This document shows, piece by piece, positions 1-64,000 of a stretch of DNA of 64,000 nt. Location: NCBI GenBank assembly GCA_021801125.1, contig JAJYYI010000114.1, positions 1 to 64,000 of the forward strand, read 5' to 3'. This DNA is from Deltaproteobacteria bacterium. GTDB taxonomy: Bacteria > Desulfobacterota > Binatia > Binatales > Binataceae. The notes beneath the pieces are model-generated. The model searched no databases. It was not told the origin of the DNA and saw nothing but the letters and a program-made list of their open reading frames with translations. The position numbers were made by a program, and so were the translations under genes. The stretch's first letter is position 1. The number at the start of each line of letters is the position of its first letter.

Positions 1-871
1 ACGAATGAATCGTATAGACGCGCCCGCGCTTTTCACGCACCTCCTGAAACAGCCGAGAGGACATTCCGCCCCCGAGCGCGGTGTTCATCACATACCCGGC
101 GTAGCGCAGGTCGTGGGTGTAGCTGACGCCAGGCGAGCCGATGCAAATATGCACCTGTTCCAGCGGACGCTCGTGATGGACAAAAATTCCGTGGCTTTGA
201 GGTGGAGTTGTAGCGACCGGAGCGCCGTCGCCTAAAATCCCGCAAAAGAAGCGCTCGCAGCTTTCGACCAGCGAGCCATGGTCCACCTGACCGGACGCGG
301 CGATAAACACGCGGCCGGCGCGATATCGCTCCTTCATGAACGAGACCATCATCTCGCGGTCGATCGCACCTACCGTCGCCGCGCTCCCGAAAATCGGCAG
401 CGCCAGCGCGTGACCCTTCCAAAAGTTGAGGTTAAACAGGTCGTGAATCAGATCGTCAGGGGTATCTTCCGCTTGGGAGATCTCCTGCAGCACGACGTGG
501 CGCTCGCGGTCGACGTCCTGCGGGCTAAATACCGAGTCAAGGAAGATGTCGGCCAGAATCTCGAGGCCCAGCGGGACATCCTCGCCCAGAACCTTCGCGT
601 AATAACAAGTGTACTCTTTGCCCGTGAAGGCATTGAGCACGCCCCCAACGGCGTCTATCTCTTCGGCGATTTGAGCCGCGCTGCGCTTCTTGGTGCCCTT
701 GAAAAGAAGATGCTCGATAAAATGAGAGACGCCGTTTTCGTGCGGCTCCTCGTAGCGAGATCCGTTTTCGACCCAGACGCCAATCGAAGCGGACAACGCC
801 TGCGGCATCGCCTCGCTCACTACACGGACCCCGTTGGAAAGAACGCTTTTGGCGACCTTAGTCGTCGTCAT
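1..871 (-). CDS. M16 family zinc metallopeptidase (processing-peptidase-like), 3' end truncated by window edge
   Basis: Own translation of the reverse strand from CAT at 869-871: MTTTKVAKSVLSNGVRVVSEAMPQALSASIGVWVENGSRYEEPHENGVSHFIEHLLFKGT..., with the HxxEH motif (HFIEH). Missing from the ORF track because no stop lies inside the window. Confidence 0.93.
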   Translation of the reverse strand, partial: MTTTKVAKSVLSNGVRVVSEAMPQALSASIGVWVENGSRYEEPHENGVSHFIEHLLFKGTKKRSAAQIAEEIDAVGGVLNAFTGKEYTCYYAKVLGEDVPLGLEILADIFLDSVFSPQDVDRERHVVLQEISQAEDTPDDLIHDLFNLNFWKGHALALPIFGSAATVGAIDREMMVSFMKERYRAGRVFIAASGQVDHGSLVESCERFFCGILGDGAPVATTPPQSHGIFVHHERPLEQVHICIGSPGVSYTHDLRYAGYVMNTALGGGMSSRLFQEVREKRGRVYTIHS

Positions 872-2964
872 TTGCTCGCGGACTCGCTAGGCTGCTGAGC
901 CTCACGCAACGACAGACGAATTTTTCCGCTGCGGTCGATCTCGAGCACCTTTACCATAACTTCGTCGCCTTCGTGCAGCACATCTTCGACCCGGCGCACG
1001 CGATGAGGTGCGAGCTGGGAGATATGAACCAACCCGTCGGTTCCGGGCAGAATTTCGACAAAGGCTCCAAACTCGAGGATCTTGCGCACTTTGCCTCGAT
1101 AGATTTTACCCACCTCGGGCTCGGCGACAATCGCGCGAATCGCGTTCACCGCCTTGTCCATCGCGGTCTCGTCCGCCGAGGCTATCGTCACCGTGCCGTC
1201 GTCTTCCACGTCGACCTTGCAACCCGTCTCTTCCACGATTCCGCGGATCACCTTTCCACCCGGGCCGATTACGTCGCGTATTTTGTCCGGCTTGATGCGT
1301 ATCGTCGTGATACGAGGGGCATGGGCGGAGACCGCTTTGCGTGGCGCCGAGATCGCCTTTTCCATCGCGCTGAGCACAAAAAGGCGCGCCTCGCGAGCTT
1401 GATGGAGCGCCTGATGCATCACCTCTCGTGTAACGCCGCCAACTTTGTTGTCCATCTGGATAGCGGTGATTCCAGTGGCGGTCCCGGCGACCTTGAAGTC
1501 CATGTCGCCCAGATGGTCCTCGTCGCCGAGGATATCGGTAAGCACGCGCACCTTGTCGCCATCCTTCACCAAACCCATCGCGATCCCGGCAACCGCGGCC
1601 TTCACCGGCACACCCGCGTCCATCAGGGCCAAACTTCCGCCGCATACCGTCGCCATCGAGGAGCTGCCGTTGGACTCTAGAATTTCCGATACGACGCGAA
1701 TCGTGTAAGGAAATTCCTCCTCGCCCGGCAAAACCGGACCGAGCGCGCGCTCGGCGAGCGCGCCGTGGCCGATTTCGCGCCGCGAAGGGCCGCGCAGAGG
1801 TTTGCTTTCACCAGTAGAAAAAGGAGGAAAATTATAATGCAGAAGAAACTTCTTATATTGCTCCCCGAGCAGCGCGTCGATCTTCTGCTCGTCGACCGAG
1901 GTGCCGAGAGTCACGGTCACCAGCGCTTGAGTCTCGCCACGCGTGAAGAGCGCCGAGCCATGAGTGCGCGGCAGAAGCTCAACCGCCGCGCTTATCGCGC
2001 GAATCTCGTTGCTCTTGCGGTCGTCGATTCGACGGTCCTCGTCGAGAATCGCGCGGCGCACGCGGTCACGCAGGACCTTCTGGTACGCTTCTTTAACGGC
2101 CGTCTTGCGCTCCGGGATGTCGCCACCCAACTCAGCGACCAATTGCTCCTCCACGTCCTGCAGCGCCTTGGCTCGCTGCTTCTTTCCACTGGTCGCCAAC
2201 GCCTCGTCCAGCTTCGGCCCGCCCTTTTGACGCACGGCCTCAAGTATAGCCGGGTCAAGCTCCTTGACCGTGAACTCGCGTTTGGGCTTTCCCGCCAAGC
2301 GGCGCAATTCCTGCTGAATTTCAAAAACCGGCGCTAGCGCCTCATGGGACACGAACAACGCCTCTAGCATCGCCTCTTCATCGATAATGTTGGCCCCGCC
2401 TTCGAGCATCACGATCGAGTCCGGCCTGGCGGCGACCACCAAAGAGAGCGTGCTGTGCTCCATATCGCTGAGCAACGGGTTCGGCACCAGCTTCCCATCG
2501 AGCAAACCCATGCGCAGGGCCGCGACTGGTCCGTTATGCGGTATATCGGACACTTCCAGCGCGGCGGAAGCCGCAATAAGCGACAGTGTGTCGGGGTCAT
2601 TGTCACGGTCGGCCGAGAGCACGGTCACGACCACTTGGGTTTCCCGGTCGTACCCCTTGGGAAAAAGCGGCCTGATCGCGCGATCGATCAGCCGCGAGGT
2701 CAGGATCTCCTTTTCCGACGGACGCCCTTCCCGCTTGAAAAAGCCGCCCGGAATCCGGCCGGCGGCGAAGGTCTTTTCCAGATAGTCAACGGTGAGCGGA
2801 AGAAAATCGACTCCTTCCCGGGCTTCGTGAGCAGACACCACCGTTGCCAACACCATGGTCTCGCCGTATTGCGCCAGCACGGCGCCGTGGGCCTGACGCG
2901 CCAAGCGTCCGGTCTCCAGCGATAGTGACCGGCCGCAGAATTCGGTCTCAAGCTTTTTGTACAT
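868..2964 (-). CDS. pnp: Polyribonucleotide nucleotidyltransferase (PNPase)
   Basis: Full-length 698 aa with RNase PH repeats (GRIPGGFFKREGRPSEKEILTSRLIDRAIRPLF), KH and S1 domains; downstream of rpsO. Confidence 0.98.
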   Translation of the reverse strand: MYKKLETEFCGRSLSLETGRLARQAHGAVLAQYGETMVLATVVSAHEAREGVDFLPLTVDYLEKTFAAGRIPGGFFKREGRPSEKEILTSRLIDRAIRPLFPKGYDRETQVVVTVLSADRDNDPDTLSLIAASAALEVSDIPHNGPVAALRMGLLDGKLVPNPLLSDMEHSTLSLVVAARPDSIVMLEGGANIIDEEAMLEALFVSHEALAPVFEIQQELRRLAGKPKREFTVKELDPAILEAVRQKGGPKLDEALATSGKKQRAKALQDVEEQLVAELGGDIPERKTAVKEAYQKVLRDRVRRAILDEDRRIDDRKSNEIRAISAAVELLPRTHGSALFTRGETQALVTVTLGTSVDEQKIDALLGEQYKKFLLHYNFPPFSTGESKPLRGPSRREIGHGALAERALGPVLPGEEEFPYTIRVVSEILESNGSSSMATVCGGSLALMDAGVPVKAAVAGIAMGLVKDGDKVRVLTDILGDEDHLGDMDFKVAGTATGITAIQMDNKVGGVTREVMHQALHQAREARLFVLSAMEKAISAPRKAVSAHAPRITTIRIKPDKIRDVIGPGGKVIRGIVEETGCKVDVEDDGTVTIASADETAMDKAVNAIRAIVAEPEVGKIYRGKVRKILEFGAFVEILPGTDGLVHISQLAPHRVRRVEDVLHEGDEVMVKVLEIDRSGKIRLSLREAQQPSESASK

Positions 2965-3083
2965 AATAGAGAATCACTCCGGCGAGAAAGAGGCGAGCGC
3001 CGAAGCTGGACGCGGAGAGCCCCGGTCCAGTCCGCGACCCTGGCTTTGGCCCTGTCACAAGGCCGAGCCCCGAAGGACCGGGT

Positions 3084-3108
3084 AAAAAAGACCCGAATTT
3101 ATCTTCGG
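3084..3108 (-). terminator. Possible intrinsic terminator at end of rpsO
   Basis: Reverse strand CCGAA-GATAAA-TTCGG followed by GTCTTTTTT; overlaps the rpsO stop. Confidence 0.4.
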
Positions 3109-3371
3109 ATACCCAGCTTTTCGATCAGAGCCTTGTAACGGTCAAAATCACGGGAGCGCAGGTACTCCAAAAGTCGGCGCCGTTTGGCAACCAACCTCAA
3201 CATTCCGCGACGCGAATGATGGTCCTTGGCATGGCGCTGGAAATGGCCAGACAACTCATCGATTCGCGCCGACATCAACGCTACCTGCACCTCCGGCGAG
3301 CCGCTATCTTGAGGTGAACGCGCATAGGTAGCTACGACTTCCCGTTTTTTGGCGGCTGCAAGAGACATCAA
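3099..3371 (-). CDS. rpsO: 30S ribosomal protein S15
   Basis: 90 aa; [48 protein letters not shown] is diagnostic. Confidence 0.98.
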
Positions 3372-3453
3372 ACCCTAACTGCTTTCCTCTTTTCTCTAAT
3401 TTTCTTTGACTTTTCGTCTTCTCGTGTATCATACGCCGCCAGCTTAGTAAAGA

Positions 3454-4368
3454 TCAGGCGGCCACGGTCCGAAAAACTCGCAACAATTTGCTCGAATTTT
3501 CGCCCAGCTGCGCTAGAGCGATAAGACGACCGGCGAAGACCACCTTGGCCAGAACAGGTGCCGCGTTTCCTTTGGCGGGCGCCAGCCCCAACGCCGACGC
3601 GTCGCCTTTCAGCACCCTGGATGCAGTGGCGCTGCCCACGCAAATTTCCTCCAGACCCGCAAGCGCGCGACGCATCGAAACCAACAAATCAAAGCCGTGC
3701 CGGGCAAGATGTCCGCGAGCTTCTTCCAGGCGTGCTAACGCCTCGTCAAGACTAAAACTCTCCTGAATCGAAAACCCGGCAGTGCGGATACGTCTTAATT
3801 TGGCTAAAAACGCAACGCTTCCCAGCTCTCGTCCGATATCTCGCGCCAATGCGCGCACGTAAGTTCCCTTCGAACACACCAGCACGAATCGGACTTTACT
3901 GTCTTCCACCCACTCCAGACGCAGCGAATGAATCGTCACCTTGCGCGTCGGCGGGGCGACGGCGATCCCCTTGCGCGCCAACTTGTAAAGCGGCTGACCG
4001 TCACGTTTCACCGCCGAAAAGACCGGAACGGTCTGGGCGATTTCGCCCGCAAAGGTCGTCGCGACCCGCGCCAGCGCAGCTGAATCGACCGACGGCACTG
4101 GAGCGCGCGCGGTTACTTCGCCATGGCTATCCAAGGTATCGGTCTCGACGCCAAGCTGGATCACACCCTCGTATTCCTTGTCGGCGTCTTCGAGGAATGG
4201 CGCAAGCTTGGTTGCCTCACCAATTACGATCGGCAGAAGCCCGCTGGCGAAAGGGTCGAGCGTTCCGAGATGGCCGACGCGGCATGGCCTGACGTAGGGC
4301 TTGACTCGGCGCACGATCTCCGCCGAACTCGGACCGGTAGGCTTGTCGATAAGCAGGATCCCATCCAT
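3454..4368 (-). CDS. truB: tRNA pseudouridine(55) synthase
   Basis: MDGILLIDKPTGPSSAEIVRRVK...GHLGTLDPFASGLLPIVIGEATK motif. Confidence 0.96.
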   Translation of the reverse strand: MDGILLIDKPTGPSSAEIVRRVKPYVRPCRVGHLGTLDPFASGLLPIVIGEATKLAPFLEDADKEYEGVIQLGVETDTLDSHGEVTARAPVPSVDSAALARVATTFAGEIAQTVPVFSAVKRDGQPLYKLARKGIAVAPPTRKVTIHSLRLEWVEDSKVRFVLVCSKGTYVRALARDIGRELGSVAFLAKLRRIRTAGFSIQESFSLDEALARLEEARGHLARHGFDLLVSMRRALAGLEEICVGSATASRVLKGDASALGLAPAKGNAAPVLAKVVFAGRLIALAQLGENSSKLLRVFRTVAA

Positions 4369-4484
4369 CGCTTTGACGGGTCAGCGGCCGACGCGAATAC
4401 GCACTACCGGTTCGGCGAAAAAGCGCGGCAAATAGCCACAAGACAAGGCCGGCAAGACCGCTCCACTTTATCAAACAGCAACTG

Positions 4485-4844
4485 TTAGTGCTTGGGCTCG
4501 GATTGTCGTAAGAGCAGGTCGATGCGAGCGGCGGTCTCGACGCTGTTATCGAATTCGAAGATTAGCTCGGGCACCACTCGCAGCCCAAGCTCGCGTCCGA
4601 CATGTTGGCGGATGAAGCCGGCTGCGCGCTCAAAGCCGGCGCGCGCCTGCGCCGCTTTAGCCGATCCCTCTAGGTGCGAGAAAAAAATTCGGCAATGGCG
4701 TAAATCCGCACTGATCTCGGCATCGCTAAGCGTGACGCCCCGCAACCTTGGATCTTTAATGTCGCGCTGCAGCATCCCCGCGACCTCACGCAATATAGCT
4801 TCGGCGACTCGCTGCGGGCGCCGGCGTTGTTCATCCGACGACAT
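4485..4844 (-). CDS. rbfA: Ribosome-binding factor A
   Basis: 119 aa; RVAEAILREVAGMLQRDIKDPRL...VPELIFEFDNSVETAARIDLLL; operon position. Confidence 0.95.
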   Translation of the reverse strand: MSSDEQRRRPQRVAEAILREVAGMLQRDIKDPRLRGVTLSDAEISADLRHCRIFFSHLEGSAKAAQARAGFERAAGFIRQHVGRELGLRVVPELIFEFDNSVETAARIDLLLRQSEPKH

Positions 4845-5070
4845 CGGGTTATTTAATCAACGGCGGTGTTTCGTAAGCGACTCGACGGACGTCTTGGCCA
4901 TACCGCAAGCCGCGCTCGGCGCGCCACCGGCGCGGGACTTGCTCACGTGCTATCGTCTCCCGCTGCGGCGTCGAAGTGACGCTCATACCCGAGCTAACCA
5001 ACGGCGCGCGCGACCCGACGCTCCCGGCTTCGCGCAAGCTGCCTACGGCGGCCGACGCGCGTCGGCCGCT

Positions 5071-5358
5071 TCAGCAGTTGAGGATCTCCAAATGCTCCTC
5101 GCCGAGCAGGGCAAGGCGCAAGGAGTCTATAAAGTTGACCACCTGGCGCAACGCACTGTCCACGAAAGCGCGGTCGGTGCCCAACTGACAAATGCCAAGT
5201 TCGGCACGCTGCCAGAAATCATGATGGTCGGATTCGACAATCGACACGTTGAACTTGCTGCGCACCCGATCCTTCACAGCCCGCAGAACCTGACGCTTGC
5301 CTTTGAGCGATTGGTTCTCGGGGAGAACCAGAGTCAAACGCAGTATCCCGATTACCAT
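5071..5358 (-). CDS. DUF503 (YlxP-like) protein
   Basis: MVIGILRLTLVLPENQSLKGKRQVLRAVKDRVRSKFNVSIVESD; typical position between infB and rbfA. Confidence 0.9.
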   Translation of the reverse strand: MVIGILRLTLVLPENQSLKGKRQVLRAVKDRVRSKFNVSIVESDHHDFWQRAELGICQLGTDRAFVDSALRQVVNFIDSLRLALLGEEHLEILNC

Positions 5359-5461
5359 CTCGGCACCAGTTGTAATGACGGTCGACTAGCCACCGGCGTC
5401 CCTGAACGCACAAGTCCGAGCCGGACGTTCTCACTCGAAGACGGTGCGCTGCGCGCAGACC

Positions 5462-8380
5462 TTAGAGCTGCTTTTCGACCCCAACCTCAGGCGAAGCGAA
5501 CTCGCGGCTGGGCGTGTTCAACCGGCGCGCAACTGCCTCGAGCTCGAAGGCTTCGATAACATCTCCCGGTTTCACGTCGTTGAAGTTCTCAAGGCCGATA
5601 CCGCACTCATAACCCGCCTGCACCTCGCGAACGTCATCCTTGAACCGTCTGAGCGATCCAATTTTGCCTTCCCACACAACCCTGCCGTCACGAACCAAGC
5701 GAGCCTGGCTGGAACGCAAAACCTTCCCGTCGAGCACCATCGAGCCCGCGACCTTGACGCCCGAGACGGTGAACACCTGGCGCACCTCGGCGCGACCCAG
5801 GGTCTTTTCACGATAGGTCGGCGCAAGCAGACCCTCCATCGCTTGGCGCACTTCCTCGAGGGCCTGGTAGATCACCGAATAGAGCCTAATATCGACGCCC
5901 TCAGCTTCCGCAAGCGTGGCCCCCTTAGGCTCCGGACGAACATTAAACCCTACGACAATCGCTTTTGAGGCGGCCGCGAGAGTTATATCGGTCTCGGTAA
6001 CGCCGCCTACCGAAGCGTGGATAACGTCAAGCTTGACTTCATCGGTGGACAACCGACGCAGAGCTTGGCCCAGCGCCTCGACGGAGCCCTGGGTGTCACC
6101 TTTCACGATTACCTTAAGTTCTCGCACCTCGCCGGCTTTCATCCGTTCGCTAAGCTCTTCCAGCGAAAGCCGGCTGGTTTTCTGCAGGTCGCCTTCCCGT
6201 TGCTTGGCTTGACGTAACTCGGCAATCTGGCGGGCCTTAGCCTCCTCGCCCACGACGTTGAACGCCACACCGGGTTCGGGAACACTAGACAAGCCGAAAA
6301 GTTCCACCGGAATCGACGGGCCAGCCTCCTGCACGCGCTCGCCTCGATGATCGGCCATCGCCCGGACGCGACCAAAGGAAGTCCCGCAAACGAAGGCGTC
6401 TCCCTGGCGCAGCGTGCCGTCCTGAACCATTATAGTCGCCACCGGGCCGCGGCCGCGGTCCAGCTTCGACTCAAGAACGATCCCGCGAGCGAGACGCGTA
6501 GGATTAGCCTTGAGTTCCAGCACCTCCGCTTGCAGCAAGATCATCTCGAGCAACTGATCGATACCCTGCCGGGTGCGAGCTGAGATCGGCACCGTAATCG
6601 TGTCGCCCCCGTATTCTTCCGGCGCAAGGCCTCGCTCGGCCAACTGCCGTTTGACACGCTCAACATTCGCGTCAGGGCGGTCTATCTTATTGACCGCCAC
6701 GACGATAGGTACTTCGGCCGCTCGAGCGTGAGCAATTGCCTCCTCGGTCTGCGGCATGATGCCTTCATCGGCAGCCACCACCAGGACGACGATATCGGTC
6801 AATTTGGCGCCCCTGGCGCGCATTCCGGTAAACGCCTCGTGCCCCGGCGTATCGATAAACGTCACCGTTTGGCCGTTTACGGTCACCGTGTATGCGCCGA
6901 TGTGCTGCGTAATCCCGCCCGATTCGCCAGCCGCAACGTCAGTGTGCCGAATCGCGTCCAGCAAGGAGGTCTTGCCGTGGTCGACATGCCCCATCACGGT
7001 GACCACGGGTGGGCGCGGTACGAGCTGCTCCGCCGGTGTCTCGACCTCCTCGGTCATCAGCGAATCGACATCCAGCGCGGAGCTTTCCACCTGATACCCA
7101 AACTCACCAGCCACCAAGGCCGCCGTGTCGACGTCCAGCCATTGGTTCACGGTGGACATCGTTCCCAGTTCCATAAGTTGCTTGATCACCGCGGCGGCCT
7201 TGACGCCCATGTTATGGGCGAGATCGCCGACCGAGATTCCCTCCGCAATCCGCAACGTGCGCTTGGACGCCTTCGGCGTGGTAATCGTGGTCTTTTTCTG
7301 CTCTTTGCCAGGCAGCGCACGCCGTTTCTTCGGAAAGCGAAAACCGCGCATCTCCCGCTCGGAGAGCACGTCGGTGGGTTCTTTTTTGACCACTCGTTTT
7401 TTCTTAAGCACGCGCGCGCCGGGTTTGGCTGCAGCCGGCACTCCCATCTCAACCACAGCGCCCGTAGCCGGCGCGGCTGCGCCGGCTACGGGCGCGGCCA
7501 CCTTGGGGGGCGCCGCAGGTGCGGACGCGCTTGGAGCCGTCGGCTTATGCAGATCGATTTTGCCCAGAACTCGTGGTCCGCGTTGCGAGAGATCGTCGAG
7601 GCTAGGCCCTGACGGGCGCGCCACAGGCCTTACGTTTGGAGGCGCAGCGGCCGGTCGGGTTTCCTCCGCGGCCACGCGTTTAGCGGGCACCGCGTGCGGT
7701 GGACGCTCTGGCACACGCTCTTCATGGACCTCGCCGGCGGGTTCGACGGCGCTGGCCGCCCCGACCTCGGCCTTCGCCAGGCTTCCCCCTCGACCGAGCT
7801 CGTCGGCCGAAAGAGTCTCTCGGCTTGTCAGCGCGGCTAATGGAACCTCGGGGCTTATCTTCGGCTGGCTTGGCGCAGTCGCGGGCTTCTCTACCGCTAC
7901 CTCGGCGACTTCAGCGGTTTGCGCTGGTGTTGGCCCCGCTTCAGTTTCGGGCGCTAGAGGCGCCTCAAGACCCATTGGGACTTCGATTCCCAGCGGCACC
8001 TCGGCCTCCGGGGCTTCCAAGCCCTCTAGAAACAGGCTCGCTTCGGCCTCATCTTCAGCGGCAGACGCCGAGCTAAAAGTGAAGGTTTCATCGGGCTTTT
8101 GCGCCGGCGCCTCGGCATGACGACGCCGCAGCACATTGGCTGCCAGCCGCTTTTCGACGATCACGCCGGACTGAGTCTCGACGACTTCTTCGCGGCGAAG
8201 GGCTGCGGCTCGATGAGCTTGCGACTCAAGCTCCGCCTTCACGCGCTCCGCTTCGTTCACGTCGAGCAAGCTAGATTCCGAGCGCGCGCCTTCCAGTTCA
8301 AGGCGTTTGCAACTTGCCAGCACTTCTTCGATGCTGACCCCCCAATCGGCGGCCAGGGTCTTAATTCTCTTTCGCGCCAT
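5462..8380 (-). CDS. infB: Translation initiation factor IF-2
   Basis: 972 aa; GTPase motifs [43 protein letters not shown]; Ala/Pro-rich N-terminus. Confidence 0.98.
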
Positions 8381-8398
8381 AATATGTTGATCTAAAAT

Positions 8399-8704
8399 CT
8401 AAGCATCGTGTGACAAACTAACCAGATGTTCGAGCTTCTCCGCAAGCGCCTGCCGTTCAGCGCGGGTTACGTTTTGCCTAAGCGAGACGAACGTCTTGAC
8501 TTTCGCTTCAACGAACAGCCGAACACATCCTTTGCGCGGATGGAGATATCCGCCGCGACCATCGAGGCGGCCGCCAGTGTCCACACACACGCCTTCGGGA
8601 TTCGCGACCAGGCGAACCAGCGCTGACTTGAAGTCCGCGGTGCGGCACCCCAAGCAGGTGCGAATCGGCTTACGACTTGATTTCAGCGCCGACGCTGGCC
8701 TCAC
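8399..8704 (-). CDS. YlxR family (DUF448) RNA-binding protein
   Basis: RTCLGCRTADFKSALVRLVANPEG...GRGGYLHPRKGCVRLF; lies between nusA and infB. Confidence 0.9.
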   Translation of the reverse strand: MRPASALKSSRKPIRTCLGCRTADFKSALVRLVANPEGVCVDTGGRLDGRGGYLHPRKGCVRLFVEAKVKTFVSLRQNVTRAERQALAEKLEHLVSLSHDA

Positions 8705-10076
8705 TCCCGCTCTGGGTCACCGCTGAACCATCCGCGGTCTCTTCCACGTCACGAGTCTGCGACGGCGCGCTGGAATCCTGCTCCCCAGCAGGCGGGCCGG
8801 TCAAGGCCGCTTGTTCAGCAGCCTCCTGGATGGCTCTTTGCTTCTTCTCGACGTGGGCGCGAGCAGCCTCGATCAGCTGATGCGCGCGCTCCCGACTAAT
8901 ACCCTCGATTTCGAGCGTTTCTTCGTCAGCCTCGGCAAGTTGCTCGGCGGAGCGCAAGCCCCATTGGTAAAGCAACTCGGCATTAATCTCACCGACTCCC
9001 TGGATTGCGTTGAGAGAAGCCCGCGCCGCACGAGCTTCCTCCTCAGCCTCCGACTCGCCGCGAACCTCGAGCTTCCAGCCGGTCAAGCGATGGGCCAGGC
9101 GCACGTTTTGGCCGCGCTTGCCGATAGCCAGCGAAAGCTGATCATCCGGCACGATAACCTCCATCGCGCGTTCCTCTTCATCGAGGATAACCTTCGAGAC
9201 CTTGGCCGGCGCCAGCGCGCGGCACACCAACTCAGCCTGATCCTCGGTCCAAGGCACGATGTCTATCTTCTCGCCACGCAACTCCTGGACGATCGCTTGC
9301 ACGCGCGTGCCCTTTACGCCGACGCAAGCACCGACTGGATCGACGTCGCTGTCTTTCGAATATACCGCAACCTTCGCCCGCGCCCCTGGCTCGCGCGCAC
9401 ACTGGCGAATCTCCACGATGCCCTCGTAAACTTCCGGCACCTCCTGCTCGAACAACTTGCGCAGGAATTCCTCAGCAGTGCGAGAAAGCACGATCACCAA
9501 ATCGCGCTCGGTAAGCTGCACGTCGAGGATGAGCGCCCGGATTCGATCTCCTTGCCGATAACGCTCGTGCGGGATCTGTTCCTTTTCGGGTAGCACGGCC
9601 TCGGTCCTGCCGAGGTTTACAACGATATTCTTGCGCTCGAACCGCTGCACGATTCCGGAGGTTATTTCCCCTTTTCTATCCTTGAACTCGCCGTAAATCT
9701 GCTTGCGCTCGGCGTCCCGTATATGCTGAATGAGGTTCTGCTTGGCAGCCTGTGCCGCGATCCGGCCCATGGCCGCGGTGTCCAACTTGATTAGAATTTC
9801 GTCTCCCACCTGAGCCTCGGCATCGTAACTCGCCTGAGCCACGGCCAGCTCGATTTCAAGGGCCGGATTGGAGACCGCCGCGACAACATCCTTTATTTCA
9901 AACAGCTCTACCTCGCCCAGTTCCGGACTGAAGCGAGCTTCGAATCGCCGTTCCGCGCCAAAAGTGCGCTTCGCGGCCGAGAGCATCATCTCTTCGACCG
10001 CTTTGACGACTATCGTTCTTTCGATACCCTTTTCTTTTGAAACCTGGTCGATAACGCGGCTCAGATCGATTTGCAT
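8670..10076 (-). CDS. nusA: Transcription termination/antitermination protein NusA
   Basis: 468 aa with NusA N-domain, S1, KH and C-terminal HhH region (IQGVGEINAELLYQWGLRSAEQLA). Confidence 0.97.
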   Translation of the reverse strand: MQIDLSRVIDQVSKEKGIERTIVVKAVEEMMLSAAKRTFGAERRFEARFSPELGEVELFEIKDVVAAVSNPALEIELAVAQASYDAEAQVGDEILIKLDTAAMGRIAAQAAKQNLIQHIRDAERKQIYGEFKDRKGEITSGIVQRFERKNIVVNLGRTEAVLPEKEQIPHERYRQGDRIRALILDVQLTERDLVIVLSRTAEEFLRKLFEQEVPEVYEGIVEIRQCAREPGARAKVAVYSKDSDVDPVGACVGVKGTRVQAIVQELRGEKIDIVPWTEDQAELVCRALAPAKVSKVILDEEERAMEVIVPDDQLSLAIGKRGQNVRLAHRLTGWKLEVRGESEAEEEARAARASLNAIQGVGEINAELLYQWGLRSAEQLAEADEETLEIEGISRERAHQLIEAARAHVEKKQRAIQEAAEQAALTGPPAGEQDSSAPSQTRDVEETADGSAVTQSGSEASVGAEIKS

Positions 10077-10195
10077 CGCGTCTCCTCAAATTCGCGGGAG
10101 TGGCCCGCTGCGCGCTTCTCTTCGCCCTGGGCGGCCCAAGGCATAAGGCTTCTTGCGCTTCGACCCGCCGGCGACCTTCCGGTAGCCAAACCGAT

Positions 10196-10684
10196 TCAAT
10201 CGAAATCGTATTCGCGATTAGCCGCCTTGATCTCGCTGAGCTCCAGCCTTTGCCGTTGTCGGCTGAACTCGTCGTCGATCTCTATTGCGTCGGCACTGAC
10301 GACCGCCAGGCGACCCAAGAAATTCTTTTGGCCGCCCTGCGGCGCCCGTAGATACACCCGCACTCGCTCCCCGCGGCAAGCTTCAAAGTCGCTCAGGCGC
10401 GACAGCGGACGGTTAACGCCGGGCGACGAGACCTCTAGAACATAGCTGCCCGCAAATGGGTCGTAGACATCGAGCACACCGTCAAGCGCGCGGCTCACGT
10501 TTTCCAGGTCGTCCAAAGTGACGCCGCCGCCCGGCCGATCCACGGAGAGGCGCAAAAGCCCTCCTTTTGAAGACCTCTTGCATTCAATCCACACCAATTC
10601 GAAGCCTTCACGCTCAATATGAGGCTCAAGTAACTCACATACTTTTTGCGCCGCTGGCTCAAGTCGTATCACCCTCGCGGACAT
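10196..10684 (-). CDS. rimP: Ribosome maturation factor RimP
   Basis: SRALDGVLDVYDPFAGSYVLEVSSPGVNRPLSRLSDFEACRGERVRV motif; upstream of nusA. Confidence 0.95.
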   Translation of the reverse strand: MSARVIRLEPAAQKVCELLEPHIEREGFELVWIECKRSSKGGLLRLSVDRPGGGVTLDDLENVSRALDGVLDVYDPFAGSYVLEVSSPGVNRPLSRLSDFEACRGERVRVYLRAPQGGQKNFLGRLAVVSADAIEIDDEFSRQRQRLELSEIKAANREYDFD

Positions 10685-10696
10685 CTTACCGCCAAC

Positions 10697-10717
10697 AAAA
10701 AATGGGCCCGAAGCCCA
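10697..10717 (-). terminator. Intrinsic-terminator-like hairpin directly upstream of rimP
   Basis: Reverse strand TGGGC-TTCGG-GCCCA followed by TTTTTT. Confidence 0.55.
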
Positions 10718-11040
10718 CCTTTATAGCCAGCTTAACTTAAATGAAACAATCTTTCAAGTTAAGCATAGAGAGACGCCCCCTCGCGGGCGCCAATGCCACC
10801 CGGACAGCAATCAGCCGCTGCGCGTTGCGAACCTGTTGGCCCGCAACGCGCTTAAACGGCCAGATGAGTTTAAATAATGAAGCGAGGCTCCCTGAGGACC
10901 CGGCTACGAAGGCGAGGAGTCGACCACTCCACCTGGGCCGCCGCTTCAGGACCCATCCGGAACCTGCAAGCCGATAACATTCTCGCGGAGACTTTCGTCT
11001 CCTTCGCTTAAGGTGTGAACTTAAAGGTCGGCTACCACCT
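10697..11040 (-). ncRNA. Putative structured leader or small RNA upstream of rimP operon
   Basis: Consecutive inverted repeats: CGCGTTGCG...CGCAACGCG (10821-10850), CGCCC/GGGCG (about 10774-10789), GCTTAACTT...AAGTTAAGC (10730-10764), GGAGACgaaaGTCTCC (near 10987-11002), ending in terminator hairpin 10697-10717. No convincing ORF. Confidence 0.4.
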
Positions 11041-11326
11041 CACATGCTTCTTTCCACCGCAATGCCGCGAGCAGGTTCTTTGTCTCAACGTTGGCGCGCC
11101 TGCGATGCCGCTCGCGCCAGAGAGCAAAGCATCCCACGCGTCATTCACGCTGGAGAATTCTGCGCGACCACGTCAAGTCAGTCCGCGTTCTGGCTCGCGC
11201 CCGAACCATTTAGCCTCTGGCAGCAACAGCCACGGGCTCAAATGCGCCATCCTGCGGGCTTATCACCCTCGGACACACGCGCCGCCACGACGCCGGCGCG
11301 CCATAGCCATCCGACTGAGCGTAAAC

Positions 11327-11635
11327 CTAGAAGGGGAGCCAAGCCTCGCGCGCCTGATGATCGGCTTCGTGGAAAATACTTATCGCACTATCGTAGTCGC
11401 CATCCTTCATCGCCTCCTCGCCAGCCGCGTAGAGAGACTTCGCATGCTTCACGTAACGTGGCCGATTCCCGTCTTTGGCGGCCTTATCAATCAATTTTTT
11501 TGTCTTTGCCGCCACCGCCTCAGCCTGTTCCTTCGACATTGCGTTGTCTTGCGCCCATGCGGAGACACCGGAAGCGCCAGCGATTGCCAACGAAAGCAGC
11601 ACTGCCGCAAGTCGCCCAGAACTAGAGATTTTCAT
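11327..11635 (-). CDS. Small exported protein, unknown function
   Basis: 102 aa with signal peptide MKISSSGRLAAVLLSLAIAGASGVSAWA followed by a helical region. Confidence 0.65.
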   Translation of the reverse strand: MKISSSGRLAAVLLSLAIAGASGVSAWAQDNAMSKEQAEAVAAKTKKLIDKAAKDGNRPRYVKHAKSLYAAGEEAMKDGDYDSAISIFHEADHQAREAWLPF

Positions 11636-11838
11636 GCGCTTGACCCCCTTTGGGTTAATGGCTCACGTGGCGTCACGCCAGTGTGCCCGTTTATTAAACC
11701 CCATTTAAGTACCATTAAAGGGACGCATACGCAATAATTGAACGCTGTTCGCTTGGCGAAAAAGGAATATGGAATCAACTAGCGTCAACCTTGCCCGAAG
11801 CGCCCTGGTTTTAAGGTCGCGAATCGCTCCGTACCCTA

Positions 11839-12406
11839 GAAGCAGTCTCATAAATACTGTCTGAGGAGGATGAGGATGCAAGCGAGGTGGACGAAGCCGA
11901 GAAAGTTTTCGAGGCGGCGCTCATAGCGGGTCACCAGGCGGCGGAAGTTATGCAGCCAGGCGAACAGGCGCTCGACTTTCCAGCGCCGCCGGTAGCGCCG
12001 CAACTGCCGTCCGTCCTGGTTCGATTACCGACGATCGGGGCGGTTGGGGCGATAAGTTCCATGCCGTCTTCCAACGGCACCTGGTCCAGCCCGTCGCTGT
12101 CGTAAGCCTTGTCGCCGATCAGCCGCTCGGGCGGCTCCACCACGAACCGCTCTTCCAGCGTCGCCGCCACCAACGTGACTTCGCCGGGCGAAGCACTTGC
12201 AGCGTGCGCGGCGACAACAAGACCATTGCGTTACGCCACGGCCGCCCGCGCCCGTCGGCGCGCCGCGGCGGCTCAGGAATCAACTCCCGCACCGCCCGCC
12301 ATTGCTCCTGCGTGAGCTCCACCGCATCGGCACCTCCACCACCGCTTCCTCATCCCCGCCCAAAATTTCCGACTATCTCGCCCAACTCCATTTATGAGAC
12401 TGCTTC
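11839..12406. mobile_element. Internally deleted IS5-family (IS427/IS1031-like) insertion sequence
   Basis: Perfect 17-bp terminal inverted repeats GAAGCAGTCTCATAAAT (11839-11855) and ATTTATGAGACTGCTTC (12390-12406), flanked on both sides by TA (target duplication); transposase remnants inside. Confidence 0.88.
11848..12322 (-). pseudogene. IS5-family DDE transposase remnant (central deletion plus frameshifts)
   Basis: N-terminus MELTQEQWRAVRELIPEPPRRADGRGRPWRNA. The frame then jumps to VAATLEERFVVEPPERLIGDKAYDSDGLDQ and to [50 protein letters not shown]. Confidence 0.88.
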
Positions 12407-12775
12407 TAAGGCTCCAGAGGGGCCACTACCCCCGGATTCGGAACGTCCTTTCTTTCGCCGCTCCTCATCGAGCAGAAGAAAATACGCCCCTCGACGCACA
12501 CCCAGAGCAACGCACTGGGTATCTCCCTTTCCCCGAAGCAGGAGCCCCCTGTAATTCAACCCCGATGCCACCTGCGGCAAATGGCGGGGGCTAAAACGAG
12601 CGGATTGCGGCCAAACGGCCTTGGCTCAGTTCCACAGGACCCGGCCTACACAATATTTCATTTTTGTTAGGAGCTTTGGGCCGCCCAGCCTGCCGCCCCG
12701 TAACAGAGATCCGCAGCCTAGTCCACACGGGCAGCGGGCTGAGTCACCCCGGTTCACATTGCTCGCGGCGTTGTT

Positions 12776-13198
12776 CTATTCGACGGCTGCGACAAAAGCA
12801 CCTTTTACCGCAAGTTCGCCCTTTTGATTCGTTGCCTCGAGGTCGCCCTCAATTCGACCCTCGCCGTCCTCTCGATATTTTCGGGTGATCTTCCCCTTGC
12901 ACGTGATGGTATCTCCAGGCCAAACGCGCGTCGTGAAGCGCACCTTAAAGCGGCGTACTTGTCCGATGCCCGCGTAATCGGTCAGGCACCGGGAAAGCAG
13001 CCCGGCCGTAAACATGCCTTGGGCGAAAACGGTCGGAATACCGACTGCTTCGACGAAGGTTTGGTCGTAATGCAATGGAACAAAGTCACCTGAGGCGCCC
13101 GCGTAACGCACGAAGTCGATGCGAGACACATTGTCGACAGTTAGAGCCGGAATCTGCTCCCCCACTGCGACGTGATCGAATTTCAGTTTTTGCGCCAT
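12776..13198 (-). CDS. MaoC-like (hotdog) dehydratase
   Basis: SRIDFVRYAGASGDFVPLHYDQTFVEAVGIPTVFAQGMFTAGLLSRCLTDYAG hotdog motif. Confidence 0.85.
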   Translation of the reverse strand: MAQKLKFDHVAVGEQIPALTVDNVSRIDFVRYAGASGDFVPLHYDQTFVEAVGIPTVFAQGMFTAGLLSRCLTDYAGIGQVRRFKVRFTTRVWPGDTITCKGKITRKYREDGEGRIEGDLEATNQKGELAVKGAFVAAVE

Positions 13199-13284
13199 GT
13201 TTCATCCTCGCCGACTGAACGGCCGGCTTTTTATTGCTGGTTGGGACGCCCCCGCGATCGCGGACTCGCGACCACGCCGCCCTG

Positions 13285-13743
13285 CTAAGCGCTATTGACC
13301 GTTTGCCCGGTCTCCAGAATCACCGAACGCGCAACAGCTACCTGCTCGCCCTTGCCGTTGGTGTACCTAGTCTCCAGCACCGTGAAGGTCATCACGCCGC
13401 CGCGGCCACCCGGCTTCTCGTAGACGTCGGCGACCCTTGTGACCCCAGTCAGGACGTCCCCGACGTAGATTGGCTTGAGAAGCTCGAACTCCTGCTCTCC
13501 GTGGAGCACGCGCCCGAGGTCGAATTGCACGGCCGGCATTGAACGCTCGTCCTGCCAGAAGGCGCTCGTCATTAGAAAAGTCACGGGAATTGGCACGCCG
13601 CCATACTCCCGGCGAGCCAATTCGGGGTCGAAGTACGCAGGATTAGGATCCTTGATCGCGCGGGCGAACTCGCGCACCTTTCCCCATTCTATCGGCATTG
13701 TGAACGGTTCCCCAGTTCTGCCTATCGCTGATTTATCTGCCAT
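13285..13743 (-). CDS. MaoC N-terminal-type (FAS1-like) dehydratase
   Basis: GKVREFARAIKDPNPAYFDPELARREYGGVPIPVTFLMTSAFW pattern; paired with downstream MaoC gene. Confidence 0.83.
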   Translation of the reverse strand: MADKSAIGRTGEPFTMPIEWGKVREFARAIKDPNPAYFDPELARREYGGVPIPVTFLMTSAFWQDERSMPAVQFDLGRVLHGEQEFELLKPIYVGDVLTGVTRVADVYEKPGGRGGVMTFTVLETRYTNGKGEQVAVARSVILETGQTVNSA

Positions 13744-13830
13744 CAGAATCGACCCTCCTTTAACGCTTCAGGCCGCATCGGCCGCACTTTCCGTGCCGCG
13801 TACACACCGCGGATCAATGGCCTTGCCGGC

Positions 13831-14619
13831 CTAAAAGCCGTAACGCAGGCTTTCCCCGCCGTCCACGACCAGCGTTTCGCCGGTGATGTAGGCGGCCGCG
13901 TCGGAAGCGAGAAATACACACGGAAATGCGACCTCCTCAACACTCCCGAAGCGCCCGAGCGCCCGCGAGCGCATCACCGCCTGTTTAACCGTTTCATTGG
14001 GCCATACCCGCGGGGCCGCGCCTTCGGTGTCTATAGGCCCTGGAGCGATACAGTTCACACGAATTCCTTGCCTGCCCCATTCGGCCGCCAAGGACCTGGT
14101 AAGATTTATCACCCCGGCTTTCGAAGCGCCGTAAGAGGGCATCACCGCAGAGCCCGAGACACCAGCGATTGAAGAAAGGTTGACTATCGAGCCGCCGGTC
14201 TTCTGAGCGATGAACTGTCCGGCGGCCGCCTTGGAGCAGAAAAACACGCCGTCCAGATTGATTCCCACCACTGCCCTCCACGCGTTCGCGCTCAGCTCGA
14301 TGGAAGGCGCCGCGATCCCGGCGCCGTGGTTATTAATCAGTACGTCCAGGCGGCCGAAGTGCTTGACCGTCTCTTCCACCAGCGCTTGGCAAGCCTGCAT
14401 ATCCCTGACGTCGACCGTCAACATCTCGCACTTTCCACCTGCACGTCTGATTTTGTCTCGCGTGGGCTCCAGATGCTCGGCCTTTCGGCTAGCGATCAAG
14501 ACGGGCGCGCCTCGCAGGGCGAACTGTTCAGCGATCGCCGCGCCGATTCCGGTACCACCCCCGGTTACAATCGTGACCTTTCCGACGACGCTGAAAGGGT
14601 CTTTGCCCACGATGCTCAT
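13831..14619 (-). CDS. SDR family NAD(P)-dependent oxidoreductase
   Basis: GGGTGIGAAIAEQF, NNHGAG, SYGASKAG, GPIDTEG motifs. Confidence 0.93.
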   Translation of the reverse strand: MSIVGKDPFSVVGKVTIVTGGGTGIGAAIAEQFALRGAPVLIASRKAEHLEPTRDKIRRAGGKCEMLTVDVRDMQACQALVEETVKHFGRLDVLINNHGAGIAAPSIELSANAWRAVVGINLDGVFFCSKAAAGQFIAQKTGGSIVNLSSIAGVSGSAVMPSYGASKAGVINLTRSLAAEWGRQGIRVNCIAPGPIDTEGAAPRVWPNETVKQAVMRSRALGRFGSVEEVAFPCVFLASDAAAYITGETLVVDGGESLRYGF

Positions 14620-14729
14620 TTTTCCTCTTGTTTCTCCCTTCGCTTAGTTCTTGTCGCTCTACCGCTGGCCCGCGCAACCCAGGCAAGGCGCCGCGCCGCT
14701 GCTTGGCGCGCCCGCGGCATCGCGCCTAA

Positions 14730-15275
14730 TTATTGTTGCGGCTCAAGATGGGCCAGCGCTTTGCGCGCGCGGTCGGCAAGGTCGGGTCGGCTCTGAACCG
14801 CCAGAACCTCGGCGCGCCGATAATGTTCCCGCGCAAAGGCGCGCTGCCCCATGGCCTCGTAAACCTGACCTAGCTTAAACTCGTATTCGGGATCCTTCGG
14901 ACACGCCGCAGCCGCGTCTTGATAATAGCTCAGCGCTTTCCTCAGGTTACCCGTTTTCATCTCCTGAGCCCCTCGGTTGGCGGCTCGGTGCGCCAGGCTT
15001 GTGTCGCAGGCTCCCAGCCCCGCGGAAGTTGCCGCCGACGGAGCCGGGGTGCTGTAGACCGGGCTCCCGGAGGCCCCGGTCTGCGCCTGAAGGGCTGCCA
15101 AGTCGCGCTGCATTTGCTCGAGTTCGGCCTGTTGCTGCTGCAACAGTTTTTGATTTTGCTGCGCGGCTTGGCCGAAGCAACCGGTCATCAAAGCGCCGCT
15201 CAACGCTAAAAGCCCCAGGACGTACGTCCTCGGCTCGACCTGTTTGACGAACCTACCGTTAAACTCCCGTCTCAT
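14730..15275 (-). CDS. TPR-containing lipoprotein
   Basis: Lipobox-like LSGALMTGC, coiled coil, TPR motifs (LRKALSYYQDAAAACPKDPEYEFKLGQVYEAMGQ). Confidence 0.7.
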   Translation of the reverse strand: MRREFNGRFVKQVEPRTYVLGLLALSGALMTGCFGQAAQQNQKLLQQQQAELEQMQRDLAALQAQTGASGSPVYSTPAPSAATSAGLGACDTSLAHRAANRGAQEMKTGNLRKALSYYQDAAAACPKDPEYEFKLGQVYEAMGQRAFAREHYRRAEVLAVQSRPDLADRARKALAHLEPQQ

Positions 15276-15327
15276 AGCTGCTTCCAAACCTCCGGCGACG
15301 CTTTCAAGGCCAGCCACGGCGGGTGTT

Positions 15328-15852
15328 CTAGGGCGCCACGAGCACCCCAACGCTGCCAGTCGCCGACCGCCCATCCGTGGTCGTGACGATAGTCGTCACG
15401 ATGTAGGAACCCGGCTGCCGGTAAATATGAGTGACGATCTGCGGCGGTGCTGCGACCGCGCTGCCGTCGCCAAAATTCCAGCGATAGGTAAGCCCCCCGG
15501 TGTCCCGCACGCCACTTACACGGGCGGTAAACGCCACCTCCAACGGCGCATGTCCGTATGCCGGCACGGGAACTAACGCGACTTCGAACAACTCCGCCGA
15601 ACCGGGGCTACCAGAGGCCGACATCGCACCTGCGGCTTGGCCAAAAGCTCCTTTCGCGTAGACCCATGATAATGGAATAGAGCCGGCCAGCAAGAGCGTG
15701 AGTAAAGCAAAGCCCTTCCGGCGTAGCTGGAAAATCAAGTCCGCCCCACGATTCCTGCCCATCAGCGGATCACACCTCGCTGAGCATCTAAAGCCCTGTC
15801 TTTCCTCCACTTTCGGTTGGCCGCTATCGCTCAGCTTTTCGGCGGGCCGCAT
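15328..15852 (-). CDS. PKD-domain protein, probably exported
   Basis: GGLTYRWNFGDGSAVAAPPQIVTHIYRQPGSYIVTTIVTT is a PKD signature. Confidence 0.7.
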   Translation of the reverse strand: MRPAEKLSDSGQPKVEERQGFRCSARCDPLMGRNRGADLIFQLRRKGFALLTLLLAGSIPLSWVYAKGAFGQAAGAMSASGSPGSAELFEVALVPVPAYGHAPLEVAFTARVSGVRDTGGLTYRWNFGDGSAVAAPPQIVTHIYRQPGSYIVTTIVTTTDGRSATGSVGVLVAP

Positions 15853-15990
15853 GGGCTCCGCAATCTGAGGTAAGCAACAAGCGCAGCCACCCGACCGGTC
15901 TTAAACCAACGGCTGCGAGCTTGCCGCGGCGAAAACTTTCAAGCGCACTCAATTCATTGCGCGACGGGGCGGGCGAATCCTAGCGAGCTT

Positions 15991-16335
15991 CTAACCTCTG
16001 TAGAGCCACTCGCTTAGGTCCAGCGCGACGTTTTTGTTGTCGGTCAGCACCAGTGATTTGGGCGAGCATTTTATCTGCACGCTTGAAACCTCGGTACCCG
16101 CAGGTAGCACGTAAATCACTTCGCCGGCCAACAGAGATACCAAGCGGACTCGTTCTTCGATGCGCCGTCCGACACCACCGACCTGGTACGGGTCGACAAA
16201 GTAGGTGTAGCCGCGCGCGCGGACGAGGTATGCGTCACACGCCTCGACTACGCCCACGAAGAGCCGCGTCGTATCTTCTCGGAACAGTCTGCGGTCAACG
16301 ATCAGGATGCGGTCTTCTACGTTAAGCGCCGTCAT
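15991..16335 (-). CDS. Hypothetical protein, small beta-rich (Sm/SH3-like?)
   Basis: 114 aa ORF with its own start and no strong overlapping coding alternative. Confidence 0.5.
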   Translation of the reverse strand: MTALNVEDRILIVDRRLFREDTTRLFVGVVEACDAYLVRARGYTYFVDPYQVGGVGRRIEERVRLVSLLAGEVIYVLPAGTEVSSVQIKCSPKSLVLTDNKNVALDLSEWLYRG

Positions 16336-16484
16336 CGTACCAATCGCTCTTTAAGTCTCGAATCGGCGCCGGCGCGTTGTCGCTCGTGCCCAGTCGGGCC
16401 ACGGCGCCAATCGTCGGCTGGCTCTTGTTCTGCTCGCGCCCTTTTACCTGGCGCGCTTGCCGCCCAACCATCTTGCGGCTCGGC

Positions 16485-17660
16485 TCACTGGCCGGCTAAG
16501 CCGACTTCGCTCAGAAAAGCTCTGATATCCGCGGCCAGCGCCTCGGGCTGTTCCATAGCCGCAAAATGGCCACCCGAGGCCATAGCTGTCCATCGCTTGA
16601 GGTTGTACAGGCGCTCGACCCAGCTTCTGGGCGGCCGCAGGATCTCCCTCGGGAACACCGCGAGAGCTGTCGGCACCTCCACCTTCTCGCCGGCTGCCAA
16701 CCGCCACGGTCGGCGGAATTGCTCGCAATACAAACGGATTGAGGAACCTATCGTCTCGGTGAACCAGTAGATCGAAACGTTGCTCAAGAGCTGATCCTTG
16801 CTGAAGCAGCGCTCGACGTCGCCTCCACAGTCGCTCCAGGTCCTGAATTTCTCGATAATCCAGGCGGCAAGGCCCACCGGTGAATCGTTCAGGCCGTAGG
16901 CGAGCGTCTGCGGTTTGGTGCCCTGAATAGCCTGATACCCTGCTTCGAGGCTGCGAAAGCGCTCGGCTTCCTTAAGGAAGAGTTGCTCCGCTTCGCTGAG
17001 GTCGGAGAATTTCCGCCCCTGCGCCGGAATGGCGCCGACCATGTTAAGGTGCAGCGCATGAACGTTTTGCGGGTGTAGCTTCGCCATACACGAGCCAATC
17101 ACGGCTCCCCAATCGCCGCCCTGCACGACAAAATGACGGTAGCCAAGCACGTCGGTCATCAAACGAAAGAGCAGGTCGGCGATGGCCGTCACGTTCATGC
17201 CCGCCTTCCGAGGACGTTCAGAAAAGCCGTAACCCGGCAGCGATGGAGCAACCACCGTGAAAGATTCATTCGCAGCGGGCTCGCCCTGGGCCGCAGGCTC
17301 GGCCAGAAGCGGGATGATCCGCATGAACTCGTAGACCGATCCTGGCCATCCATGGAGGATCAAGAGCGGTTTTGACGCGCGCCCTGCGCGGCCGGTCTGA
17401 TGAATAAAGTGAACTCTCAAACCGCCTACGTCAGCCTCGTAATGGTTAAGGCTATTAAGCTCTCGCTCGTGCCGGCGCCAGTCATAACTGGTGCGCCAGT
17501 AGTCGAGAAGCTCCCTTATATAGGCGAGATTAGTGCCGTACTCCCAGCCCGAGTCGGCAATCTCGTCCGGCAAGCGCGTTCGTTCCAAGCGCATGCGCAG
17601 ATCGTCAAGCGCCTGCTGGGGAATCTCCACCTTAAACGGTCTTACACGCTCTAGGTTCAC
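16485..17660 (-). CDS. Epoxide hydrolase (EHN N-terminal domain, alpha/beta hydrolase)
   Basis: FKVEIPQQALDDLRMRLERTRLPDE...WEYGTNLAYIRELLDYWR, LILHGWPGSVYEF, VVQGGDWGAVIGSCMA. Confidence 0.93.
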   Translation of the reverse strand: MNLERVRPFKVEIPQQALDDLRMRLERTRLPDEIADSGWEYGTNLAYIRELLDYWRTSYDWRRHERELNSLNHYEADVGGLRVHFIHQTGRAGRASKPLLILHGWPGSVYEFMRIIPLLAEPAAQGEPAANESFTVVAPSLPGYGFSERPRKAGMNVTAIADLLFRLMTDVLGYRHFVVQGGDWGAVIGSCMAKLHPQNVHALHLNMVGAIPAQGRKFSDLSEAEQLFLKEAERFRSLEAGYQAIQGTKPQTLAYGLNDSPVGLAAWIIEKFRTWSDCGGDVERCFSKDQLLSNVSIYWFTETIGSSIRLYCEQFRRPWRLAAGEKVEVPTALAVFPREILRPPRSWVERLYNLKRWTAMASGGHFAAMEQPEALAADIRAFLSEVGLAGQ

Positions 17661-17676
17661 GCCGATTCCATCCGCG

Positions 17677-18111
17677 TTACCCTTGCTCGAGAAGGCGTTT
17701 GACCATTTCGCTGGCGGTCTTGCCGTCTAGGCGGGCCCCGAAGCGCTCTTTGAGGGTCTTCATGATCACGCCGAGTCGCCGCTCGCCGTTTTCCATTTCC
17801 GCTGAAATGGCCGCCGCCAACTCGGCCTCGCCCAGTTGTTGCGGCATGTAACCGTCGAGCACCTCCGCTTCCTGCTCGTATTGCGCTACCAGTTCCGGAC
17901 GACCAGCCTGTCGCGCGAATCCGATCGCCTCGTCGCGCCTAGCGCGCTCCCGTTTTACTATCTGGAGAATCTCCGTATCGTTGGGCTGGCGGCGTAACTC
18001 CTTCTCCAGCCGCGTGACCTCAGCCATCACCCCTCGGATAGTCATCGTGCGGACCGTGTCGCGTCCTTTGATTGCCGCGCGCAGGTCAGCTTGGAGCTTC
18101 TCTACAATCAT
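17677..18111 (-). CDS. GatB/YqeY domain-containing protein
   Basis: MIVEKLQADLRAAIKGRDTVRTMTIRGVMAEV...EAEVLDGYMPQQLGEAELAAAI; start chosen at the CAT at 18109-18111. Confidence 0.92.
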   Translation of the reverse strand: MIVEKLQADLRAAIKGRDTVRTMTIRGVMAEVTRLEKELRRQPNDTEILQIVKRERARRDEAIGFARQAGRPELVAQYEQEAEVLDGYMPQQLGEAELAAAISAEMENGERRLGVIMKTLKERFGARLDGKTASEMVKRLLEQG

Positions 18112-18304
18112 TTTCTCACGGCCTCGTTCCCCCCTTCTGCCGCGCCAGGCGGAGAACCCCCTCAACCGAATCAGCGACACGCAGCGAAAGTCATCCCTTT
18201 GTGGGACCGTCACCGTCTGCGGGAACGCCGCATTTTTAGCATACTCCGCGTCCGATTCGAGCGCGAGTTAGAAGATCGGAGCGGCGTGCGCCGGCCTGCT
18301 GGCC

Positions 18305-18736
18305 TTAACTGCCGGGTACATACCAATGGAAGAGCATCAGGTACACAATAACGCCTGTGACCGACACGTACAGCCACAGCGGGAGCGTCACGCGGGCGAT
18401 TTTGCGATGCGCCGGGAAGCGCTCAGAGAAAGCTCGCCGCAAAGTGATCAGAACCAGTGGGATGATCGCGGCCGCCAAGCTTACATGAGTGATCAAAATT
18501 GTGAAGTATAACGGCCGAATCCAACCTTGGCCCTGAAACCGGACGTCGCCGACGTGATAGTGATAAACGCAGTATGAAATAAGAAACGCGCTAGAGACGG
18601 CGAACGCGCAGAGCATGCAGATACGATGGGCCAAAACCCGGCGGCTACGAATCAAGACGTAGCCCGCGACGAGGAGGCAAGCCGCCAAGGCGTTCAGCGT
18701 GGCATTTAGCGCCGGCAAGTCGGCAATCGCGATCAT
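18305..18736 (-). CDS. DUF420 family membrane protein
   Basis: Four TM helices; LPALNATLNALAACLLVAGYVLIRSRRVLAHRICMLCAF; adjacent to heme A genes. Confidence 0.85.
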   Translation of the reverse strand: MIAIADLPALNATLNALAACLLVAGYVLIRSRRVLAHRICMLCAFAVSSAFLISYCVYHYHVGDVRFQGQGWIRPLYFTILITHVSLAAAIIPLVLITLRRAFSERFPAHRKIARVTLPLWLYVSVTGVIVYLMLFHWYVPGS

Positions 18737-18888
18737 CGGATCACGCTGCGCACGCAGATCCGCAAGCCCGCAGATTGCAGGCGAACGGACGTTTCAAGAA
18801 AAACCCTGGCATCCGACACGGGGCGCTAGTTCCGCGGGATTGAAGATTCAGCACTGAAGTTACCTGTGAAAGACTTGAAACTGTCCAT

Positions 18889-19791
18889 CTAGGGATTGTC
18901 GAGGACCAGCGTGAGCAGGACCAACGGCAGATAGAGCAGCGAGGCAAACAGCAGTCGGCGCGCGGCGTCTCTTTCGTTGGGCCGCTGCGCCATCGCGATT
19001 CCGAAAAATAGCATCCCCAACCCCAGCACCACCGCAACCACGCAATAGACTCGGCCTGCTATACCCAGAAATACAGGCATCAGGCTCACGACGAGCAATC
19101 CAAAGCAGGTTTCAACAATCCGCCGACCGGTGAGCCGCCCCGGCTCGTCAAAGACCGGCAGAAAACGAACGTCAGCTCGCGCGAAGTCGTCGCGATAGAG
19201 CCGTGCGATAGCAAAGGTGTGCGGAAACTGCCAGAAAAACAGGATGCCGAACAGAAGCCAAGGGGCCGGCGTAGCCACACTAGCGGCCGCCGCCCACCCC
19301 GCGACCGGCGGCAACGCTCCCGACACCGCACCGACCACCGTGCAGAATGCCGAACGGTACTTAAGCGGCGTATAGGCGAGCAGGTAAATCACTCCTACGG
19401 CGGCGGTAAGCAGCGCCGCGCTCCAACCCACTTCAGTCGCTAGCACCACCCATCCCCCCACGGTCAAACCGAACCCGAATACCAGCGCCTCGGCCGGATG
19501 CAGACGACCGTCGGGCAAGGGCCGATAACGCGTCCTCAGCATCAGCGCGTCCGCTCGCCGTTCCATGTATTGATTGAGGGTCAAGGTGCCCGCGGCGGAG
19601 AGCGCCGTTCCCACCAGCAGCCTCAATCCAAGCAGCGCACTCAAGGCCCCGCTGCTGGCCAGGTAGAACCCGGCCGACGAGGTCACCAACACCATCGCCA
19701 CGATGCGTGGTTTGGTAAGCGCGAAATAGTCGGCCACCCGATTAGCCGGGCGAGCCATACCCAACGCAGTGTCGGCCGCCGGTTGACTCAC
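18889..19791 (-). CDS. ctaB: Protoheme IX farnesyltransferase
   Basis: UbiA-type: DYFALTKPRIVAMVLVTSSAGFYLA, ADALMLRTRYRPLPDGRL. Confidence 0.95.
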   Translation of the reverse strand: MSQPAADTALGMARPANRVADYFALTKPRIVAMVLVTSSAGFYLASSGALSALLGLRLLVGTALSAAGTLTLNQYMERRADALMLRTRYRPLPDGRLHPAEALVFGFGLTVGGWVVLATEVGWSAALLTAAVGVIYLLAYTPLKYRSAFCTVVGAVSGALPPVAGWAAAASVATPAPWLLFGILFFWQFPHTFAIARLYRDDFARADVRFLPVFDEPGRLTGRRIVETCFGLLVVSLMPVFLGIAGRVYCVVAVVLGLGMLFFGIAMAQRPNERDAARRLLFASLLYLPLVLLTLVLDNP

Positions 19792-20783
19792 GCTCGAGCC
19801 CGTCCCGCAGTGGCCTTAATCCCAGCCTGTCCCAAGGCCGCCAGATCAGCCGCGAGAGGCCGCGTGAAACGGAAGGCCCTGAGTGTCAGCGTCAGGCTCG
19901 TCGCCAAAAGCGCGGCCCCAAGCGCAACATGAGCCGTGGTCGGGACTACGGCGCGACCGCTCCAGACGGTAAGCGCGCCCAGGCTCACCTGGACGATTAG
20001 CAACGCGCCGAGCAAAAGCGCGACGCGGTAGAGCACCGGCAGGCCTCGATAGAAACGAATCACCCGGAAAACGGTCCACAAAATAAGGATCGCCACCACC
20101 AGTGCGCCCATCCGATGGGCGAAATTGACCGCTACTGGAAATGGAAAGCGGTCGGGCACCAGCCGGCCGAAGGACAGCGGGAAGTCCGGAATAACCAGGC
20201 CCGCGCCCATGTGGCGCATCAGCGCGCCGATCAGGATCTGCGCATATATGCAGGCGGTGGTCAGCGCGGCCAGACTGGCCAGCGGCAATCCACCGCGGTC
20301 GAAGGTGCGCGGTTCTTCCCCTACCCAGCGACGATTGGTAACCACGCACAGGGAAACAACCAAGCAAAAAAACGCTTGAGCGCATCCGGCGTGAGCCACC
20401 GCGATAGCCAGTGGCAGCTTGAACAGAACCGTAAGTCCGCCCAGGACCGCCTGCACGAGAACCAACCCCAGGGCGCACACCGCCATTACGCGAACGCCGC
20501 GGCGGGGTTCCCGACGCACCACCCATAGGGTCAGCGCCAGCGTCAAAAGCGCCACCAGCCCGGCAACCATCCGATGGCCATGTTCGTACAGCACACCGCC
20601 CGTCATCGCAGGGAACAATGTGCCAAACGAAAGCGGCCAATCCGGCACCGCCAGAGCCGAGCCCGTCGAGGTGACGAGCCCGCCGACGAAGATTAGCACA
20701 AAGGTCGCCGACGCCGTAAATATCGCAAACCGATGTAACCCGGTCGCTTTGGTTTCTCCTCGGAGTTCCCCGTACTCAGGCAT
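19788..20783 (-). CDS. ctaA: Heme A synthase (COX15/CtaA family)
   Basis: VGGLVTSTGSALAVPDWPLSFGTLFPAMTGGVLYEHGHRMVAGLV motif. Confidence 0.94.
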   Translation of the reverse strand: MPEYGELRGETKATGLHRFAIFTASATFVLIFVGGLVTSTGSALAVPDWPLSFGTLFPAMTGGVLYEHGHRMVAGLVALLTLALTLWVVRREPRRGVRVMAVCALGLVLVQAVLGGLTVLFKLPLAIAVAHAGCAQAFFCLVVSLCVVTNRRWVGEEPRTFDRGGLPLASLAALTTACIYAQILIGALMRHMGAGLVIPDFPLSFGRLVPDRFPFPVAVNFAHRMGALVVAILILWTVFRVIRFYRGLPVLYRVALLLGALLIVQVSLGALTVWSGRAVVPTTAHVALGAALLATSLTLTLRAFRFTRPLAADLAALGQAGIKATAGRARA

Positions 20784-21189
20784 CGGACTGCCATCCAGAG
20801 CTTATTGGCATCTTCAATCCAATCAAGAACGGTTGCGGGCGCAACCTCGCCACGCTTGACCCGATTGTGTTGATTATTATTACCTATCCTGAACGGGGAG
20901 GGAATGCGGTTTAAGGTTGGCTTGCATTTCCCTGGTTTGTCGGCGTAACCAACTGGTCGCGTGGCGTGACGGACCGGCCCTTTGCTCCGCCAACGGCGCG
21001 CGGATCGCTCTTAGCCACAGGGGCGCACACGCCGCGTTGGGCGCCGGCGCCTCGGACTTAAAATTGGCGCCAAGCATAGGCGAGATACCGATACGCTTTC
21101 GATAAAGGCGCGAAGGCACAAGCGGTCATCGCTAGGGTACGACGGCTCGCCAGCGCCTTTACGCTGAAACGCCGCGGCCACGGCGCGCC

Positions 21190-23061
21190 GTGGCCGCCAT
21201 GACAGGCAGCCGCGCTAAGCTCGGAAGACGGCTTTTGCCATGGGTCAAGAAAAAACCTGCAATGAACCCAACGATTTCCGAAGTGACGGTCGGCGCGCTC
21301 TTTGAGCGTCAGGCCAAAACCTTCGGCCCCCGGACGTTTCTTAAGCAAAAGCAAAGCGGCCATTGGCGTTCCTATTCCTGGACTGAGGTAGCCCAGGCCT
21401 CGGAACGCCTGCGAGCCGGTTTGCTCAAGCTCGGCGTGAGACCCACGGATAGGATCGCAATCATTTCCGAGAACTGCCCGCAATGGGTGATCGCGGACCA
21501 AGCGGGGCTGGGATTGGGGGCTACCATCGTTCCGCTCTACACGACGATCAGCACCGAGGAAACACAGTTCATTCTCAACGACTCAGAGGCGGTTGTCGCC
21601 GCCGTTTACGGTGAGGCAACGGCGCGGAAGATCCTCGGACTTAGCCGCAATCTCCCGGCCCTGAAGTACGTCTTGCTGATGCACCCCGGCGCCGTAAGCC
21701 AGCCGGCTTCCGGCACGCTCGGGTCGGCGCCGGCGGTGGTCGCGCCCGGCGACTTTGATCGCGAGGAGCCCGCACCACAATTCGAGGGTAATCGAGATTT
21801 ACTGGCGACGATCATTTACACGTCAGGCACGACCGGCTCGCCCAAAGGCGTGATGCTTACGCACGGGAACCTTCTGGCGAACAGTGAGGTAAGCGCCGCG
21901 GCGATCAACTTGGGCACCGACGATGAACTGCTTTCGTTTTTGCCCTTGGCTCACGCCTTCGAGCGCACCGCCGGCTACTACACGCCCATGGCGGTCGGCG
22001 CGATGATCGCGTACGCTGAAGGGCTCTCGCAACTGGCGCAGAACCTGCGCGAAATTCAGCCGACACACTTTCTGACCGTCCCGCGCCTTCTAGAAGTCGT
22101 GCGCGACCGGGTTCGGCGCGCGGTAGACGAAGCTCCGGCGTACCGAAGAAAGCTCTTCGCCGCGGCGATGAAAGTCGGTCGTCAGGCGGCGGAGTTTCGC
22201 TGGCGCGGCAAACAACCACCGCCTCACGTTGCGCTGGCGATGGCTCTGTTTCGGCCGCTCGTGTTCGCCAAGATTCGCGCATTGTTTGGTTCGCGCCTGC
22301 GTTATCTAATCTGCGGAGGCGCCGCGCTTTCGGTCGAGACCATGAACTTTCTGGCGGCGGCCGAGGTGCCCATTGTCGAGGGTTACGGGCTGACCGAGGC
22401 TGGCCCCGTGGTCTCGGTCAATGTTCACGGACGAACTCGGGCGGGCACGGTGGGCCTGCCGCTTAGCAACGTCGAGGTCACCTTGGCCCCTGACGGCGAA
22501 ATTCTTGTCAGGGGACCAAGCGTGATGAAGGGCTACTACAAGCGCGAGGAGGAAACGCGCGAAGTACTCGACGCCGACGGATGGCTCCATACCGGAGACC
22601 TCGGCACGATCGACGCCGAGGGGTTCATCTCAATCCGCGAGCGCAAAAAAGAGATAATCGTCCTTTCCGGCGGAAAGAACGTCTCACCGGCTTACCTCGA
22701 AAACAAGCTCACGGGCGATCCTTTCATCGCTCAGGCCTGCGTGGTGGGAGACGACCGCAAGCATCTCGGCGCCCTGTTGGTGCCCGACTTCGAGGCGCTC
22801 AAAGCGTACGTCAAGGAGCGCAACCTAAAAGAGACCGCCCACGATGCCCTTACGCGTAGCGCCGAAATCCGCGATTTTTATTCGCGCCGGCTGCGCGAGA
22901 TAAACCGCCACCTGGCCACGCACGAGAAGATCGGGGCCTTCTGCCTCATCGCGCAAACCTTCTCTCAGGAGAACGACGAGCTAACGCCCACTCTCAAGGT
23001 ACGGCGCAAGGTGATCCAGAGCCGCTACCAAAGAGAGATCGAGGCGATGTTTAACGCCTAA
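21190..23061 (+). CDS. Long-chain acyl-CoA synthetase (AMP-dependent ligase)
   Basis: IIYTSGTTGSPKGVMLTHGNLL, YGLTEAGPVVSVN, GWLHTGDLGTIDAEGFISIRERKKEIIVLSGGKNVSP. True start may be ATG 21199 or 21262. Confidence 0.95.
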   Translation: MAAMTGSRAKLGRRLLPWVKKKPAMNPTISEVTVGALFERQAKTFGPRTFLKQKQSGHWRSYSWTEVAQASERLRAGLLKLGVRPTDRIAIISENCPQWVIADQAGLGLGATIVPLYTTISTEETQFILNDSEAVVAAVYGEATARKILGLSRNLPALKYVLLMHPGAVSQPASGTLGSAPAVVAPGDFDREEPAPQFEGNRDLLATIIYTSGTTGSPKGVMLTHGNLLANSEVSAAAINLGTDDELLSFLPLAHAFERTAGYYTPMAVGAMIAYAEGLSQLAQNLREIQPTHFLTVPRLLEVVRDRVRRAVDEAPAYRRKLFAAAMKVGRQAAEFRWRGKQPPPHVALAMALFRPLVFAKIRALFGSRLRYLICGGAALSVETMNFLAAAEVPIVEGYGLTEAGPVVSVNVHGRTRAGTVGLPLSNVEVTLAPDGEILVRGPSVMKGYYKREEETREVLDADGWLHTGDLGTIDAEGFISIRERKKEIIVLSGGKNVSPAYLENKLTGDPFIAQACVVGDDRKHLGALLVPDFEALKAYVKERNLKETAHDALTRSAEIRDFYSRRLREINRHLATHEKIGAFCLIAQTFSQENDELTPTLKVRRKVIQSRYQREIEAMFNA

Positions 23062-23132
23062 GAGACCTCGCATCCGTCGGCACGGCGAGGCGTGGTTCAG
23101 CGGGCAGAAATTATGCGGCGTGGCCGCGGGCG

Positions 23133-23663
23133 TCAGCCGCTTGAGTTGCCCTTAGCGACCGCGTCCGTATCGTTTCGCTTGCCATCCCCCGCCATCTGGT
23201 CATGAATCGTCATCAGCCGCCGGATCAGGTAAGCGCGGTTTCCTTTAGGCGTCTGCACTTCGATTTCATCGCCTTGGCCGCGGCCTAACAACGCCTTTCC
23301 GAGCGGCGACGAGAGCGAAATTCGGTTGAGCGCGGCGTCCACCTCTTCGGGTACAACGATCTCGAACTCAACCTCTTTGCCGTCGTCCAGGTCTTCAAGC
23401 CAAACTTTGCTGCCCAAGCCGACGCTGTCGCGCGGCACTGAGTCGGCGTTGATTCGCGACAGCTCGGCGATTCGCAATTCGACGTTGGATAATCGCGCGC
23501 GCAAGAACTCCTGTCGTTGTTTGGCCATGGCATACTCGGCGTTTTCCGAGAGATCGCCATGCGCCCGCGCGCGCTCCAGTTCGCGCGGCAGGTCGATCGT
23601 CAGTTCGCGGTGGATAGTCTCGGCTTCTTTACGCAACCGCTGGATCACAGGCAATTCGGCCAT
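23133..23663 (-). CDS. greA: Transcription elongation factor GreA/GreB family
   Basis: RELERARAHGDLSENAEYAMAKQRQEFLRARL and SPLGKALLGRGQGDEIEVQTPKG. Confidence 0.93.
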   Translation of the reverse strand: MAELPVIQRLRKEAETIHRELTIDLPRELERARAHGDLSENAEYAMAKQRQEFLRARLSNVELRIAELSRINADSVPRDSVGLGSKVWLEDLDDGKEVEFEIVVPEEVDAALNRISLSSPLGKALLGRGQGDEIEVQTPKGNRAYLIRRLMTIHDQMAGDGKRNDTDAVAKGNSSG

Positions 23664-23901
23664 CGAGCTATCCTCCTCCCGTGCGGGTTTTCGTGAGAGT
23701 GGGCGTGCCGGCCGCTTGGCGAGCATCCGAGAAACTCTCGTGCGCAATTTCCGACCCGCCATATGGCGTTCGGCCCCACTCGCTCAACCAAGCGCGGCCA
23801 CGCATCGAAATTCGCCCCCTTAACACCCTCTGTTAACCTACGGGAGCCCGATCCGGCATCGGTTGTCAAGACCTGCCGGACGCGCGCGCATGACGAATCG
23901 T

Positions 23902-24135
23902 TTAGTCGGCGATTATCGAGGTCAAGCTACGCGTAATTCCCCCGATACTCTGGATCTTGTGCACCACCAATTCCCCCAACGACGATACGTCCGGCGCGTC
24001 GGCCACGGCAATAATATCGTAAGGTCCAGTAACCGCGTGCGCTGAGCTAACTCCAGCAACGGCTCTTAGCTTTTGCGATACCTCCTTGGCCTTGCCGGGT
24101 GAAGTGTCAATCAAAATATATGCTCTGACCGCCAT
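23902..24135 (-). CDS. Lrp/AsnC ligand-binding (RAM) domain protein
   Basis: AYILIDTSPGKAKEVSQKLRAVAGVSSAHAVTGPYDIIAVADAPDVSSLGELVVHKIQSIGGITRSLTSII. Confidence 0.92.
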   Translation of the reverse strand: MAVRAYILIDTSPGKAKEVSQKLRAVAGVSSAHAVTGPYDIIAVADAPDVSSLGELVVHKIQSIGGITRSLTSIIAD

Positions 24136-24277
24136 AGACGTCCCTCTCTTTCGCGCAAACCGCCCTGAAGGCGCCTCCGCGTTTATTCCAGGCGAGTCGG
24201 CTTGGCTTGCGACTACGTCAACCCTCGGCAGCGCATCTTGCACGCTCGCAAGGAACGAGAAGATGACCCATCATGAC

Positions 24278-25174
24278 TTAGGTCTGCTGAGTGGCGGGAG
24301 CAATCTGATTACCTTGCGCGTCGTATCGGTAGAAACCGCGGCCGGTCTTGCGTCCGAGAAATCCCGCGTCGACGTACTGTTTGAGCAACGGGCAAGGGCG
24401 GTATTTACTGTCGCCAAGCCCCTTATGGAGCACCTCCATAACCGCAAGACATATGTCCAGTCCGATAAAGTCGGCCAACTCAAGCGGACCCATCGGCTGA
24501 TTGGATCCGAACTTCATGCCGGTGTCGATGTCGAGAACACTGCCCGCGCCTTCATACAGCGCGAACACTGCTTCGTTGATCATCGGAATCAAAATGCGGT
24601 TCACGACAAAACCCGGATAGTCCCGCGCGGTTATAGCCATCTTATCCATCCGCTTGGCCAGGAATAGAGCCGTCGCATAGGTTTCGTCGGAGGTCGCAAG
24701 ACCACGCACTATCTCGACCAGCTTCATCACCGGCGCCGGGTTCATGAAATGGATGCCGATAAAGCGCTCCGCCCTCCCGCTGCGCGCTCCCATGCGCGTG
24801 ATCGAGATCGACGAGGTGTTGGAGGCGAAAATTACCTCGGGACGGCAAAAACGATTCAACTCTTGGAAAAGCGTCGCCTTAACCTTCTCATCTTCGACGA
24901 CGGCCTCGATCACAAGATCGGCTCTCGCCAAGTCTTTGAGTTCGAGCGTAGTGCTGACCCGCCTGAACAGACTGTCGCACGCTTCCCTGGTGATGCGACC
25001 GCGCGACACCGCGCGCTCGAGGCTGTTCGCGATTCGCTTCAAACCCTGCTCGCAAGCATCGCGATCAACGTCGGTCAGGAGCACCTCGAATCCGCTGCGA
25101 GCGGCGACCTCGGCGATCCCAGCACCCATCTGCCCGGCGCCGATCACGCCTATTACGTTTAGTTGATGGTTCAT
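24278..25174 (-). CDS. 3-hydroxybutyryl-CoA / 3-hydroxyacyl-CoA dehydrogenase
   Basis: [58 protein letters not shown]. Confidence 0.95.
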
Positions 25175-25428
25175 TCGGCGAGTATTCCTGTACGCGGTTA
25201 CAATCCGCCGCTAAAGCGGGCCGCGAACGTCCAGTCCGAGTTGCCGTGGCGAAGGCTGGAAGCGCGTGGTCCCTGCGCTTATCGGCCTGCCTCAAGTGAC
25301 AAGCAATAACGACTCCAGGTACCGTGAGTCAAACCCCCTCTGCCGCCGTTACCGCCCGCCTCGTTTGCTCGGTCCCTGATTTTAGCGGCTTAATAACGGC
25401 CAGCCTTGCAGTCGGTACCACGCTGACG

Positions 25429-25941
25429 CTACGGCTGCTGTAGTCGAACCACGGTTTGCCCTGCGCTTTTCCACCCTTCGATCCCCTCGGGCATCACGCT
25501 GACGTCCTTGTATCCCGCGTCGACCGCCCGCCGGGCGGCCCTATGCGACGCCGTTCAGGCCTTGTCAAAACAGTAAAAAACCAGTTTTGCGGTTTTGTCG
25601 CGCGGCAGTTCGGTCGACACATCGTAAGCGCTTTCCGAGCTGAGCAAGACGGCGCCGGGGATAACGCCTTCCTGCTCTCGAACCGCGGAGAAGTTAGCGT
25701 CCAAAACGACCACTTTCGGTTGGTTGGACGCCTTCATGCGCACGAGATCGTTAACGTGAACTATTTTAAAATCCTGCTTGTCGGAGGAGCCCAACAACGA
25801 CGGAAGATCGAAGGCGCCGGCGGAAGGCGCCGCCGCAAGGAGGATCAGCACAAGGCCTAAGGTCACCCACGCACCGAACATCAATTCCCGTCGTCTGGCT
25901 CCCTGGGAGAGCCGCGCGCGGACTGTGACTCTTAATGGCAT
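25429..25941 (-). CDS. Rhodanese-like sulfurtransferase, candidate selenoprotein with in-frame TGA read as Sec (possible start also at 25881)
   Basis: Frame of ORF 25555..25941 continues past TGA (25555-25557): ...KTAKLVFYCFDKA-[TGA]-TASHRAARRAVDAGYKDVSVMPEGIEGWKSAGQTVVRLQQP* (TAG at 25429-25431). The region after TGA is typical rhodanese sequence, and TGA falls at the catalytic Cys position. Confidence 0.8.
25517..25557 (-). promoter_or_regulatory. Candidate bacterial SECIS element immediately downstream of UGA
   Basis: RNA sense: UGA ACG GCGUCG cauaggg CCGCCC GGC GGGCGG u CGACGC. Outer 6-bp and inner 6-bp stems, 3-nt apical loop starting with GG, 22 nt from UGA to loop. Confidence 0.7.
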
Positions 25942-26276
25942 GTGGCTATATTATCGCCCGGCAACTCATTCGGCACTAGTCTTGCGCGTTGATCGCGCAT
26001 TACACCGAAAACCTCAAGCAACGAGCCGTGCCGCTCAAACTATCGAGACACGCCGCCGAGGTGAGCCCGGCAGAACCCAGCGTCGCGCAGTGGCGCGAAA
26101 GCGGCGCCTTTCGAGGGTGCATAGCCTAGCCCGGTCACGCACTGTATGGTTTTGCGTAGCTTTACAATGCGCAAAACGTTCCGCGGCCGATTTCGAAGCG
26201 GGACGGGTCTCCTTCAATGCGGCGTGGCGCCGCTTGACAGGGTCACTTGTACGTTTCAAGATGGTTATGGGTAATA

Positions 26277-26296
26277 TTAAGAATCACTCTCAATTT
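26277..26296 (+). promoter_or_regulatory. Fur-box-like operator upstream of FTR1 gene
   Basis: TTAAGAATCACTCTCAATTT resembles the TGAGAATnATTCTCA type Fur motif; a TTGACA-N17-CAAGAT element lies just upstream. Confidence 0.5.
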
Positions 26297-26323
26297 CACT
26301 GAAGTCGAGCAGTTTGAGAACTC

Positions 26324-27145
26324 ATGACCTCAACAACCGTCGCCTATTTTCTCTATTCCGCGGGAATCCTTCTACGTGAAGGCTTCGAAGCATTGCTTGT
26401 GGTCGTGGCGTTGGTGGCAGCCGTCAAGCAGCTACAAAATCGCCGCGCGATCAGGAGCATTTACTTTGGCGCGGCGGCGGCGGTTGTAGCCAGTTTAATT
26501 GTGGCGTGGTCGCTCGGCGATCTGCTCAGCGACAACGCAAGTGACGGCCTCGAGGGGATATTTCAGCTGATCGGCGCAGCCACCTTGCTTTACGTAAGCG
26601 CATGGCTGGGGATTCGCGGTCGGGCGGGGAATTGGAAGGCATTTATCAAGGCGCGGGTCGAACAGGCGACGTATAGTCACGCGCCGGCTGCGGCCCTGGC
26701 CTTGACCGCTTTCACCGCGGTGATGCGCGAGGGGGCGGAGACGATCGTCTTTTTCCAGGCGCTGTTGGCGGGAGCCGACCAGGGCACCGAGCGGCACGCC
26801 GTGATGGGTGGGATCGCGCTTGCCAGCGTAGGCTTGGTTGTGCTCGCGGTCCTTTTGCAGCGGGCCACCGCTTGGCTACCCGTCGGACGGTTCTTCAAGG
26901 TGACGTCGATACTGTTAAGCGCGCTTGCGGTGGTGTTTGTCGGGCAGGGAATCGCGAGCCTTCAGGAGGCTGGGCTCCTTCATGCCACGCTCATAGCCCA
27001 GGTGCCGACGGTAAAGATCCTGGGCCTGTTCCCGACCGTACAAAGCTTGAGCGCCCAGCTAACGCTGGTTTTGGTCGTTCTGAGTGTGGTTTTTATACAT
27101 CGTATCCGTGCCATCATGGCGCCGGCACCCGCATCCGAAGCCTGA
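26324..27145 (+). CDS. FTR1 family high-affinity iron permease
   Basis: Seven-TM profile with two REGxE motifs: LLREGFEALLVVVAL and VMREGAETIVFFQALL. Confidence 0.93.
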   Translation: MTSTTVAYFLYSAGILLREGFEALLVVVALVAAVKQLQNRRAIRSIYFGAAAAVVASLIVAWSLGDLLSDNASDGLEGIFQLIGAATLLYVSAWLGIRGRAGNWKAFIKARVEQATYSHAPAAALALTAFTAVMREGAETIVFFQALLAGADQGTERHAVMGGIALASVGLVVLAVLLQRATAWLPVGRFFKVTSILLSALAVVFVGQGIASLQEAGLLHATLIAQVPTVKILGLFPTVQSLSAQLTLVLVVLSVVFIHRIRAIMAPAPASEA

Positions 27146-27370
27146 ATCTTCCCGCGTCCGCGTCTTCGGCCCACGGCGCTAAACGGCTCCCGGCTTGCCC
27201 GTTGAGAGGCGCCTGGCGACCTCAGCTTAGCCGTCTCGGCAATTGACGGACTGGCTTAAGCCGGCGCCATCCCTCACGTGAACGCGCAGCTGCCAGCACC
27301 AGCGATTTCCATTCATGACGCGGCCAGCGTGGTGCGTCGCCAGCTGGCGCTTGACCCTGCCGCGAAGAAA

Positions 27371-28252
27371 TCAAGCGAGGACGTTGATCAGCGAGCTGCG
27401 CGCGATGGTCGACGCAAGGCCGACCAAAGCCTGCTGCTGCAACTCCGCGAGCGAGAGCGCCGTGCTATCCTTCGCGAGGTTCGCATCAACCAGGTTGCTC
27501 TGGTTGTTCTGCATCTGAGTATTGGTGGCGCTAGCCTGGTTCTGAACGCTTTGTAGAAGTTGCTGGGAGCCGCCCAGTGCGGAGCTGAAATTGCCGAGAG
27601 TCGTAAGGGCGGCTTGCAGTTGCGGCAGGGTCGCCGCCACCGCGCTGGGAGAGTCGCTGCTCAAGGCGCTTATCAACCCGCTAATCGCCCCCATCGCGCC
27701 GGTGTTGGAGGCGGCATCGCCGAACACCTGCTTGCCGTTGAAAGCCAGTGCCACGCTGGTACCATCGGAAAAGGTGACCGAATTGCTGCCGCTGTTGCCC
27801 TGGTAGTCGCCCGAAGCGTTGTACGCCGCGACATTGGAGGCCGTGCCGGCAAAAACGGAGGCGCCGTCGTATTGGAAATTGGCTGCGTTGACGAGCTGAT
27901 TCAAGAGCCCCTGAGCGGTGCTCGCCAATGAACTCAAGTTCGAAGCTGAAAGCGTACCGTTGGACCCCTCGGTGGCAAGCGAGATCGCCTGCTGCAGAGT
28001 CTGAGAGGCCTGCTGCAGTGCGGTGCCGGCTGACTGCAGGACGCTCAAAGCGCTGCCCGCCAGGGTGCCGTCATTGGCGAGCGCGGACTGATTGAGCGCC
28101 AGAATTTGCGACTCGCCCCATACCGCGGGATTGTCGGAGGGTTGGCTCACCTTCAGGCCGGTTGCCATCTGGCTCTGGATGTTTTGAATATTGGTGAAGA
28201 CGTTGTTGAGGTCCTGCGCAACCGAGTTAGCGAAGAAAATATCCGAACCCAT
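27371..28252 (-). CDS. flgL: Flagellar hook-associated protein 3
   Basis: N-terminal flagellin-like helix (IQSQMATGLKVSQPSDNPAVWGESQIL) and C-terminal SLAELQQQALVGLASTIARSSLINVLA; next to flgK. Confidence 0.92.
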   Translation of the reverse strand: MGSDIFFANSVAQDLNNVFTNIQNIQSQMATGLKVSQPSDNPAVWGESQILALNQSALANDGTLAGSALSVLQSAGTALQQASQTLQQAISLATEGSNGTLSASNLSSLASTAQGLLNQLVNAANFQYDGASVFAGTASNVAAYNASGDYQGNSGSNSVTFSDGTSVALAFNGKQVFGDAASNTGAMGAISGLISALSSDSPSAVAATLPQLQAALTTLGNFSSALGGSQQLLQSVQNQASATNTQMQNNQSNLVDANLAKDSTALSLAELQQQALVGLASTIARSSLINVLA

Positions 28253-28270
28253 CGTTAGCCCCCCGCGCCA

Positions 28271-29623
28271 TTATTGGAGATTCGAGATCAGAAACTGCGT
28301 CAAGTTGAGTCCCACCGCGATAGCCCGGCCTGACGCTTCCAGCGCATTCTGGTATTGAAGCAGCATCGTCAGCTGCTCGTTGATCGAAACTCCGCTGACC
28401 GAGCTTTGCAGCTGCTGCAGCGACTGGACGAGATCCTGGGCCTGAGACTGTTGCTGCGAGGCGTTTTGCACCTGCGCGCCGAAAGCCGCCGTGATCTGCG
28501 ACCACGCTTGCCCCGGCGTGCTGCCCGGAAAGGACGCATCCAAACCCGTCGAGTTTTGCAGCGCCGCCATCGCCGCCGCGTTCGATCCGTCTCCGGGAAC
28601 ACCCGCCAGCGTCTGCGCAGCCCCAATCTGAGCCGCACTCAACGACGGATTGACCTGTATCGGACCGCCGGTCGTCGGCACGACGAAAAGCGGAATTCCC
28701 GTCGAGCCGCTCAAGCCGTAACCAGCCTCTTGCTGCGTGTTAACGGCGTTTGCCACGGCGTCGACGAGGCCGTTAATTTGCGCGGCGGCCTGAGAGAGCG
28801 TCGACACCGCCGCTATAGTGCCGCCCACCTCGCCGCCGACCTGGCTATTCGCCACGGCCAGAGCACCCTGCGGCAGTTTTATTTGAAGCGACGCGTTGGT
28901 CCCGGATACGGTCAGTTCCAGTGCGAAAGATTGCGACCCCGAGACCAGCGGTGCGCCGCCGATTGAAACGTTCCCGTTGCTATCCGTCGTGGCTCCCACG
29001 AGGCTTGCCAGGTTTTGAGCGATCGCATTGCGCTGGTCGACAAGGACCGGCGCACTAGACCCGCTCGCTTGCGCGGATTGAATCTGCGTGTTGATCTGCG
29101 CCATCTGCGTTGCGAGGTCATTGACCTGGCCGATTACCGAAGGAAGCCCGGCAAGCGCGTTGCTCTCCGTTTGGGCCAACCCGTTATTGATCGTCTGCGA
29201 TTGTTGCGCCAGGCTCTGCGCAGCCGAGAGCACCGCCTGGCGCAGGCTCATGTCTTGGGGCGAAGCGGAAAGATTCGTGAACGCGTTGAACAGGTTCTGA
29301 ATCGCTGCGCCTAGATTTTGGCCCGATTGCGGCACGAGAAACGTTTGGCCGATCTGCGTGAGCTGCGCATAGCTTGCGTTGTACGACTCTTGTGACTGAG
29401 CGTCGCTGATCTGCGAGTTAATAAACGGAAGCTGTGCGGCCGAGACTCCCGTGACCTCGACTCCTTGACCCACGCCGCCCGGCCCAGTAATAGCGGCCAA
29501 GTCAACCGATTCCGCCGAGTAATTCGGGTTAGAGGCGTTAGCTATGTTGGAGGAAATCGTCGCCAGCGCTTCTTGCGCGGCGTTCACCCCGGTCTGGGCG
29601 ATCGAGATCATGCCGGTAGACAT
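28271..29623 (-). CDS. flgK: Flagellar hook-associated protein 1
   Basis: ISIAQTGVNAAQEALATISSNIANASNPNYSAESV and C-terminal VSINEQLTMLLQYQNALEASGRAI. Confidence 0.93.
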   Translation of the reverse strand: MSTGMISIAQTGVNAAQEALATISSNIANASNPNYSAESVDLAAITGPGGVGQGVEVTGVSAAQLPFINSQISDAQSQESYNASYAQLTQIGQTFLVPQSGQNLGAAIQNLFNAFTNLSASPQDMSLRQAVLSAAQSLAQQSQTINNGLAQTESNALAGLPSVIGQVNDLATQMAQINTQIQSAQASGSSAPVLVDQRNAIAQNLASLVGATTDSNGNVSIGGAPLVSGSQSFALELTVSGTNASLQIKLPQGALAVANSQVGGEVGGTIAAVSTLSQAAAQINGLVDAVANAVNTQQEAGYGLSGSTGIPLFVVPTTGGPIQVNPSLSAAQIGAAQTLAGVPGDGSNAAAMAALQNSTGLDASFPGSTPGQAWSQITAAFGAQVQNASQQQSQAQDLVQSLQQLQSSVSGVSINEQLTMLLQYQNALEASGRAIAVGLNLTQFLISNLQ

Positions 29624-29628
29624 CGTGC

Positions 29629-29880
29629 CTAACTCCTGCGCTGCTTCTGCGCGCGAACCTCCTCCAACTCGGCGACTCGATACTTGACCGCCTCATACAG
29701 GTGCCTCAGGACAAAGTCGAGCCGTTCCAGCCCTTTGCGGGCCGTGATCAGCTCATCTAGCTGCTCGGCGCTAAACGTGGCGGCTGACAAGCGGTCCGTA
29801 ACCGAGGCGATCTCGGACGCCGTCAAAAGCGCTCCCTCGCGCGTGCCGAGGTTGGACGCAAGCGCGCGGAAATCAGCCAT
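29629..29880 (-). CDS. Small flagellar-cluster protein (possible FlgN-position chaperone)
   Basis: 83-aa helical ORF between flgM and flgK. Confidence 0.55.
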   Translation of the reverse strand: MADFRALASNLGTREGALLTASEIASVTDRLSAATFSAEQLDELITARKGLERLDFVLRHLYEAVKYRVAELEEVRAQKQRRS

Positions 29881-30190
29881 TAGTCAACGCCTTGGTCACG
29901 GCACCGGCAACCAGCGCCGGGTCCGGGTTGTATGCGCCCGAGGCGATAGTCTGCTTGAGGCCGGCGACCAGACTGGATCGAACCGACCCTGACATCCCCT
30001 TCAGCTGACCGACCGTTGCCATCAAAAGCTGCGCCTCGCCGGAAAACTGACTTAGCGCCGCCGGCTGCTCGGAGGTCAACCCCTGACTGGAGGCTTGAGA
30101 GGAGCCGACTGGAGCTGCTTGGCGTCCGCCCGCTACGCCGTTTGGCTGTGGAATCTTGGGCGAAATTCCAGAGTTAATCACGTTTGACAT
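29873..30190 (-). CDS. flgM: Anti-sigma-28 factor FlgM-like
   Basis: C-terminal SVRSSLVAGLKQTIASGAYNPDPALVAGAVTKAL resembles FlgM; gene context. Confidence 0.75.
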   Translation of the reverse strand: MSNVINSGISPKIPQPNGVAGGRQAAPVGSSQASSQGLTSEQPAALSQFSGEAQLLMATVGQLKGMSGSVRSSLVAGLKQTIASGAYNPDPALVAGAVTKALTNG

Positions 30191-30299
30191 CTTGATGTTC
30201 CCGGTCGTTCTTCCTGGTTTTACTCAATAAAATCGACAAGTTCACGATTTTTTGCCACCGCCGGCTTTCAGATGAAGTGCTTAAGCTTCACGCACGCCC

Positions 30300-30794
30300 T
30301 CACCACTGCGGCGGTGGCGGGAGCGGCGAAAGCAGTTCATACGCCCCCGCTGGCGGCGGCAACAAAAGCGGCCCGTGCTTGTCATGGGGCAAATTGAGCA
30401 GCGCGGGAGAAACGTTTAGGCTTGCTACGGGCCGGTCTGCGACGACCGAAAGCGGGCGCCGCTGAGCGATAGCCAGCCCGGTTTGCGAAGCCGCACCGCC
30501 ACGACTTTCCATTTCGCGACGAATTTGGTCCACCAGCGGTTTCATCGCCGGCGATCCGGCCAACACCTTGCCAAGGGTGTCCTCAAGAAACCCTGCGTAA
30601 ATCTCGGTCCCCGCGCCGTTGCCCATACCCATCAGACCGCTATTTTCGTCGGTCACCCCCTTTAGGAGCTCATGAGCGACGATTTTGCCGAAAAGAGCGC
30701 CGAAGCCTCGGGCCGCCCTCGACGAAGGTCCGTCGTTCGCCGCCGCGTTGGGCTGGAATATGGGACGGTCAAAACCCGGCACGTTCACTTTCAT
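30300..30794 (-). CDS. flgJ: Rod-binding protein, FlgJ N-terminal domain only
   Basis: FGALFGKIVAHELLKGVTDENSGLMGMGNGAGTEIYAGFLEDTLGKVLA; no muramidase domain. Confidence 0.8.
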   Translation of the reverse strand: MKVNVPGFDRPIFQPNAAANDGPSSRAARGFGALFGKIVAHELLKGVTDENSGLMGMGNGAGTEIYAGFLEDTLGKVLAGSPAMKPLVDQIRREMESRGGAASQTGLAIAQRRPLSVVADRPVASLNVSPALLNLPHDKHGPLLLPPPAGAYELLSPLPPPPQW

Positions 30795-30800
30795 GGAAAA

Positions 30801-32048
30801 TCACCTCACTACCAGCCGGCCATAGAGCACGCCGGCTTGCTTGAGCGCCTCGAAGATGGCGACGGTATCGGTTGGCTTAACGCCGACCGCGTTGAGCGTT
30901 TCCGTAATCTGACCTACCGAAGCTCCCTGGGGCGTTACAAAGAAGCGCGACTTTTGTTGCTTGAGCCCAACCCGTGCTGTACGCAATGCGACAGTCCGTC
31001 CGGCAGCAAACGCGTTGGGTTGCGACACCTGCAACTGCGGCTGGATCGTCACCGTGTAGTCGCCGTACGACACCGACGCCTTGCCGACCGTAACGTCGCC
31101 GCCGATCACAACGGTGCCGGTCTTTTCGTTGACCACGACCTTGTCTGACATCGGCGGGTTAATCTTTATGTTGCCTAAAGCAGCCGCCAACGTGGCCTGC
31201 GAGACCCCGGGCGCCAATTTAACCCTGACGCTGCCCGGGCTTTCGACGATCGTCTCGGCGTTTCGGAAGTAACTGTGCACTGCATGCGCTACCGCGTCGG
31301 CCAGCGCGGGATCAGGGTCTTCCAGGTCAAGCTCCGCCACGGACTCATTCGAAAAGGCGCCGGCGATTTGGCGCTCGACCGTGGCGCCCAAGGGTATTTG
31401 GCCTGAGGTTTGGAAATTTGTGCTGACCGACGCCCCCATCGCCCCGGCAAAATAGCCGGCGATCGACACCGCGCCTTGGGCCACCGCGTAGACCATTCCG
31501 TCGGTGCCCTTGAGCGGGCACATAAGCAAGTTACCGCCCTGAATCGAGCTTGCGTTTCCAAGGGCCGAAACCCATACGTCAAGCCTCGTTCCCTTGCGCG
31601 CGTAAGAGGGCATCTCGGCGGTCACGGTCACGCTGGCAAGGTCGATCGGCATTATCATCAAGGGCGAGGTCAACAGATTGGGGGGCAGCGTGACGCCTTC
31701 GTGCTCCAGCGTATTGAGCACGAGCTGAATCGAGTAAAGCGCCATCTGGTTGTCGCCGGTGTTTTGCAAGCCGGCAACAATTCCCAGACCCTGCAGATGG
31801 TTGATTCGGGCTCCGCGAATATGGGCAAAATCCGCCACCGAGGCTTCTCCCACTCGCTCGCCCTGCGAAAAACCGAGCACTCCATGGGGCGGCGGCTCGA
31901 AAACGGGCTCCTGAGCGACGGGCAGCGACGCCGGCGCGGTCTGGCCGAGCGCCGGCGCGACCGCAGCGATTACGCCTATGAGCGAGAGCGCGGCCAGCCA
32001 GCGACGGTCCAGCCGTTCAAGCGCCAGACTTAGAACGGCCATAACCAC
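30801..32048 (-). CDS. flgI: Flagellar P-ring protein
   Basis: GARINHLQGLGIVAGLQNTGDN, PPNLLTSPLMIMPIDLASVTVTAEMPSYARKGTRLDVWVSALGNASSIQGG. Confidence 0.97.
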   Translation of the reverse strand: MVMAVLSLALERLDRRWLAALSLIGVIAAVAPALGQTAPASLPVAQEPVFEPPPHGVLGFSQGERVGEASVADFAHIRGARINHLQGLGIVAGLQNTGDNQMALYSIQLVLNTLEHEGVTLPPNLLTSPLMIMPIDLASVTVTAEMPSYARKGTRLDVWVSALGNASSIQGGNLLMCPLKGTDGMVYAVAQGAVSIAGYFAGAMGASVSTNFQTSGQIPLGATVERQIAGAFSNESVAELDLEDPDPALADAVAHAVHSYFRNAETIVESPGSVRVKLAPGVSQATLAAALGNIKINPPMSDKVVVNEKTGTVVIGGDVTVGKASVSYGDYTVTIQPQLQVSQPNAFAAGRTVALRTARVGLKQQKSRFFVTPQGASVGQITETLNAVGVKPTDTVAIFEALKQAGVLYGRLVVR

Positions 32049-32785
32049 GAGAATATCCTCTCGCCCCAGCCGAACCCCTGCTGGTCGCGCACCTGCCCTT
32101 GGCCGGTCAGCGCGAGGCGCAGGTTAGCCACCGACGACGACGGAACCTGGTTGCTCGAATTGATGTCCTGTGGTCTGACCACGCCGCTGACGACCAAAAG
32201 GTCATCCTCGCCGTTGATCCTGACCCGCCGTTCGCCGTCGATGATGAGGTTGCCTTCCGGCGTGACGTGCGTCACCACGGCGCTCACATTGCCGACAAAA
32301 GTATCGGTCGCGCTCATCGTGCCGTTGCCGGTCTCGCTTGAAGCGTACGAGGTGTTGATCATGCTGGTGGGCGTAATATTCGTGTGCCCGACCAGATAAT
32401 GAGTCAACCCGAACAGGTTCGTAATGCCGCCCTTGATCGATGTGCTGTTGCCCAGCGCGGAATTAGCTCCGGTGCTGCCGGTGAGCGACTCGTTGACCTG
32501 CACGGTTACCACGTCACCGACGCGAAATGCCTTATAGTCCGCAACCAGGTCCGACATGATTTTGTCGACGCCGACCGAGCCGTCGCCCGGTGCGGGAGGT
32601 GTTACGGTCTGCGCCGGCGGTTCTTCGAGACTCTTGGCCATTTTGTCCGTCGGAGGATGCTCAACGACGCGAAAAGTGGAGCATCCGGGGACCGCGGCCG
32701 CCAACAGCAAAATCAAGATCGCTGCGCGCTTCATCATCGTGACTTCACTTGAGATCGATTTCCGCGTGGCCTGGGGCGGTCGCAC
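32030..32785 (-). CDS. flgH: Flagellar L-ring protein
   Basis: FRVGDVVTVQVNESLTGSTGANS, GNLIIDGERRVRINGEDDLLVVSGVVRPQDINSSNQVPSSSVANLRL. Confidence 0.95.
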   Translation of the reverse strand: MRPPQATRKSISSEVTMMKRAAILILLLAAAVPGCSTFRVVEHPPTDKMAKSLEEPPAQTVTPPAPGDGSVGVDKIMSDLVADYKAFRVGDVVTVQVNESLTGSTGANSALGNSTSIKGGITNLFGLTHYLVGHTNITPTSMINTSYASSETGNGTMSATDTFVGNVSAVVTHVTPEGNLIIDGERRVRINGEDDLLVVSGVVRPQDINSSNQVPSSSVANLRLALTGQGQVRDQQGFGWGERIFSWLWPF

Positions 32786-33638
32786 GCGCCGTAACCAGGC
32801 GCCCGCTGCTTGGGTTCTCCAGCGTGACCGACTCGCCGTCGCCGGCGTCGTTGACCGCCTTCAGATGGGTCAACACGGTGACTGCCCCGTTTCGCACCGT
32901 GACCGCAACCACTTCGCCTGACCGAATCACGATCGCTTTGCGCAGGTCGGAAGCATACAGGACGCGCCCGGCGCGCAACGGCACGAGCATCACGGCGCGT
33001 CCCTCCAGCGTTGAGAGCGGATCGGCCGGACCGCCGAACGCGTCGGTCCATCCTAGGCGGAAATCAGCTTGGGTCACCGTCTGCCCGACGTTCAAGGTTC
33101 GTGCGGCAACCAGCACCTGCTCCTGGACCTGCGCGGTCGCCGAGCAGTAGGTCGTCCCGCTAGGTGACGCCAATTCGACCGTGAAACCTGGGGAAGAAAG
33201 AACGTCAACTCCCGGCGCCACTTCCTTCAAAGTCGCGTTCGGCGGAGGAGCGCAGTCAAGCTTCACCGCGTTCAGCCGCTGGCCCGGCCCCACCATACCG
33301 CGCAGCGCCTCCTTCACCTGCTGCGCTAGCCGCGCTTTAAGCTGCGCCTGTTGCTGCGAAGTCTGGTTCTGCGCAGGGCCTTGCTGCGGCACCGACGATT
33401 GCGCGTGCGCCCCACTCGTCGGAGCGGCGAGGATCGCCATCGCCAGCGACGCGCACCAGAGTACGGCAACAGGACTCGGCGTCCGTCGCGAAACGAAGCG
33501 TCCTGACCGCCGCGAGGAGGGAACCACGTGATGCGGCAGTCGGCCTAGCGCGGCTGCGCGCCGCCGTCTTTGCCTTGCGGCAAACCGAGGGTCCGTCAAA
33601 GCGCCCCGGGTCCGTTCCTGACTGCTAGCGAGCGGCAT
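32745..33638 (-). CDS. flgA: Flagella basal body P-ring formation protein FlgA
   Basis: SAF-type C-terminus: LVAARTLNVGQTVTQADFRLGWTD...RKAIVIRSGEVVAVTVRNGAVTVLTHLKAVNDAGDGESVTLENPSSGR. Confidence 0.85.
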   Translation of the reverse strand: MPLASSQERTRGALTDPRFAARQRRRRAAALGRLPHHVVPSSRRSGRFVSRRTPSPVAVLWCASLAMAILAAPTSGAHAQSSVPQQGPAQNQTSQQQAQLKARLAQQVKEALRGMVGPGQRLNAVKLDCAPPPNATLKEVAPGVDVLSSPGFTVELASPSGTTYCSATAQVQEQVLVAARTLNVGQTVTQADFRLGWTDAFGGPADPLSTLEGRAVMLVPLRAGRVLYASDLRKAIVIRSGEVVAVTVRNGAVTVLTHLKAVNDAGDGESVTLENPSSGRLVTARATAPGHAEIDLK

Positions 33639-33656
33639 CGCCGGCCTCCGCGTGCA

Positions 33657-34451
33657 CTACGCGACGATCACCATGCTGCTCGCCGTAGCCATCATCTGCG
33701 CCGCGACTTGGGTTGCCTTCGAGCCTGCCTCGTAAGCCTGCTGCGCCTGGATCAGCTCGACCATCTCCTCCACGATCGATTCGTTGGGCATCTCCACGTA
33801 GCCCTGCATCACACTGCCAAACCCCTGCTGGTTTGGAATACCGACCTGCGGCGCCCCCGATCCTATCGACTGCAAGTACAGGTTCTGTCCGTACGGCTGC
33901 ATGCCGGCGGGATTGACAAAACGGACGAGCTGAAGTTGACCGAGCACGGTCGGCGCGGGAGCGTTGTTGATTTGAGCAGAGACTTGACCGGACGGGCTGA
34001 TCGTGACGTTTTCCGCACCGGGGGGAATCGTCACGGCGGGGATGATCAAGTAACCGTCAAGGGTGCTGAGCTGGCCATTTTGATTCACGCGCAGGCTGCC
34101 GTCGCGCGTGTAGCCGATATTGCCTCCCGGAAGCTGGACCTGAAAAAATCCGTCACCCTCGATGGCCAAGTCAAGCGGGTTACCCGTGTTCTGAACTTCA
34201 CCCTCCGTGTAAACCTTATCGACCGTCGCGACTCGAGTACCGATACCCACGTTAATGCCGGTCGGCAAAAAACTCTGCGGCGAAGAAAACGTCCCCGCCA
34301 GGCGCAGGTCCTGATAGATCTGGTCCTGGGTGCGCGTGCGCGAGACTTTGTATCCGATAGTGCTGGCGTTGGCCAGATTGTTCGCGATGACCTGTATGCG
34401 CATCTCTTGGGCCTGCATTCCGGTCGCCGCGGTTTCGAGCGCTTGCAGCAT
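33657..34451 (-). CDS. flgG: Flagellar distal rod protein
   Basis: MLQALETAATGMQAQEMRIQVIANNLANASTIGYKVSRTRTQDQIYQ...EEMVELIQAQQAYEAGSKATQVA. Confidence 0.95.
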   Translation of the reverse strand: MLQALETAATGMQAQEMRIQVIANNLANASTIGYKVSRTRTQDQIYQDLRLAGTFSSPQSFLPTGINVGIGTRVATVDKVYTEGEVQNTGNPLDLAIEGDGFFQVQLPGGNIGYTRDGSLRVNQNGQLSTLDGYLIIPAVTIPPGAENVTISPSGQVSAQINNAPAPTVLGQLQLVRFVNPAGMQPYGQNLYLQSIGSGAPQVGIPNQQGFGSVMQGYVEMPNESIVEEMVELIQAQQAYEAGSKATQVAAQMMATASSMVIVA

Positions 34452-34482
34452 AACCCGTTCCCCCCTTTCGTCGTCGGCGAAA

Positions 34483-35214
34483 TCAGGCGTTGACGTTGAG
34501 CGCGAAGGCTTGATTCGCCTGGTTCCAATTCTCATCGATCATGTGCAGGACGCTCAGCGAGTTGTCATACTGGCGCGCGCTGTCCACAACCGAAACCATG
34601 TCTCCCACGAGATTACCGCTCGACATTTCCAAAAAGCCTTGCCGCACGCCGACCCTATTGCTCGCGGGCAGCGACCTGCCCGAAGCGGTACGGTATAGCG
34701 AGTCCCCCACAGCAACCATGTCCTCTCCAGTGGGGTCGACCAACTTGATTTTCCCGTAGTTCACCGTGCCGATGCTGACGATGCCGCTGGGGGAAATGGT
34801 TATGTTGCCCTTGGGCAGCACGAACTGCGTACCGTCATCCTTGAGCAGCGGATGGCCTGCTGCGTAAAGCGTTCCCATGTTCGGGTCGTCGGTCGTCGGC
34901 ACAACGCTTAGCGCCCCGTCCCTGGTGTAAAGTTCCTGACCGGCCACGTTTTGTACAGCGAGATAGCCGTTGCCCGTCACGTAGACGTCCATCGGGTTTC
35001 CGGTGTCTTGCGCGGGGCCGGGCACCGTCGCGAGCACCGGTCCGGATGGTACCGTTGCGTATTCGTAGGGCGAGCCCGCCCCAGCCTCCGCTTGGGCAAT
35101 AGTCTCGAAGCGCCGGAAGCCGGGCGTCCAGATGTTTGCCAAGTTGCTGCTCTCGCTGCCGAGCTTGGCCATCTCGGCATTCAACCCGGAAGCGGCTACG
35201 TAGAGTCCATTCAT
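34483..35214 (-). CDS. flgF: Flagellar basal-body rod protein FlgF-type
   Basis: MNGLYVAASGLNAEMAKLGSESSNLANIWTPGFRRFE; gene context. Confidence 0.85.
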   Translation of the reverse strand: MNGLYVAASGLNAEMAKLGSESSNLANIWTPGFRRFETIAQAEAGAGSPYEYATVPSGPVLATVPGPAQDTGNPMDVYVTGNGYLAVQNVAGQELYTRDGALSVVPTTDDPNMGTLYAAGHPLLKDDGTQFVLPKGNITISPSGIVSIGTVNYGKIKLVDPTGEDMVAVGDSLYRTASGRSLPASNRVGVRQGFLEMSSGNLVGDMVSVVDSARQYDNSLSVLHMIDENWNQANQAFALNVNA

Positions 35215-35798
35215 GAGATCCCCCCCTCCTCTGAAAGCGCTTTTCTAAGCTTGGCGACAGCGCGAGAGACTAAACGCGCGGCCGAACTGATCGACTGATC
35301 GAGAACTTCAGCGATCTCGCGCAAGGTCAGGTCCTCGTAGTAGTAGAGGGCCAGGCCAAGCCGCTCATCGTCGCTCAATCGTTCGGCAATAAGGCGCTTG
35401 ACCTGCGCCCGAAGCATCGGGTCGCCCATCGCGTCGCCGCCCGTTGCAATCGGCTCCGAATCGGCCGGCTCCAGCGGCTGCGGAAAGACCGTATCCGGCG
35501 GCGCTGGATTTCCGCGCAGCATGCGGCGAATCTCGTCGATCATCGCGCCTCGGACGTAAGGCCGAGCAAATAACCCGAAGGTCGTGCCGCGCGCGGGATC
35601 GAAGCGTTGGGCCGCGCGCAGCAATCCCAGGGCTCCGGCCGAGATTAAATCATCCCGTTCAAGCCCGAGACCGGGCGCGATATAGATGCGGTCCATCTCG
35701 CTCAACACCAGCGGCAGATGCGACTCCACCAAGCGCCTCGTTCTTTCTTCCTCGCTCTCACCGCCCCTCTCAGTCTTAATCGCCGGTATGCTGTTCAT
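35211..35798 (-). CDS. fliA: Flagellar sigma factor FliA/WhiG-type, short
   Basis: Region 2 DDLISAGALGLLRAAQRFDPARGTTFGLFARPYVRGAMIDEIRRM and region 4 LALYYYEDLTLREIAEVLDQSISSAARLVSRAVAKLRKAL; 195 aa. Confidence 0.87.
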   Translation of the reverse strand: MNSIPAIKTERGGESEEERTRRLVESHLPLVLSEMDRIYIAPGLGLERDDLISAGALGLLRAAQRFDPARGTTFGLFARPYVRGAMIDEIRRMLRGNPAPPDTVFPQPLEPADSEPIATGGDAMGDPMLRAQVKRLIAERLSDDERLGLALYYYEDLTLREIAEVLDQSISSAARLVSRAVAKLRKALSEEGGIS

Positions 35799-37840
35799 GC
35801 GACTTTGCCTACCGGCTCCTGCGCGGCCACTCGGCCGGCGATCTCGGCCCGTACGACGCTCGGAATGTCAGTCGCGCCCAGCACTTTGAGCCTGGGCGAA
35901 ACTCGCCTGACGACCCGCTCGAATGCGCGGCGAATTTGCGGCGACACCATTATCGGCGGAGCGTCGCCGTATCTCTCAGCCGCTCGCGAGATCGCGTAAC
36001 GAACCGCGCTTTCGACTCGGGCCCAGACTTCCGGATGAGCAGGCAGAGCCTCGCCGGCGGCGAGCGCCTGGAAAAACGGCTCCTCCAACGCCGGATCGAC
36101 CGCCACCACCCGCAGTGTCCCGTCCGGCAATCGCAGCGGCTCGCAGATGATGCGGCCGATCCGCGGTCGAATCCGCTCGGCCAGTTCCGCCGGCTCCTTG
36201 GAACTCGACCCCTCAGCCGCGATCGCTTCGAGGATCGCCGGGAAATCCCTGATGGCGATGCCCTGAGAGAGTAGGCTTTGCAGCACTCTGTAGACGGCGC
36301 CGAGCGTAATCCCCAGTCCCGACAGTTCTTCCACGATGCGAGGTACGAGCTTTTGCGCCTTCTCGAGCAGTTCCTCGGCGTCGCGTCGCGTGAGAATCTC
36401 GGCGGCGGCGATCTTGACCGATTCGCTGAAATGCGTGAGCAGCACCGCAAGCGGCTCGATCAGCGTATAGCCCGCCAGCCGCGCCTTTTGTTCGTTGACT
36501 CCGGTAACCCACCAAGCTTTGACGCCGAATGCCGGGTCGGTGGTTTCGATCCCTTTGACGTCCGGCTTCGGCCCCACGTTGCCGGGAATGCCCAACGACA
36601 TGCCGACGCGAAGCTCGGCGCGGGCCAACTCGGTGCCCCGCAAGACGATCCGGTAAGCGTTTTGCGGGAGAGCCAAGTTGTCCATGATTCGCACCTGGGG
36701 AATGGTTACGCCGATTTCATCCCGGATCGTCTCGCGTATTTTTCCAATACGATCGGCAAGCTTCCACGGTTCTCTGACGAAGGGCACCAACCCAGCGCCC
36801 AACTCGAGCCTGAGAATGTCGGGCCACGGGTCGCGCTTGGTCTGCGCGGGCGGAGGCGGCGGTTTGGGCGCCTCCGAGACGGCTCCGGCCGCCCGCCGGC
36901 TGAGCACCGCCTGTGTTCCGGCGAGTCCAACCGCCATCAGCAGAAACGGCGCGTGCGGCAGGCTCGGCAACAAGCCCAACAAGCCGATCAGGAGCGCCGC
37001 TCCCCACATCGCGACGTGGTTGCGAAAAAGTTCATGACCAATCAGAGCGGACAGATCGGCTTCACTCGCGGTGCGCGATACGATCAGTCCGGCGGCGGTG
37101 GAGGTGAGCAACGCCGGTATTTGCGCTGCCAAGCCGTCGCCGATGCTCAGGATCGCGTAGGTCTGGACGGCTTGGCTCGCGTCCAATCCTCTCTCGAAGT
37201 AGCCGATGAAAAAACCGGCGCCGAGATTGATCACCATGATCAAGATCGCCGCTACCGCATCGCCGCGAACGAATTTTCCGATACCGTCCATCGCGGCGTA
37301 GAAATCCGCCTCTTGCGCAAGTTCACGGCGGCGGCGCTGCGCTTCCTGCTCGCCAATCGCGCCCGAGTTCATGTCGGCATCGATCGCCATTTGCTTGCCG
37401 GGAAGCGAGTCCAGGGTAAAACGCGCCGCGACTTCCGCCACTCGGCTGGCCCCCTTGGTGATGACTGCGAAATTGATAATCGCCAAAACCGCGAACACCA
37501 CGATCCCCACGGCGTAGTCGCCGCCCACGACCATCCGGCCGAACGATTGGATAACGTGGCCAGCCGCGGCCTCGCCCTGATCCCCGTGCAGCAGGATCAG
37601 CCGCGTCGAGGCGACGTTGAGCGAAAGCCTGAGGAGCGTGGCGCCCAGGAGCACCGTTGGGAAAGCGGAGAAATCGAGCGCTCTTTTCCCGGTTGCCGTC
37701 GCAACCAGCACCGCGACCGAGAGCCCCAGCGAGAGCGACAACATGACATCGAGCATCGTCGGACCAATCGGCGCGAGCATTCCGCACAGCACGAGCACCG
37801 CGGCCAGTGGTATCGCCAACTCCGAAAGCGCTAGCGGCAT
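35795..37840 (-). CDS. flhA: Flagellar export protein FlhA
   Basis: 681 aa; DFSAFPTVLLGATLLRLSLNVASTRLIL, RFTLDSLPGKQMAIDADMNSGAIGEQEAQRRRRELAQEADFYAAMDG. Confidence 0.98.
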   Translation of the reverse strand: MPLALSELAIPLAAVLVLCGMLAPIGPTMLDVMLSLSLGLSVAVLVATATGKRALDFSAFPTVLLGATLLRLSLNVASTRLILLHGDQGEAAAGHVIQSFGRMVVGGDYAVGIVVFAVLAIINFAVITKGASRVAEVAARFTLDSLPGKQMAIDADMNSGAIGEQEAQRRRRELAQEADFYAAMDGIGKFVRGDAVAAILIMVINLGAGFFIGYFERGLDASQAVQTYAILSIGDGLAAQIPALLTSTAAGLIVSRTASEADLSALIGHELFRNHVAMWGAALLIGLLGLLPSLPHAPFLLMAVGLAGTQAVLSRRAAGAVSEAPKPPPPPAQTKRDPWPDILRLELGAGLVPFVREPWKLADRIGKIRETIRDEIGVTIPQVRIMDNLALPQNAYRIVLRGTELARAELRVGMSLGIPGNVGPKPDVKGIETTDPAFGVKAWWVTGVNEQKARLAGYTLIEPLAVLLTHFSESVKIAAAEILTRRDAEELLEKAQKLVPRIVEELSGLGITLGAVYRVLQSLLSQGIAIRDFPAILEAIAAEGSSSKEPAELAERIRPRIGRIICEPLRLPDGTLRVVAVDPALEEPFFQALAAGEALPAHPEVWARVESAVRYAISRAAERYGDAPPIMVSPQIRRAFERVVRRVSPRLKVLGATDIPSVVRAEIAGRVAAQEPVGKVA

Positions 37841-37844
37841 CGGC

Positions 37845-38897
37845 CTACCTCGCCTCCGCCCGCGCCGCGCGCGCTTTCAACTCCGCGCGCATCAGAGCGG
37901 CCAACACTTCCGCCACGGCGCGATAGAACCTGGTCGAAACCTCCTGGCCGATTTCCAAGGTTTGGAACAACGCGCGGCATAGAGGTGGATTAGACACCAC
38001 CGGAATCGCGGCGAGCTTGGCGATTCCGATGATGCGCGCCGCCGCCTCGCCCGCGCCTTTGGCCACGCAAAGCGGCGCGCGGTCGAAACCGCGCCGGTAG
38101 CGCAAAGCCACCGCATAGTGAGTGGGGTTAACCAGCACCACGGTCGAGGTGGCGACCTGCGCCAAGCCGCCCGCCGATTTGCGAGCGCGCTGGCGCATCA
38201 GCTTAAGACGTCGCCGCTTGATCTGAGGATTCCCCTCTTCCTCTTTCAACTCGTCGAGGAATTCCTGGCGGGTCATGCGCAGCTTGTTCTCGAACTGGTA
38301 AAAACGGTAAGCGTAGTCGGTAAACCCCAGTAGAATCATCACGGCGCAGGCCCAGAACGTAAGGAGTCGCGTTGAGTCCTCCAACACGACCAGACCCGCG
38401 GTCACATTCCCGGCGGGATAAGCCGCGATCGCGCGGGTGACCACGTTCCACGTAATCGCGCCGATTGCGAGCAGCCCGAAGACGGGCTTGGCAAGCTGCA
38501 CGAGCAGCTCGGAGGAAAACATTCGCGTGAAGTATTGCAGCGGATTCAGCCGCGAGGGATTGAAGCTCATCCTGACCGGCGCGAAAACCAGGCCCTGAGC
38601 CATCGTGCCGAGAACGGCGCCGGCGAACGCCGCCACCGCCAGCATCATCGGCGCGATCGCGGCGAACTTAAGCTCGCGCGCCAACATTGCCGCGTTGTCC
38701 TCAAAATGGCCGCCGCCGGCGAAGGCTTCAAAGCATGCGCGGGCGGCCGGACCCATTCCCCATGCCACCGCGAGCGCGGCGGCCAGGAACGAGCCCGCGG
38801 CAGTGAGATCGTGGCTTTGCGCGAATTCGCCGCGTTCGCGAAACTTGCGCCGCCGCGACGGCAGCGCCGGATAGGTCTTTTCCGCCTGGTCAGCCAT
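37845..38897 (-). CDS. flhB: Flagellar export switch protein FlhB
   Basis: NPTH autocleavage motif (TVVLVNPTHYAVALRY). Confidence 0.97.
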   Translation of the reverse strand: MADQAEKTYPALPSRRRKFRERGEFAQSHDLTAAGSFLAAALAVAWGMGPAARACFEAFAGGGHFEDNAAMLARELKFAAIAPMMLAVAAFAGAVLGTMAQGLVFAPVRMSFNPSRLNPLQYFTRMFSSELLVQLAKPVFGLLAIGAITWNVVTRAIAAYPAGNVTAGLVVLEDSTRLLTFWACAVMILLGFTDYAYRFYQFENKLRMTRQEFLDELKEEEGNPQIKRRRLKLMRQRARKSAGGLAQVATSTVVLVNPTHYAVALRYRRGFDRAPLCVAKGAGEAAARIIGIAKLAAIPVVSNPPLCRALFQTLEIGQEVSTRFYRAVAEVLAALMRAELKARAARAEAR

Positions 38898-39651
38898 TCA
38901 GCCACGCAAGCATCGTGAACAACGTTCGCGTCCACGCACGCTCCACGCTCCACGCGATACCGGAAGCCTCCAAAAGCATGAGCCCCAGACCCGCCATCGC
39001 AACGGCCGCCGGCGCGCCGATGAGCAGGCTGATTTGCGGCGACATCCGGCTGATTAGCCCCTGGGCAAGACTCACCATCAGCAGCGGCACCATCAGCGGC
39101 ATCGCTATCGAAGTGCCGAGCACCAGCATCCCTTCGGTGCCCTTGAGTATCTGTGCGAGGCTAGGTAGAGCCATCGCACCAAGCGGCGCGACGCGGAGGC
39201 TTTGCCCTAGACCGAGGAAAAGTACGCGCTGCAAGCCCGCACCGAAGAATAAAAACCCCGCCATCGCGATAAAAAACTCGCCGACCACGGCGGTCTCAAT
39301 CGGCGCGTTGAGAATCTCTGAAGCCGAGAGTTCCATTTGCGCCCCGACCACTTCGCCGGCCAGACCGACGGCCGCTATCATCACGGCGGTAGCCAACGCA
39401 ACGGCAAAGCCCACCGCGGCTTCCCGCATAAGAATTACGCCCGCCACTAAGAGTCCGCCGCTCGCCGCAGGGAGCACTACCGTGGCGTTGTTTATAAGCG
39501 AGGCGGCCAGCACTGCCGACAACAAAGCCAACACCGGTGCAGGCACCGAGACGCCGAGCAACGGCGGCAAGGCCATGAAAAAGCCCGCGCTGCGTGTCAG
39601 CAGCAGCATAAAGGCCAGCGGCAACGCGTCTGGCAACGCCATGCTCGTCAT
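38890..39651 (-). CDS. fliR: Flagellar export protein FliR
   Basis: TM-rich; context flhB-fliR-fliQ-fliP; VGFAVALATAVMIAAVGLAGEVVGAQM. Confidence 0.93.
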   Translation of the reverse strand: MTSMALPDALPLAFMLLLTRSAGFFMALPPLLGVSVPAPVLALLSAVLAASLINNATVVLPAASGGLLVAGVILMREAAVGFAVALATAVMIAAVGLAGEVVGAQMELSASEILNAPIETAVVGEFFIAMAGFLFFGAGLQRVLFLGLGQSLRVAPLGAMALPSLAQILKGTEGMLVLGTSIAMPLMVPLLMVSLAQGLISRMSPQISLLIGAPAAVAMAGLGLMLLEASGIAWSVERAWTRTLFTMLAWLNG

Positions 39652-39923
39652 GGTTGCCCTACAATCCAAGGCACGGCGTCGAGTGTTTTTCGCACGAACT
39701 CGGTCAGACCGTTCGCCGTCCATGCCGCCAGCAGCCAGGCCACCAGAAACGCCGCGATCAGCTTGGGCGTGAAGGCCACGCTCGCGTCCTGAATCTGGGT
39801 CGCCGCCTGCAGGATGCCGAAGATGATCGCGACGGCAGTCATAAGTCCGAGCGCAGGTGCTGACATCCTAATCGTCGCAACCAACGCCGCCTTGAAAAGG
39901 TCGCCTGCCAACTGCGCTGACAT
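39648..39923 (-). CDS. fliQ: Flagellar export protein FliQ
   Basis: ALGLMTAVAIIFGILQAATQIQDASVAFTPKLIAAFLVAW. Confidence 0.94.
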   Translation of the reverse strand: MSAQLAGDLFKAALVATIRMSAPALGLMTAVAIIFGILQAATQIQDASVAFTPKLIAAFLVAWLLAAWTANGLTEFVRKTLDAVPWIVGQP

Positions 39924-40087
39924 TTTCCTCCTCCGCGGCCTCGGACCGCTCACTTCCTGAATGCCGCTCTACTGCCGGCTGGTCACGCGGTCGACGCTCA
40001 CTTTCCCGGCATCCGCTGGGCGGCGCTTATCCGGCACGCGAAGACGACGTGTTATTTCCAATACCCGCAAGTCCCCCCTGTGCCCGC

Positions 40088-40828
40088 CTAGCGAAAGCTG
40101 AGCATCAGCCCCCGCAGCAGCAACGGCCATCCCGAAGCGAGCGTGAACACCAAAAGCTTAAGCGGCAGCGAAACGAGCGTGGGCGGGAGCATGAACATGC
40201 CGAGCGCCATCAGAATCGCCGAGATCGCAAGGTCGATCGCCATAAAGGGCAAATAGATTAGAAAGCCGATACGGAAGGCGGCGGTAAGCTCGCTCGATAT
40301 AAACGCCGGCACCAGTGCGTAAAACGGCAGCGCCGTCGGGTCGGCGGTCACGCCCGAGAGGTCAGCGGTGGCGCCTTTGGCGAGCAACAGGCGCGACATC
40401 GCGAGATCTTCCTTACGCGTCTGCTTGAGCATAAATTCCCGCAATGGCTCTTCCGCGCGCGCCAATGCCGCCTGCGGCTCGAGACCGCCAGACAGATACG
40501 GCTCCAGCGCCTGCTTCTTGATCGTTTTGGCCACCGGCATCATCACGAACAGCGTCAGGAACAACGCGATACCGGTCAGCACCATGTTCGGCGGCTGTTG
40601 CTGCAAGCCAAGAGCCTGGCGCAACAACGAGAGCACGATTACGATGCGCGTGAACGAAGTGAGCATCACCAACAACGCCGGCGCCACAGCGAGCAGCGTC
40701 AGCAGCCCGGCCCATTCCAGCGGCTCTGCCGCGCGCGGACCCGGGTCGAACTGAAGCGTCATCGCCCAACCGGTTGCGGGACTCGCCCCGATCACGGCGA
40801 GCACCGCTAAAGCCGTCCGTCGCCTCAC
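40088..40828 (-). CDS. fliP: Flagellar export protein FliP
   Basis: LLTLLAVAPALLVMLTSFTRIVIVLSLLRQALGLQQQPPNMVLTGIALFLTLFVM. Confidence 0.97.
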   Translation of the reverse strand: MRRRTALAVLAVIGASPATGWAMTLQFDPGPRAAEPLEWAGLLTLLAVAPALLVMLTSFTRIVIVLSLLRQALGLQQQPPNMVLTGIALFLTLFVMMPVAKTIKKQALEPYLSGGLEPQAALARAEEPLREFMLKQTRKEDLAMSRLLLAKGATADLSGVTADPTALPFYALVPAFISSELTAAFRIGFLIYLPFMAIDLAISAILMALGMFMLPPTLVSLPLKLLVFTLASGWPLLLRGLMLSFR

Positions 40829-41241
40829 TCGACAACCAGCTCGTTGAAAAGCACGCCTTTAACCGCGCCGCCGAAGCGCTGGTTGAGGTCTCCCGCCAAC
40901 ATGCTCTTGAGCTTCCCTACGCCACTAGCGCTCATCAGGTCCTGCGACGTGTAAAGGCCGGCGTCCACCACAAAGCGGTCGCGAACATAGACGAGGTCGT
41001 GACTAACCTTGTCCCCGCGCCCGCAGCACACTTCGAGCACCGGCGTCGCCTTAAGGTAATGCTCATTTTGTTCCCCACGGTCGGCAAGACGCACCGTTAT
41101 CGCGCCGACTTCCACCAGCGCGGAAGGTTGCTCCGCGTGCGCCGGCGGCGCCACGCTTCGCCAGTATCTGAAGGCCACCCCGCCGGCTCCGGCCAACACG
41201 GCCAGCGCGCTCGCCACTATGACAACAGTCTTCTTGCTCAC
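40825..41241 (-). CDS. fliL: Flagellar basal body-associated protein FliL-like
   Basis: N-terminal TM plus FliL-like C-terminus (YVRDRFVVDAGLYTSQDLMSASGVGKLKSMLAGDLNQRFGGAVKGVLFNELVVE). Confidence 0.85.
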   Translation of the reverse strand: MSKKTVVIVASALAVLAGAGGVAFRYWRSVAPPAHAEQPSALVEVGAITVRLADRGEQNEHYLKATPVLEVCCGRGDKVSHDLVYVRDRFVVDAGLYTSQDLMSASGVGKLKSMLAGDLNQRFGGAVKGVLFNELVVE

Positions 41242-42479
41242 GGCTGGATCGGCATGTTGATGATGGCTGACTCGACATTGTCCTGCGTCTGCAACGCCTT
41301 TGCATTGGCGCCGTACAGGTTCTGTAGGACGACTAGATTGACTAGTTGGTTCGATACACTCACGTTCGACTGCTCGAGTGACGAATTGACTATAGTTCCC
41401 GCCGCGCCGGCGCCCGGAACCGAAATGGCCACCGCTCCGGCGCTGGGCGTCGCCGCGTAGACACCACCGGTGGTAAGCTGAAGGCCGGAGTTGGACGCGA
41501 AAGTTGCCAACGCCACCTGTCCGATTGGTACCGTCTGCCCGTTGGAGTAAGTAACGGAAATCTGCCCTGTCGGTCCGATCTGGCTGCTCACCGGCCCGGC
41601 CGGCGCGTTGCCGTCGGCGACGCCGCTCACGCTGTCGCCTGAGGCAAATTGCGTGATTTTCCCAAAATTGAGACCGAGCGACAGCGGCCCCGCCCCGTTT
41701 GTTAACGTCGCGGTCAACGGGTTGGTCGGAGTGCTTCCTATCACCATTGCGCCGGCGCTATTGAAGTCGAAGGTGCCGCTGTTATTCGTCAACCCGGTGG
41801 TACTGCCGTCAAGCGTCGCCGTCCAGGACCACAGAACGTCCCCGGGATTCCCCGGATCGGGACCATTGTTCTGGAAATAGAAGGTCAACTCGTGGGCGTT
41901 GCCAAGGCTGTCATAAACCGTGACGCTTTCAGAATAGTCATAGGTTGCGGAATTACCTGGGTTGATAGTAGTCGTTGTCGGAATAACCGGATCGCCGGAA
42001 TTGAGATTTCCGGACAATGACACCGTGGTGGAAGCCGTCGGTGCGAGGAGGCTCTGCGGAATTTGCACTGGACCCAAGGCGCCAAGGGTTCCGTTTTTCT
42101 GCACGGTATAGGCAAGAAGCTGGTAGCCGTTGGGGCCGAGCAGCGTGCCATTGGGTCCGAGCGTCAACTGGCCATCGCGAGAAAAAACCTGCTGGCCGGC
42201 CGATGTTTGGTAAATAAAAAACCCGTTGCCCTGAATAGCCATGTCCAAGGGCTGGCCGGTCTGGTTGAGCGAGCCCTCACTGAAATTACTGGTCACTCCG
42301 GAAACGGTCACACCGCCCCCGATCTCGGTAGTGCCGATACTCTGGCCGAGAAGCGTTTCAAAGTCGGCCGTCTGCGACTTAAACCCGATCGTCTGCGCGT
42401 TGGCCAGGTTATCACTGACCGCATTGAGCGCCGTTTCGACAGCCGACAGGCCGGTCTCAGTAATGGAAAAACTCGACAT
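41238..42479 (-). CDS. flgE: Flagellar hook protein FlgE
   Basis: ALNAVSDNLANAQTIGFKSQTADFETLL, TGQPLDMAIQGNGFFIYQT, C-terminal NLVVLQNLYGANAKALQTQDNV. Confidence 0.93.
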   Translation of the reverse strand: MSSFSITETGLSAVETALNAVSDNLANAQTIGFKSQTADFETLLGQSIGTTEIGGGVTVSGVTSNFSEGSLNQTGQPLDMAIQGNGFFIYQTSAGQQVFSRDGQLTLGPNGTLLGPNGYQLLAYTVQKNGTLGALGPVQIPQSLLAPTASTTVSLSGNLNSGDPVIPTTTTINPGNSATYDYSESVTVYDSLGNAHELTFYFQNNGPDPGNPGDVLWSWTATLDGSTTGLTNNSGTFDFNSAGAMVIGSTPTNPLTATLTNGAGPLSLGLNFGKITQFASGDSVSGVADGNAPAGPVSSQIGPTGQISVTYSNGQTVPIGQVALATFASNSGLQLTTGGVYAATPSAGAVAISVPGAGAAGTIVNSSLEQSNVSVSNQLVNLVVLQNLYGANAKALQTQDNVESAIINMPIQP

Positions 42480-42511
42480 TGTTTACACCCCTTCCGGACG
42501 CCTTGGAGTTT

Positions 42512-43162
42512 TTACGAAACCGAGGTTACGGAACTCGCGGGAACCAACAATCCCGCGCCAAGGTTGAGCATTATCGAACCGTTACTCTTCGTGACCCCTT
42601 GTACCGCGCCCTGTTCGGTAAGTCCGCTTACAGGCGTTCCCGAAGGCGCGAGGATTTGCACCGAGTAGACTCCGTTCGGGGTCCCCGACGGCGGTTGCCA
42701 GGTGAAGGTCTGCGCTGAGCCACCCCCGCTGACGGAGATACTCGCCTGGCCCACCTGCGCCCCCTGCGAATCGGTTACTATCGCGCTGTACGACCCAGCG
42801 GCCCCAGGCGTGAATACAATGGATGTCGATTTGCCATTGTTCACAGCGATCTTCGAGCCCGCCGCGCTAATCGTATGACCCAGGTAGGCGCTCGACGCCC
42901 GAACCAGCGACCCGCTCCCGCTGAGTTCTGACTGAATACTATTGAGCGTCTGGAGTTCGGAAAACGACGCCATCTGCGTGATGTACTGCGTAGGATTCTG
43001 CGGTTGCGTCGGATCTTGGTTCTCTACCTCGGCTATCAGCAACTGAATGAAATCATTCGCCGTCGGCGCAAGGCTACTCGTACTCGACGCGCTATTCTGT
43101 GACGACGCAGTGACAGGCAGGCTGGTAGCACCACTGATCGCTGAAGATCCTCCAAACATCAA
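42512..43162 (-). CDS. flgD: Flagellar hook capping protein FlgD
   Basis: DFIQLLIAEVENQDPTQPQNPTQYITQMASFSELQTLNSIQSEL. Confidence 0.94.
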   Translation of the reverse strand: MMFGGSSAISGATSLPVTASSQNSASSTSSLAPTANDFIQLLIAEVENQDPTQPQNPTQYITQMASFSELQTLNSIQSELSGSGSLVRASSAYLGHTISAAGSKIAVNNGKSTSIVFTPGAAGSYSAIVTDSQGAQVGQASISVSGGGSAQTFTWQPPSGTPNGVYSVQILAPSGTPVSGLTEQGAVQGVTKSNGSIMLNLGAGLLVPASSVTSVS

Positions 43163-44775
43163 GACACCTCCTCGGTCGGGAAGATTTCACCCAGCTTCGT
43201 GCCCGCGCCCGAACGCTCGGCGGCTCGCCCGTTGCCGACGTGTTCTTGGTTTTCATGTCCACGGCCGGCGCCGCCCGGGTTAACACTCACGGAAACGCCG
43301 CTGGGCGCAAATCCGAACGACGCGATCGTTTCCTTGAGGTACGGCACCTGGGCCTGCGCTAGCACGACCGCCTCCGCGCTCGACGGAAGAATCGCGGCGC
43401 GCACACCGTCGCTCACCTCGCTAACCACCGCTCGCCCGGTGGAATTCTCGTTCTCGACCCTTAAAAGAGCTGTTCGCACCTGCAACTGCCCACCCGCAGG
43501 AACCGGATCTACCTGCGTGCTTACAGCAACCTGGATACCAGACCCGTTTGCCGTAAATTCTGGGGAGTTACCGCTAGTATTCGGCGAAGCGGAAACATTA
43601 GTGGTTCCGAACAATTCAGTGTTTCGACTATTATTGTACCAATTTGATACGCGCGATTGGTTCAATCCCAAGCGGTTCTGAATAATCGGATTAATCTGTT
43701 GCGACGAGTTCGATTGGGAGGCCTGCAACACGCCGCTCGTCTGAGTTGCCTGCGGAATTAATCCCGCTGAAAGGTCAGCGGGGGAATTAATCGGCTGATC
43801 TTTTCCTGCGCCGGACGTCTTTTGGTTGGAATTCGCAGGTAACGTTACTCGCTTTTCCGTCACGCGAACGGCACCCGAACTGTGCAATCCTTCCGCGATA
43901 TGCGCCGCGGAAGGGGCAGTACCCGCGCCGTCTCCCCTGATGGACACCGGGTTCACGGCTAAACCGCCCGGGTTGTTACGGCTGGCGCCGGGGACCTTCG
44001 CCGTCGTATAGCTTTGATGGGAACCGCCGCCCACTCGCGACTCCAATCCACCGCTCGGCGCCGGTTCCTGGAACAAGGTCGACTGGGGAGGCTGCACTGG
44101 TGGTGAGGATTTCCCGATCTCAAGCCCTCTCGAAGCAGACGATGGAAGGGTCGCCGAAATATCCAAGCCGGCCCTGGATCGCCCCGTGTGGCCCTCGCCG
44201 CTTGAGATTTCCGTCGTGCTAGACCGTGATTTTACGTTCGATGTTTTTGTCGCTGAAGCGGCAGACTTCGGACCGCTGCCACTAAATTCATCTTCCTCGC
44301 CGGCCTTGATTGTCGACGATGGAGGGGGCGCGGCGCGAGTCTCGCCCGGATGCTCCCTTCCTGCGCCAGCGGAGGTCAAGTGCGCCGAATCGGCCCCGAA
44401 CGTAGGAGAACCGGACAGGGCAGACAGCAGCAGCTCCGGGGGAGGAGTCTGCTTCAGAGTGGAGGACCTTGCGACGGTTTGGGCGGCCGTCGACCCTGCG
44501 TCTGCAACTGCGGCGAGCGGCGCTCGCTTTGGGGCGCGAGGCTGCGTCGCCTTGCCCGGTTCTCCGGGCCTGTTTACGCGTTTGGAGACTCCTGACGCCT
44601 GATTCGGTGAGGCACCACCGGACGACGAGGCGGCAACTCCAATGACCAACGCGGCAAAGTTCTCCTTTTGACCATTGCGAGACTCTCGTGCTCCGGCAGA
44701 GTCGCTCGGTGCGCCTGCCCCCAACAAAGGCGTCGCTGCGAGCCCACTTGCCGCGCTCGGCGCTAACGTTTGCAT
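43159..44775 (-). CDS. fliK: Flagellar hook-length control protein FliK-like
   Basis: Low-complexity Ser/Pro/Gly/Asn-rich 538 aa with C-terminal LQVRTALLRVENENSTGRAVVSEVSDGVRAAILPSSAEA; position between fliJ and flgD. Confidence 0.75.
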   Translation of the reverse strand: MQTLAPSAASGLAATPLLGAGAPSDSAGARESRNGQKENFAALVIGVAASSSGGASPNQASGVSKRVNRPGEPGKATQPRAPKRAPLAAVADAGSTAAQTVARSSTLKQTPPPELLLSALSGSPTFGADSAHLTSAGAGREHPGETRAAPPPSSTIKAGEEDEFSGSGPKSAASATKTSNVKSRSSTTEISSGEGHTGRSRAGLDISATLPSSASRGLEIGKSSPPVQPPQSTLFQEPAPSGGLESRVGGGSHQSYTTAKVPGASRNNPGGLAVNPVSIRGDGAGTAPSAAHIAEGLHSSGAVRVTEKRVTLPANSNQKTSGAGKDQPINSPADLSAGLIPQATQTSGVLQASQSNSSQQINPIIQNRLGLNQSRVSNWYNNSRNTELFGTTNVSASPNTSGNSPEFTANGSGIQVAVSTQVDPVPAGGQLQVRTALLRVENENSTGRAVVSEVSDGVRAAILPSSAEAVVLAQAQVPYLKETIASFGFAPSGVSVSVNPGGAGRGHENQEHVGNGRAAERSGAGTKLGEIFPTEEVS

Positions 44776-45155
44776 GCGAAAAACTCCTCGGCGTTGATCT
44801 CTTCGGTGCGTTCCTTTAAAAGCAACTTTTCAGAGCGGGCGTCTGACTCGATATCGCGGATCCTGTCGTGGGCTGCTTTTGCTTTTGCCGTAATCCCCAC
44901 GGCCGCCCTGACCTCGCCTTTGGTTTCGGCGGCCACCTGATGCCGTTTGATGCGGGCCTCGCCCAGAACGACTAGGTCGGCAAGCATCTCACTGCGCCCG
45001 CATGCGACCTCGGTGGCCTTCAACGCCTCACGACAACTCGAGTCTGCGTGCCGGCTCTTCTCGATCTTGCCAGCCAAGTCCGCCATCGCGGCCTGGTAAT
45101 GAAGTTCTCGAACACGCCTCAGTCGACCGAGCAGGCGACTAGCTATTTGAACCAT
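44763..45155 (-). CDS. fliJ: Flagellar export protein FliJ-like
   Basis: 130-aa coiled coil immediately after fliI. Confidence 0.75.
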   Translation of the reverse strand: MVQIASRLLGRLRRVRELHYQAAMADLAGKIEKSRHADSSCREALKATEVACGRSEMLADLVVLGEARIKRHQVAAETKGEVRAAVGITAKAKAAHDRIRDIESDARSEKLLLKERTEEINAEEFFACKR

Positions 45156-46437
45156 TTTCCGCCATCACCTCATCGAGTTGCGAAATGCTTTGTTCGAGCG
45201 ATATCCCTTCGTTGACGCCTTGCTTCAGAAAGCGATCGAGCTTGTCGTGGATCGCGACGGCTTCGTCGGTGATGCGGTTATTGCCTGGGGCGTACGTCCC
45301 GATCGCGATCAACTCCTCGGCGTCCTTCCAGCGTGAATACAGCTCGATAAATCTGGCTCGGTTCCGCTCATGCTCAGGTGAGGTCACCCGATGGGCCACA
45401 CGTGAGACGGACTCAAGAGGATCGACCGCCGGGTAATGGCCGCGCTGTGCGAGCTTGGCCGAGAGCTTGATATGCCCGTCCAACGCGCCTTTTGCTAGTT
45501 CACCGACGATATCCTGCTCTTCGTGCAGTAGCACCGTATAGATCCCGGTCACGCTTCCTCCCTGAAAGACGCCGGCCTGTTCCACCAAACGAGGCACCAG
45601 GGCGAAAACCGATGGCGGGTAGCCGCGCGCCGTGGGCGGTTCTCCGGAGGCAAGGCCGATTTCACGCTGCGCCATCGCAACCCGCGTCAGGCTGTCCATC
45701 AACAGCAGCACGTTGCGTCCTTTCTTGCGCAGCCAGGTAGCGATCGCAGTTGCCAGGAATGCGCCCTTGACTCGCATCGGCGCCGGCTCGTCCCCGGTCA
45801 CGACGATAACCACCGAGCGCTCGAGCCCACGCGTGCCGAGCAGCTCATCGATGAATTCGCGCGCCTCGCGCCCGCGTTCGCCGATAAGCGCGATAATCGT
45901 GGCGTCCGCCCCGCTCGCGCGCGCCATCATCGCCAGCAGCGTCGATTTGCCGGCCCCAGGCATCGAGAAGATCCCGATCTTCTGGCCCAGCCCCATGGTG
46001 AACAGGCCGTTGATCGCCCGTATTCCGCTATCGAAAGGCTTTTCAATTGGATCCCTCGATCTCAGTTCGGCTGGTGAAGGCTGAATTTCAACTTCCTCGC
46101 CGTCCGGCGGCAACGGCTTCCCGTCAAGCGGCCGGCCGAGGCCATCTAAGACGCGCCCCATGATCCAATCATCCAGCCTGAGCGTGAGCCGCAGCGGTTC
46201 AACCTTGGCCCCTGGCTTGAGCCGGCGCGCCTCCTCGATAGCCAGAAGCAGCAGCCCTTCTTCGCGAAAACCGACCACCTCGGCGATAGTGCCGTCAACG
46301 CTGGCCATGCTTCCGACGGAGAGCGGCGGTCCGCTAGCCTCCAACAACAGGCCGACGGAGCGCGTGAGCCTGCCACACACCGGAAATATTGGCGCGGTAA
46401 AGTTTTGGAGTTCTTTTTCGGCCAATAATAGTTTCAC
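45139..46437 (-). CDS. fliI: Flagellum-specific ATP synthase
   Basis: Walker A MPGAGKSTLLAMMAR; GERGREAREFIDE; EEQDIVGELAKGALDGHI. Confidence 0.98.
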   Translation of the reverse strand: MKLLLAEKELQNFTAPIFPVCGRLTRSVGLLLEASGPPLSVGSMASVDGTIAEVVGFREEGLLLLAIEEARRLKPGAKVEPLRLTLRLDDWIMGRVLDGLGRPLDGKPLPPDGEEVEIQPSPAELRSRDPIEKPFDSGIRAINGLFTMGLGQKIGIFSMPGAGKSTLLAMMARASGADATIIALIGERGREAREFIDELLGTRGLERSVVIVVTGDEPAPMRVKGAFLATAIATWLRKKGRNVLLLMDSLTRVAMAQREIGLASGEPPTARGYPPSVFALVPRLVEQAGVFQGGSVTGIYTVLLHEEQDIVGELAKGALDGHIKLSAKLAQRGHYPAVDPLESVSRVAHRVTSPEHERNRARFIELYSRWKDAEELIAIGTYAPGNNRITDEAVAIHDKLDRFLKQGVNEGISLEQSISQLDEVMAENGSNS

Positions 46438-46451
46438 GCCTGTTTGCCCCG

Positions 46452-47147
46452 CTAATCGCTCGCAGCCTTGGACGGCTTCTTCCTCACCATCGCTCGCTCG
46501 ACCTGAGCCATCGCGGCAGACAGCGAGCCTTCAACGAAAAGCGGACCACACTCAACCCGAAAAGCGCCCGGAGCGAGCAAGGGATCCTCTTTCACGTTGA
46601 GGCCGTTGAGCAGTCCTTCGAGCAATTCGATATCCGAGGGACTGAGAATCACCACTTGAGACCCGCCCGGTTTGAGCGCGACGACCGCTTCTCGAACCGC
46701 TTTGGCGAGAAACGCTTTGCGCAAAGCGTTCGCCCCGGTAAGCCGTTTGAGCAGGCCCAGGCAAAACTCGATACTGAACGATTCGAGCTCGGCGACTGAG
46801 CCTTTATGAAGCCTGGCCAACTCGCGGCTGACGCCTTTTAGCGCTTCAATGGTTCGCGCGGCTTCGGCTTTTCCTTCCGCCATGCCGCGCTCCCGCCCTT
46901 CGTTGCGCGCGTTCTCGTAAAGTTTGGCCGCCTCTGCTCTCGCCGCGTTGATTCCGTTTTGGTATCCGCTCTCGTAGCCGTCTTTGCGCGCCTTTTCGAA
47001 TTCCTCCGCGACGCGGCTTTGATGAATTTCCTCTTCGTTTTGCTCTCGCTTGCGCTTGAGCGCGGCGAGACTTGGAAACGAATGCGCGCTGCCTCTTGGC
47101 GCTTGAGCGTCGCGGGTGCGCACGTCGGCGCCTGCTCCAGCGTTCAT
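46452..47147 (-). CDS. fliH: Flagellar assembly protein FliH
   Basis: Coiled coil plus V-ATPase-E-like C-terminus; position between fliI and fliF. Confidence 0.83.
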   Translation of the reverse strand: MNAGAGADVRTRDAQAPRGSAHSFPSLAALKRKREQNEEEIHQSRVAEEFEKARKDGYESGYQNGINAARAEAAKLYENARNEGRERGMAEGKAEAARTIEALKGVSRELARLHKGSVAELESFSIEFCLGLLKRLTGANALRKAFLAKAVREAVVALKPGGSQVVILSPSDIELLEGLLNGLNVKEDPLLAPGAFRVECGPLFVEGSLSAAMAQVERAMVRKKPSKAASD

Positions 47148-48820
47148 GCCGCCTCGCTTAAACCACCCGAGCCTAAGTGGCCGCCGCCGCTACTCGCAGC
47201 CGGTTCTTCCATCCATTTGCGGAGAATCGCAGCAACGGCAGCCGGGTCGCGTTCCGCCTCTGAATTTACGCGCAGCCGCAGATCGTGCTCGGGTTTCGCT
47301 TCAACGCGCCCTTTCTCAGCCGCTCCCGCAGCGTCGGAGATCTCGGAAATCTGTTTCTTGAGCCGGTTGGCCAAGCGGCGCCGGCGAAGGCTTCGCACGG
47401 CCATCCATCCTCCCAGCCCCACGATCAGCAATCCAAGCGTGGCTGCCGCGGTGACGTAAGTGAGGTTGCTGAACAGATCACGCAGCTGCTCAGCAAAGGA
47501 GGGCGGCGGCGGTACGTAAGGATGAGCAAGGGCCGCGCTCTTTACTTCCACCACATCGCCCCGCGCCGGGTCCCCACCCACCGCGGCCGTAAGCAAAGAC
47601 TTTATTTCTCGCAGCCGCTCTTCCGGCTGCGGTTCGAACACGCTCCCCTTGTAAATTCCGTCAACCACCGCAGCCACGGAGACACGGCGCACCGCAAAGG
47701 CCTCGCGCGTCTCCTGAATGTCGCGGCTGGAGGGACGATAGTTGATGACGTCGTGCCTGGAGTAGGGGGAGTTGCTCGAAATCGCGGCCGGGGTCGGCAC
47801 CGCTTTGGGCGTTGCTCCGGACTGCGGCTTTGCGGCGTCAGCCTGGTTTTGATCGTTGCGCGAAGGGACCGGTGAGGGAATGGGCAGGTTCGATGTGAGC
47901 CCCGGAATCCCCATCGCGGTTTTGTCCGCCACCGGCTCCTCATTGTGTTCCTCGCTCACCACGGCGGGTTTGTTACCGTTTCCGTACAGATGCATCGTCT
48001 CGAGCCGCTTGCGTTCGTCAAGCTCGACCGAAACCTCGACCACATAGCGGCCGGAGCCCATCACCTTTTGCAATATCTGGTCGGCCTTGGCCTCCAGTTC
48101 GCGCTCCATTTTCTGGCGCACCATCACGGCTTCCGAAAAACCGTCGCTGTTCGGCGCGGGAAAGAGCACCGTACCGTCGTTGAGCGTCACGGAGACGTCG
48201 TCGGCTCGCAAACCCGGCAGGGCGGAAGCGACCAGATGCGCAATCGCACGCGCGGTAATGCCGTCGATTACGCCCCCGAAAACCGGCGTCAGCATCACCG
48301 AAGCGCGAGACCCCTGTTCCGGGCCTAGAGCGAACGGAGACGGCCGGCTAATCGCGAGCATCACGCGCGCGTTTTCAATCGACCGCATATCCATTATCGT
48401 GCGCTCCAATTCGCCCTGTAGAGCGCGCTGGTAAGCGACTTGTTCGACAAAGTCGCTCGCGCCCAGAGCCGGCCGGTCGAACAAAGAAAAGCCGGCCTGG
48501 CCGCCGGAAAACCCGGGGCCCGATAAAAGCAGCTCTTTCGCCTCGTGGATCCTGCCGTCGGTCACTTTTACCCAGTCCTGACCGGCGATGTAACCGATGC
48601 CGTGGCGCCTAAGTCGTAGCTTCAAAGTCGCCATGTCAGCGGGCGAGAGGTTGGTGGCGAGAACCTCGGTGTCTTCGGACCAATGAGCCGCGATCGCAGC
48701 CACCGCCACCAGCGCCGCCACCAGAACCCCGCATCCCACGTCGAAGACGAGCCGATTCTTCGCCCTCCACGCCAGAACCAGTTCCGATGCACGGGTTAGC
48801 CAGAGCTTGACCGCGTTCAC
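47144..48820 (-). CDS. fliF: Flagellar MS-ring protein FliF
   Basis: FSLFDRPALGASDFVEQVAYQRALQGELERTIMDMRSIENARVMLAISRPSPF. Confidence 0.97.
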   Translation of the reverse strand: MNAVKLWLTRASELVLAWRAKNRLVFDVGCGVLVAALVAVAAIAAHWSEDTEVLATNLSPADMATLKLRLRRHGIGYIAGQDWVKVTDGRIHEAKELLLSGPGFSGGQAGFSLFDRPALGASDFVEQVAYQRALQGELERTIMDMRSIENARVMLAISRPSPFALGPEQGSRASVMLTPVFGGVIDGITARAIAHLVASALPGLRADDVSVTLNDGTVLFPAPNSDGFSEAVMVRQKMERELEAKADQILQKVMGSGRYVVEVSVELDERKRLETMHLYGNGNKPAVVSEEHNEEPVADKTAMGIPGLTSNLPIPSPVPSRNDQNQADAAKPQSGATPKAVPTPAAISSNSPYSRHDVINYRPSSRDIQETREAFAVRRVSVAAVVDGIYKGSVFEPQPEERLREIKSLLTAAVGGDPARGDVVEVKSAALAHPYVPPPPSFAEQLRDLFSNLTYVTAAATLGLLIVGLGGWMAVRSLRRRRLANRLKKQISEISDAAGAAEKGRVEAKPEHDLRLRVNSEAERDPAAVAAILRKWMEEPAASSGGGHLGSGGLSEAA

Positions 48821-48844
48821 CTATTCGCCCCCGTTCGCGCACCT

Positions 48845-49132
48845 CTAAATCGGCATATTCATGATTTGCTGGTAGGCCTGAACGGCCTGCCGGCGAAGCG
48901 CCATCAGGAAACCGAGTGAAATATCGGCTCGCTCGGCGGTTACGGCGGCTTGGGTCAAATCGGCCCGGCCCGCAGCGTACTCCGCACTCAACTTGTCCGC
49001 CGCTTTAAGCAGATTGTCCGCCCGCTCCAATACGGCCTCGAAGCCGCCGGCGGAAACGGATTTCCCGTCGGATTGCGCCGTTTGAATCGCCGCCTCCGGA
49101 AGAGACGGCATCACTCCCTGAGCACCCCCCAT
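48845..49132 (-). CDS. fliE: Flagellar hook-basal body protein FliE
   Basis: AERADISLGFLMALRRQAVQAYQQIMNMPI C-terminus. Confidence 0.93.
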   Translation of the reverse strand: MGGAQGVMPSLPEAAIQTAQSDGKSVSAGGFEAVLERADNLLKAADKLSAEYAAGRADLTQAAVTAERADISLGFLMALRRQAVQAYQQIMNMPI

Positions 49133-49161
49133 GCTCTTATCCCCGCTAAGATTCGGGCTTC

Positions 49162-49596
49162 TCAGTAGAGCATGTTAATCGCGGAAAGCATGGCGCTCTT
49201 GGCGCTTTCGATCGCGGCAAGATTCGCCTGATAAACTCTTGCCGCCTCGAGCACGTCAACCATCTCATTGACTGGGTTAACGTTGGGCTTGCTCACCAAC
49301 CCCTGCTGGTCCGCCAAAGGGTTGCCGGGGTCGTAAGTTTTGCGCGGAGCGGAAGAGTCTGTCACGACCGCGGCGGCCGCCACCCCGAGACCGACCGGTT
49401 CACCACCTTCACCATAAACAGCCCGCGAAGTGAATACCGGCAACCTTCTTTTGTAAGGGCCACCCTCTGGCGAATTTATCGAATCCGCGTTCGCGAGGTT
49501 CTGCGAGCTCAGCGTAATCCGCAAGCTCTCGGCCGAAAGCGCACTGGCAGCGATTTGAAACACCCCTTGGATCATGTCCGCCCCTTTTCTTCCCAC
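49162..49596 (-). CDS. flgC: Flagellar rod protein FlgC
   Basis: LSAESLRITLSSQNLANADSINSPEGGPYKRRLPVF...VNPVNEMVDVLEAARVYQANLAAIESAKSAM. Confidence 0.95.
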   Translation of the reverse strand: MGRKGADMIQGVFQIAASALSAESLRITLSSQNLANADSINSPEGGPYKRRLPVFTSRAVYGEGGEPVGLGVAAAAVVTDSSAPRKTYDPGNPLADQQGLVSKPNVNPVNEMVDVLEAARVYQANLAAIESAKSAMLSAINMLY

Positions 49597-49643
49597 CGCT
49601 CGCTCTCACCCCGCGAAGCGGCAGGCAGCAGTTTGCCACGAGG

Positions 49644-49988
49644 TCAGCTATACGCCGTCTTCAACCGGTTCATCATGTCGCCGAAAAGCTTCATCGTTGC
49701 GACGTAAGCAAGCGAGTTATCAAACACCTCGCCCAGCTCTCTGGAGACATCCACGCCCGACGAATCCGCTCTCACATTTTCCGGCGCCACCCGCACCGCA
49801 CCGAGGTCCTTCGGCGTGTCCGCGCCGCTCGAAAGATCTTCAGCTACCCTCTCCAGCATGCGCTTAAAGTCGATATCCCGTGGCAGGTAACCCGGAACGT
49901 CCCCGTTGGCCAAATTCTCCGCCAGAATCGACGCGCGTACCGATCGCGCGTTCAATGCGGAGACCATTATTAGCCCGGCAGCATTCAT
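49644..49988 (-). CDS. flgB: Flagellar rod protein FlgB
   Basis: ARSVRASILAENLANGDVPGYLPRDIDFKRML. Confidence 0.93.
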   Translation of the reverse strand: MNAAGLIMVSALNARSVRASILAENLANGDVPGYLPRDIDFKRMLERVAEDLSSGADTPKDLGAVRVAPENVRADSSGVDVSRELGEVFDNSLAYVATMKLFGDMMNRLKTAYS

Positions 49989-50063
49989 AGTTCCGAGTCA
50001 ACCTTTCACTGGTCAACAGTACCAAGTATATTCCCCAGATTCAAGCCTCTCATACATATTTAT

Positions 50064-50729
50064 TTACTGTATTTTCCGGTCTCCATCATAACCGCGGGAT
50101 ATACCAGTCATATATATTCGGTACCATTCATAGACCGCCTTATTCCACTTAATTTGCTCACGCTGATTGAGCGAATGATACAAGCCCGCGCGCTGCCAGA
50201 AGCTTCCTTTGCGGTCCATCACTATCTTCAAGATCTTCGCGCCAGCGACGAGATTCGTCGCTGGATCCAGAAGCTGTTCTTTGGAGAAACCCAGCCTATG
50301 GCCCCAAAACGAGAACTTTATCTGCATCAGGCCGATATCGGCATCCGGAGTGCCGGAGAGCAGCGCCGCCGCCTCTTGTTGCGAGCGACAGTAATACTGA
50401 TGCCCGCGGATATTCAGGGCCCACGGATGCCAACCGCTTTCCGCGCCCGCAACCGCAACCAACAGCGCGAGCGGTACGCCGGTTTTTCGCGCCGCCTCGC
50501 GATAAGGGTCGCGAGCCGGCTCCGAGGGGGACAACCCCGCGCTTGGGATCCCTGCATGAGCGGCCGGACGCCCTTCTGTCGCGGAAGGCAGTCGCCTTTC
50601 GGTGCTCTCGAGGTCGGATTCAGCGGAAGCCGCAAGGCTTCGCGGGGCGCATACCGCGATCAGAAGGATCAGAAGGAATAGCGCCCTGGAGCAAACAGCG
50701 AGGCCGCCTCTGCTCACTTTCCAGGTCAC
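50064..50729 (-). CDS. Lytic transglycosylase (SLT domain)
   Basis: GVPLALLVAVAGAESGWHPWALN...DIGLMQIKFSFWGHRLGFSKEQLLDPATNLVAGAKIL. Confidence 0.9.
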   Translation of the reverse strand: MTWKVSRGGLAVCSRALFLLILLIAVCAPRSLAASAESDLESTERRLPSATEGRPAAHAGIPSAGLSPSEPARDPYREAARKTGVPLALLVAVAGAESGWHPWALNIRGHQYYCRSQQEAAALLSGTPDADIGLMQIKFSFWGHRLGFSKEQLLDPATNLVAGAKILKIVMDRKGSFWQRAGLYHSLNQREQIKWNKAVYEWYRIYMTGISRGYDGDRKIQ

Positions 50730-51694
50730 TCGACCAGCTCGTCGCCCGCCCGTACGCGAATTTTGCCCTCGTGGTCGAGCCTCAAGGCAACGCTCGTGAT
50801 TTCGCGTCGCGCCGCCTGGACGTCGCGCATCAAGACCCTACCCATGGTCTCCATCTCTTCGCGTACGACCTCGCGATTTTCGTCGGTAAGGGCGGCGAGG
50901 ACCGCTTCGCGGCGCTCTTGGTCGATACCCTTGAGCGCGAGCGCCAGGCGCTCTGCTTTGACTTCAGATAGGACCGCTTGCAGCGTGCGCCGGTCAAGCG
51001 TGAGCAGGTCTTCGAAGTGGAACATCTCCTGTTCAATTGCCCGCGCCCGTTCAGGATCATGGGCGCGCACTCGTTCAACGACGCGCGAGGCGGTTTCCGA
51101 GTCGAGCTGACTGAGCACCTGCGCGGTAAACTCTACCGCGCGGGCGTGCCCGTCATCGCCGTCGCCGGACTGGTTCGACAGGGCCGCTTCCAGGACTTCC
51201 AGCACCGCATCTGCGCCGGCGGGAGATATATGGACTCCACGCGACAGGCATTCGACGACCTCGACCTTTTGTTCCTCGCCCAAGTGGGAAAGGGCCTCCG
51301 CCGCGAATCGGGGCGGCAGACGGATAAGGACCGCGGCGATTAACTCCGGCTTTTCCGCCTTTAGAAATTCACCGAGCACCTTTGGAGAACTCTTTTCTGC
51401 CATCGTTTGCCAGCGGTCGCGGCGCATGATTCGATCAACTCCTTCGCTTCCGTACGCCATCGCCAGCGCTTCGCGGATTTGCGTGATCGGCCCGACGCCA
51501 AAATTGCTGAGAAACTGCCGAAATGCGAGCCTTGTCGCCTCTTCGTCGGGCCTGGCTGCCGCGTATTGCTGCTCGACGTAATGGAGCAAGCGCCTGACTT
51601 CTTCGGCGGAAAGATGCTTGAGCACTTTAGCGACGGAATCCCGCTCCAACCCCAAGATTAGGAGAGCAGCTTTTTCCATACCTGTGAGCGTCAT
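50726..51694 (-). CDS. fliG: Flagellar motor switch protein FliG
   Basis: EKAALLILGLERDSVAKVLKHLSAEEVRRLL; C-terminal torque-helix region DRRTLQAVLSEVKAERLALALKG. Confidence 0.95.
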   Translation of the reverse strand: MTLTGMEKAALLILGLERDSVAKVLKHLSAEEVRRLLHYVEQQYAAARPDEEATRLAFRQFLSNFGVGPITQIREALAMAYGSEGVDRIMRRDRWQTMAEKSSPKVLGEFLKAEKPELIAAVLIRLPPRFAAEALSHLGEEQKVEVVECLSRGVHISPAGADAVLEVLEAALSNQSGDGDDGHARAVEFTAQVLSQLDSETASRVVERVRAHDPERARAIEQEMFHFEDLLTLDRRTLQAVLSEVKAERLALALKGIDQERREAVLAALTDENREVVREEMETMGRVLMRDVQAARREITSVALRLDHEGKIRVRAGDELVE

Positions 51695-51993
51695 TCCGCC
51701 TTCAGCAAGCTCCAGTTGACCGGGGCGGCGCCTCGCAGCGGTCGTTCAGGAATCTCCGTGACCTCGACGAAACGGATATCATCGCGAATGACCAACCGTC
51801 CTCGCGCCACAGTCGTGCCGTTAACGCTGATCTCGACGCCGGCCGAAGGGTCTTCCAGTTCCGCTTTGACCACATCACCAACGGCCAGCGTGGCAATCTC
51901 ACCGAAGGTAAAGCACATACGACAGAGGATCACGTTGACCTCAACGTGCATCGCCCGCGCGTTCGGAAAGACATCCCCCATCCGACGATCCAA
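51691..51993 (-). CDS. fliN: FliN-like (SpoA domain) switch protein, copy 1
   Basis: VEVNVILCRMCFTFGEIATLAVGDVVKAEL...VEISVNGTTVARGRLVIRDDIRFVEVTEI. Confidence 0.88.
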   Translation of the reverse strand: MDRRMGDVFPNARAMHVEVNVILCRMCFTFGEIATLAVGDVVKAELEDPSAGVEISVNGTTVARGRLVIRDDIRFVEVTEIPERPLRGAAPVNWSLLKAE

Positions 51994-51996
51994 CCT

Positions 51997-52866
51997 CTAG
52001 TCCGTATTTTCCTGAGGATCCCGAAGGCGCAACCTTGCGAGCCGTCCGTCAAGCTCCACTTCGAGCGGCAATAAGCGAGGCTTCCCGGACGTCCCAAGCC
52101 ACGCCTCGTTCGGATCGGGCAAAAGTATCGTATCCCCTGGCTTAATCACCTCCAGTTCCGCCAAGGGAACGCTAAATGAAGCGAGCACTACCGCGGTTTC
52201 GATCGGCAGGCGCCACGTTGAACGCGCGACCGTCGACTCCTCCGTTTCGCGCGGCTCCTGGGCCTCGCGCGCAACCAGGCGCGACGCCATCTCCGCGCCC
52301 AGCAGCACACACAGCGGAGGTTCCGGGCACGCCGACGCTGGCATTTCGGCGTTGTACTTGAACAGTAGAATTTCGTGCAGGTTTGCGAGGGCGCCGCCAA
52401 CGTCGCGCAATCTTCCTCGACTAATCACCCGTGGCTCGCGAAAGCCCGAGTTCGCGTACGCGGACAGAAAGACCCGGGTGACGCGTTCCGCGGCTCTCCA
52501 GAAGGCGCCCTCTTCCAACGGTGTAAGAGCGCGATTACTCAGCTCCCGCCGGAGATTAAACCAGCCGGCGATGATGCGACAACTGAACTCCGCCGAGAAG
52601 AGCACCGCACCCGCATACACAAACTCCTCTGCGCAAAACAAGGTCGCGTAACTATTCTCCGAGAAGGGCTCGAGCGCCTTCGCCGCTTTTTCCTGGACAA
52701 AACCCGAAAGACGCATCTTGGCCGCACGCCCCAAAGATTCGGCGACGTCCCCCACCAGGCTTTCGTGCATCGCGGCAAGGAACTGTAGTTTCTTTCCAGC
52801 CACTCTTGCCTGGGTGAGCTCAAGTTTGCGATTCTCTAGCGCTAAACCCTTGTCCTGCTCGCTCAT
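51997..52866 (-). CDS. fliM: FliM-like switch protein, copy 1
   Basis: 289 aa with C-terminal SpoA-like region (LPIETAVVLASFSVPLAELEVIKPGDTILLPD); adjacent to fliN and fliG. Confidence 0.78.
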   Translation of the reverse strand: MSEQDKGLALENRKLELTQARVAGKKLQFLAAMHESLVGDVAESLGRAAKMRLSGFVQEKAAKALEPFSENSYATLFCAEEFVYAGAVLFSAEFSCRIIAGWFNLRRELSNRALTPLEEGAFWRAAERVTRVFLSAYANSGFREPRVISRGRLRDVGGALANLHEILLFKYNAEMPASACPEPPLCVLLGAEMASRLVAREAQEPRETEESTVARSTWRLPIETAVVLASFSVPLAELEVIKPGDTILLPDPNEAWLGTSGKPRLLPLEVELDGRLARLRLRDPQENTD

Positions 52867-53669
52867 CGCTCGGTCTGGCGGTCCGGCTTTATCAGAATAT
52901 CCACTCGGCGGTTAAGCGCTCGCCCTTCTTCGGTTTCGTTGCTAGCAATTGGCCTGTAAGGTCCGTAACCCGCGATGGAAAGCTGGTTTGGATCTAGGCT
53001 GGAATGGGTCAATAAATAGCGCAACACATTCCCCGCTCGCTCGGCCGAGAGGTCCCAATTGTCAGTAAAGCGGGAATTATGAATAGGAATCGGATCGGTG
53101 AATCCTTCAACGCGCATCTGGTTTTCCAGATTTGCGATATCCGCCGTGACCGCCGCTAAAACGGGCTCTTGTTCGACTTGGATTTCAGCCTCTCCGCTCT
53201 TGAAAAAGCGCGCTGCGGCGAGCGAGATTACCAGACCGTCCGGGGTCAGCCGCAGCGACACGCCGGAATTTCCATAGCGGCTTAAATCGCGCTCGATTCG
53301 TTCTTTGAGCGCCTTCAACTCGGCCACAAACACGCGCGGCAAGGCAGAGGAATTGAGAGATTCTTCGGGCGACTTCAACGGATCAGCGCCCGTCTGAGGC
53401 GCGCGTAGATTCGCACGTGCCGGCTGCCGGCGCGCACCGCTTACCCCTTGCGCCTGACCGGGCCTCAGACCCCCAATCAGCGGTCTTGCTCCTATCATGC
53501 GCGCAACGGATTCGATGCCCTCCTCGAGGCGGGTTTCCTTCAGCGAAAGCGCGAATAAGAGAACGAAAAGGGCGAAAAGAGTTGTGATGAAATCGGCGTA
53601 AGATATAACCCAGCGCTCATCCGATTCATGCTCGCCTTCACCCCCCTCGAAATCTCCAAATAGGTCCAC
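52863..53669 (-). CDS. motB: Flagellar motor protein MotB (OmpA-like)
   Basis: WVISYADFITTLFALFVLLFALS plug/TM; OmpA region NWDLSAERAGNVLRYLLTHSSLDPNQLSIAGYGPYRPIASNETEEGRALNRRVDILI. Confidence 0.95.
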   Translation of the reverse strand: MDLFGDFEGGEGEHESDERWVISYADFITTLFALFVLLFALSLKETRLEEGIESVARMIGARPLIGGLRPGQAQGVSGARRQPARANLRAPQTGADPLKSPEESLNSSALPRVFVAELKALKERIERDLSRYGNSGVSLRLTPDGLVISLAAARFFKSGEAEIQVEQEPVLAAVTADIANLENQMRVEGFTDPIPIHNSRFTDNWDLSAERAGNVLRYLLTHSSLDPNQLSIAGYGPYRPIASNETEEGRALNRRVDILIKPDRQTER

Positions 53670-53687
53670 CTTCTTCCAGGCCGTTCC

Positions 53688-54572
53688 CTACGCGGCGCGC
53701 GCCCGCCGGTCTTCACCCACATGCTCCTTGCCTGCTCCGCTTCCGCGACTGTTCGCCGAACTGCTCGTAGCGCCTTCCTTCAGGTAGCTGCGTACGGCGC
53801 TCGCCGACATACCGTCCTTTATCGCCAAGACTCCGGCAACCACAATCGTATCCAGTAGTCTCTCGGCCTTCGCCCGCGTCCGCATCTTGCGCGCCAGCGG
53901 CAATGCCACCAGGTTGGCAAAACCAACGCCGTAGACCGTGGCGACGAAGGCGGTGGCGATGCCTTCGCCGACGTGCGAAGGATCCGCCAGATTGTGCATC
54001 GTGTGGATCAAGCCCAGCACCGCGCCCAAGATGCCGAAGGTCGGCAGATATCCTCCCGCAGCCTGAAAGACCTCCGCGCCGGCGGAGCTATTTTGATGGC
54101 GCTCGTATAATACGCGGTCGAAGAACGCTTCGATCTTCTCCCTTTCCGCGTTATTAGCGATTAGCTTAATACCGGAAATCAGCGTCGGATACGTTTCCTT
54201 GCGGGAAAACTGCTGAAGCGCCACGCCGCCATCCTTCTTGTTAACATGAGCGTACGTAGCGAGCCTATCTACCAAATCAAACGGTCGCGGCAGGTCGTCG
54301 GTTATGATCTTTCTAAGGTCGAAGATCGCGGCCTTCAGGTAAAATGGCGAAAACGAAACCATGCATGCCGCAACCGTCGCGCCGACTACGATCAGCGCCG
54401 CGCTCAGCTGGAAAAGGCTTCGTACATCGCCACCCTCAAGCCACTGGCCAATGAGAACAAAAGCGGGGCCAAAAACGATACCAAGAAGACTCGCCAAATC
54501 CAGCGAGCCGCCCTTCTCTTCGATTACTAGTTCGCCGTTTTCGCCGCCGTTCTGACGTGCCGGCTCACTCAT
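53688..54572 (-). CDS. motA: Flagellar motor protein MotA
   Basis: TM-rich; GGYLPTFGILGAVLGLIHTMHNLADPSHVGEGIATAFVATVYGVGFANLVALPLARKM. Confidence 0.95.
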   Translation of the reverse strand: MSEPARQNGGENGELVIEEKGGSLDLASLLGIVFGPAFVLIGQWLEGGDVRSLFQLSAALIVVGATVAACMVSFSPFYLKAAIFDLRKIITDDLPRPFDLVDRLATYAHVNKKDGGVALQQFSRKETYPTLISGIKLIANNAEREKIEAFFDRVLYERHQNSSAGAEVFQAAGGYLPTFGILGAVLGLIHTMHNLADPSHVGEGIATAFVATVYGVGFANLVALPLARKMRTRAKAERLLDTIVVAGVLAIKDGMSASAVRSYLKEGATSSSANSRGSGAGKEHVGEDRRARAA

Positions 54573-54578
54573 GATCGC

Positions 54579-55022
54579 TTACCTCGCAGGGTGAGTCAGG
54601 CTTCGATGCTGCGACGCTCCGTCGGATTCAACAACTTCGATGATCCGCGCTCCGATCTGCTCGCCTTCAAACACCACCTCCGCGCGGGCAAAGAGCAGGC
54701 CGTTGACGTACACATCCAACGGTTCGCCCGTGCGCTTGTCTAACCGTAAGACATTCCCTGAACGAAATTGCCGCGGAATCTCCTTTACCGTCATCACGGT
54801 TCTGCCGACTTCAACTGCCACGGTCAGCGAAATCTCGTTGAGCGTGTCCTTGAAGACCATAGAGCGGTCGCCGCTGGGCGCCGCCGGCGGCGTGGTGTTA
54901 CCCGTCGGCTGGTCAGCGGGCGACTCGCCGCCGCCACCCGCTATTCCGTCGCGCACTTCCTTTTCCTGCCCTTCCATTTTCTGCAACTCTTCTACTTTTC
55001 CTGAATCAGAACCCGCCGCCAC
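54579..55022 (-). CDS. FliN-like (SpoA domain) switch protein, copy 2
   Basis: ISLTVAVEVGRTVMTVKEIPRQFRSGNVLRLDKRTGEPLDVYVNGLLFARAEVVFEGEQIGARIIEV. Confidence 0.9.
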   Translation of the reverse strand: MAAGSDSGKVEELQKMEGQEKEVRDGIAGGGGESPADQPTGNTTPPAAPSGDRSMVFKDTLNEISLTVAVEVGRTVMTVKEIPRQFRSGNVLRLDKRTGEPLDVYVNGLLFARAEVVFEGEQIGARIIEVVESDGASQHRSLTHPAR

Positions 55023-55921
55023 CCGCGATCCTCAACTACCAATCCGGTACCCAACCGGCTTTTGCCAGCGTAGATATCCACTGCTGCACTGTGGTCCTTT
55101 AACTTGCCCAGCGGTATGTAATGCCCAGGTTTAACCGCGCGCAGATACGCGAAACTTGCCTCGAATGATCTGAGCACCGCGGAGATTTCCACCTTCAACC
55201 CTCCGGCGCGCCTTCGCGCGCTAACGTTGTCCCCGAGGTCGCTCCCGCTCGCGCTCACGGCCTCCCTAAGCCTCCCCCTCATAGCCATCATTGGGGGGAG
55301 TTCCACCGCTCCCATTACGGCGCCGTTGCTCTCTTCCGCCGCGCTGCTGAAGCACACCACCTTATCCTCCGCAAGCAGCGCCTCCGCGGCTAACATCTCA
55401 GCGCTGAACGCGCCCGTCGCCACGGCGTCAACTCCAAACAATCCCTTGAAACCCACTGAAAAGGCTTCCGCCACCGCTCTCCCCAGCAGCTTGCCAATCG
55501 CGGCCAATTCGAACTCACTCATCATCGCGGCCTCATCGCTCTTGCGGACATCCGAAAAGATCATACCAAGCGCAAGCTTTTTCAGCACCGAACCCATTCC
55601 TAAGAGTCCGCCGGCGCGCCCACCAAAACGAAGCGGTATGACGATCCCGCCGGGCAACCCGGCAAGCACCTCTCCCAGGGAGGCGATCTTTATCGCCGGC
55701 AGGGTCATTCCCATCGACACGGCAAGCCGCGGCAACCTCGCCCTTATCGCCTCAAAAACCTTCCCACAAGGCCCGCGCAAAAGAACCAATTCCTCCGGGC
55801 TCAACGTGTAGGTTTCAGAAAGCGCGACAAGACCGTAGTCGATTACCTCCCCCATCTGCCATTCTCCGGAGGGCCAAGTACTACGACTGGCCAAGGCAAG
55901 CTGACAGTCTTTCCATGTCAA
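54992..55921 (-). CDS. FliM/FliY-like SpoA-domain protein, copy 2
   Basis: 309 aa; C-terminal KVEISAVLRSFEASFAYLRAVKPGHYIPLGKLKDHSAAVDIYAGKSRLGTGLVVEDRGWRRVLI. Confidence 0.75.
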   Translation of the reverse strand: MTWKDCQLALASRSTWPSGEWQMGEVIDYGLVALSETYTLSPEELVLLRGPCGKVFEAIRARLPRLAVSMGMTLPAIKIASLGEVLAGLPGGIVIPLRFGGRAGGLLGMGSVLKKLALGMIFSDVRKSDEAAMMSEFELAAIGKLLGRAVAEAFSVGFKGLFGVDAVATGAFSAEMLAAEALLAEDKVVCFSSAAEESNGAVMGAVELPPMMAMRGRLREAVSASGSDLGDNVSARRRAGGLKVEISAVLRSFEASFAYLRAVKPGHYIPLGKLKDHSAAVDIYAGKSRLGTGLVVEDRGWRRVLIQEK

Positions 55922-56043
55922 CTTGCTCGAAATCTACCAACCATAACGCAACTGGTCAATGCGTTCGAAAAAAAACTCGAGTACTAACGAGTTTATTGGT
56001 AAAACCAAATGCCCTCGCCTGAGGGGCGCCGAGGAGGAATCAG

Positions 56044-57288
56044 ATGCTGAGTCTTGTGACTAATGAGTCAGCGATGATAGCCGCTGACGCTTTGAACACA
56101 AACCAAAATCAACTTAATACAACCATACAGCAGCTCGCTACCGGTCAACGTATAGTGAACGCCGCTATCGATCCGGCGGGTCTAGCGATCTCTCTCGAAA
56201 TGAATGGTCTTTTAGGCTCTCTAGGACAAGCATCGACCAACGCAAGCAACGCTCAAGGCATGCTGCAGACCGCCGACGGCGCGCTACAAAACATCGGTAA
56301 CGCTTTGACTACGATGCAACAGTTAGCCTCCGAGGCGGCCGACGGCACGATCAACAACACGCAACGCGCCGCGCTGAATTCCCAATTCACTCAGTTGTTC
56401 AACGAAATAAACAATATAGCTCAGAGTAGCCAATTCAACGGAATCAATTTGCTCCAAGGCGCAAGTACAACATTCCAGGTCGGCCCGGACAATAACGCCT
56501 TGAGTCAGCTTCAGGTCTCAATGCCAAATGTTTCCGCTGCCGGTCTTTTGAATTCGTCTGGTCCCGCTTCAGTGGCCTCTGGCACCGAAATCTATACCAG
56601 CGGAGCCAACCAGAACCTCGCCATCGCCGATCCCACGGGAGCCTTTAACTTGCTGGCCTCCGGTACCGGCAACGCGGCCGACACCGCCACCTCTAACAAT
56701 CCAACTGCCACCGCGCCGACAACGCCGGGGGACACTCTCGCCGCCGCGAGCCCGGCCTACATCACTCTCACCGTGACGAACGTAACGCAGGTAAGCGGCT
56801 CTCCGAATCAGGTGACCTTTAGTGTCGCTGATTCAAATGGAAATCAAGGTAAGTTCACGGTTGGGGGGACAAACGGCTTATACGTGGAGAACCTCGACAG
56901 TACCGGCCTGGATTTCGGCTTCTCCAGCACTAACAACTACACGGTTGGCCAGACGATCACGCTCTCTTTCTATGGCAGCGGTTCCCTTGCAAACATTTCG
57001 ACCCAGTCACAGGCTCAGTCGATGATCACCGCCACAACCAACGCGCTGGCCACGCTGGCGGGTTATCGGGGTAACATCGGCGCCTACGAGCAGGATCTCT
57101 CTACGGTGTCCGCAAACCTTACGTCCGAACAGCAGAACCTCACTTCGGCCTTGTCGAATATCCAAGACGCGAACGTCGCTTCGACCTTCGCCACGTTCAC
57201 CAAGGAGATGGTGTTGCAACAGGCGGGTATCTCGGTGCTTAAGCAGGCGGACTCCATACCGCAACAGCTCGCTACGCTGTTCCCGTAA
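56044..57288 (+). CDS. fliC: Flagellin
   Basis: Conserved N-terminus (QLATGQRIVNAAIDPAGLAISLEMNGLLGSLGQASTNASNAQGMLQTADGAL) and C-terminus (NIQDANVASTFATFTKEMVLQQAGISVLKQADSIPQQLATLF); RBS GAGGAGG. Confidence 0.97.
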   Translation: MLSLVTNESAMIAADALNTNQNQLNTTIQQLATGQRIVNAAIDPAGLAISLEMNGLLGSLGQASTNASNAQGMLQTADGALQNIGNALTTMQQLASEAADGTINNTQRAALNSQFTQLFNEINNIAQSSQFNGINLLQGASTTFQVGPDNNALSQLQVSMPNVSAAGLLNSSGPASVASGTEIYTSGANQNLAIADPTGAFNLLASGTGNAADTATSNNPTATAPTTPGDTLAAASPAYITLTVTNVTQVSGSPNQVTFSVADSNGNQGKFTVGGTNGLYVENLDSTGLDFGFSSTNNYTVGQTITLSFYGSGSLANISTQSQAQSMITATTNALATLAGYRGNIGAYEQDLSTVSANLTSEQQNLTSALSNIQDANVASTFATFTKEMVLQQAGISVLKQADSIPQQLATLFP

Positions 57289-57307
57289 TAACTGAGCCTG
57301 GCAGCCT

Positions 57308-57333
57308 CGGATGACGCCGCATGGCGTCATCCG
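57308..57333 (+). terminator. Hairpin after fliC
   Basis: CGGATGACGCC-GCAT-GGCGTCATCCG perfect 11-bp stem, 20 nt after the stop; no clear U-tract. Confidence 0.6.
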
Positions 57334-57465
57334 GGTACGGGGCGCGCGCAGTCGCAAGATCCGGCCGTGACTCACCCCCCAAATTCATGGCCTATCCGCC
57401 CCGGCGGCGCGCTCCGTACTCGAATGACGCCATCGACCAATGCTTTGTCAGAGAGGAAATAAATC

Positions 57466-59178
57466 ATGGGTGCATCGGCGCCAATTAGTCTTCCGAATTT
57501 CGCCAATATCAATTTCAATACGATAATCACCTCGATAATCGCAGCCGCTGAGGTTCCGATCGGCGCCTTGAATCAACAGGTTCAAGGCGAGCAGGCAGCA
57601 ATTAGCGCTTTGGGGACAGTTCAGGGCGATCTTAGCTCGCTGCAAAGCGCGCTTGATCCATTTCAGAACTATAATTCTTCGCCACCAATGACCGCCTCCG
57701 CACAGTCCGAAGCGCCCTTTAGCGCGTCCGTGACGGGCTCTGCAACGCCCGGAAGCTACAGCGTCACCGTGAATCAGTTAGCTGCCGCACAAGCGCTGGC
57801 TTCGCAGGGCTATTCCTCGGCGAGCGACACCGTGGGCACCGGAACGATCACGTTAACCGTCGGAGGCGTGCAGAATCAAATCACGATAAACTCCAGTAAC
57901 GACACGCTTTCCGGCGTGGCAAGCGCGATCAACTCGGCCAACGTGGGCGTTACGGCCCAGGTGATAAATACTGGCCTGCCCTCGGACCCGTACCGGCTCG
58001 AGCTTATCTCGAACCAGACCGGCACCGCGAACGCTTTTCAGGTTTCGACGAGCCTCACCGGCGGCACGGCGCCCAACTTCGCGACCTCTAGCGTTGGACC
58101 GGTTGATTACAGCGGCATCACGGGCACGGCAAACAGCTCTACCAACGGACCTTTGGTCAGCGGCACTTACAGCGCAACCGATACCCAGGGCTTTACGTTC
58201 ACCGTAACCCAGGGCGGTACGGTCGGCTCGAGCGCGATTACCATCGCATGGCAAAACGGTACCGGCGGAAGTGGCACCATAACCGTTCCGTCGAACTACT
58301 CCGCCGGCTCGCTTATTTCGGTGGCTGACGGCCTGCAGCTTTCGTTCAACGCGACCGGAGGCACACTTAATACTAACGACACCTTTTCCGTCGCGGCCTT
58401 CAATCCGGTGGTTCAAAGCGCCCAAAATGCGCAAGTGGTCGTCGGCAACCAGGTTATCAGTTCCGGCACAAACACAATCTCCGACGCGATCCCGGGTGTC
58501 ACGCTCAGCTTGACTGGAACCGGCGGTCCCTACTCTCTTCAGGTTGCGGAAGATACCAGCACCGAGGCGAACCAAATACAGACCTTCGTTAAGGCCTATA
58601 ACCAGCTCCTTTCCGACATTAATACGAACACGGTCGCCGTGCCCGGCCAAAACACTCCGCCGTTGAATGCAAACGGTCCGCTTGAATCGCTGCTCTTTGG
58701 CCTCAACTCGGCGCTTGGAACGATTAACCTCTCTCAACTCGGCATCACGATAGACGGCAACGCGGTGACGAACAACAACGGCCAACTGGAATTTAGTCAG
58801 AGCGCCTTCGACGCCGCGGTGCAGAGTAATCCGACCGGCGTCCAGAATGCGATGAACCAGCTCTATGGAGTTCTCAACGGCCTCGTTTCCGACGCGCTCA
58901 CTCCAAACACCGGAGTAATCGCGTCGGAAACGAATTCATACCAGAATCAGGTACAGAGCCAGGAGCAGCAAATCTCCTCAATGCAGCAGCAAGTCCAGCA
59001 AGAGCAAACTAATTTGGAAAATCAGTATAGTCTACTCCAAGCGCAGATCGAACAGTATAGCTCGATTATGAGTATGCTTGAGGCCGAAAGCGGGATCTCT
59101 AACCCCATTTCGAGCAGCTCAAGCGGAAGCAGTTCGAGCAGCTCAAGTAGCAGCAGCCTGAGCAGCCTGCTCGGCTAG
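57466..59178 (+). CDS. fliD: Flagellar filament cap protein FliD
   Basis: 570 aa between fliC and fliS; FliD-type N- and C-terminal heptad regions (TFVKAYNQLLSDINTNT). Confidence 0.93.
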   Translation: MGASAPISLPNFANINFNTIITSIIAAAEVPIGALNQQVQGEQAAISALGTVQGDLSSLQSALDPFQNYNSSPPMTASAQSEAPFSASVTGSATPGSYSVTVNQLAAAQALASQGYSSASDTVGTGTITLTVGGVQNQITINSSNDTLSGVASAINSANVGVTAQVINTGLPSDPYRLELISNQTGTANAFQVSTSLTGGTAPNFATSSVGPVDYSGITGTANSSTNGPLVSGTYSATDTQGFTFTVTQGGTVGSSAITIAWQNGTGGSGTITVPSNYSAGSLISVADGLQLSFNATGGTLNTNDTFSVAAFNPVVQSAQNAQVVVGNQVISSGTNTISDAIPGVTLSLTGTGGPYSLQVAEDTSTEANQIQTFVKAYNQLLSDINTNTVAVPGQNTPPLNANGPLESLLFGLNSALGTINLSQLGITIDGNAVTNNNGQLEFSQSAFDAAVQSNPTGVQNAMNQLYGVLNGLVSDALTPNTGVIASETNSYQNQVQSQEQQISSMQQQVQQEQTNLENQYSLLQAQIEQYSSIMSMLEAESGISNPISSSSSGSSSSSSSSSSLSSLLG

Positions 59179-59183
59179 CGACG

Positions 59184-59203
59184 AGATCGGCGGGCAGCGA
59201 TCT
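59184..59203 (+). terminator. Intrinsic terminator after fliD
   Basis: AGATCG-gcgggcag-CGATCT followed by TGTTTTG. Confidence 0.5.
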
Positions 59204-59341
59204 TGTTTTGTGCTGGTCGCCGCGGTCAAAAGTGCGAAAGCCTTGTCGAAGTAGGATGTGACCCTTTGACTTCTTTGGTATACCGGACTCGACTAAGGCT
59301 ATCCATTTCCCTGAGCTTCTTCATTCCGCGGCCGTGAGAGA

Positions 59342-59896
59342 GTGCGATATATGGAACCGAAACAATCTTCTCGTTTTGAGGGAGAAGCGCTTAACGCGTA
59401 CCGAAAGGCCCAATCCGCGGCCTCCAGCGCTGAACGCAGCATAGCGGATACCTACGGTCGAATGGCGGCCAGCTTCGATAATATTGAGGCCTCCTTGAAA
59501 CGCAATGAGCATCAGCAGACGCTGCCGCTAATCGAGCGATGCTGGCTCACTTTGTTCTATATCAACTCGATGCTTGATAGTTCCCAGGACAGCGATATCA
59601 TTGCACGAGTGACAATTCTGAATCTCTTCGTCATGAAGCGATTAGCTCGTGCTAGACGGAGCGGTCTTGCAAGCGATGTCGAGGGTATCGGCGCGGTACT
59701 CGCCAGGCTTAGCGAAATCTTCCTTGCGCTCGATTCCGCGAAGCAGGCTGAGAGCACGGGAGAACACCAGAGCCTTCAGCCTGAGCAAGCCATTCGGGCC
59801 GTGGCTGCAACTGGCGAAGCCGCGTCAAGCTGGGCGCCCGTTCAGACGGTTTCGCCAGTTGCGGCCGCGGAGCTAGGGCGCAGCCAAGCGTTATGA
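59342..59896 (+). CDS. fliS: Flagellar export chaperone FliS-like
   Basis: Helical; SIADTYGRMAASFDNIEASLKRNEHQQTLPLIERCWLTLFYINSMLD; follows fliD. Confidence 0.7.
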   Translation: MRYMEPKQSSRFEGEALNAYRKAQSAASSAERSIADTYGRMAASFDNIEASLKRNEHQQTLPLIERCWLTLFYINSMLDSSQDSDIIARVTILNLFVMKRLARARRSGLASDVEGIGAVLARLSEIFLALDSAKQAESTGEHQSLQPEQAIRAVAATGEAASSWAPVQTVSPVAAAELGRSQAL

Positions 59897-60390
59897 GGAC
59901 GATAGCAGGCGGCGGCAACACCAGATACTTCATGGGTCTCGAACGCCCATCGAACGCCCATGAGAGCCTGCGTTCCGAGCGCTGGCTCACTTTTGGTTTT
60001 CGCCACCGATGCCTTGCGAAGGCCACGTCGCGCGTCTTCGCAGACGAAACAGCGGTCCGACATGATCATCAGTGCGCTTCACGCGTCAATCCGCGGACGG
60101 CGCTCACGCTTGCGCTGGCGATTGCGATTGCGGCGCTCATCAGGCCGGCACGTGTGAGCGCTCAGTGGACTTACAACACCGACCAAGGCGAAAGGTCAAC
60201 TAAAGAGACCAGCGATAAGAACTCATCGACCATAGTGTCGAACCCTCCTCCGGTGGTCGATAGCTCCGCACCGGCGCAGCCAATTCCGAACATCCCGCTC
60301 ATTCTGGCTCCGCCCTTTACGCCTGGTGGACCCAGAGGTACTGGAATGTCGCCCGTCCCGCCACAAGGCGTCGCGCCCCTTCCTCGCTGA
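59893..60390 (+). CDS. Hypothetical protein, Pro-rich, possibly exported
   Basis: ORF with hydrophobic segment TALTLALAIAIAALIRPARVSA and Pro-rich tail; true start uncertain. Confidence 0.35.
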   Translation: MRTIAGGGNTRYFMGLERPSNAHESLRSERWLTFGFRHRCLAKATSRVFADETAVRHDHQCASRVNPRTALTLALAIAIAALIRPARVSAQWTYNTDQGERSTKETSDKNSSTIVSNPPPVVDSSAPAQPIPNIPLILAPPFTPGGPRGTGMSPVPPQGVAPLPR

Positions 60391-60661
60391 CATTTTCGGA
60401 GCGCGAAGCGCTCGTCTGATTCCCGGCGCGGTCAACATCGCGATGACCTTCTGGCAGGGCGCGAGCGCCGCCGACTTGCTCGTACGCGATGGGTGGCGAA
60501 GAAGATTGCAAACCTTTCCGTAAATTATCCTGGCTTTATATTGAAGAGAGCCGTAAAGTAGCTGGTCCACGCCGCATGGCTGCGTTCAACGCGCGATTGC
60601 GCTATCGTTTAGGCACCCGCGCTTACGAGCGCCCTAGAGCGGAGGATTTGTTCGGGGCACT

Positions 60662-63385
60662 TTGTTTCCCGCTTCCTTCGCAGGACGAGGCGGTCTGAAT
60701 CTAGGCGTGTCTACCAGTCTACCGCGAGATACATTTGCGCCGACGGAAGGCGGTCGCCGCCCGCATCCGTACCCTCGCGCCCAGGCGCAGGGGAGCGCCG
60801 CTTTCCTGCCTTCCATTCCGTTTTCGCGGGTGGGTTCGATATACGGCGTCGCGGTCGCGCTAATCTGCGGCGACGCATTCGGTAACCTGGGTTACCACCT
60901 GAGTAGTCCGTCGACGCTCTGGTTGGCGACTTCGGCGGCGGTCCTTCTTTTCCTTTTCCGTCGAGCCAACGTGGGTCTTGTTGTGGCCCTGCTGGCTCTG
61001 GCCGGTTCCGCCACGCTTGCCGTCGGCGAGATCATGACCAGGCAGGTCGGGCCCCGCTCGATTCAACGTTTCGCGGACGGCAGTGAGCTTAGCGTCGAAG
61101 GGATCCTTTGGCGCGAGCCGGAACGCTCTTACGGTAGGTTGCGGCTGCTGGTCCGAGTTAGGACGGCTAAGCAGGACGGTGGCGACTGGCAGCCGTGCGA
61201 GGGAATGTTGCGTGCAACGCTGCTCGAGCAAGGTAGCTACAGAATCGGCGACCGCCTGCGTATGAAAGGGCGTCTGCGCTTTCCGCGCAACTACGGCGAT
61301 CCCGGCGAGTTCGACTACGAAGCCTATATGGCGCGAGCCGGAATCGTGGCAACGATGCTGATTCGCGAACCGGGCCAGATCACCGTTCTGAGTCACCAAG
61401 CGTGGTTTCCATGGAGCGTGATTGAGAGAGCGCGCGCCCATATCGCGAGGTTCATCGACGCTACCCTGAGCTATCCCGAACGAGAAGAGGCCCGCGCTCT
61501 AACGATCGGCGACCGTGGCGGGCTGGGAACTCAACTACGCGACGACTTTGCTCTAACCGGAATGGCCCACCTCTTGATCATTTCAGGACTGCACATGGGC
61601 TTTGTCGCCGCCGTGGCTTTCATGTTCGCGCGCTTGGTCTTATCCGCCGCGCGCCGCCTGTTGATCTTCGGCTGGGCCAACAAAATCGCTGCCCTGATCT
61701 CAGCCTTTGCGGTCGTGGCGTACGCTCTCGTCGCGGGTCATCATGTCTCGACCATCCGCGCGGTCATCATGGTCGCCACCTACGCGGTGGCTATGGTGCT
61801 GGACCGCTCCAGCAATCCGCTCGCGGCTTTGGCCACCGCCGCCGCGGCGATAATCCTGGCGCTGCCAGGTTCGACCGCGGACATCGGGTTTCAGCTTTCG
61901 TTCGCGACGGTGGGTGCGATCGTGCTCGGGATGCGCCGGTACAGCGCCTGGTGGCTGAGCCTTTGCGAGCGCCGATTGCTCCATCTGCGCCCGGCGTGGC
62001 CGCTGTATCGCGCAGCGGGATGGCTCGGCGGTTATCTGGCCCTGTCGTGCTACGCGACCGCGGGAGTCCTTGCGCTGACCGCGTACCATTTCAATCAATT
62101 CTCACTCATTGGGCCGCTCGCCAACGCCGTCGTGGTTCCAATCATGGGACTGGCGGGAACGATCGGCACCTTATGTGCCGTCGCACTGAGCGTTTTGCTG
62201 CCGCGCGCCGCCTCGGTCCTATTGTACGCGTCGAGCACGTTTCTGGCCGCCGGCGCCTATCTGGCACGCTTCTTCGCCGCGTGGCCCTTGGCGTGGGTGC
62301 GATGCTTTACGCCAACCTTTATAGAGGTGGCGATCTTTTATGGATTGATTCTCCTGTGGCTGACCAGACCGCTGGCCAAGCACGGGTCTGTTGACCATTC
62401 GGCCGTCGGCTATGGCAGCCGCGCAGAGTCGGAAGCAGCCAGCAACAAAATCGGACCGGCAAGTTGGCGACGGCCGGCGCTGATTATCTTGCTGGTCGCG
62501 CTGGTCGCCGACGGCTCATGGTGGGGCTATCAACGGTTCTTTAACCCCACCCTGCGCATCACCTTCCTGGCGGTCGGACAGGGCGACGCTACGGTGATTC
62601 AGTTTCCTGGCTCTCGCGTGATGGTGATCGACGGCGGCGGAGGGCTGAGCCCGGCCTTTGATCCTGGTGAGCGGCTGGTGGCGAGGTTCTTGTGGTCGCA
62701 AAAAGTAATGCATGTCGACTACCTGACGCTAAGCCACCCCGACTTTGACCATTATGGCGGCCTCACTTTTCTGGCGCGCAACTTCGGACCGAGGGAATTC
62801 TGGGCGCCGAACTTTTCGAGCCCTGACCCGCATTACGCCACTCTGCTCGCCGCGCTCGCGCTCGGGGGCGTGCGGTTGCACCTGCTCAACAGCTCAACGA
62901 CGCTGGAAGCTATCGGCGGCGTCGAGCTGCGCTGCGTTAACCCACCCGCGCTGGGCGCCGGCACTCACAACAACGGCTCGGCGGTGCTCATGTTCTCGCG
63001 CGGCGCGAATCGGGTCTTATTCACCGGTGATATCGAAGCCAAGGCTGAGCAGGCGCTAATCGCGACCTACGGCGGAGAACTTCGCGCCGCGTTGATCAAG
63101 GTTCCGCATCATGGGAGCAAGAGTTCGTCAACCGCGGCGTTTGTCAACGTCGTGCACCCGGCTGTGGCCGTGATCTCACTGGGCCATCTCAACCGCTTTC
63201 ACTTCCCTTCTCCCTTAGTCGTGGAACGGTACATCGCCGCGGGCGCTCGAGTTTTGCGCACCGACGAGGATGGCGCCATCACGGTCGAACTCGGCCCGGA
63301 CACGATGCGCGTAAGGACAAGTCGTCGCCCAAGGGTTGGCGAGTTTGCTCCGAAAAGCGCTCTTTCTTCGCCTGAGAAAGGTTGA
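60662..63385 (+). CDS. comEC: ComEC/Rec2-family DNA internalization protein
   Basis: DUF4131/competence TM domain (GMAHLLIISGLHMGFVAAVAF) and metallo-beta-lactamase-like C-terminus (LTLSHPDFDHYGGL, KVPHHGSKSSSTAAF). Start codon uncertain. Confidence 0.95.
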   Translation: MFPASFAGRGGLNLGVSTSLPRDTFAPTEGGRRPHPYPRAQAQGSAAFLPSIPFSRVGSIYGVAVALICGDAFGNLGYHLSSPSTLWLATSAAVLLFLFRRANVGLVVALLALAGSATLAVGEIMTRQVGPRSIQRFADGSELSVEGILWREPERSYGRLRLLVRVRTAKQDGGDWQPCEGMLRATLLEQGSYRIGDRLRMKGRLRFPRNYGDPGEFDYEAYMARAGIVATMLIREPGQITVLSHQAWFPWSVIERARAHIARFIDATLSYPEREEARALTIGDRGGLGTQLRDDFALTGMAHLLIISGLHMGFVAAVAFMFARLVLSAARRLLIFGWANKIAALISAFAVVAYALVAGHHVSTIRAVIMVATYAVAMVLDRSSNPLAALATAAAAIILALPGSTADIGFQLSFATVGAIVLGMRRYSAWWLSLCERRLLHLRPAWPLYRAAGWLGGYLALSCYATAGVLALTAYHFNQFSLIGPLANAVVVPIMGLAGTIGTLCAVALSVLLPRAASVLLYASSTFLAAGAYLARFFAAWPLAWVRCFTPTFIEVAIFYGLILLWLTRPLAKHGSVDHSAVGYGSRAESEAASNKIGPASWRRPALIILLVALVADGSWWGYQRFFNPTLRITFLAVGQGDATVIQFPGSRVMVIDGGGGLSPAFDPGERLVARFLWSQKVMHVDYLTLSHPDFDHYGGLTFLARNFGPREFWAPNFSSPDPHYATLLAALALGGVRLHLLNSSTTLEAIGGVELRCVNPPALGAGTHNNGSAVLMFSRGANRVLFTGDIEAKAEQALIATYGGELRAALIKVPHHGSKSSSTAAFVNVVHPAVAVISLGHLNRFHFPSPLVVERYIAAGARVLRTDEDGAITVELGPDTMRVRTSRRPRVGEFAPKSALSSPEKG

Positions 63386-63529
63386 AAGTGCTCCGGGACT
63401 GTGTGAGACTAGTTTTTCGAAAGGATGGCCGCGCGCATGGGGAACAACAGCGCGGCTACAGCGCACGCCTGCGTGCGCGCCACATCGATCGCGCCACGTT
63501 ACACAGATACCGAGGAAACATTTGTAGAT

Positions 63530-63970
63530 ATGGCTCAAGAAACGCAAACGACAGACCAAGGTCCGCGCCCGATTGTTCCTTTCCTGAGGCTACATCCCAA
63601 GCCCCATCTTGTAGGCAAAAAGTGCCGTTGCGGAGCGATTTTTGTGGATTCGCGCGCGGTGGCCTGCGCTAAATGCGGCGCCGACGGTCAGTTCACTGAA
63701 ACGAGGCTTTCCAACCACGGAAAGGTGTATGTTTTCTCCGTCGTGCACCAGTCCTTTCCGGGCATCAAAACGCCATATATAAGCGCGATTGTGGACCTGC
63801 CCGAAGGTGCGACCGTGCGAGCGAACTTGGTGGATGTCAGCCCTGAAGAGGCGGAAAAGGACCCAAACAAGGTTTTCGGAATGCCGGTCGAGTTTACCAC
63901 GAGCGTGGCTGGCAAAGACCGTGAGGGCCACGACGTGATCGTGTTCTCGTACCGCCCCGCCAAGGCTTAA
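63530..63970 (+). CDS. Zn-ribbon/OB-fold (DUF35) acyl-CoA-associated protein
   Basis: CRCGAIFVDSRAVACAKCGADG zinc ribbon followed by OB-fold; start at ATG 63530. Confidence 0.88.
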   Translation: MAQETQTTDQGPRPIVPFLRLHPKPHLVGKKCRCGAIFVDSRAVACAKCGADGQFTETRLSNHGKVYVFSVVHQSFPGIKTPYISAIVDLPEGATVRANLVDVSPEEAEKDPNKVFGMPVEFTTSVAGKDREGHDVIVFSYRPAKA

Positions 63971-64000
63971 GCGTATGGGAGGCCGGTGCAAATGATCCGC

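Follow-up and report, generated by a model that had tools for sequence, protein, structure and literature searches.

An in-frame TGA codon in a rhodanese gene of a Binataceae bacterium is almost certainly read as selenocysteine

The 64,000-nucleotide stretch of DNA analyzed here (the window) contains a rhodanese-like gene, on the reverse strand, whose frame is interrupted by a single TGA at positions 25555–25557 (codon 129) and is open on both sides of it, from an ATG at 25941 to a TAG at 25429–25431. Is this gene broken, or is its internal TGA read as an amino acid? When the TGA is translated as U, the open reading frame (25429–25941, minus strand) specifies a 170-residue product with U129. 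The joined protein matches the Pfam rhodanese family (PF00581) over residues 71–159 with an E-value of 8.8e-11 and a score of 42.6 bits, compared to a gathering cut-off of 22.2, and this match spans the TGA, as anticipated by the original prediction of a rhodanese frame with one in-frame TGA followed by an open continuation. As set out below, the same TGA codon in 30 genomes, codon constraint specific to a downstream hairpin, purifying selection beyond the TGA, and selenocysteine (Sec) machinery in the genome argue strongly that the TGA is decoded as Sec. Thus, the window gene is almost certainly not broken and encodes a Sec-containing, probably exported rhodanese. Features of the gene and its neighbors are listed in Table 1.

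Table 1. Coordinates of the candidate selenoprotein gene, its elements, and neighboring genes in the window.
Feature	Positions	Strand	Basis or remark
Whole candidate selenoprotein gene	25429..25941	-	ATG 25941, TGA (Sec) codon 129, stop TAG 25429-25431, 170 aa; Pfam rhodanese match across TGA; one of 30 TGA genes at same codon
Putative signal sequence at the N-terminus (residues 1-43), with apparent cleavage past AGA	25813..25941	-	Sequence reading and AlphaFold helix 20-36, low confidence
Cys124 codon, canonical rhodanese active-site Cys	25570..25572	-	Invariant in 43 sequences; position by codon arithmetic
TGA codon 129, probably read as Sec, C-x4-U-x2-S motif	25555..25557	-	Sequence and homologue comparison
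Putative bSECIS hairpin GCCGCCC-GGC-GGGCGGT	25523..25539	-	Loop 25530-25532; fold and family comparison
Lower helix GCGTCG/CGACGC beneath bSECIS hairpin	25517..25551	-	Present in window; family conservation partial
FTR1-family iron permease, divergent neighbor	26324..27145	+	Ordinary TGA stop; adjoins rhodanese only in same-genus G001 among genomes examined
3-Hydroxyacyl-CoA dehydrogenase, downstream neighbor	24278..25174	-	Context

A single in-frame stop in a single draft assembly can look like a nonsense-mutated, decaying rhodanese gene or a one-base sequencing error, and we therefore turn to the homologues, which were sought in 117 relatives and then in 151 genomes of the class. A close homologue was present in 40 of the 151 genomes. 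In 30 of them, the window genome included, TGA occupies exactly the window codon (families f1, f3, and f9), and 10 genomes carry only a Cys codon there. The Sec column reads TGC or TGT in 15 sequences, confirming the expected alignment of U129 with Cys, and residue 129 is Sec or Cys and nothing else in all 45 close family sequences. The codons that follow the TGA are under purifying selection (dN/dS of about 0.07–0.29 in six pairs), and members of the clade are intact rather than inactivated. An apparent TAG stop in the homologue from G072 proved to be merely its terminal stop. Decay or error would have to account for an identical TGA codon in 30 independent genomes, for purifying selection past that codon, for synonymous constraint specific to the hairpin, and for Sec machinery in the host genome; we give this explanation next to no chance and regard a pseudogene and a read error as excluded in practice. 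The conserved codon also upholds the earlier view that the gene is not a decayed one.

The host genome (3.50 Mb in 150 contigs, 96% complete, 4.2% contamination) contains selC, the tRNA-Sec gene (68.8 bits; ARAGORN anticodon TCA), selB (381.9 bits), and an adjoining selD (381.8 bits), together with selA in two complementary pieces at contig ends; all four genes were found, selA being split over two contig ends. The host selD likewise depends on Sec decoding of a TGA, which lies within the motif G-U-A-G-K and is followed by a hairpin, GGUCC-GGC-GGACC, with the same three loop bases as the hairpin of the window rhodanese. The TGA and GGC hairpin of selD are an internal positive control. This TGA-interrupted selD lies beside selB at G000:C30:35331-38330 (loci L102 and L009), and gene callers would truncate it too. 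An open frame with TGA as a residue would also fit TGA being an ordinary sense codon, for Trp or another amino acid, genome-wide. TGA terminates the nearby FTR1 gene at 27143–27145, however, indicating that the codon is not globally reassigned in the host. In addition, homologues carry Cys rather than Trp at the position, and tRNA-Sec is present; a sense-codon explanation is vanishingly improbable.

Of the 30 TGA genomes, 28 yielded a tRNA-Sec gene; among the 10 genomes with Cys only, 4 did so (Fisher p 0.001, for orthologues that are not statistically independent). No tRNA-Sec match came from G033, where the Cys form stands alone, but the gene is present in members of its genus that carry Sec copies. 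Among the TGA genomes, tRNA-Sec was not found in G042 (74% complete) or G061 (about 100% complete, 270 contigs); the G061 result may reflect an assembly gap or a loss of the machinery. Several tRNA-Sec genes can occur in one genome, with three matches in G035 and two in G013.

In the bSECIS model, a hairpin lies shortly after the UGA and presents a small loop that starts with G, roughly 16–37 nt from the UGA. The window RNA folds as the original prediction described, into a 7-bp stem with a 3-nt GGC loop starting 22 nt after the UGA (−23.7 kcal/mol), and agrees with this model in its loop, its spacing, and a loop conserved in the family as GGC or GUC (with one GGA). The fold energy of the window hairpin alone is unremarkable (z of −1.0; 36 of 200 shuffles were as good), so its significance comes from comparison among homologues and not from energy. 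In every TGA copy, some version of GCCGCCC-GNC-GGGCG occurs at this same distance from the TGA, with loops of GGC (n = 19), GUC (n = 10), or GGA (n = 1). At this site, 29 of the 30 TGA copies form a stem of 5 bp or more, compared to 4.1 expected when the codons of the same proteins are resampled synonymously, a difference between related sequences that does not amount to an exact probability.

Codon choice is more telling evidence for the hairpin than is helix covariation. Codon +7 is GCC in 30/30 TGA copies compared to 2/15 Cys copies; at codon +8, for the first Arg, TGA copies use CGG or CGT and never CGC (0/29), whereas CGC is used in 8/10 Cys copies; and CGG encodes the second Arg in 29/30 TGA copies compared to 2/9 Cys copies. 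Several Cys copies encode the same Ala-Ala-Arg-Arg-Ala yet mostly do so without the hairpin-keeping codons. In G042, where the first Arg has become Trp, TGG-AGG preserves the stem through a U-G pair. A 5-bp stem whose loop differs is also found in three Cys copies, because the GC-rich codons for Ala-Ala-Arg-Arg-Ala are self-complementary by nature. Covariation in the main 7-bp helix is weak, with compensatory double changes in 2 cells, owing to the strong conservation of the protein sequence; the lower helix, GCGTCG/CGACGC, is paired in 75.6% of cells in the family and shows slightly more covariation than the main helix. One homologue (G008:C20, locus L045) has a Cys codon at the Sec position with the hairpin codons largely kept (GCC GCC CGG CGG), and a genus mate has Sec; its sequence points to a recent Sec-to-Cys change.

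Which residue of the active site has been replaced? The TGA had been proposed to fall exactly at the catalytic Cys, a placement that did not hold. In profile alignments, Cys124 aligns with the conserved Cys of the solved rhodaneses 6mxv and 2hhg, and the Cys or Sec at position 129 falls in a short insertion in the active-site loop. The AlphaFold model has a rhodanese fold, with pLDDT >90 over most of the domain, in which Cys124 directly follows strand 119–123 and residue 129 just precedes helix 131–141; Foldseek matches to the model are rhodaneses (best 3nhv, E-value 5e-7). Thus, the invariant Cys124 is the canonical rhodanese Cys, and Sec129 is a second active-loop residue in the motif C-x4-U-x2-S. 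The product is probably exported by way of its signal sequence, and orthologues of family f9 have a lipobox-like L-x-x-C instead. With the sel genes, the Sec/Cys alignment, the conserved hairpin, and the intact clade members, these features support the predicted reading of an exported Sec-containing rhodanese with a bSECIS element.

Rhodanese selenoproteins had been expected to be on record, and a 2026 review catalogs five forms: UxxS, UxxG, CxU (NF041203), UxxG, and TsoB UxxxxU (NF045694) (PMC13188914). The first is a rhodanese-like selenoprotein in PF00581 with the motif UxxS and reference WP_010941598.1 (PMC13188914 Table 1). The window protein likewise has a rhodanese domain (PF00581) in which Sec is followed by x-x-S, as U-T-A-S, and by this motif it likely belongs to form 1. 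In most phylum relatives with a Sec rhodanese the frame is longer, sometimes encoding two rhodanese domains, whereas the window protein is small, single-domain, and probably exported. A phylum-wide profile search recovered larger FYC-x4-U-x2-S proteins in more distant genomes, each with its own hairpin; these support one broad putative C-x4-U-x2-S group across the phylum and put the window protein close to a form already in the catalog. One protein (G419:C211, locus L093) is a predicted double selenoprotein: it carries two rhodanese domains in succession, and both have their in-frame TGA at the same C-x4-U position, with identical hairpins. Another type, IYC-x4-U-L-R-(S/G)-G, in G168 and G306 (loci L123 and L110; genus g105), is a candidate Sec rhodanese.

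No NCBIfam model reached its cut-off for the window protein, and only five NCBIfam families matched across the 43 members of the family at E ≤ 1e-5. The best match of all models was the rhodanese/DsbD fusion-like selenoprotein TsoB (NF045694), at 44.9 bits over residues 51–164 compared to a cut-off of 805; the spacing of the chalcogen residues is the same, but the window protein has no DsbD part and has Cys rather than Sec at the first position (CxxxxU). The rhodanese-related (seleno)protein family rhodanese_LYCAU (NF041203, the CxU form 3) matched 39/43 family members weakly and the window protein at 39.0 bits compared to a cut-off of 115; the distance from Cys to Sec is two residues in that family and five in the window protein. 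TIGR03865, the PQQ-dependent catabolism-associated CXXCW motif protein, matched all 43 family members weakly, with the window protein matching its C-terminal part at 39.9 bits compared to a cut-off of 128. In a collection of genome contigs, the window protein found one remote Cys homologue, in a Sutterella MAG, and in a plasmid collection just a remote Deinococcus rhodanese.

For decoding, a SelB-GTP-tRNA(Sec) complex would bind the hairpin 22 nt past the UGA, so that Sec would be inserted at residue 129 and termination avoided, and the product would then be exported through its signal sequence. What Cys124 and Sec129 might do there can be proposed tentatively. The two residues share one active-site loop (C-x4-U), in which Cys124 may carry or receive sulfur, as a persulfide or in another form, and Sec129 may be a second, fast nucleophile or the resolving partner; a Cys124–Sec129 selenenyl sulfide would probably form and could be reset by a periplasmic thiol reductant. 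These assignments of chemistry are plausible rather than probable, and the sequence evidence for mechanism and biological role is weak. Low-molecular-weight phosphatases have a working C-x4-C pair, and by analogy the C-x4-U pair might make the window protein mainly a redox or (seleno)disulfide-exchange protein instead of a sulfur-transfer enzyme. The invariance of Cys124, the restriction of residue 129 to Sec or Cys in the 45 sequences, and the closest NCBIfam profile, rhodanese/DsbD-like TsoB with UxxxxU at the same spacing (PMC13188914), speak for this role, whereas the fold and canonical Cys are of the sulfurtransferase type and no conserved redox partner gene adjoins the rhodanese; we consider a mainly redox function a real possibility that falls somewhat short of an even chance.

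The neighborhood offers a weak functional hint for a rhodanese with paired Cys124 and Sec129. Beside the rhodanese of the window and that of its genus mate lie FTR1, 3-hydroxyacyl-CoA dehydrogenase, and flagellar genes. The iron and fatty-acid neighbors to which attention had been drawn are present but are common to this genus only; elsewhere in the family the recurring neighbor is an OPT-family transporter (PF03169), seen in 9 of 20 relatives examined and mostly just downstream. The OPT gene allows a guess at a thiol or peptide substrate. In the neighborhoods of the relatives examined, we found no redox partner gene conserved beside the rhodanese.

The history of the Sec/Cys position bears on why the TGA is kept. 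On a tree of 70 domains, the Sec/Cys state changes at least seven times, and three of these changes are forced by well-supported branches (from few columns). Four genomes of genus g7 (G007, G030, G035, and G039; loci L050-L053) have tandem Sec and Cys copies, which are followed by an OPT transporter where this was checked (G007); such a tandem is a possible selenium-dependent isozyme pair. These tandem copies, the repeated Sec/Cys changes, and the retention of most hairpin codons by G008 after its change to Cys are what would be expected if the UGA were mainly a selenium-responsive switch, giving full enzyme with selenium and a truncated, unfolded product without it, with a Cys paralogue taking over in some species. 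The window genome lacks a close Cys paralogue, however, its only other homologue being remote (E-value 3e-6), and most family members with the gene retain Sec, which suggests a catalytic advantage. We therefore consider a switch improbable as the main role of the UGA.

Taken together, the window protein is almost certainly, as judged from comparative sequence evidence, a real selenoprotein and a clear new branch of an already known kind of rhodanese selenoprotein. It is more doubtful that this branch is a distinct exported subfamily in which Sec, five residues past the sulfur-carrying Cys, joins it in a Cys–Sec pair for extracytoplasmic persulfide or thiol chemistry, which is often transcribed with an OPT transporter, and which in one genus has a tandem Cys isozyme as a backup that may be selenium-regulated. 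Across many genera of an uncultured lineage, a rhodanese selenoprotein has been retained that standard gene callers cut short and that falls under no NCBIfam model. Tandem Sec/Cys pairs, together with Sec-to-Cys replacements between close relatives, provide a good natural system for studying the benefit of selenium at the second position of the active loop, and the same system suits study of how SECIS constraint is gained and lost under a fixed protein sequence.
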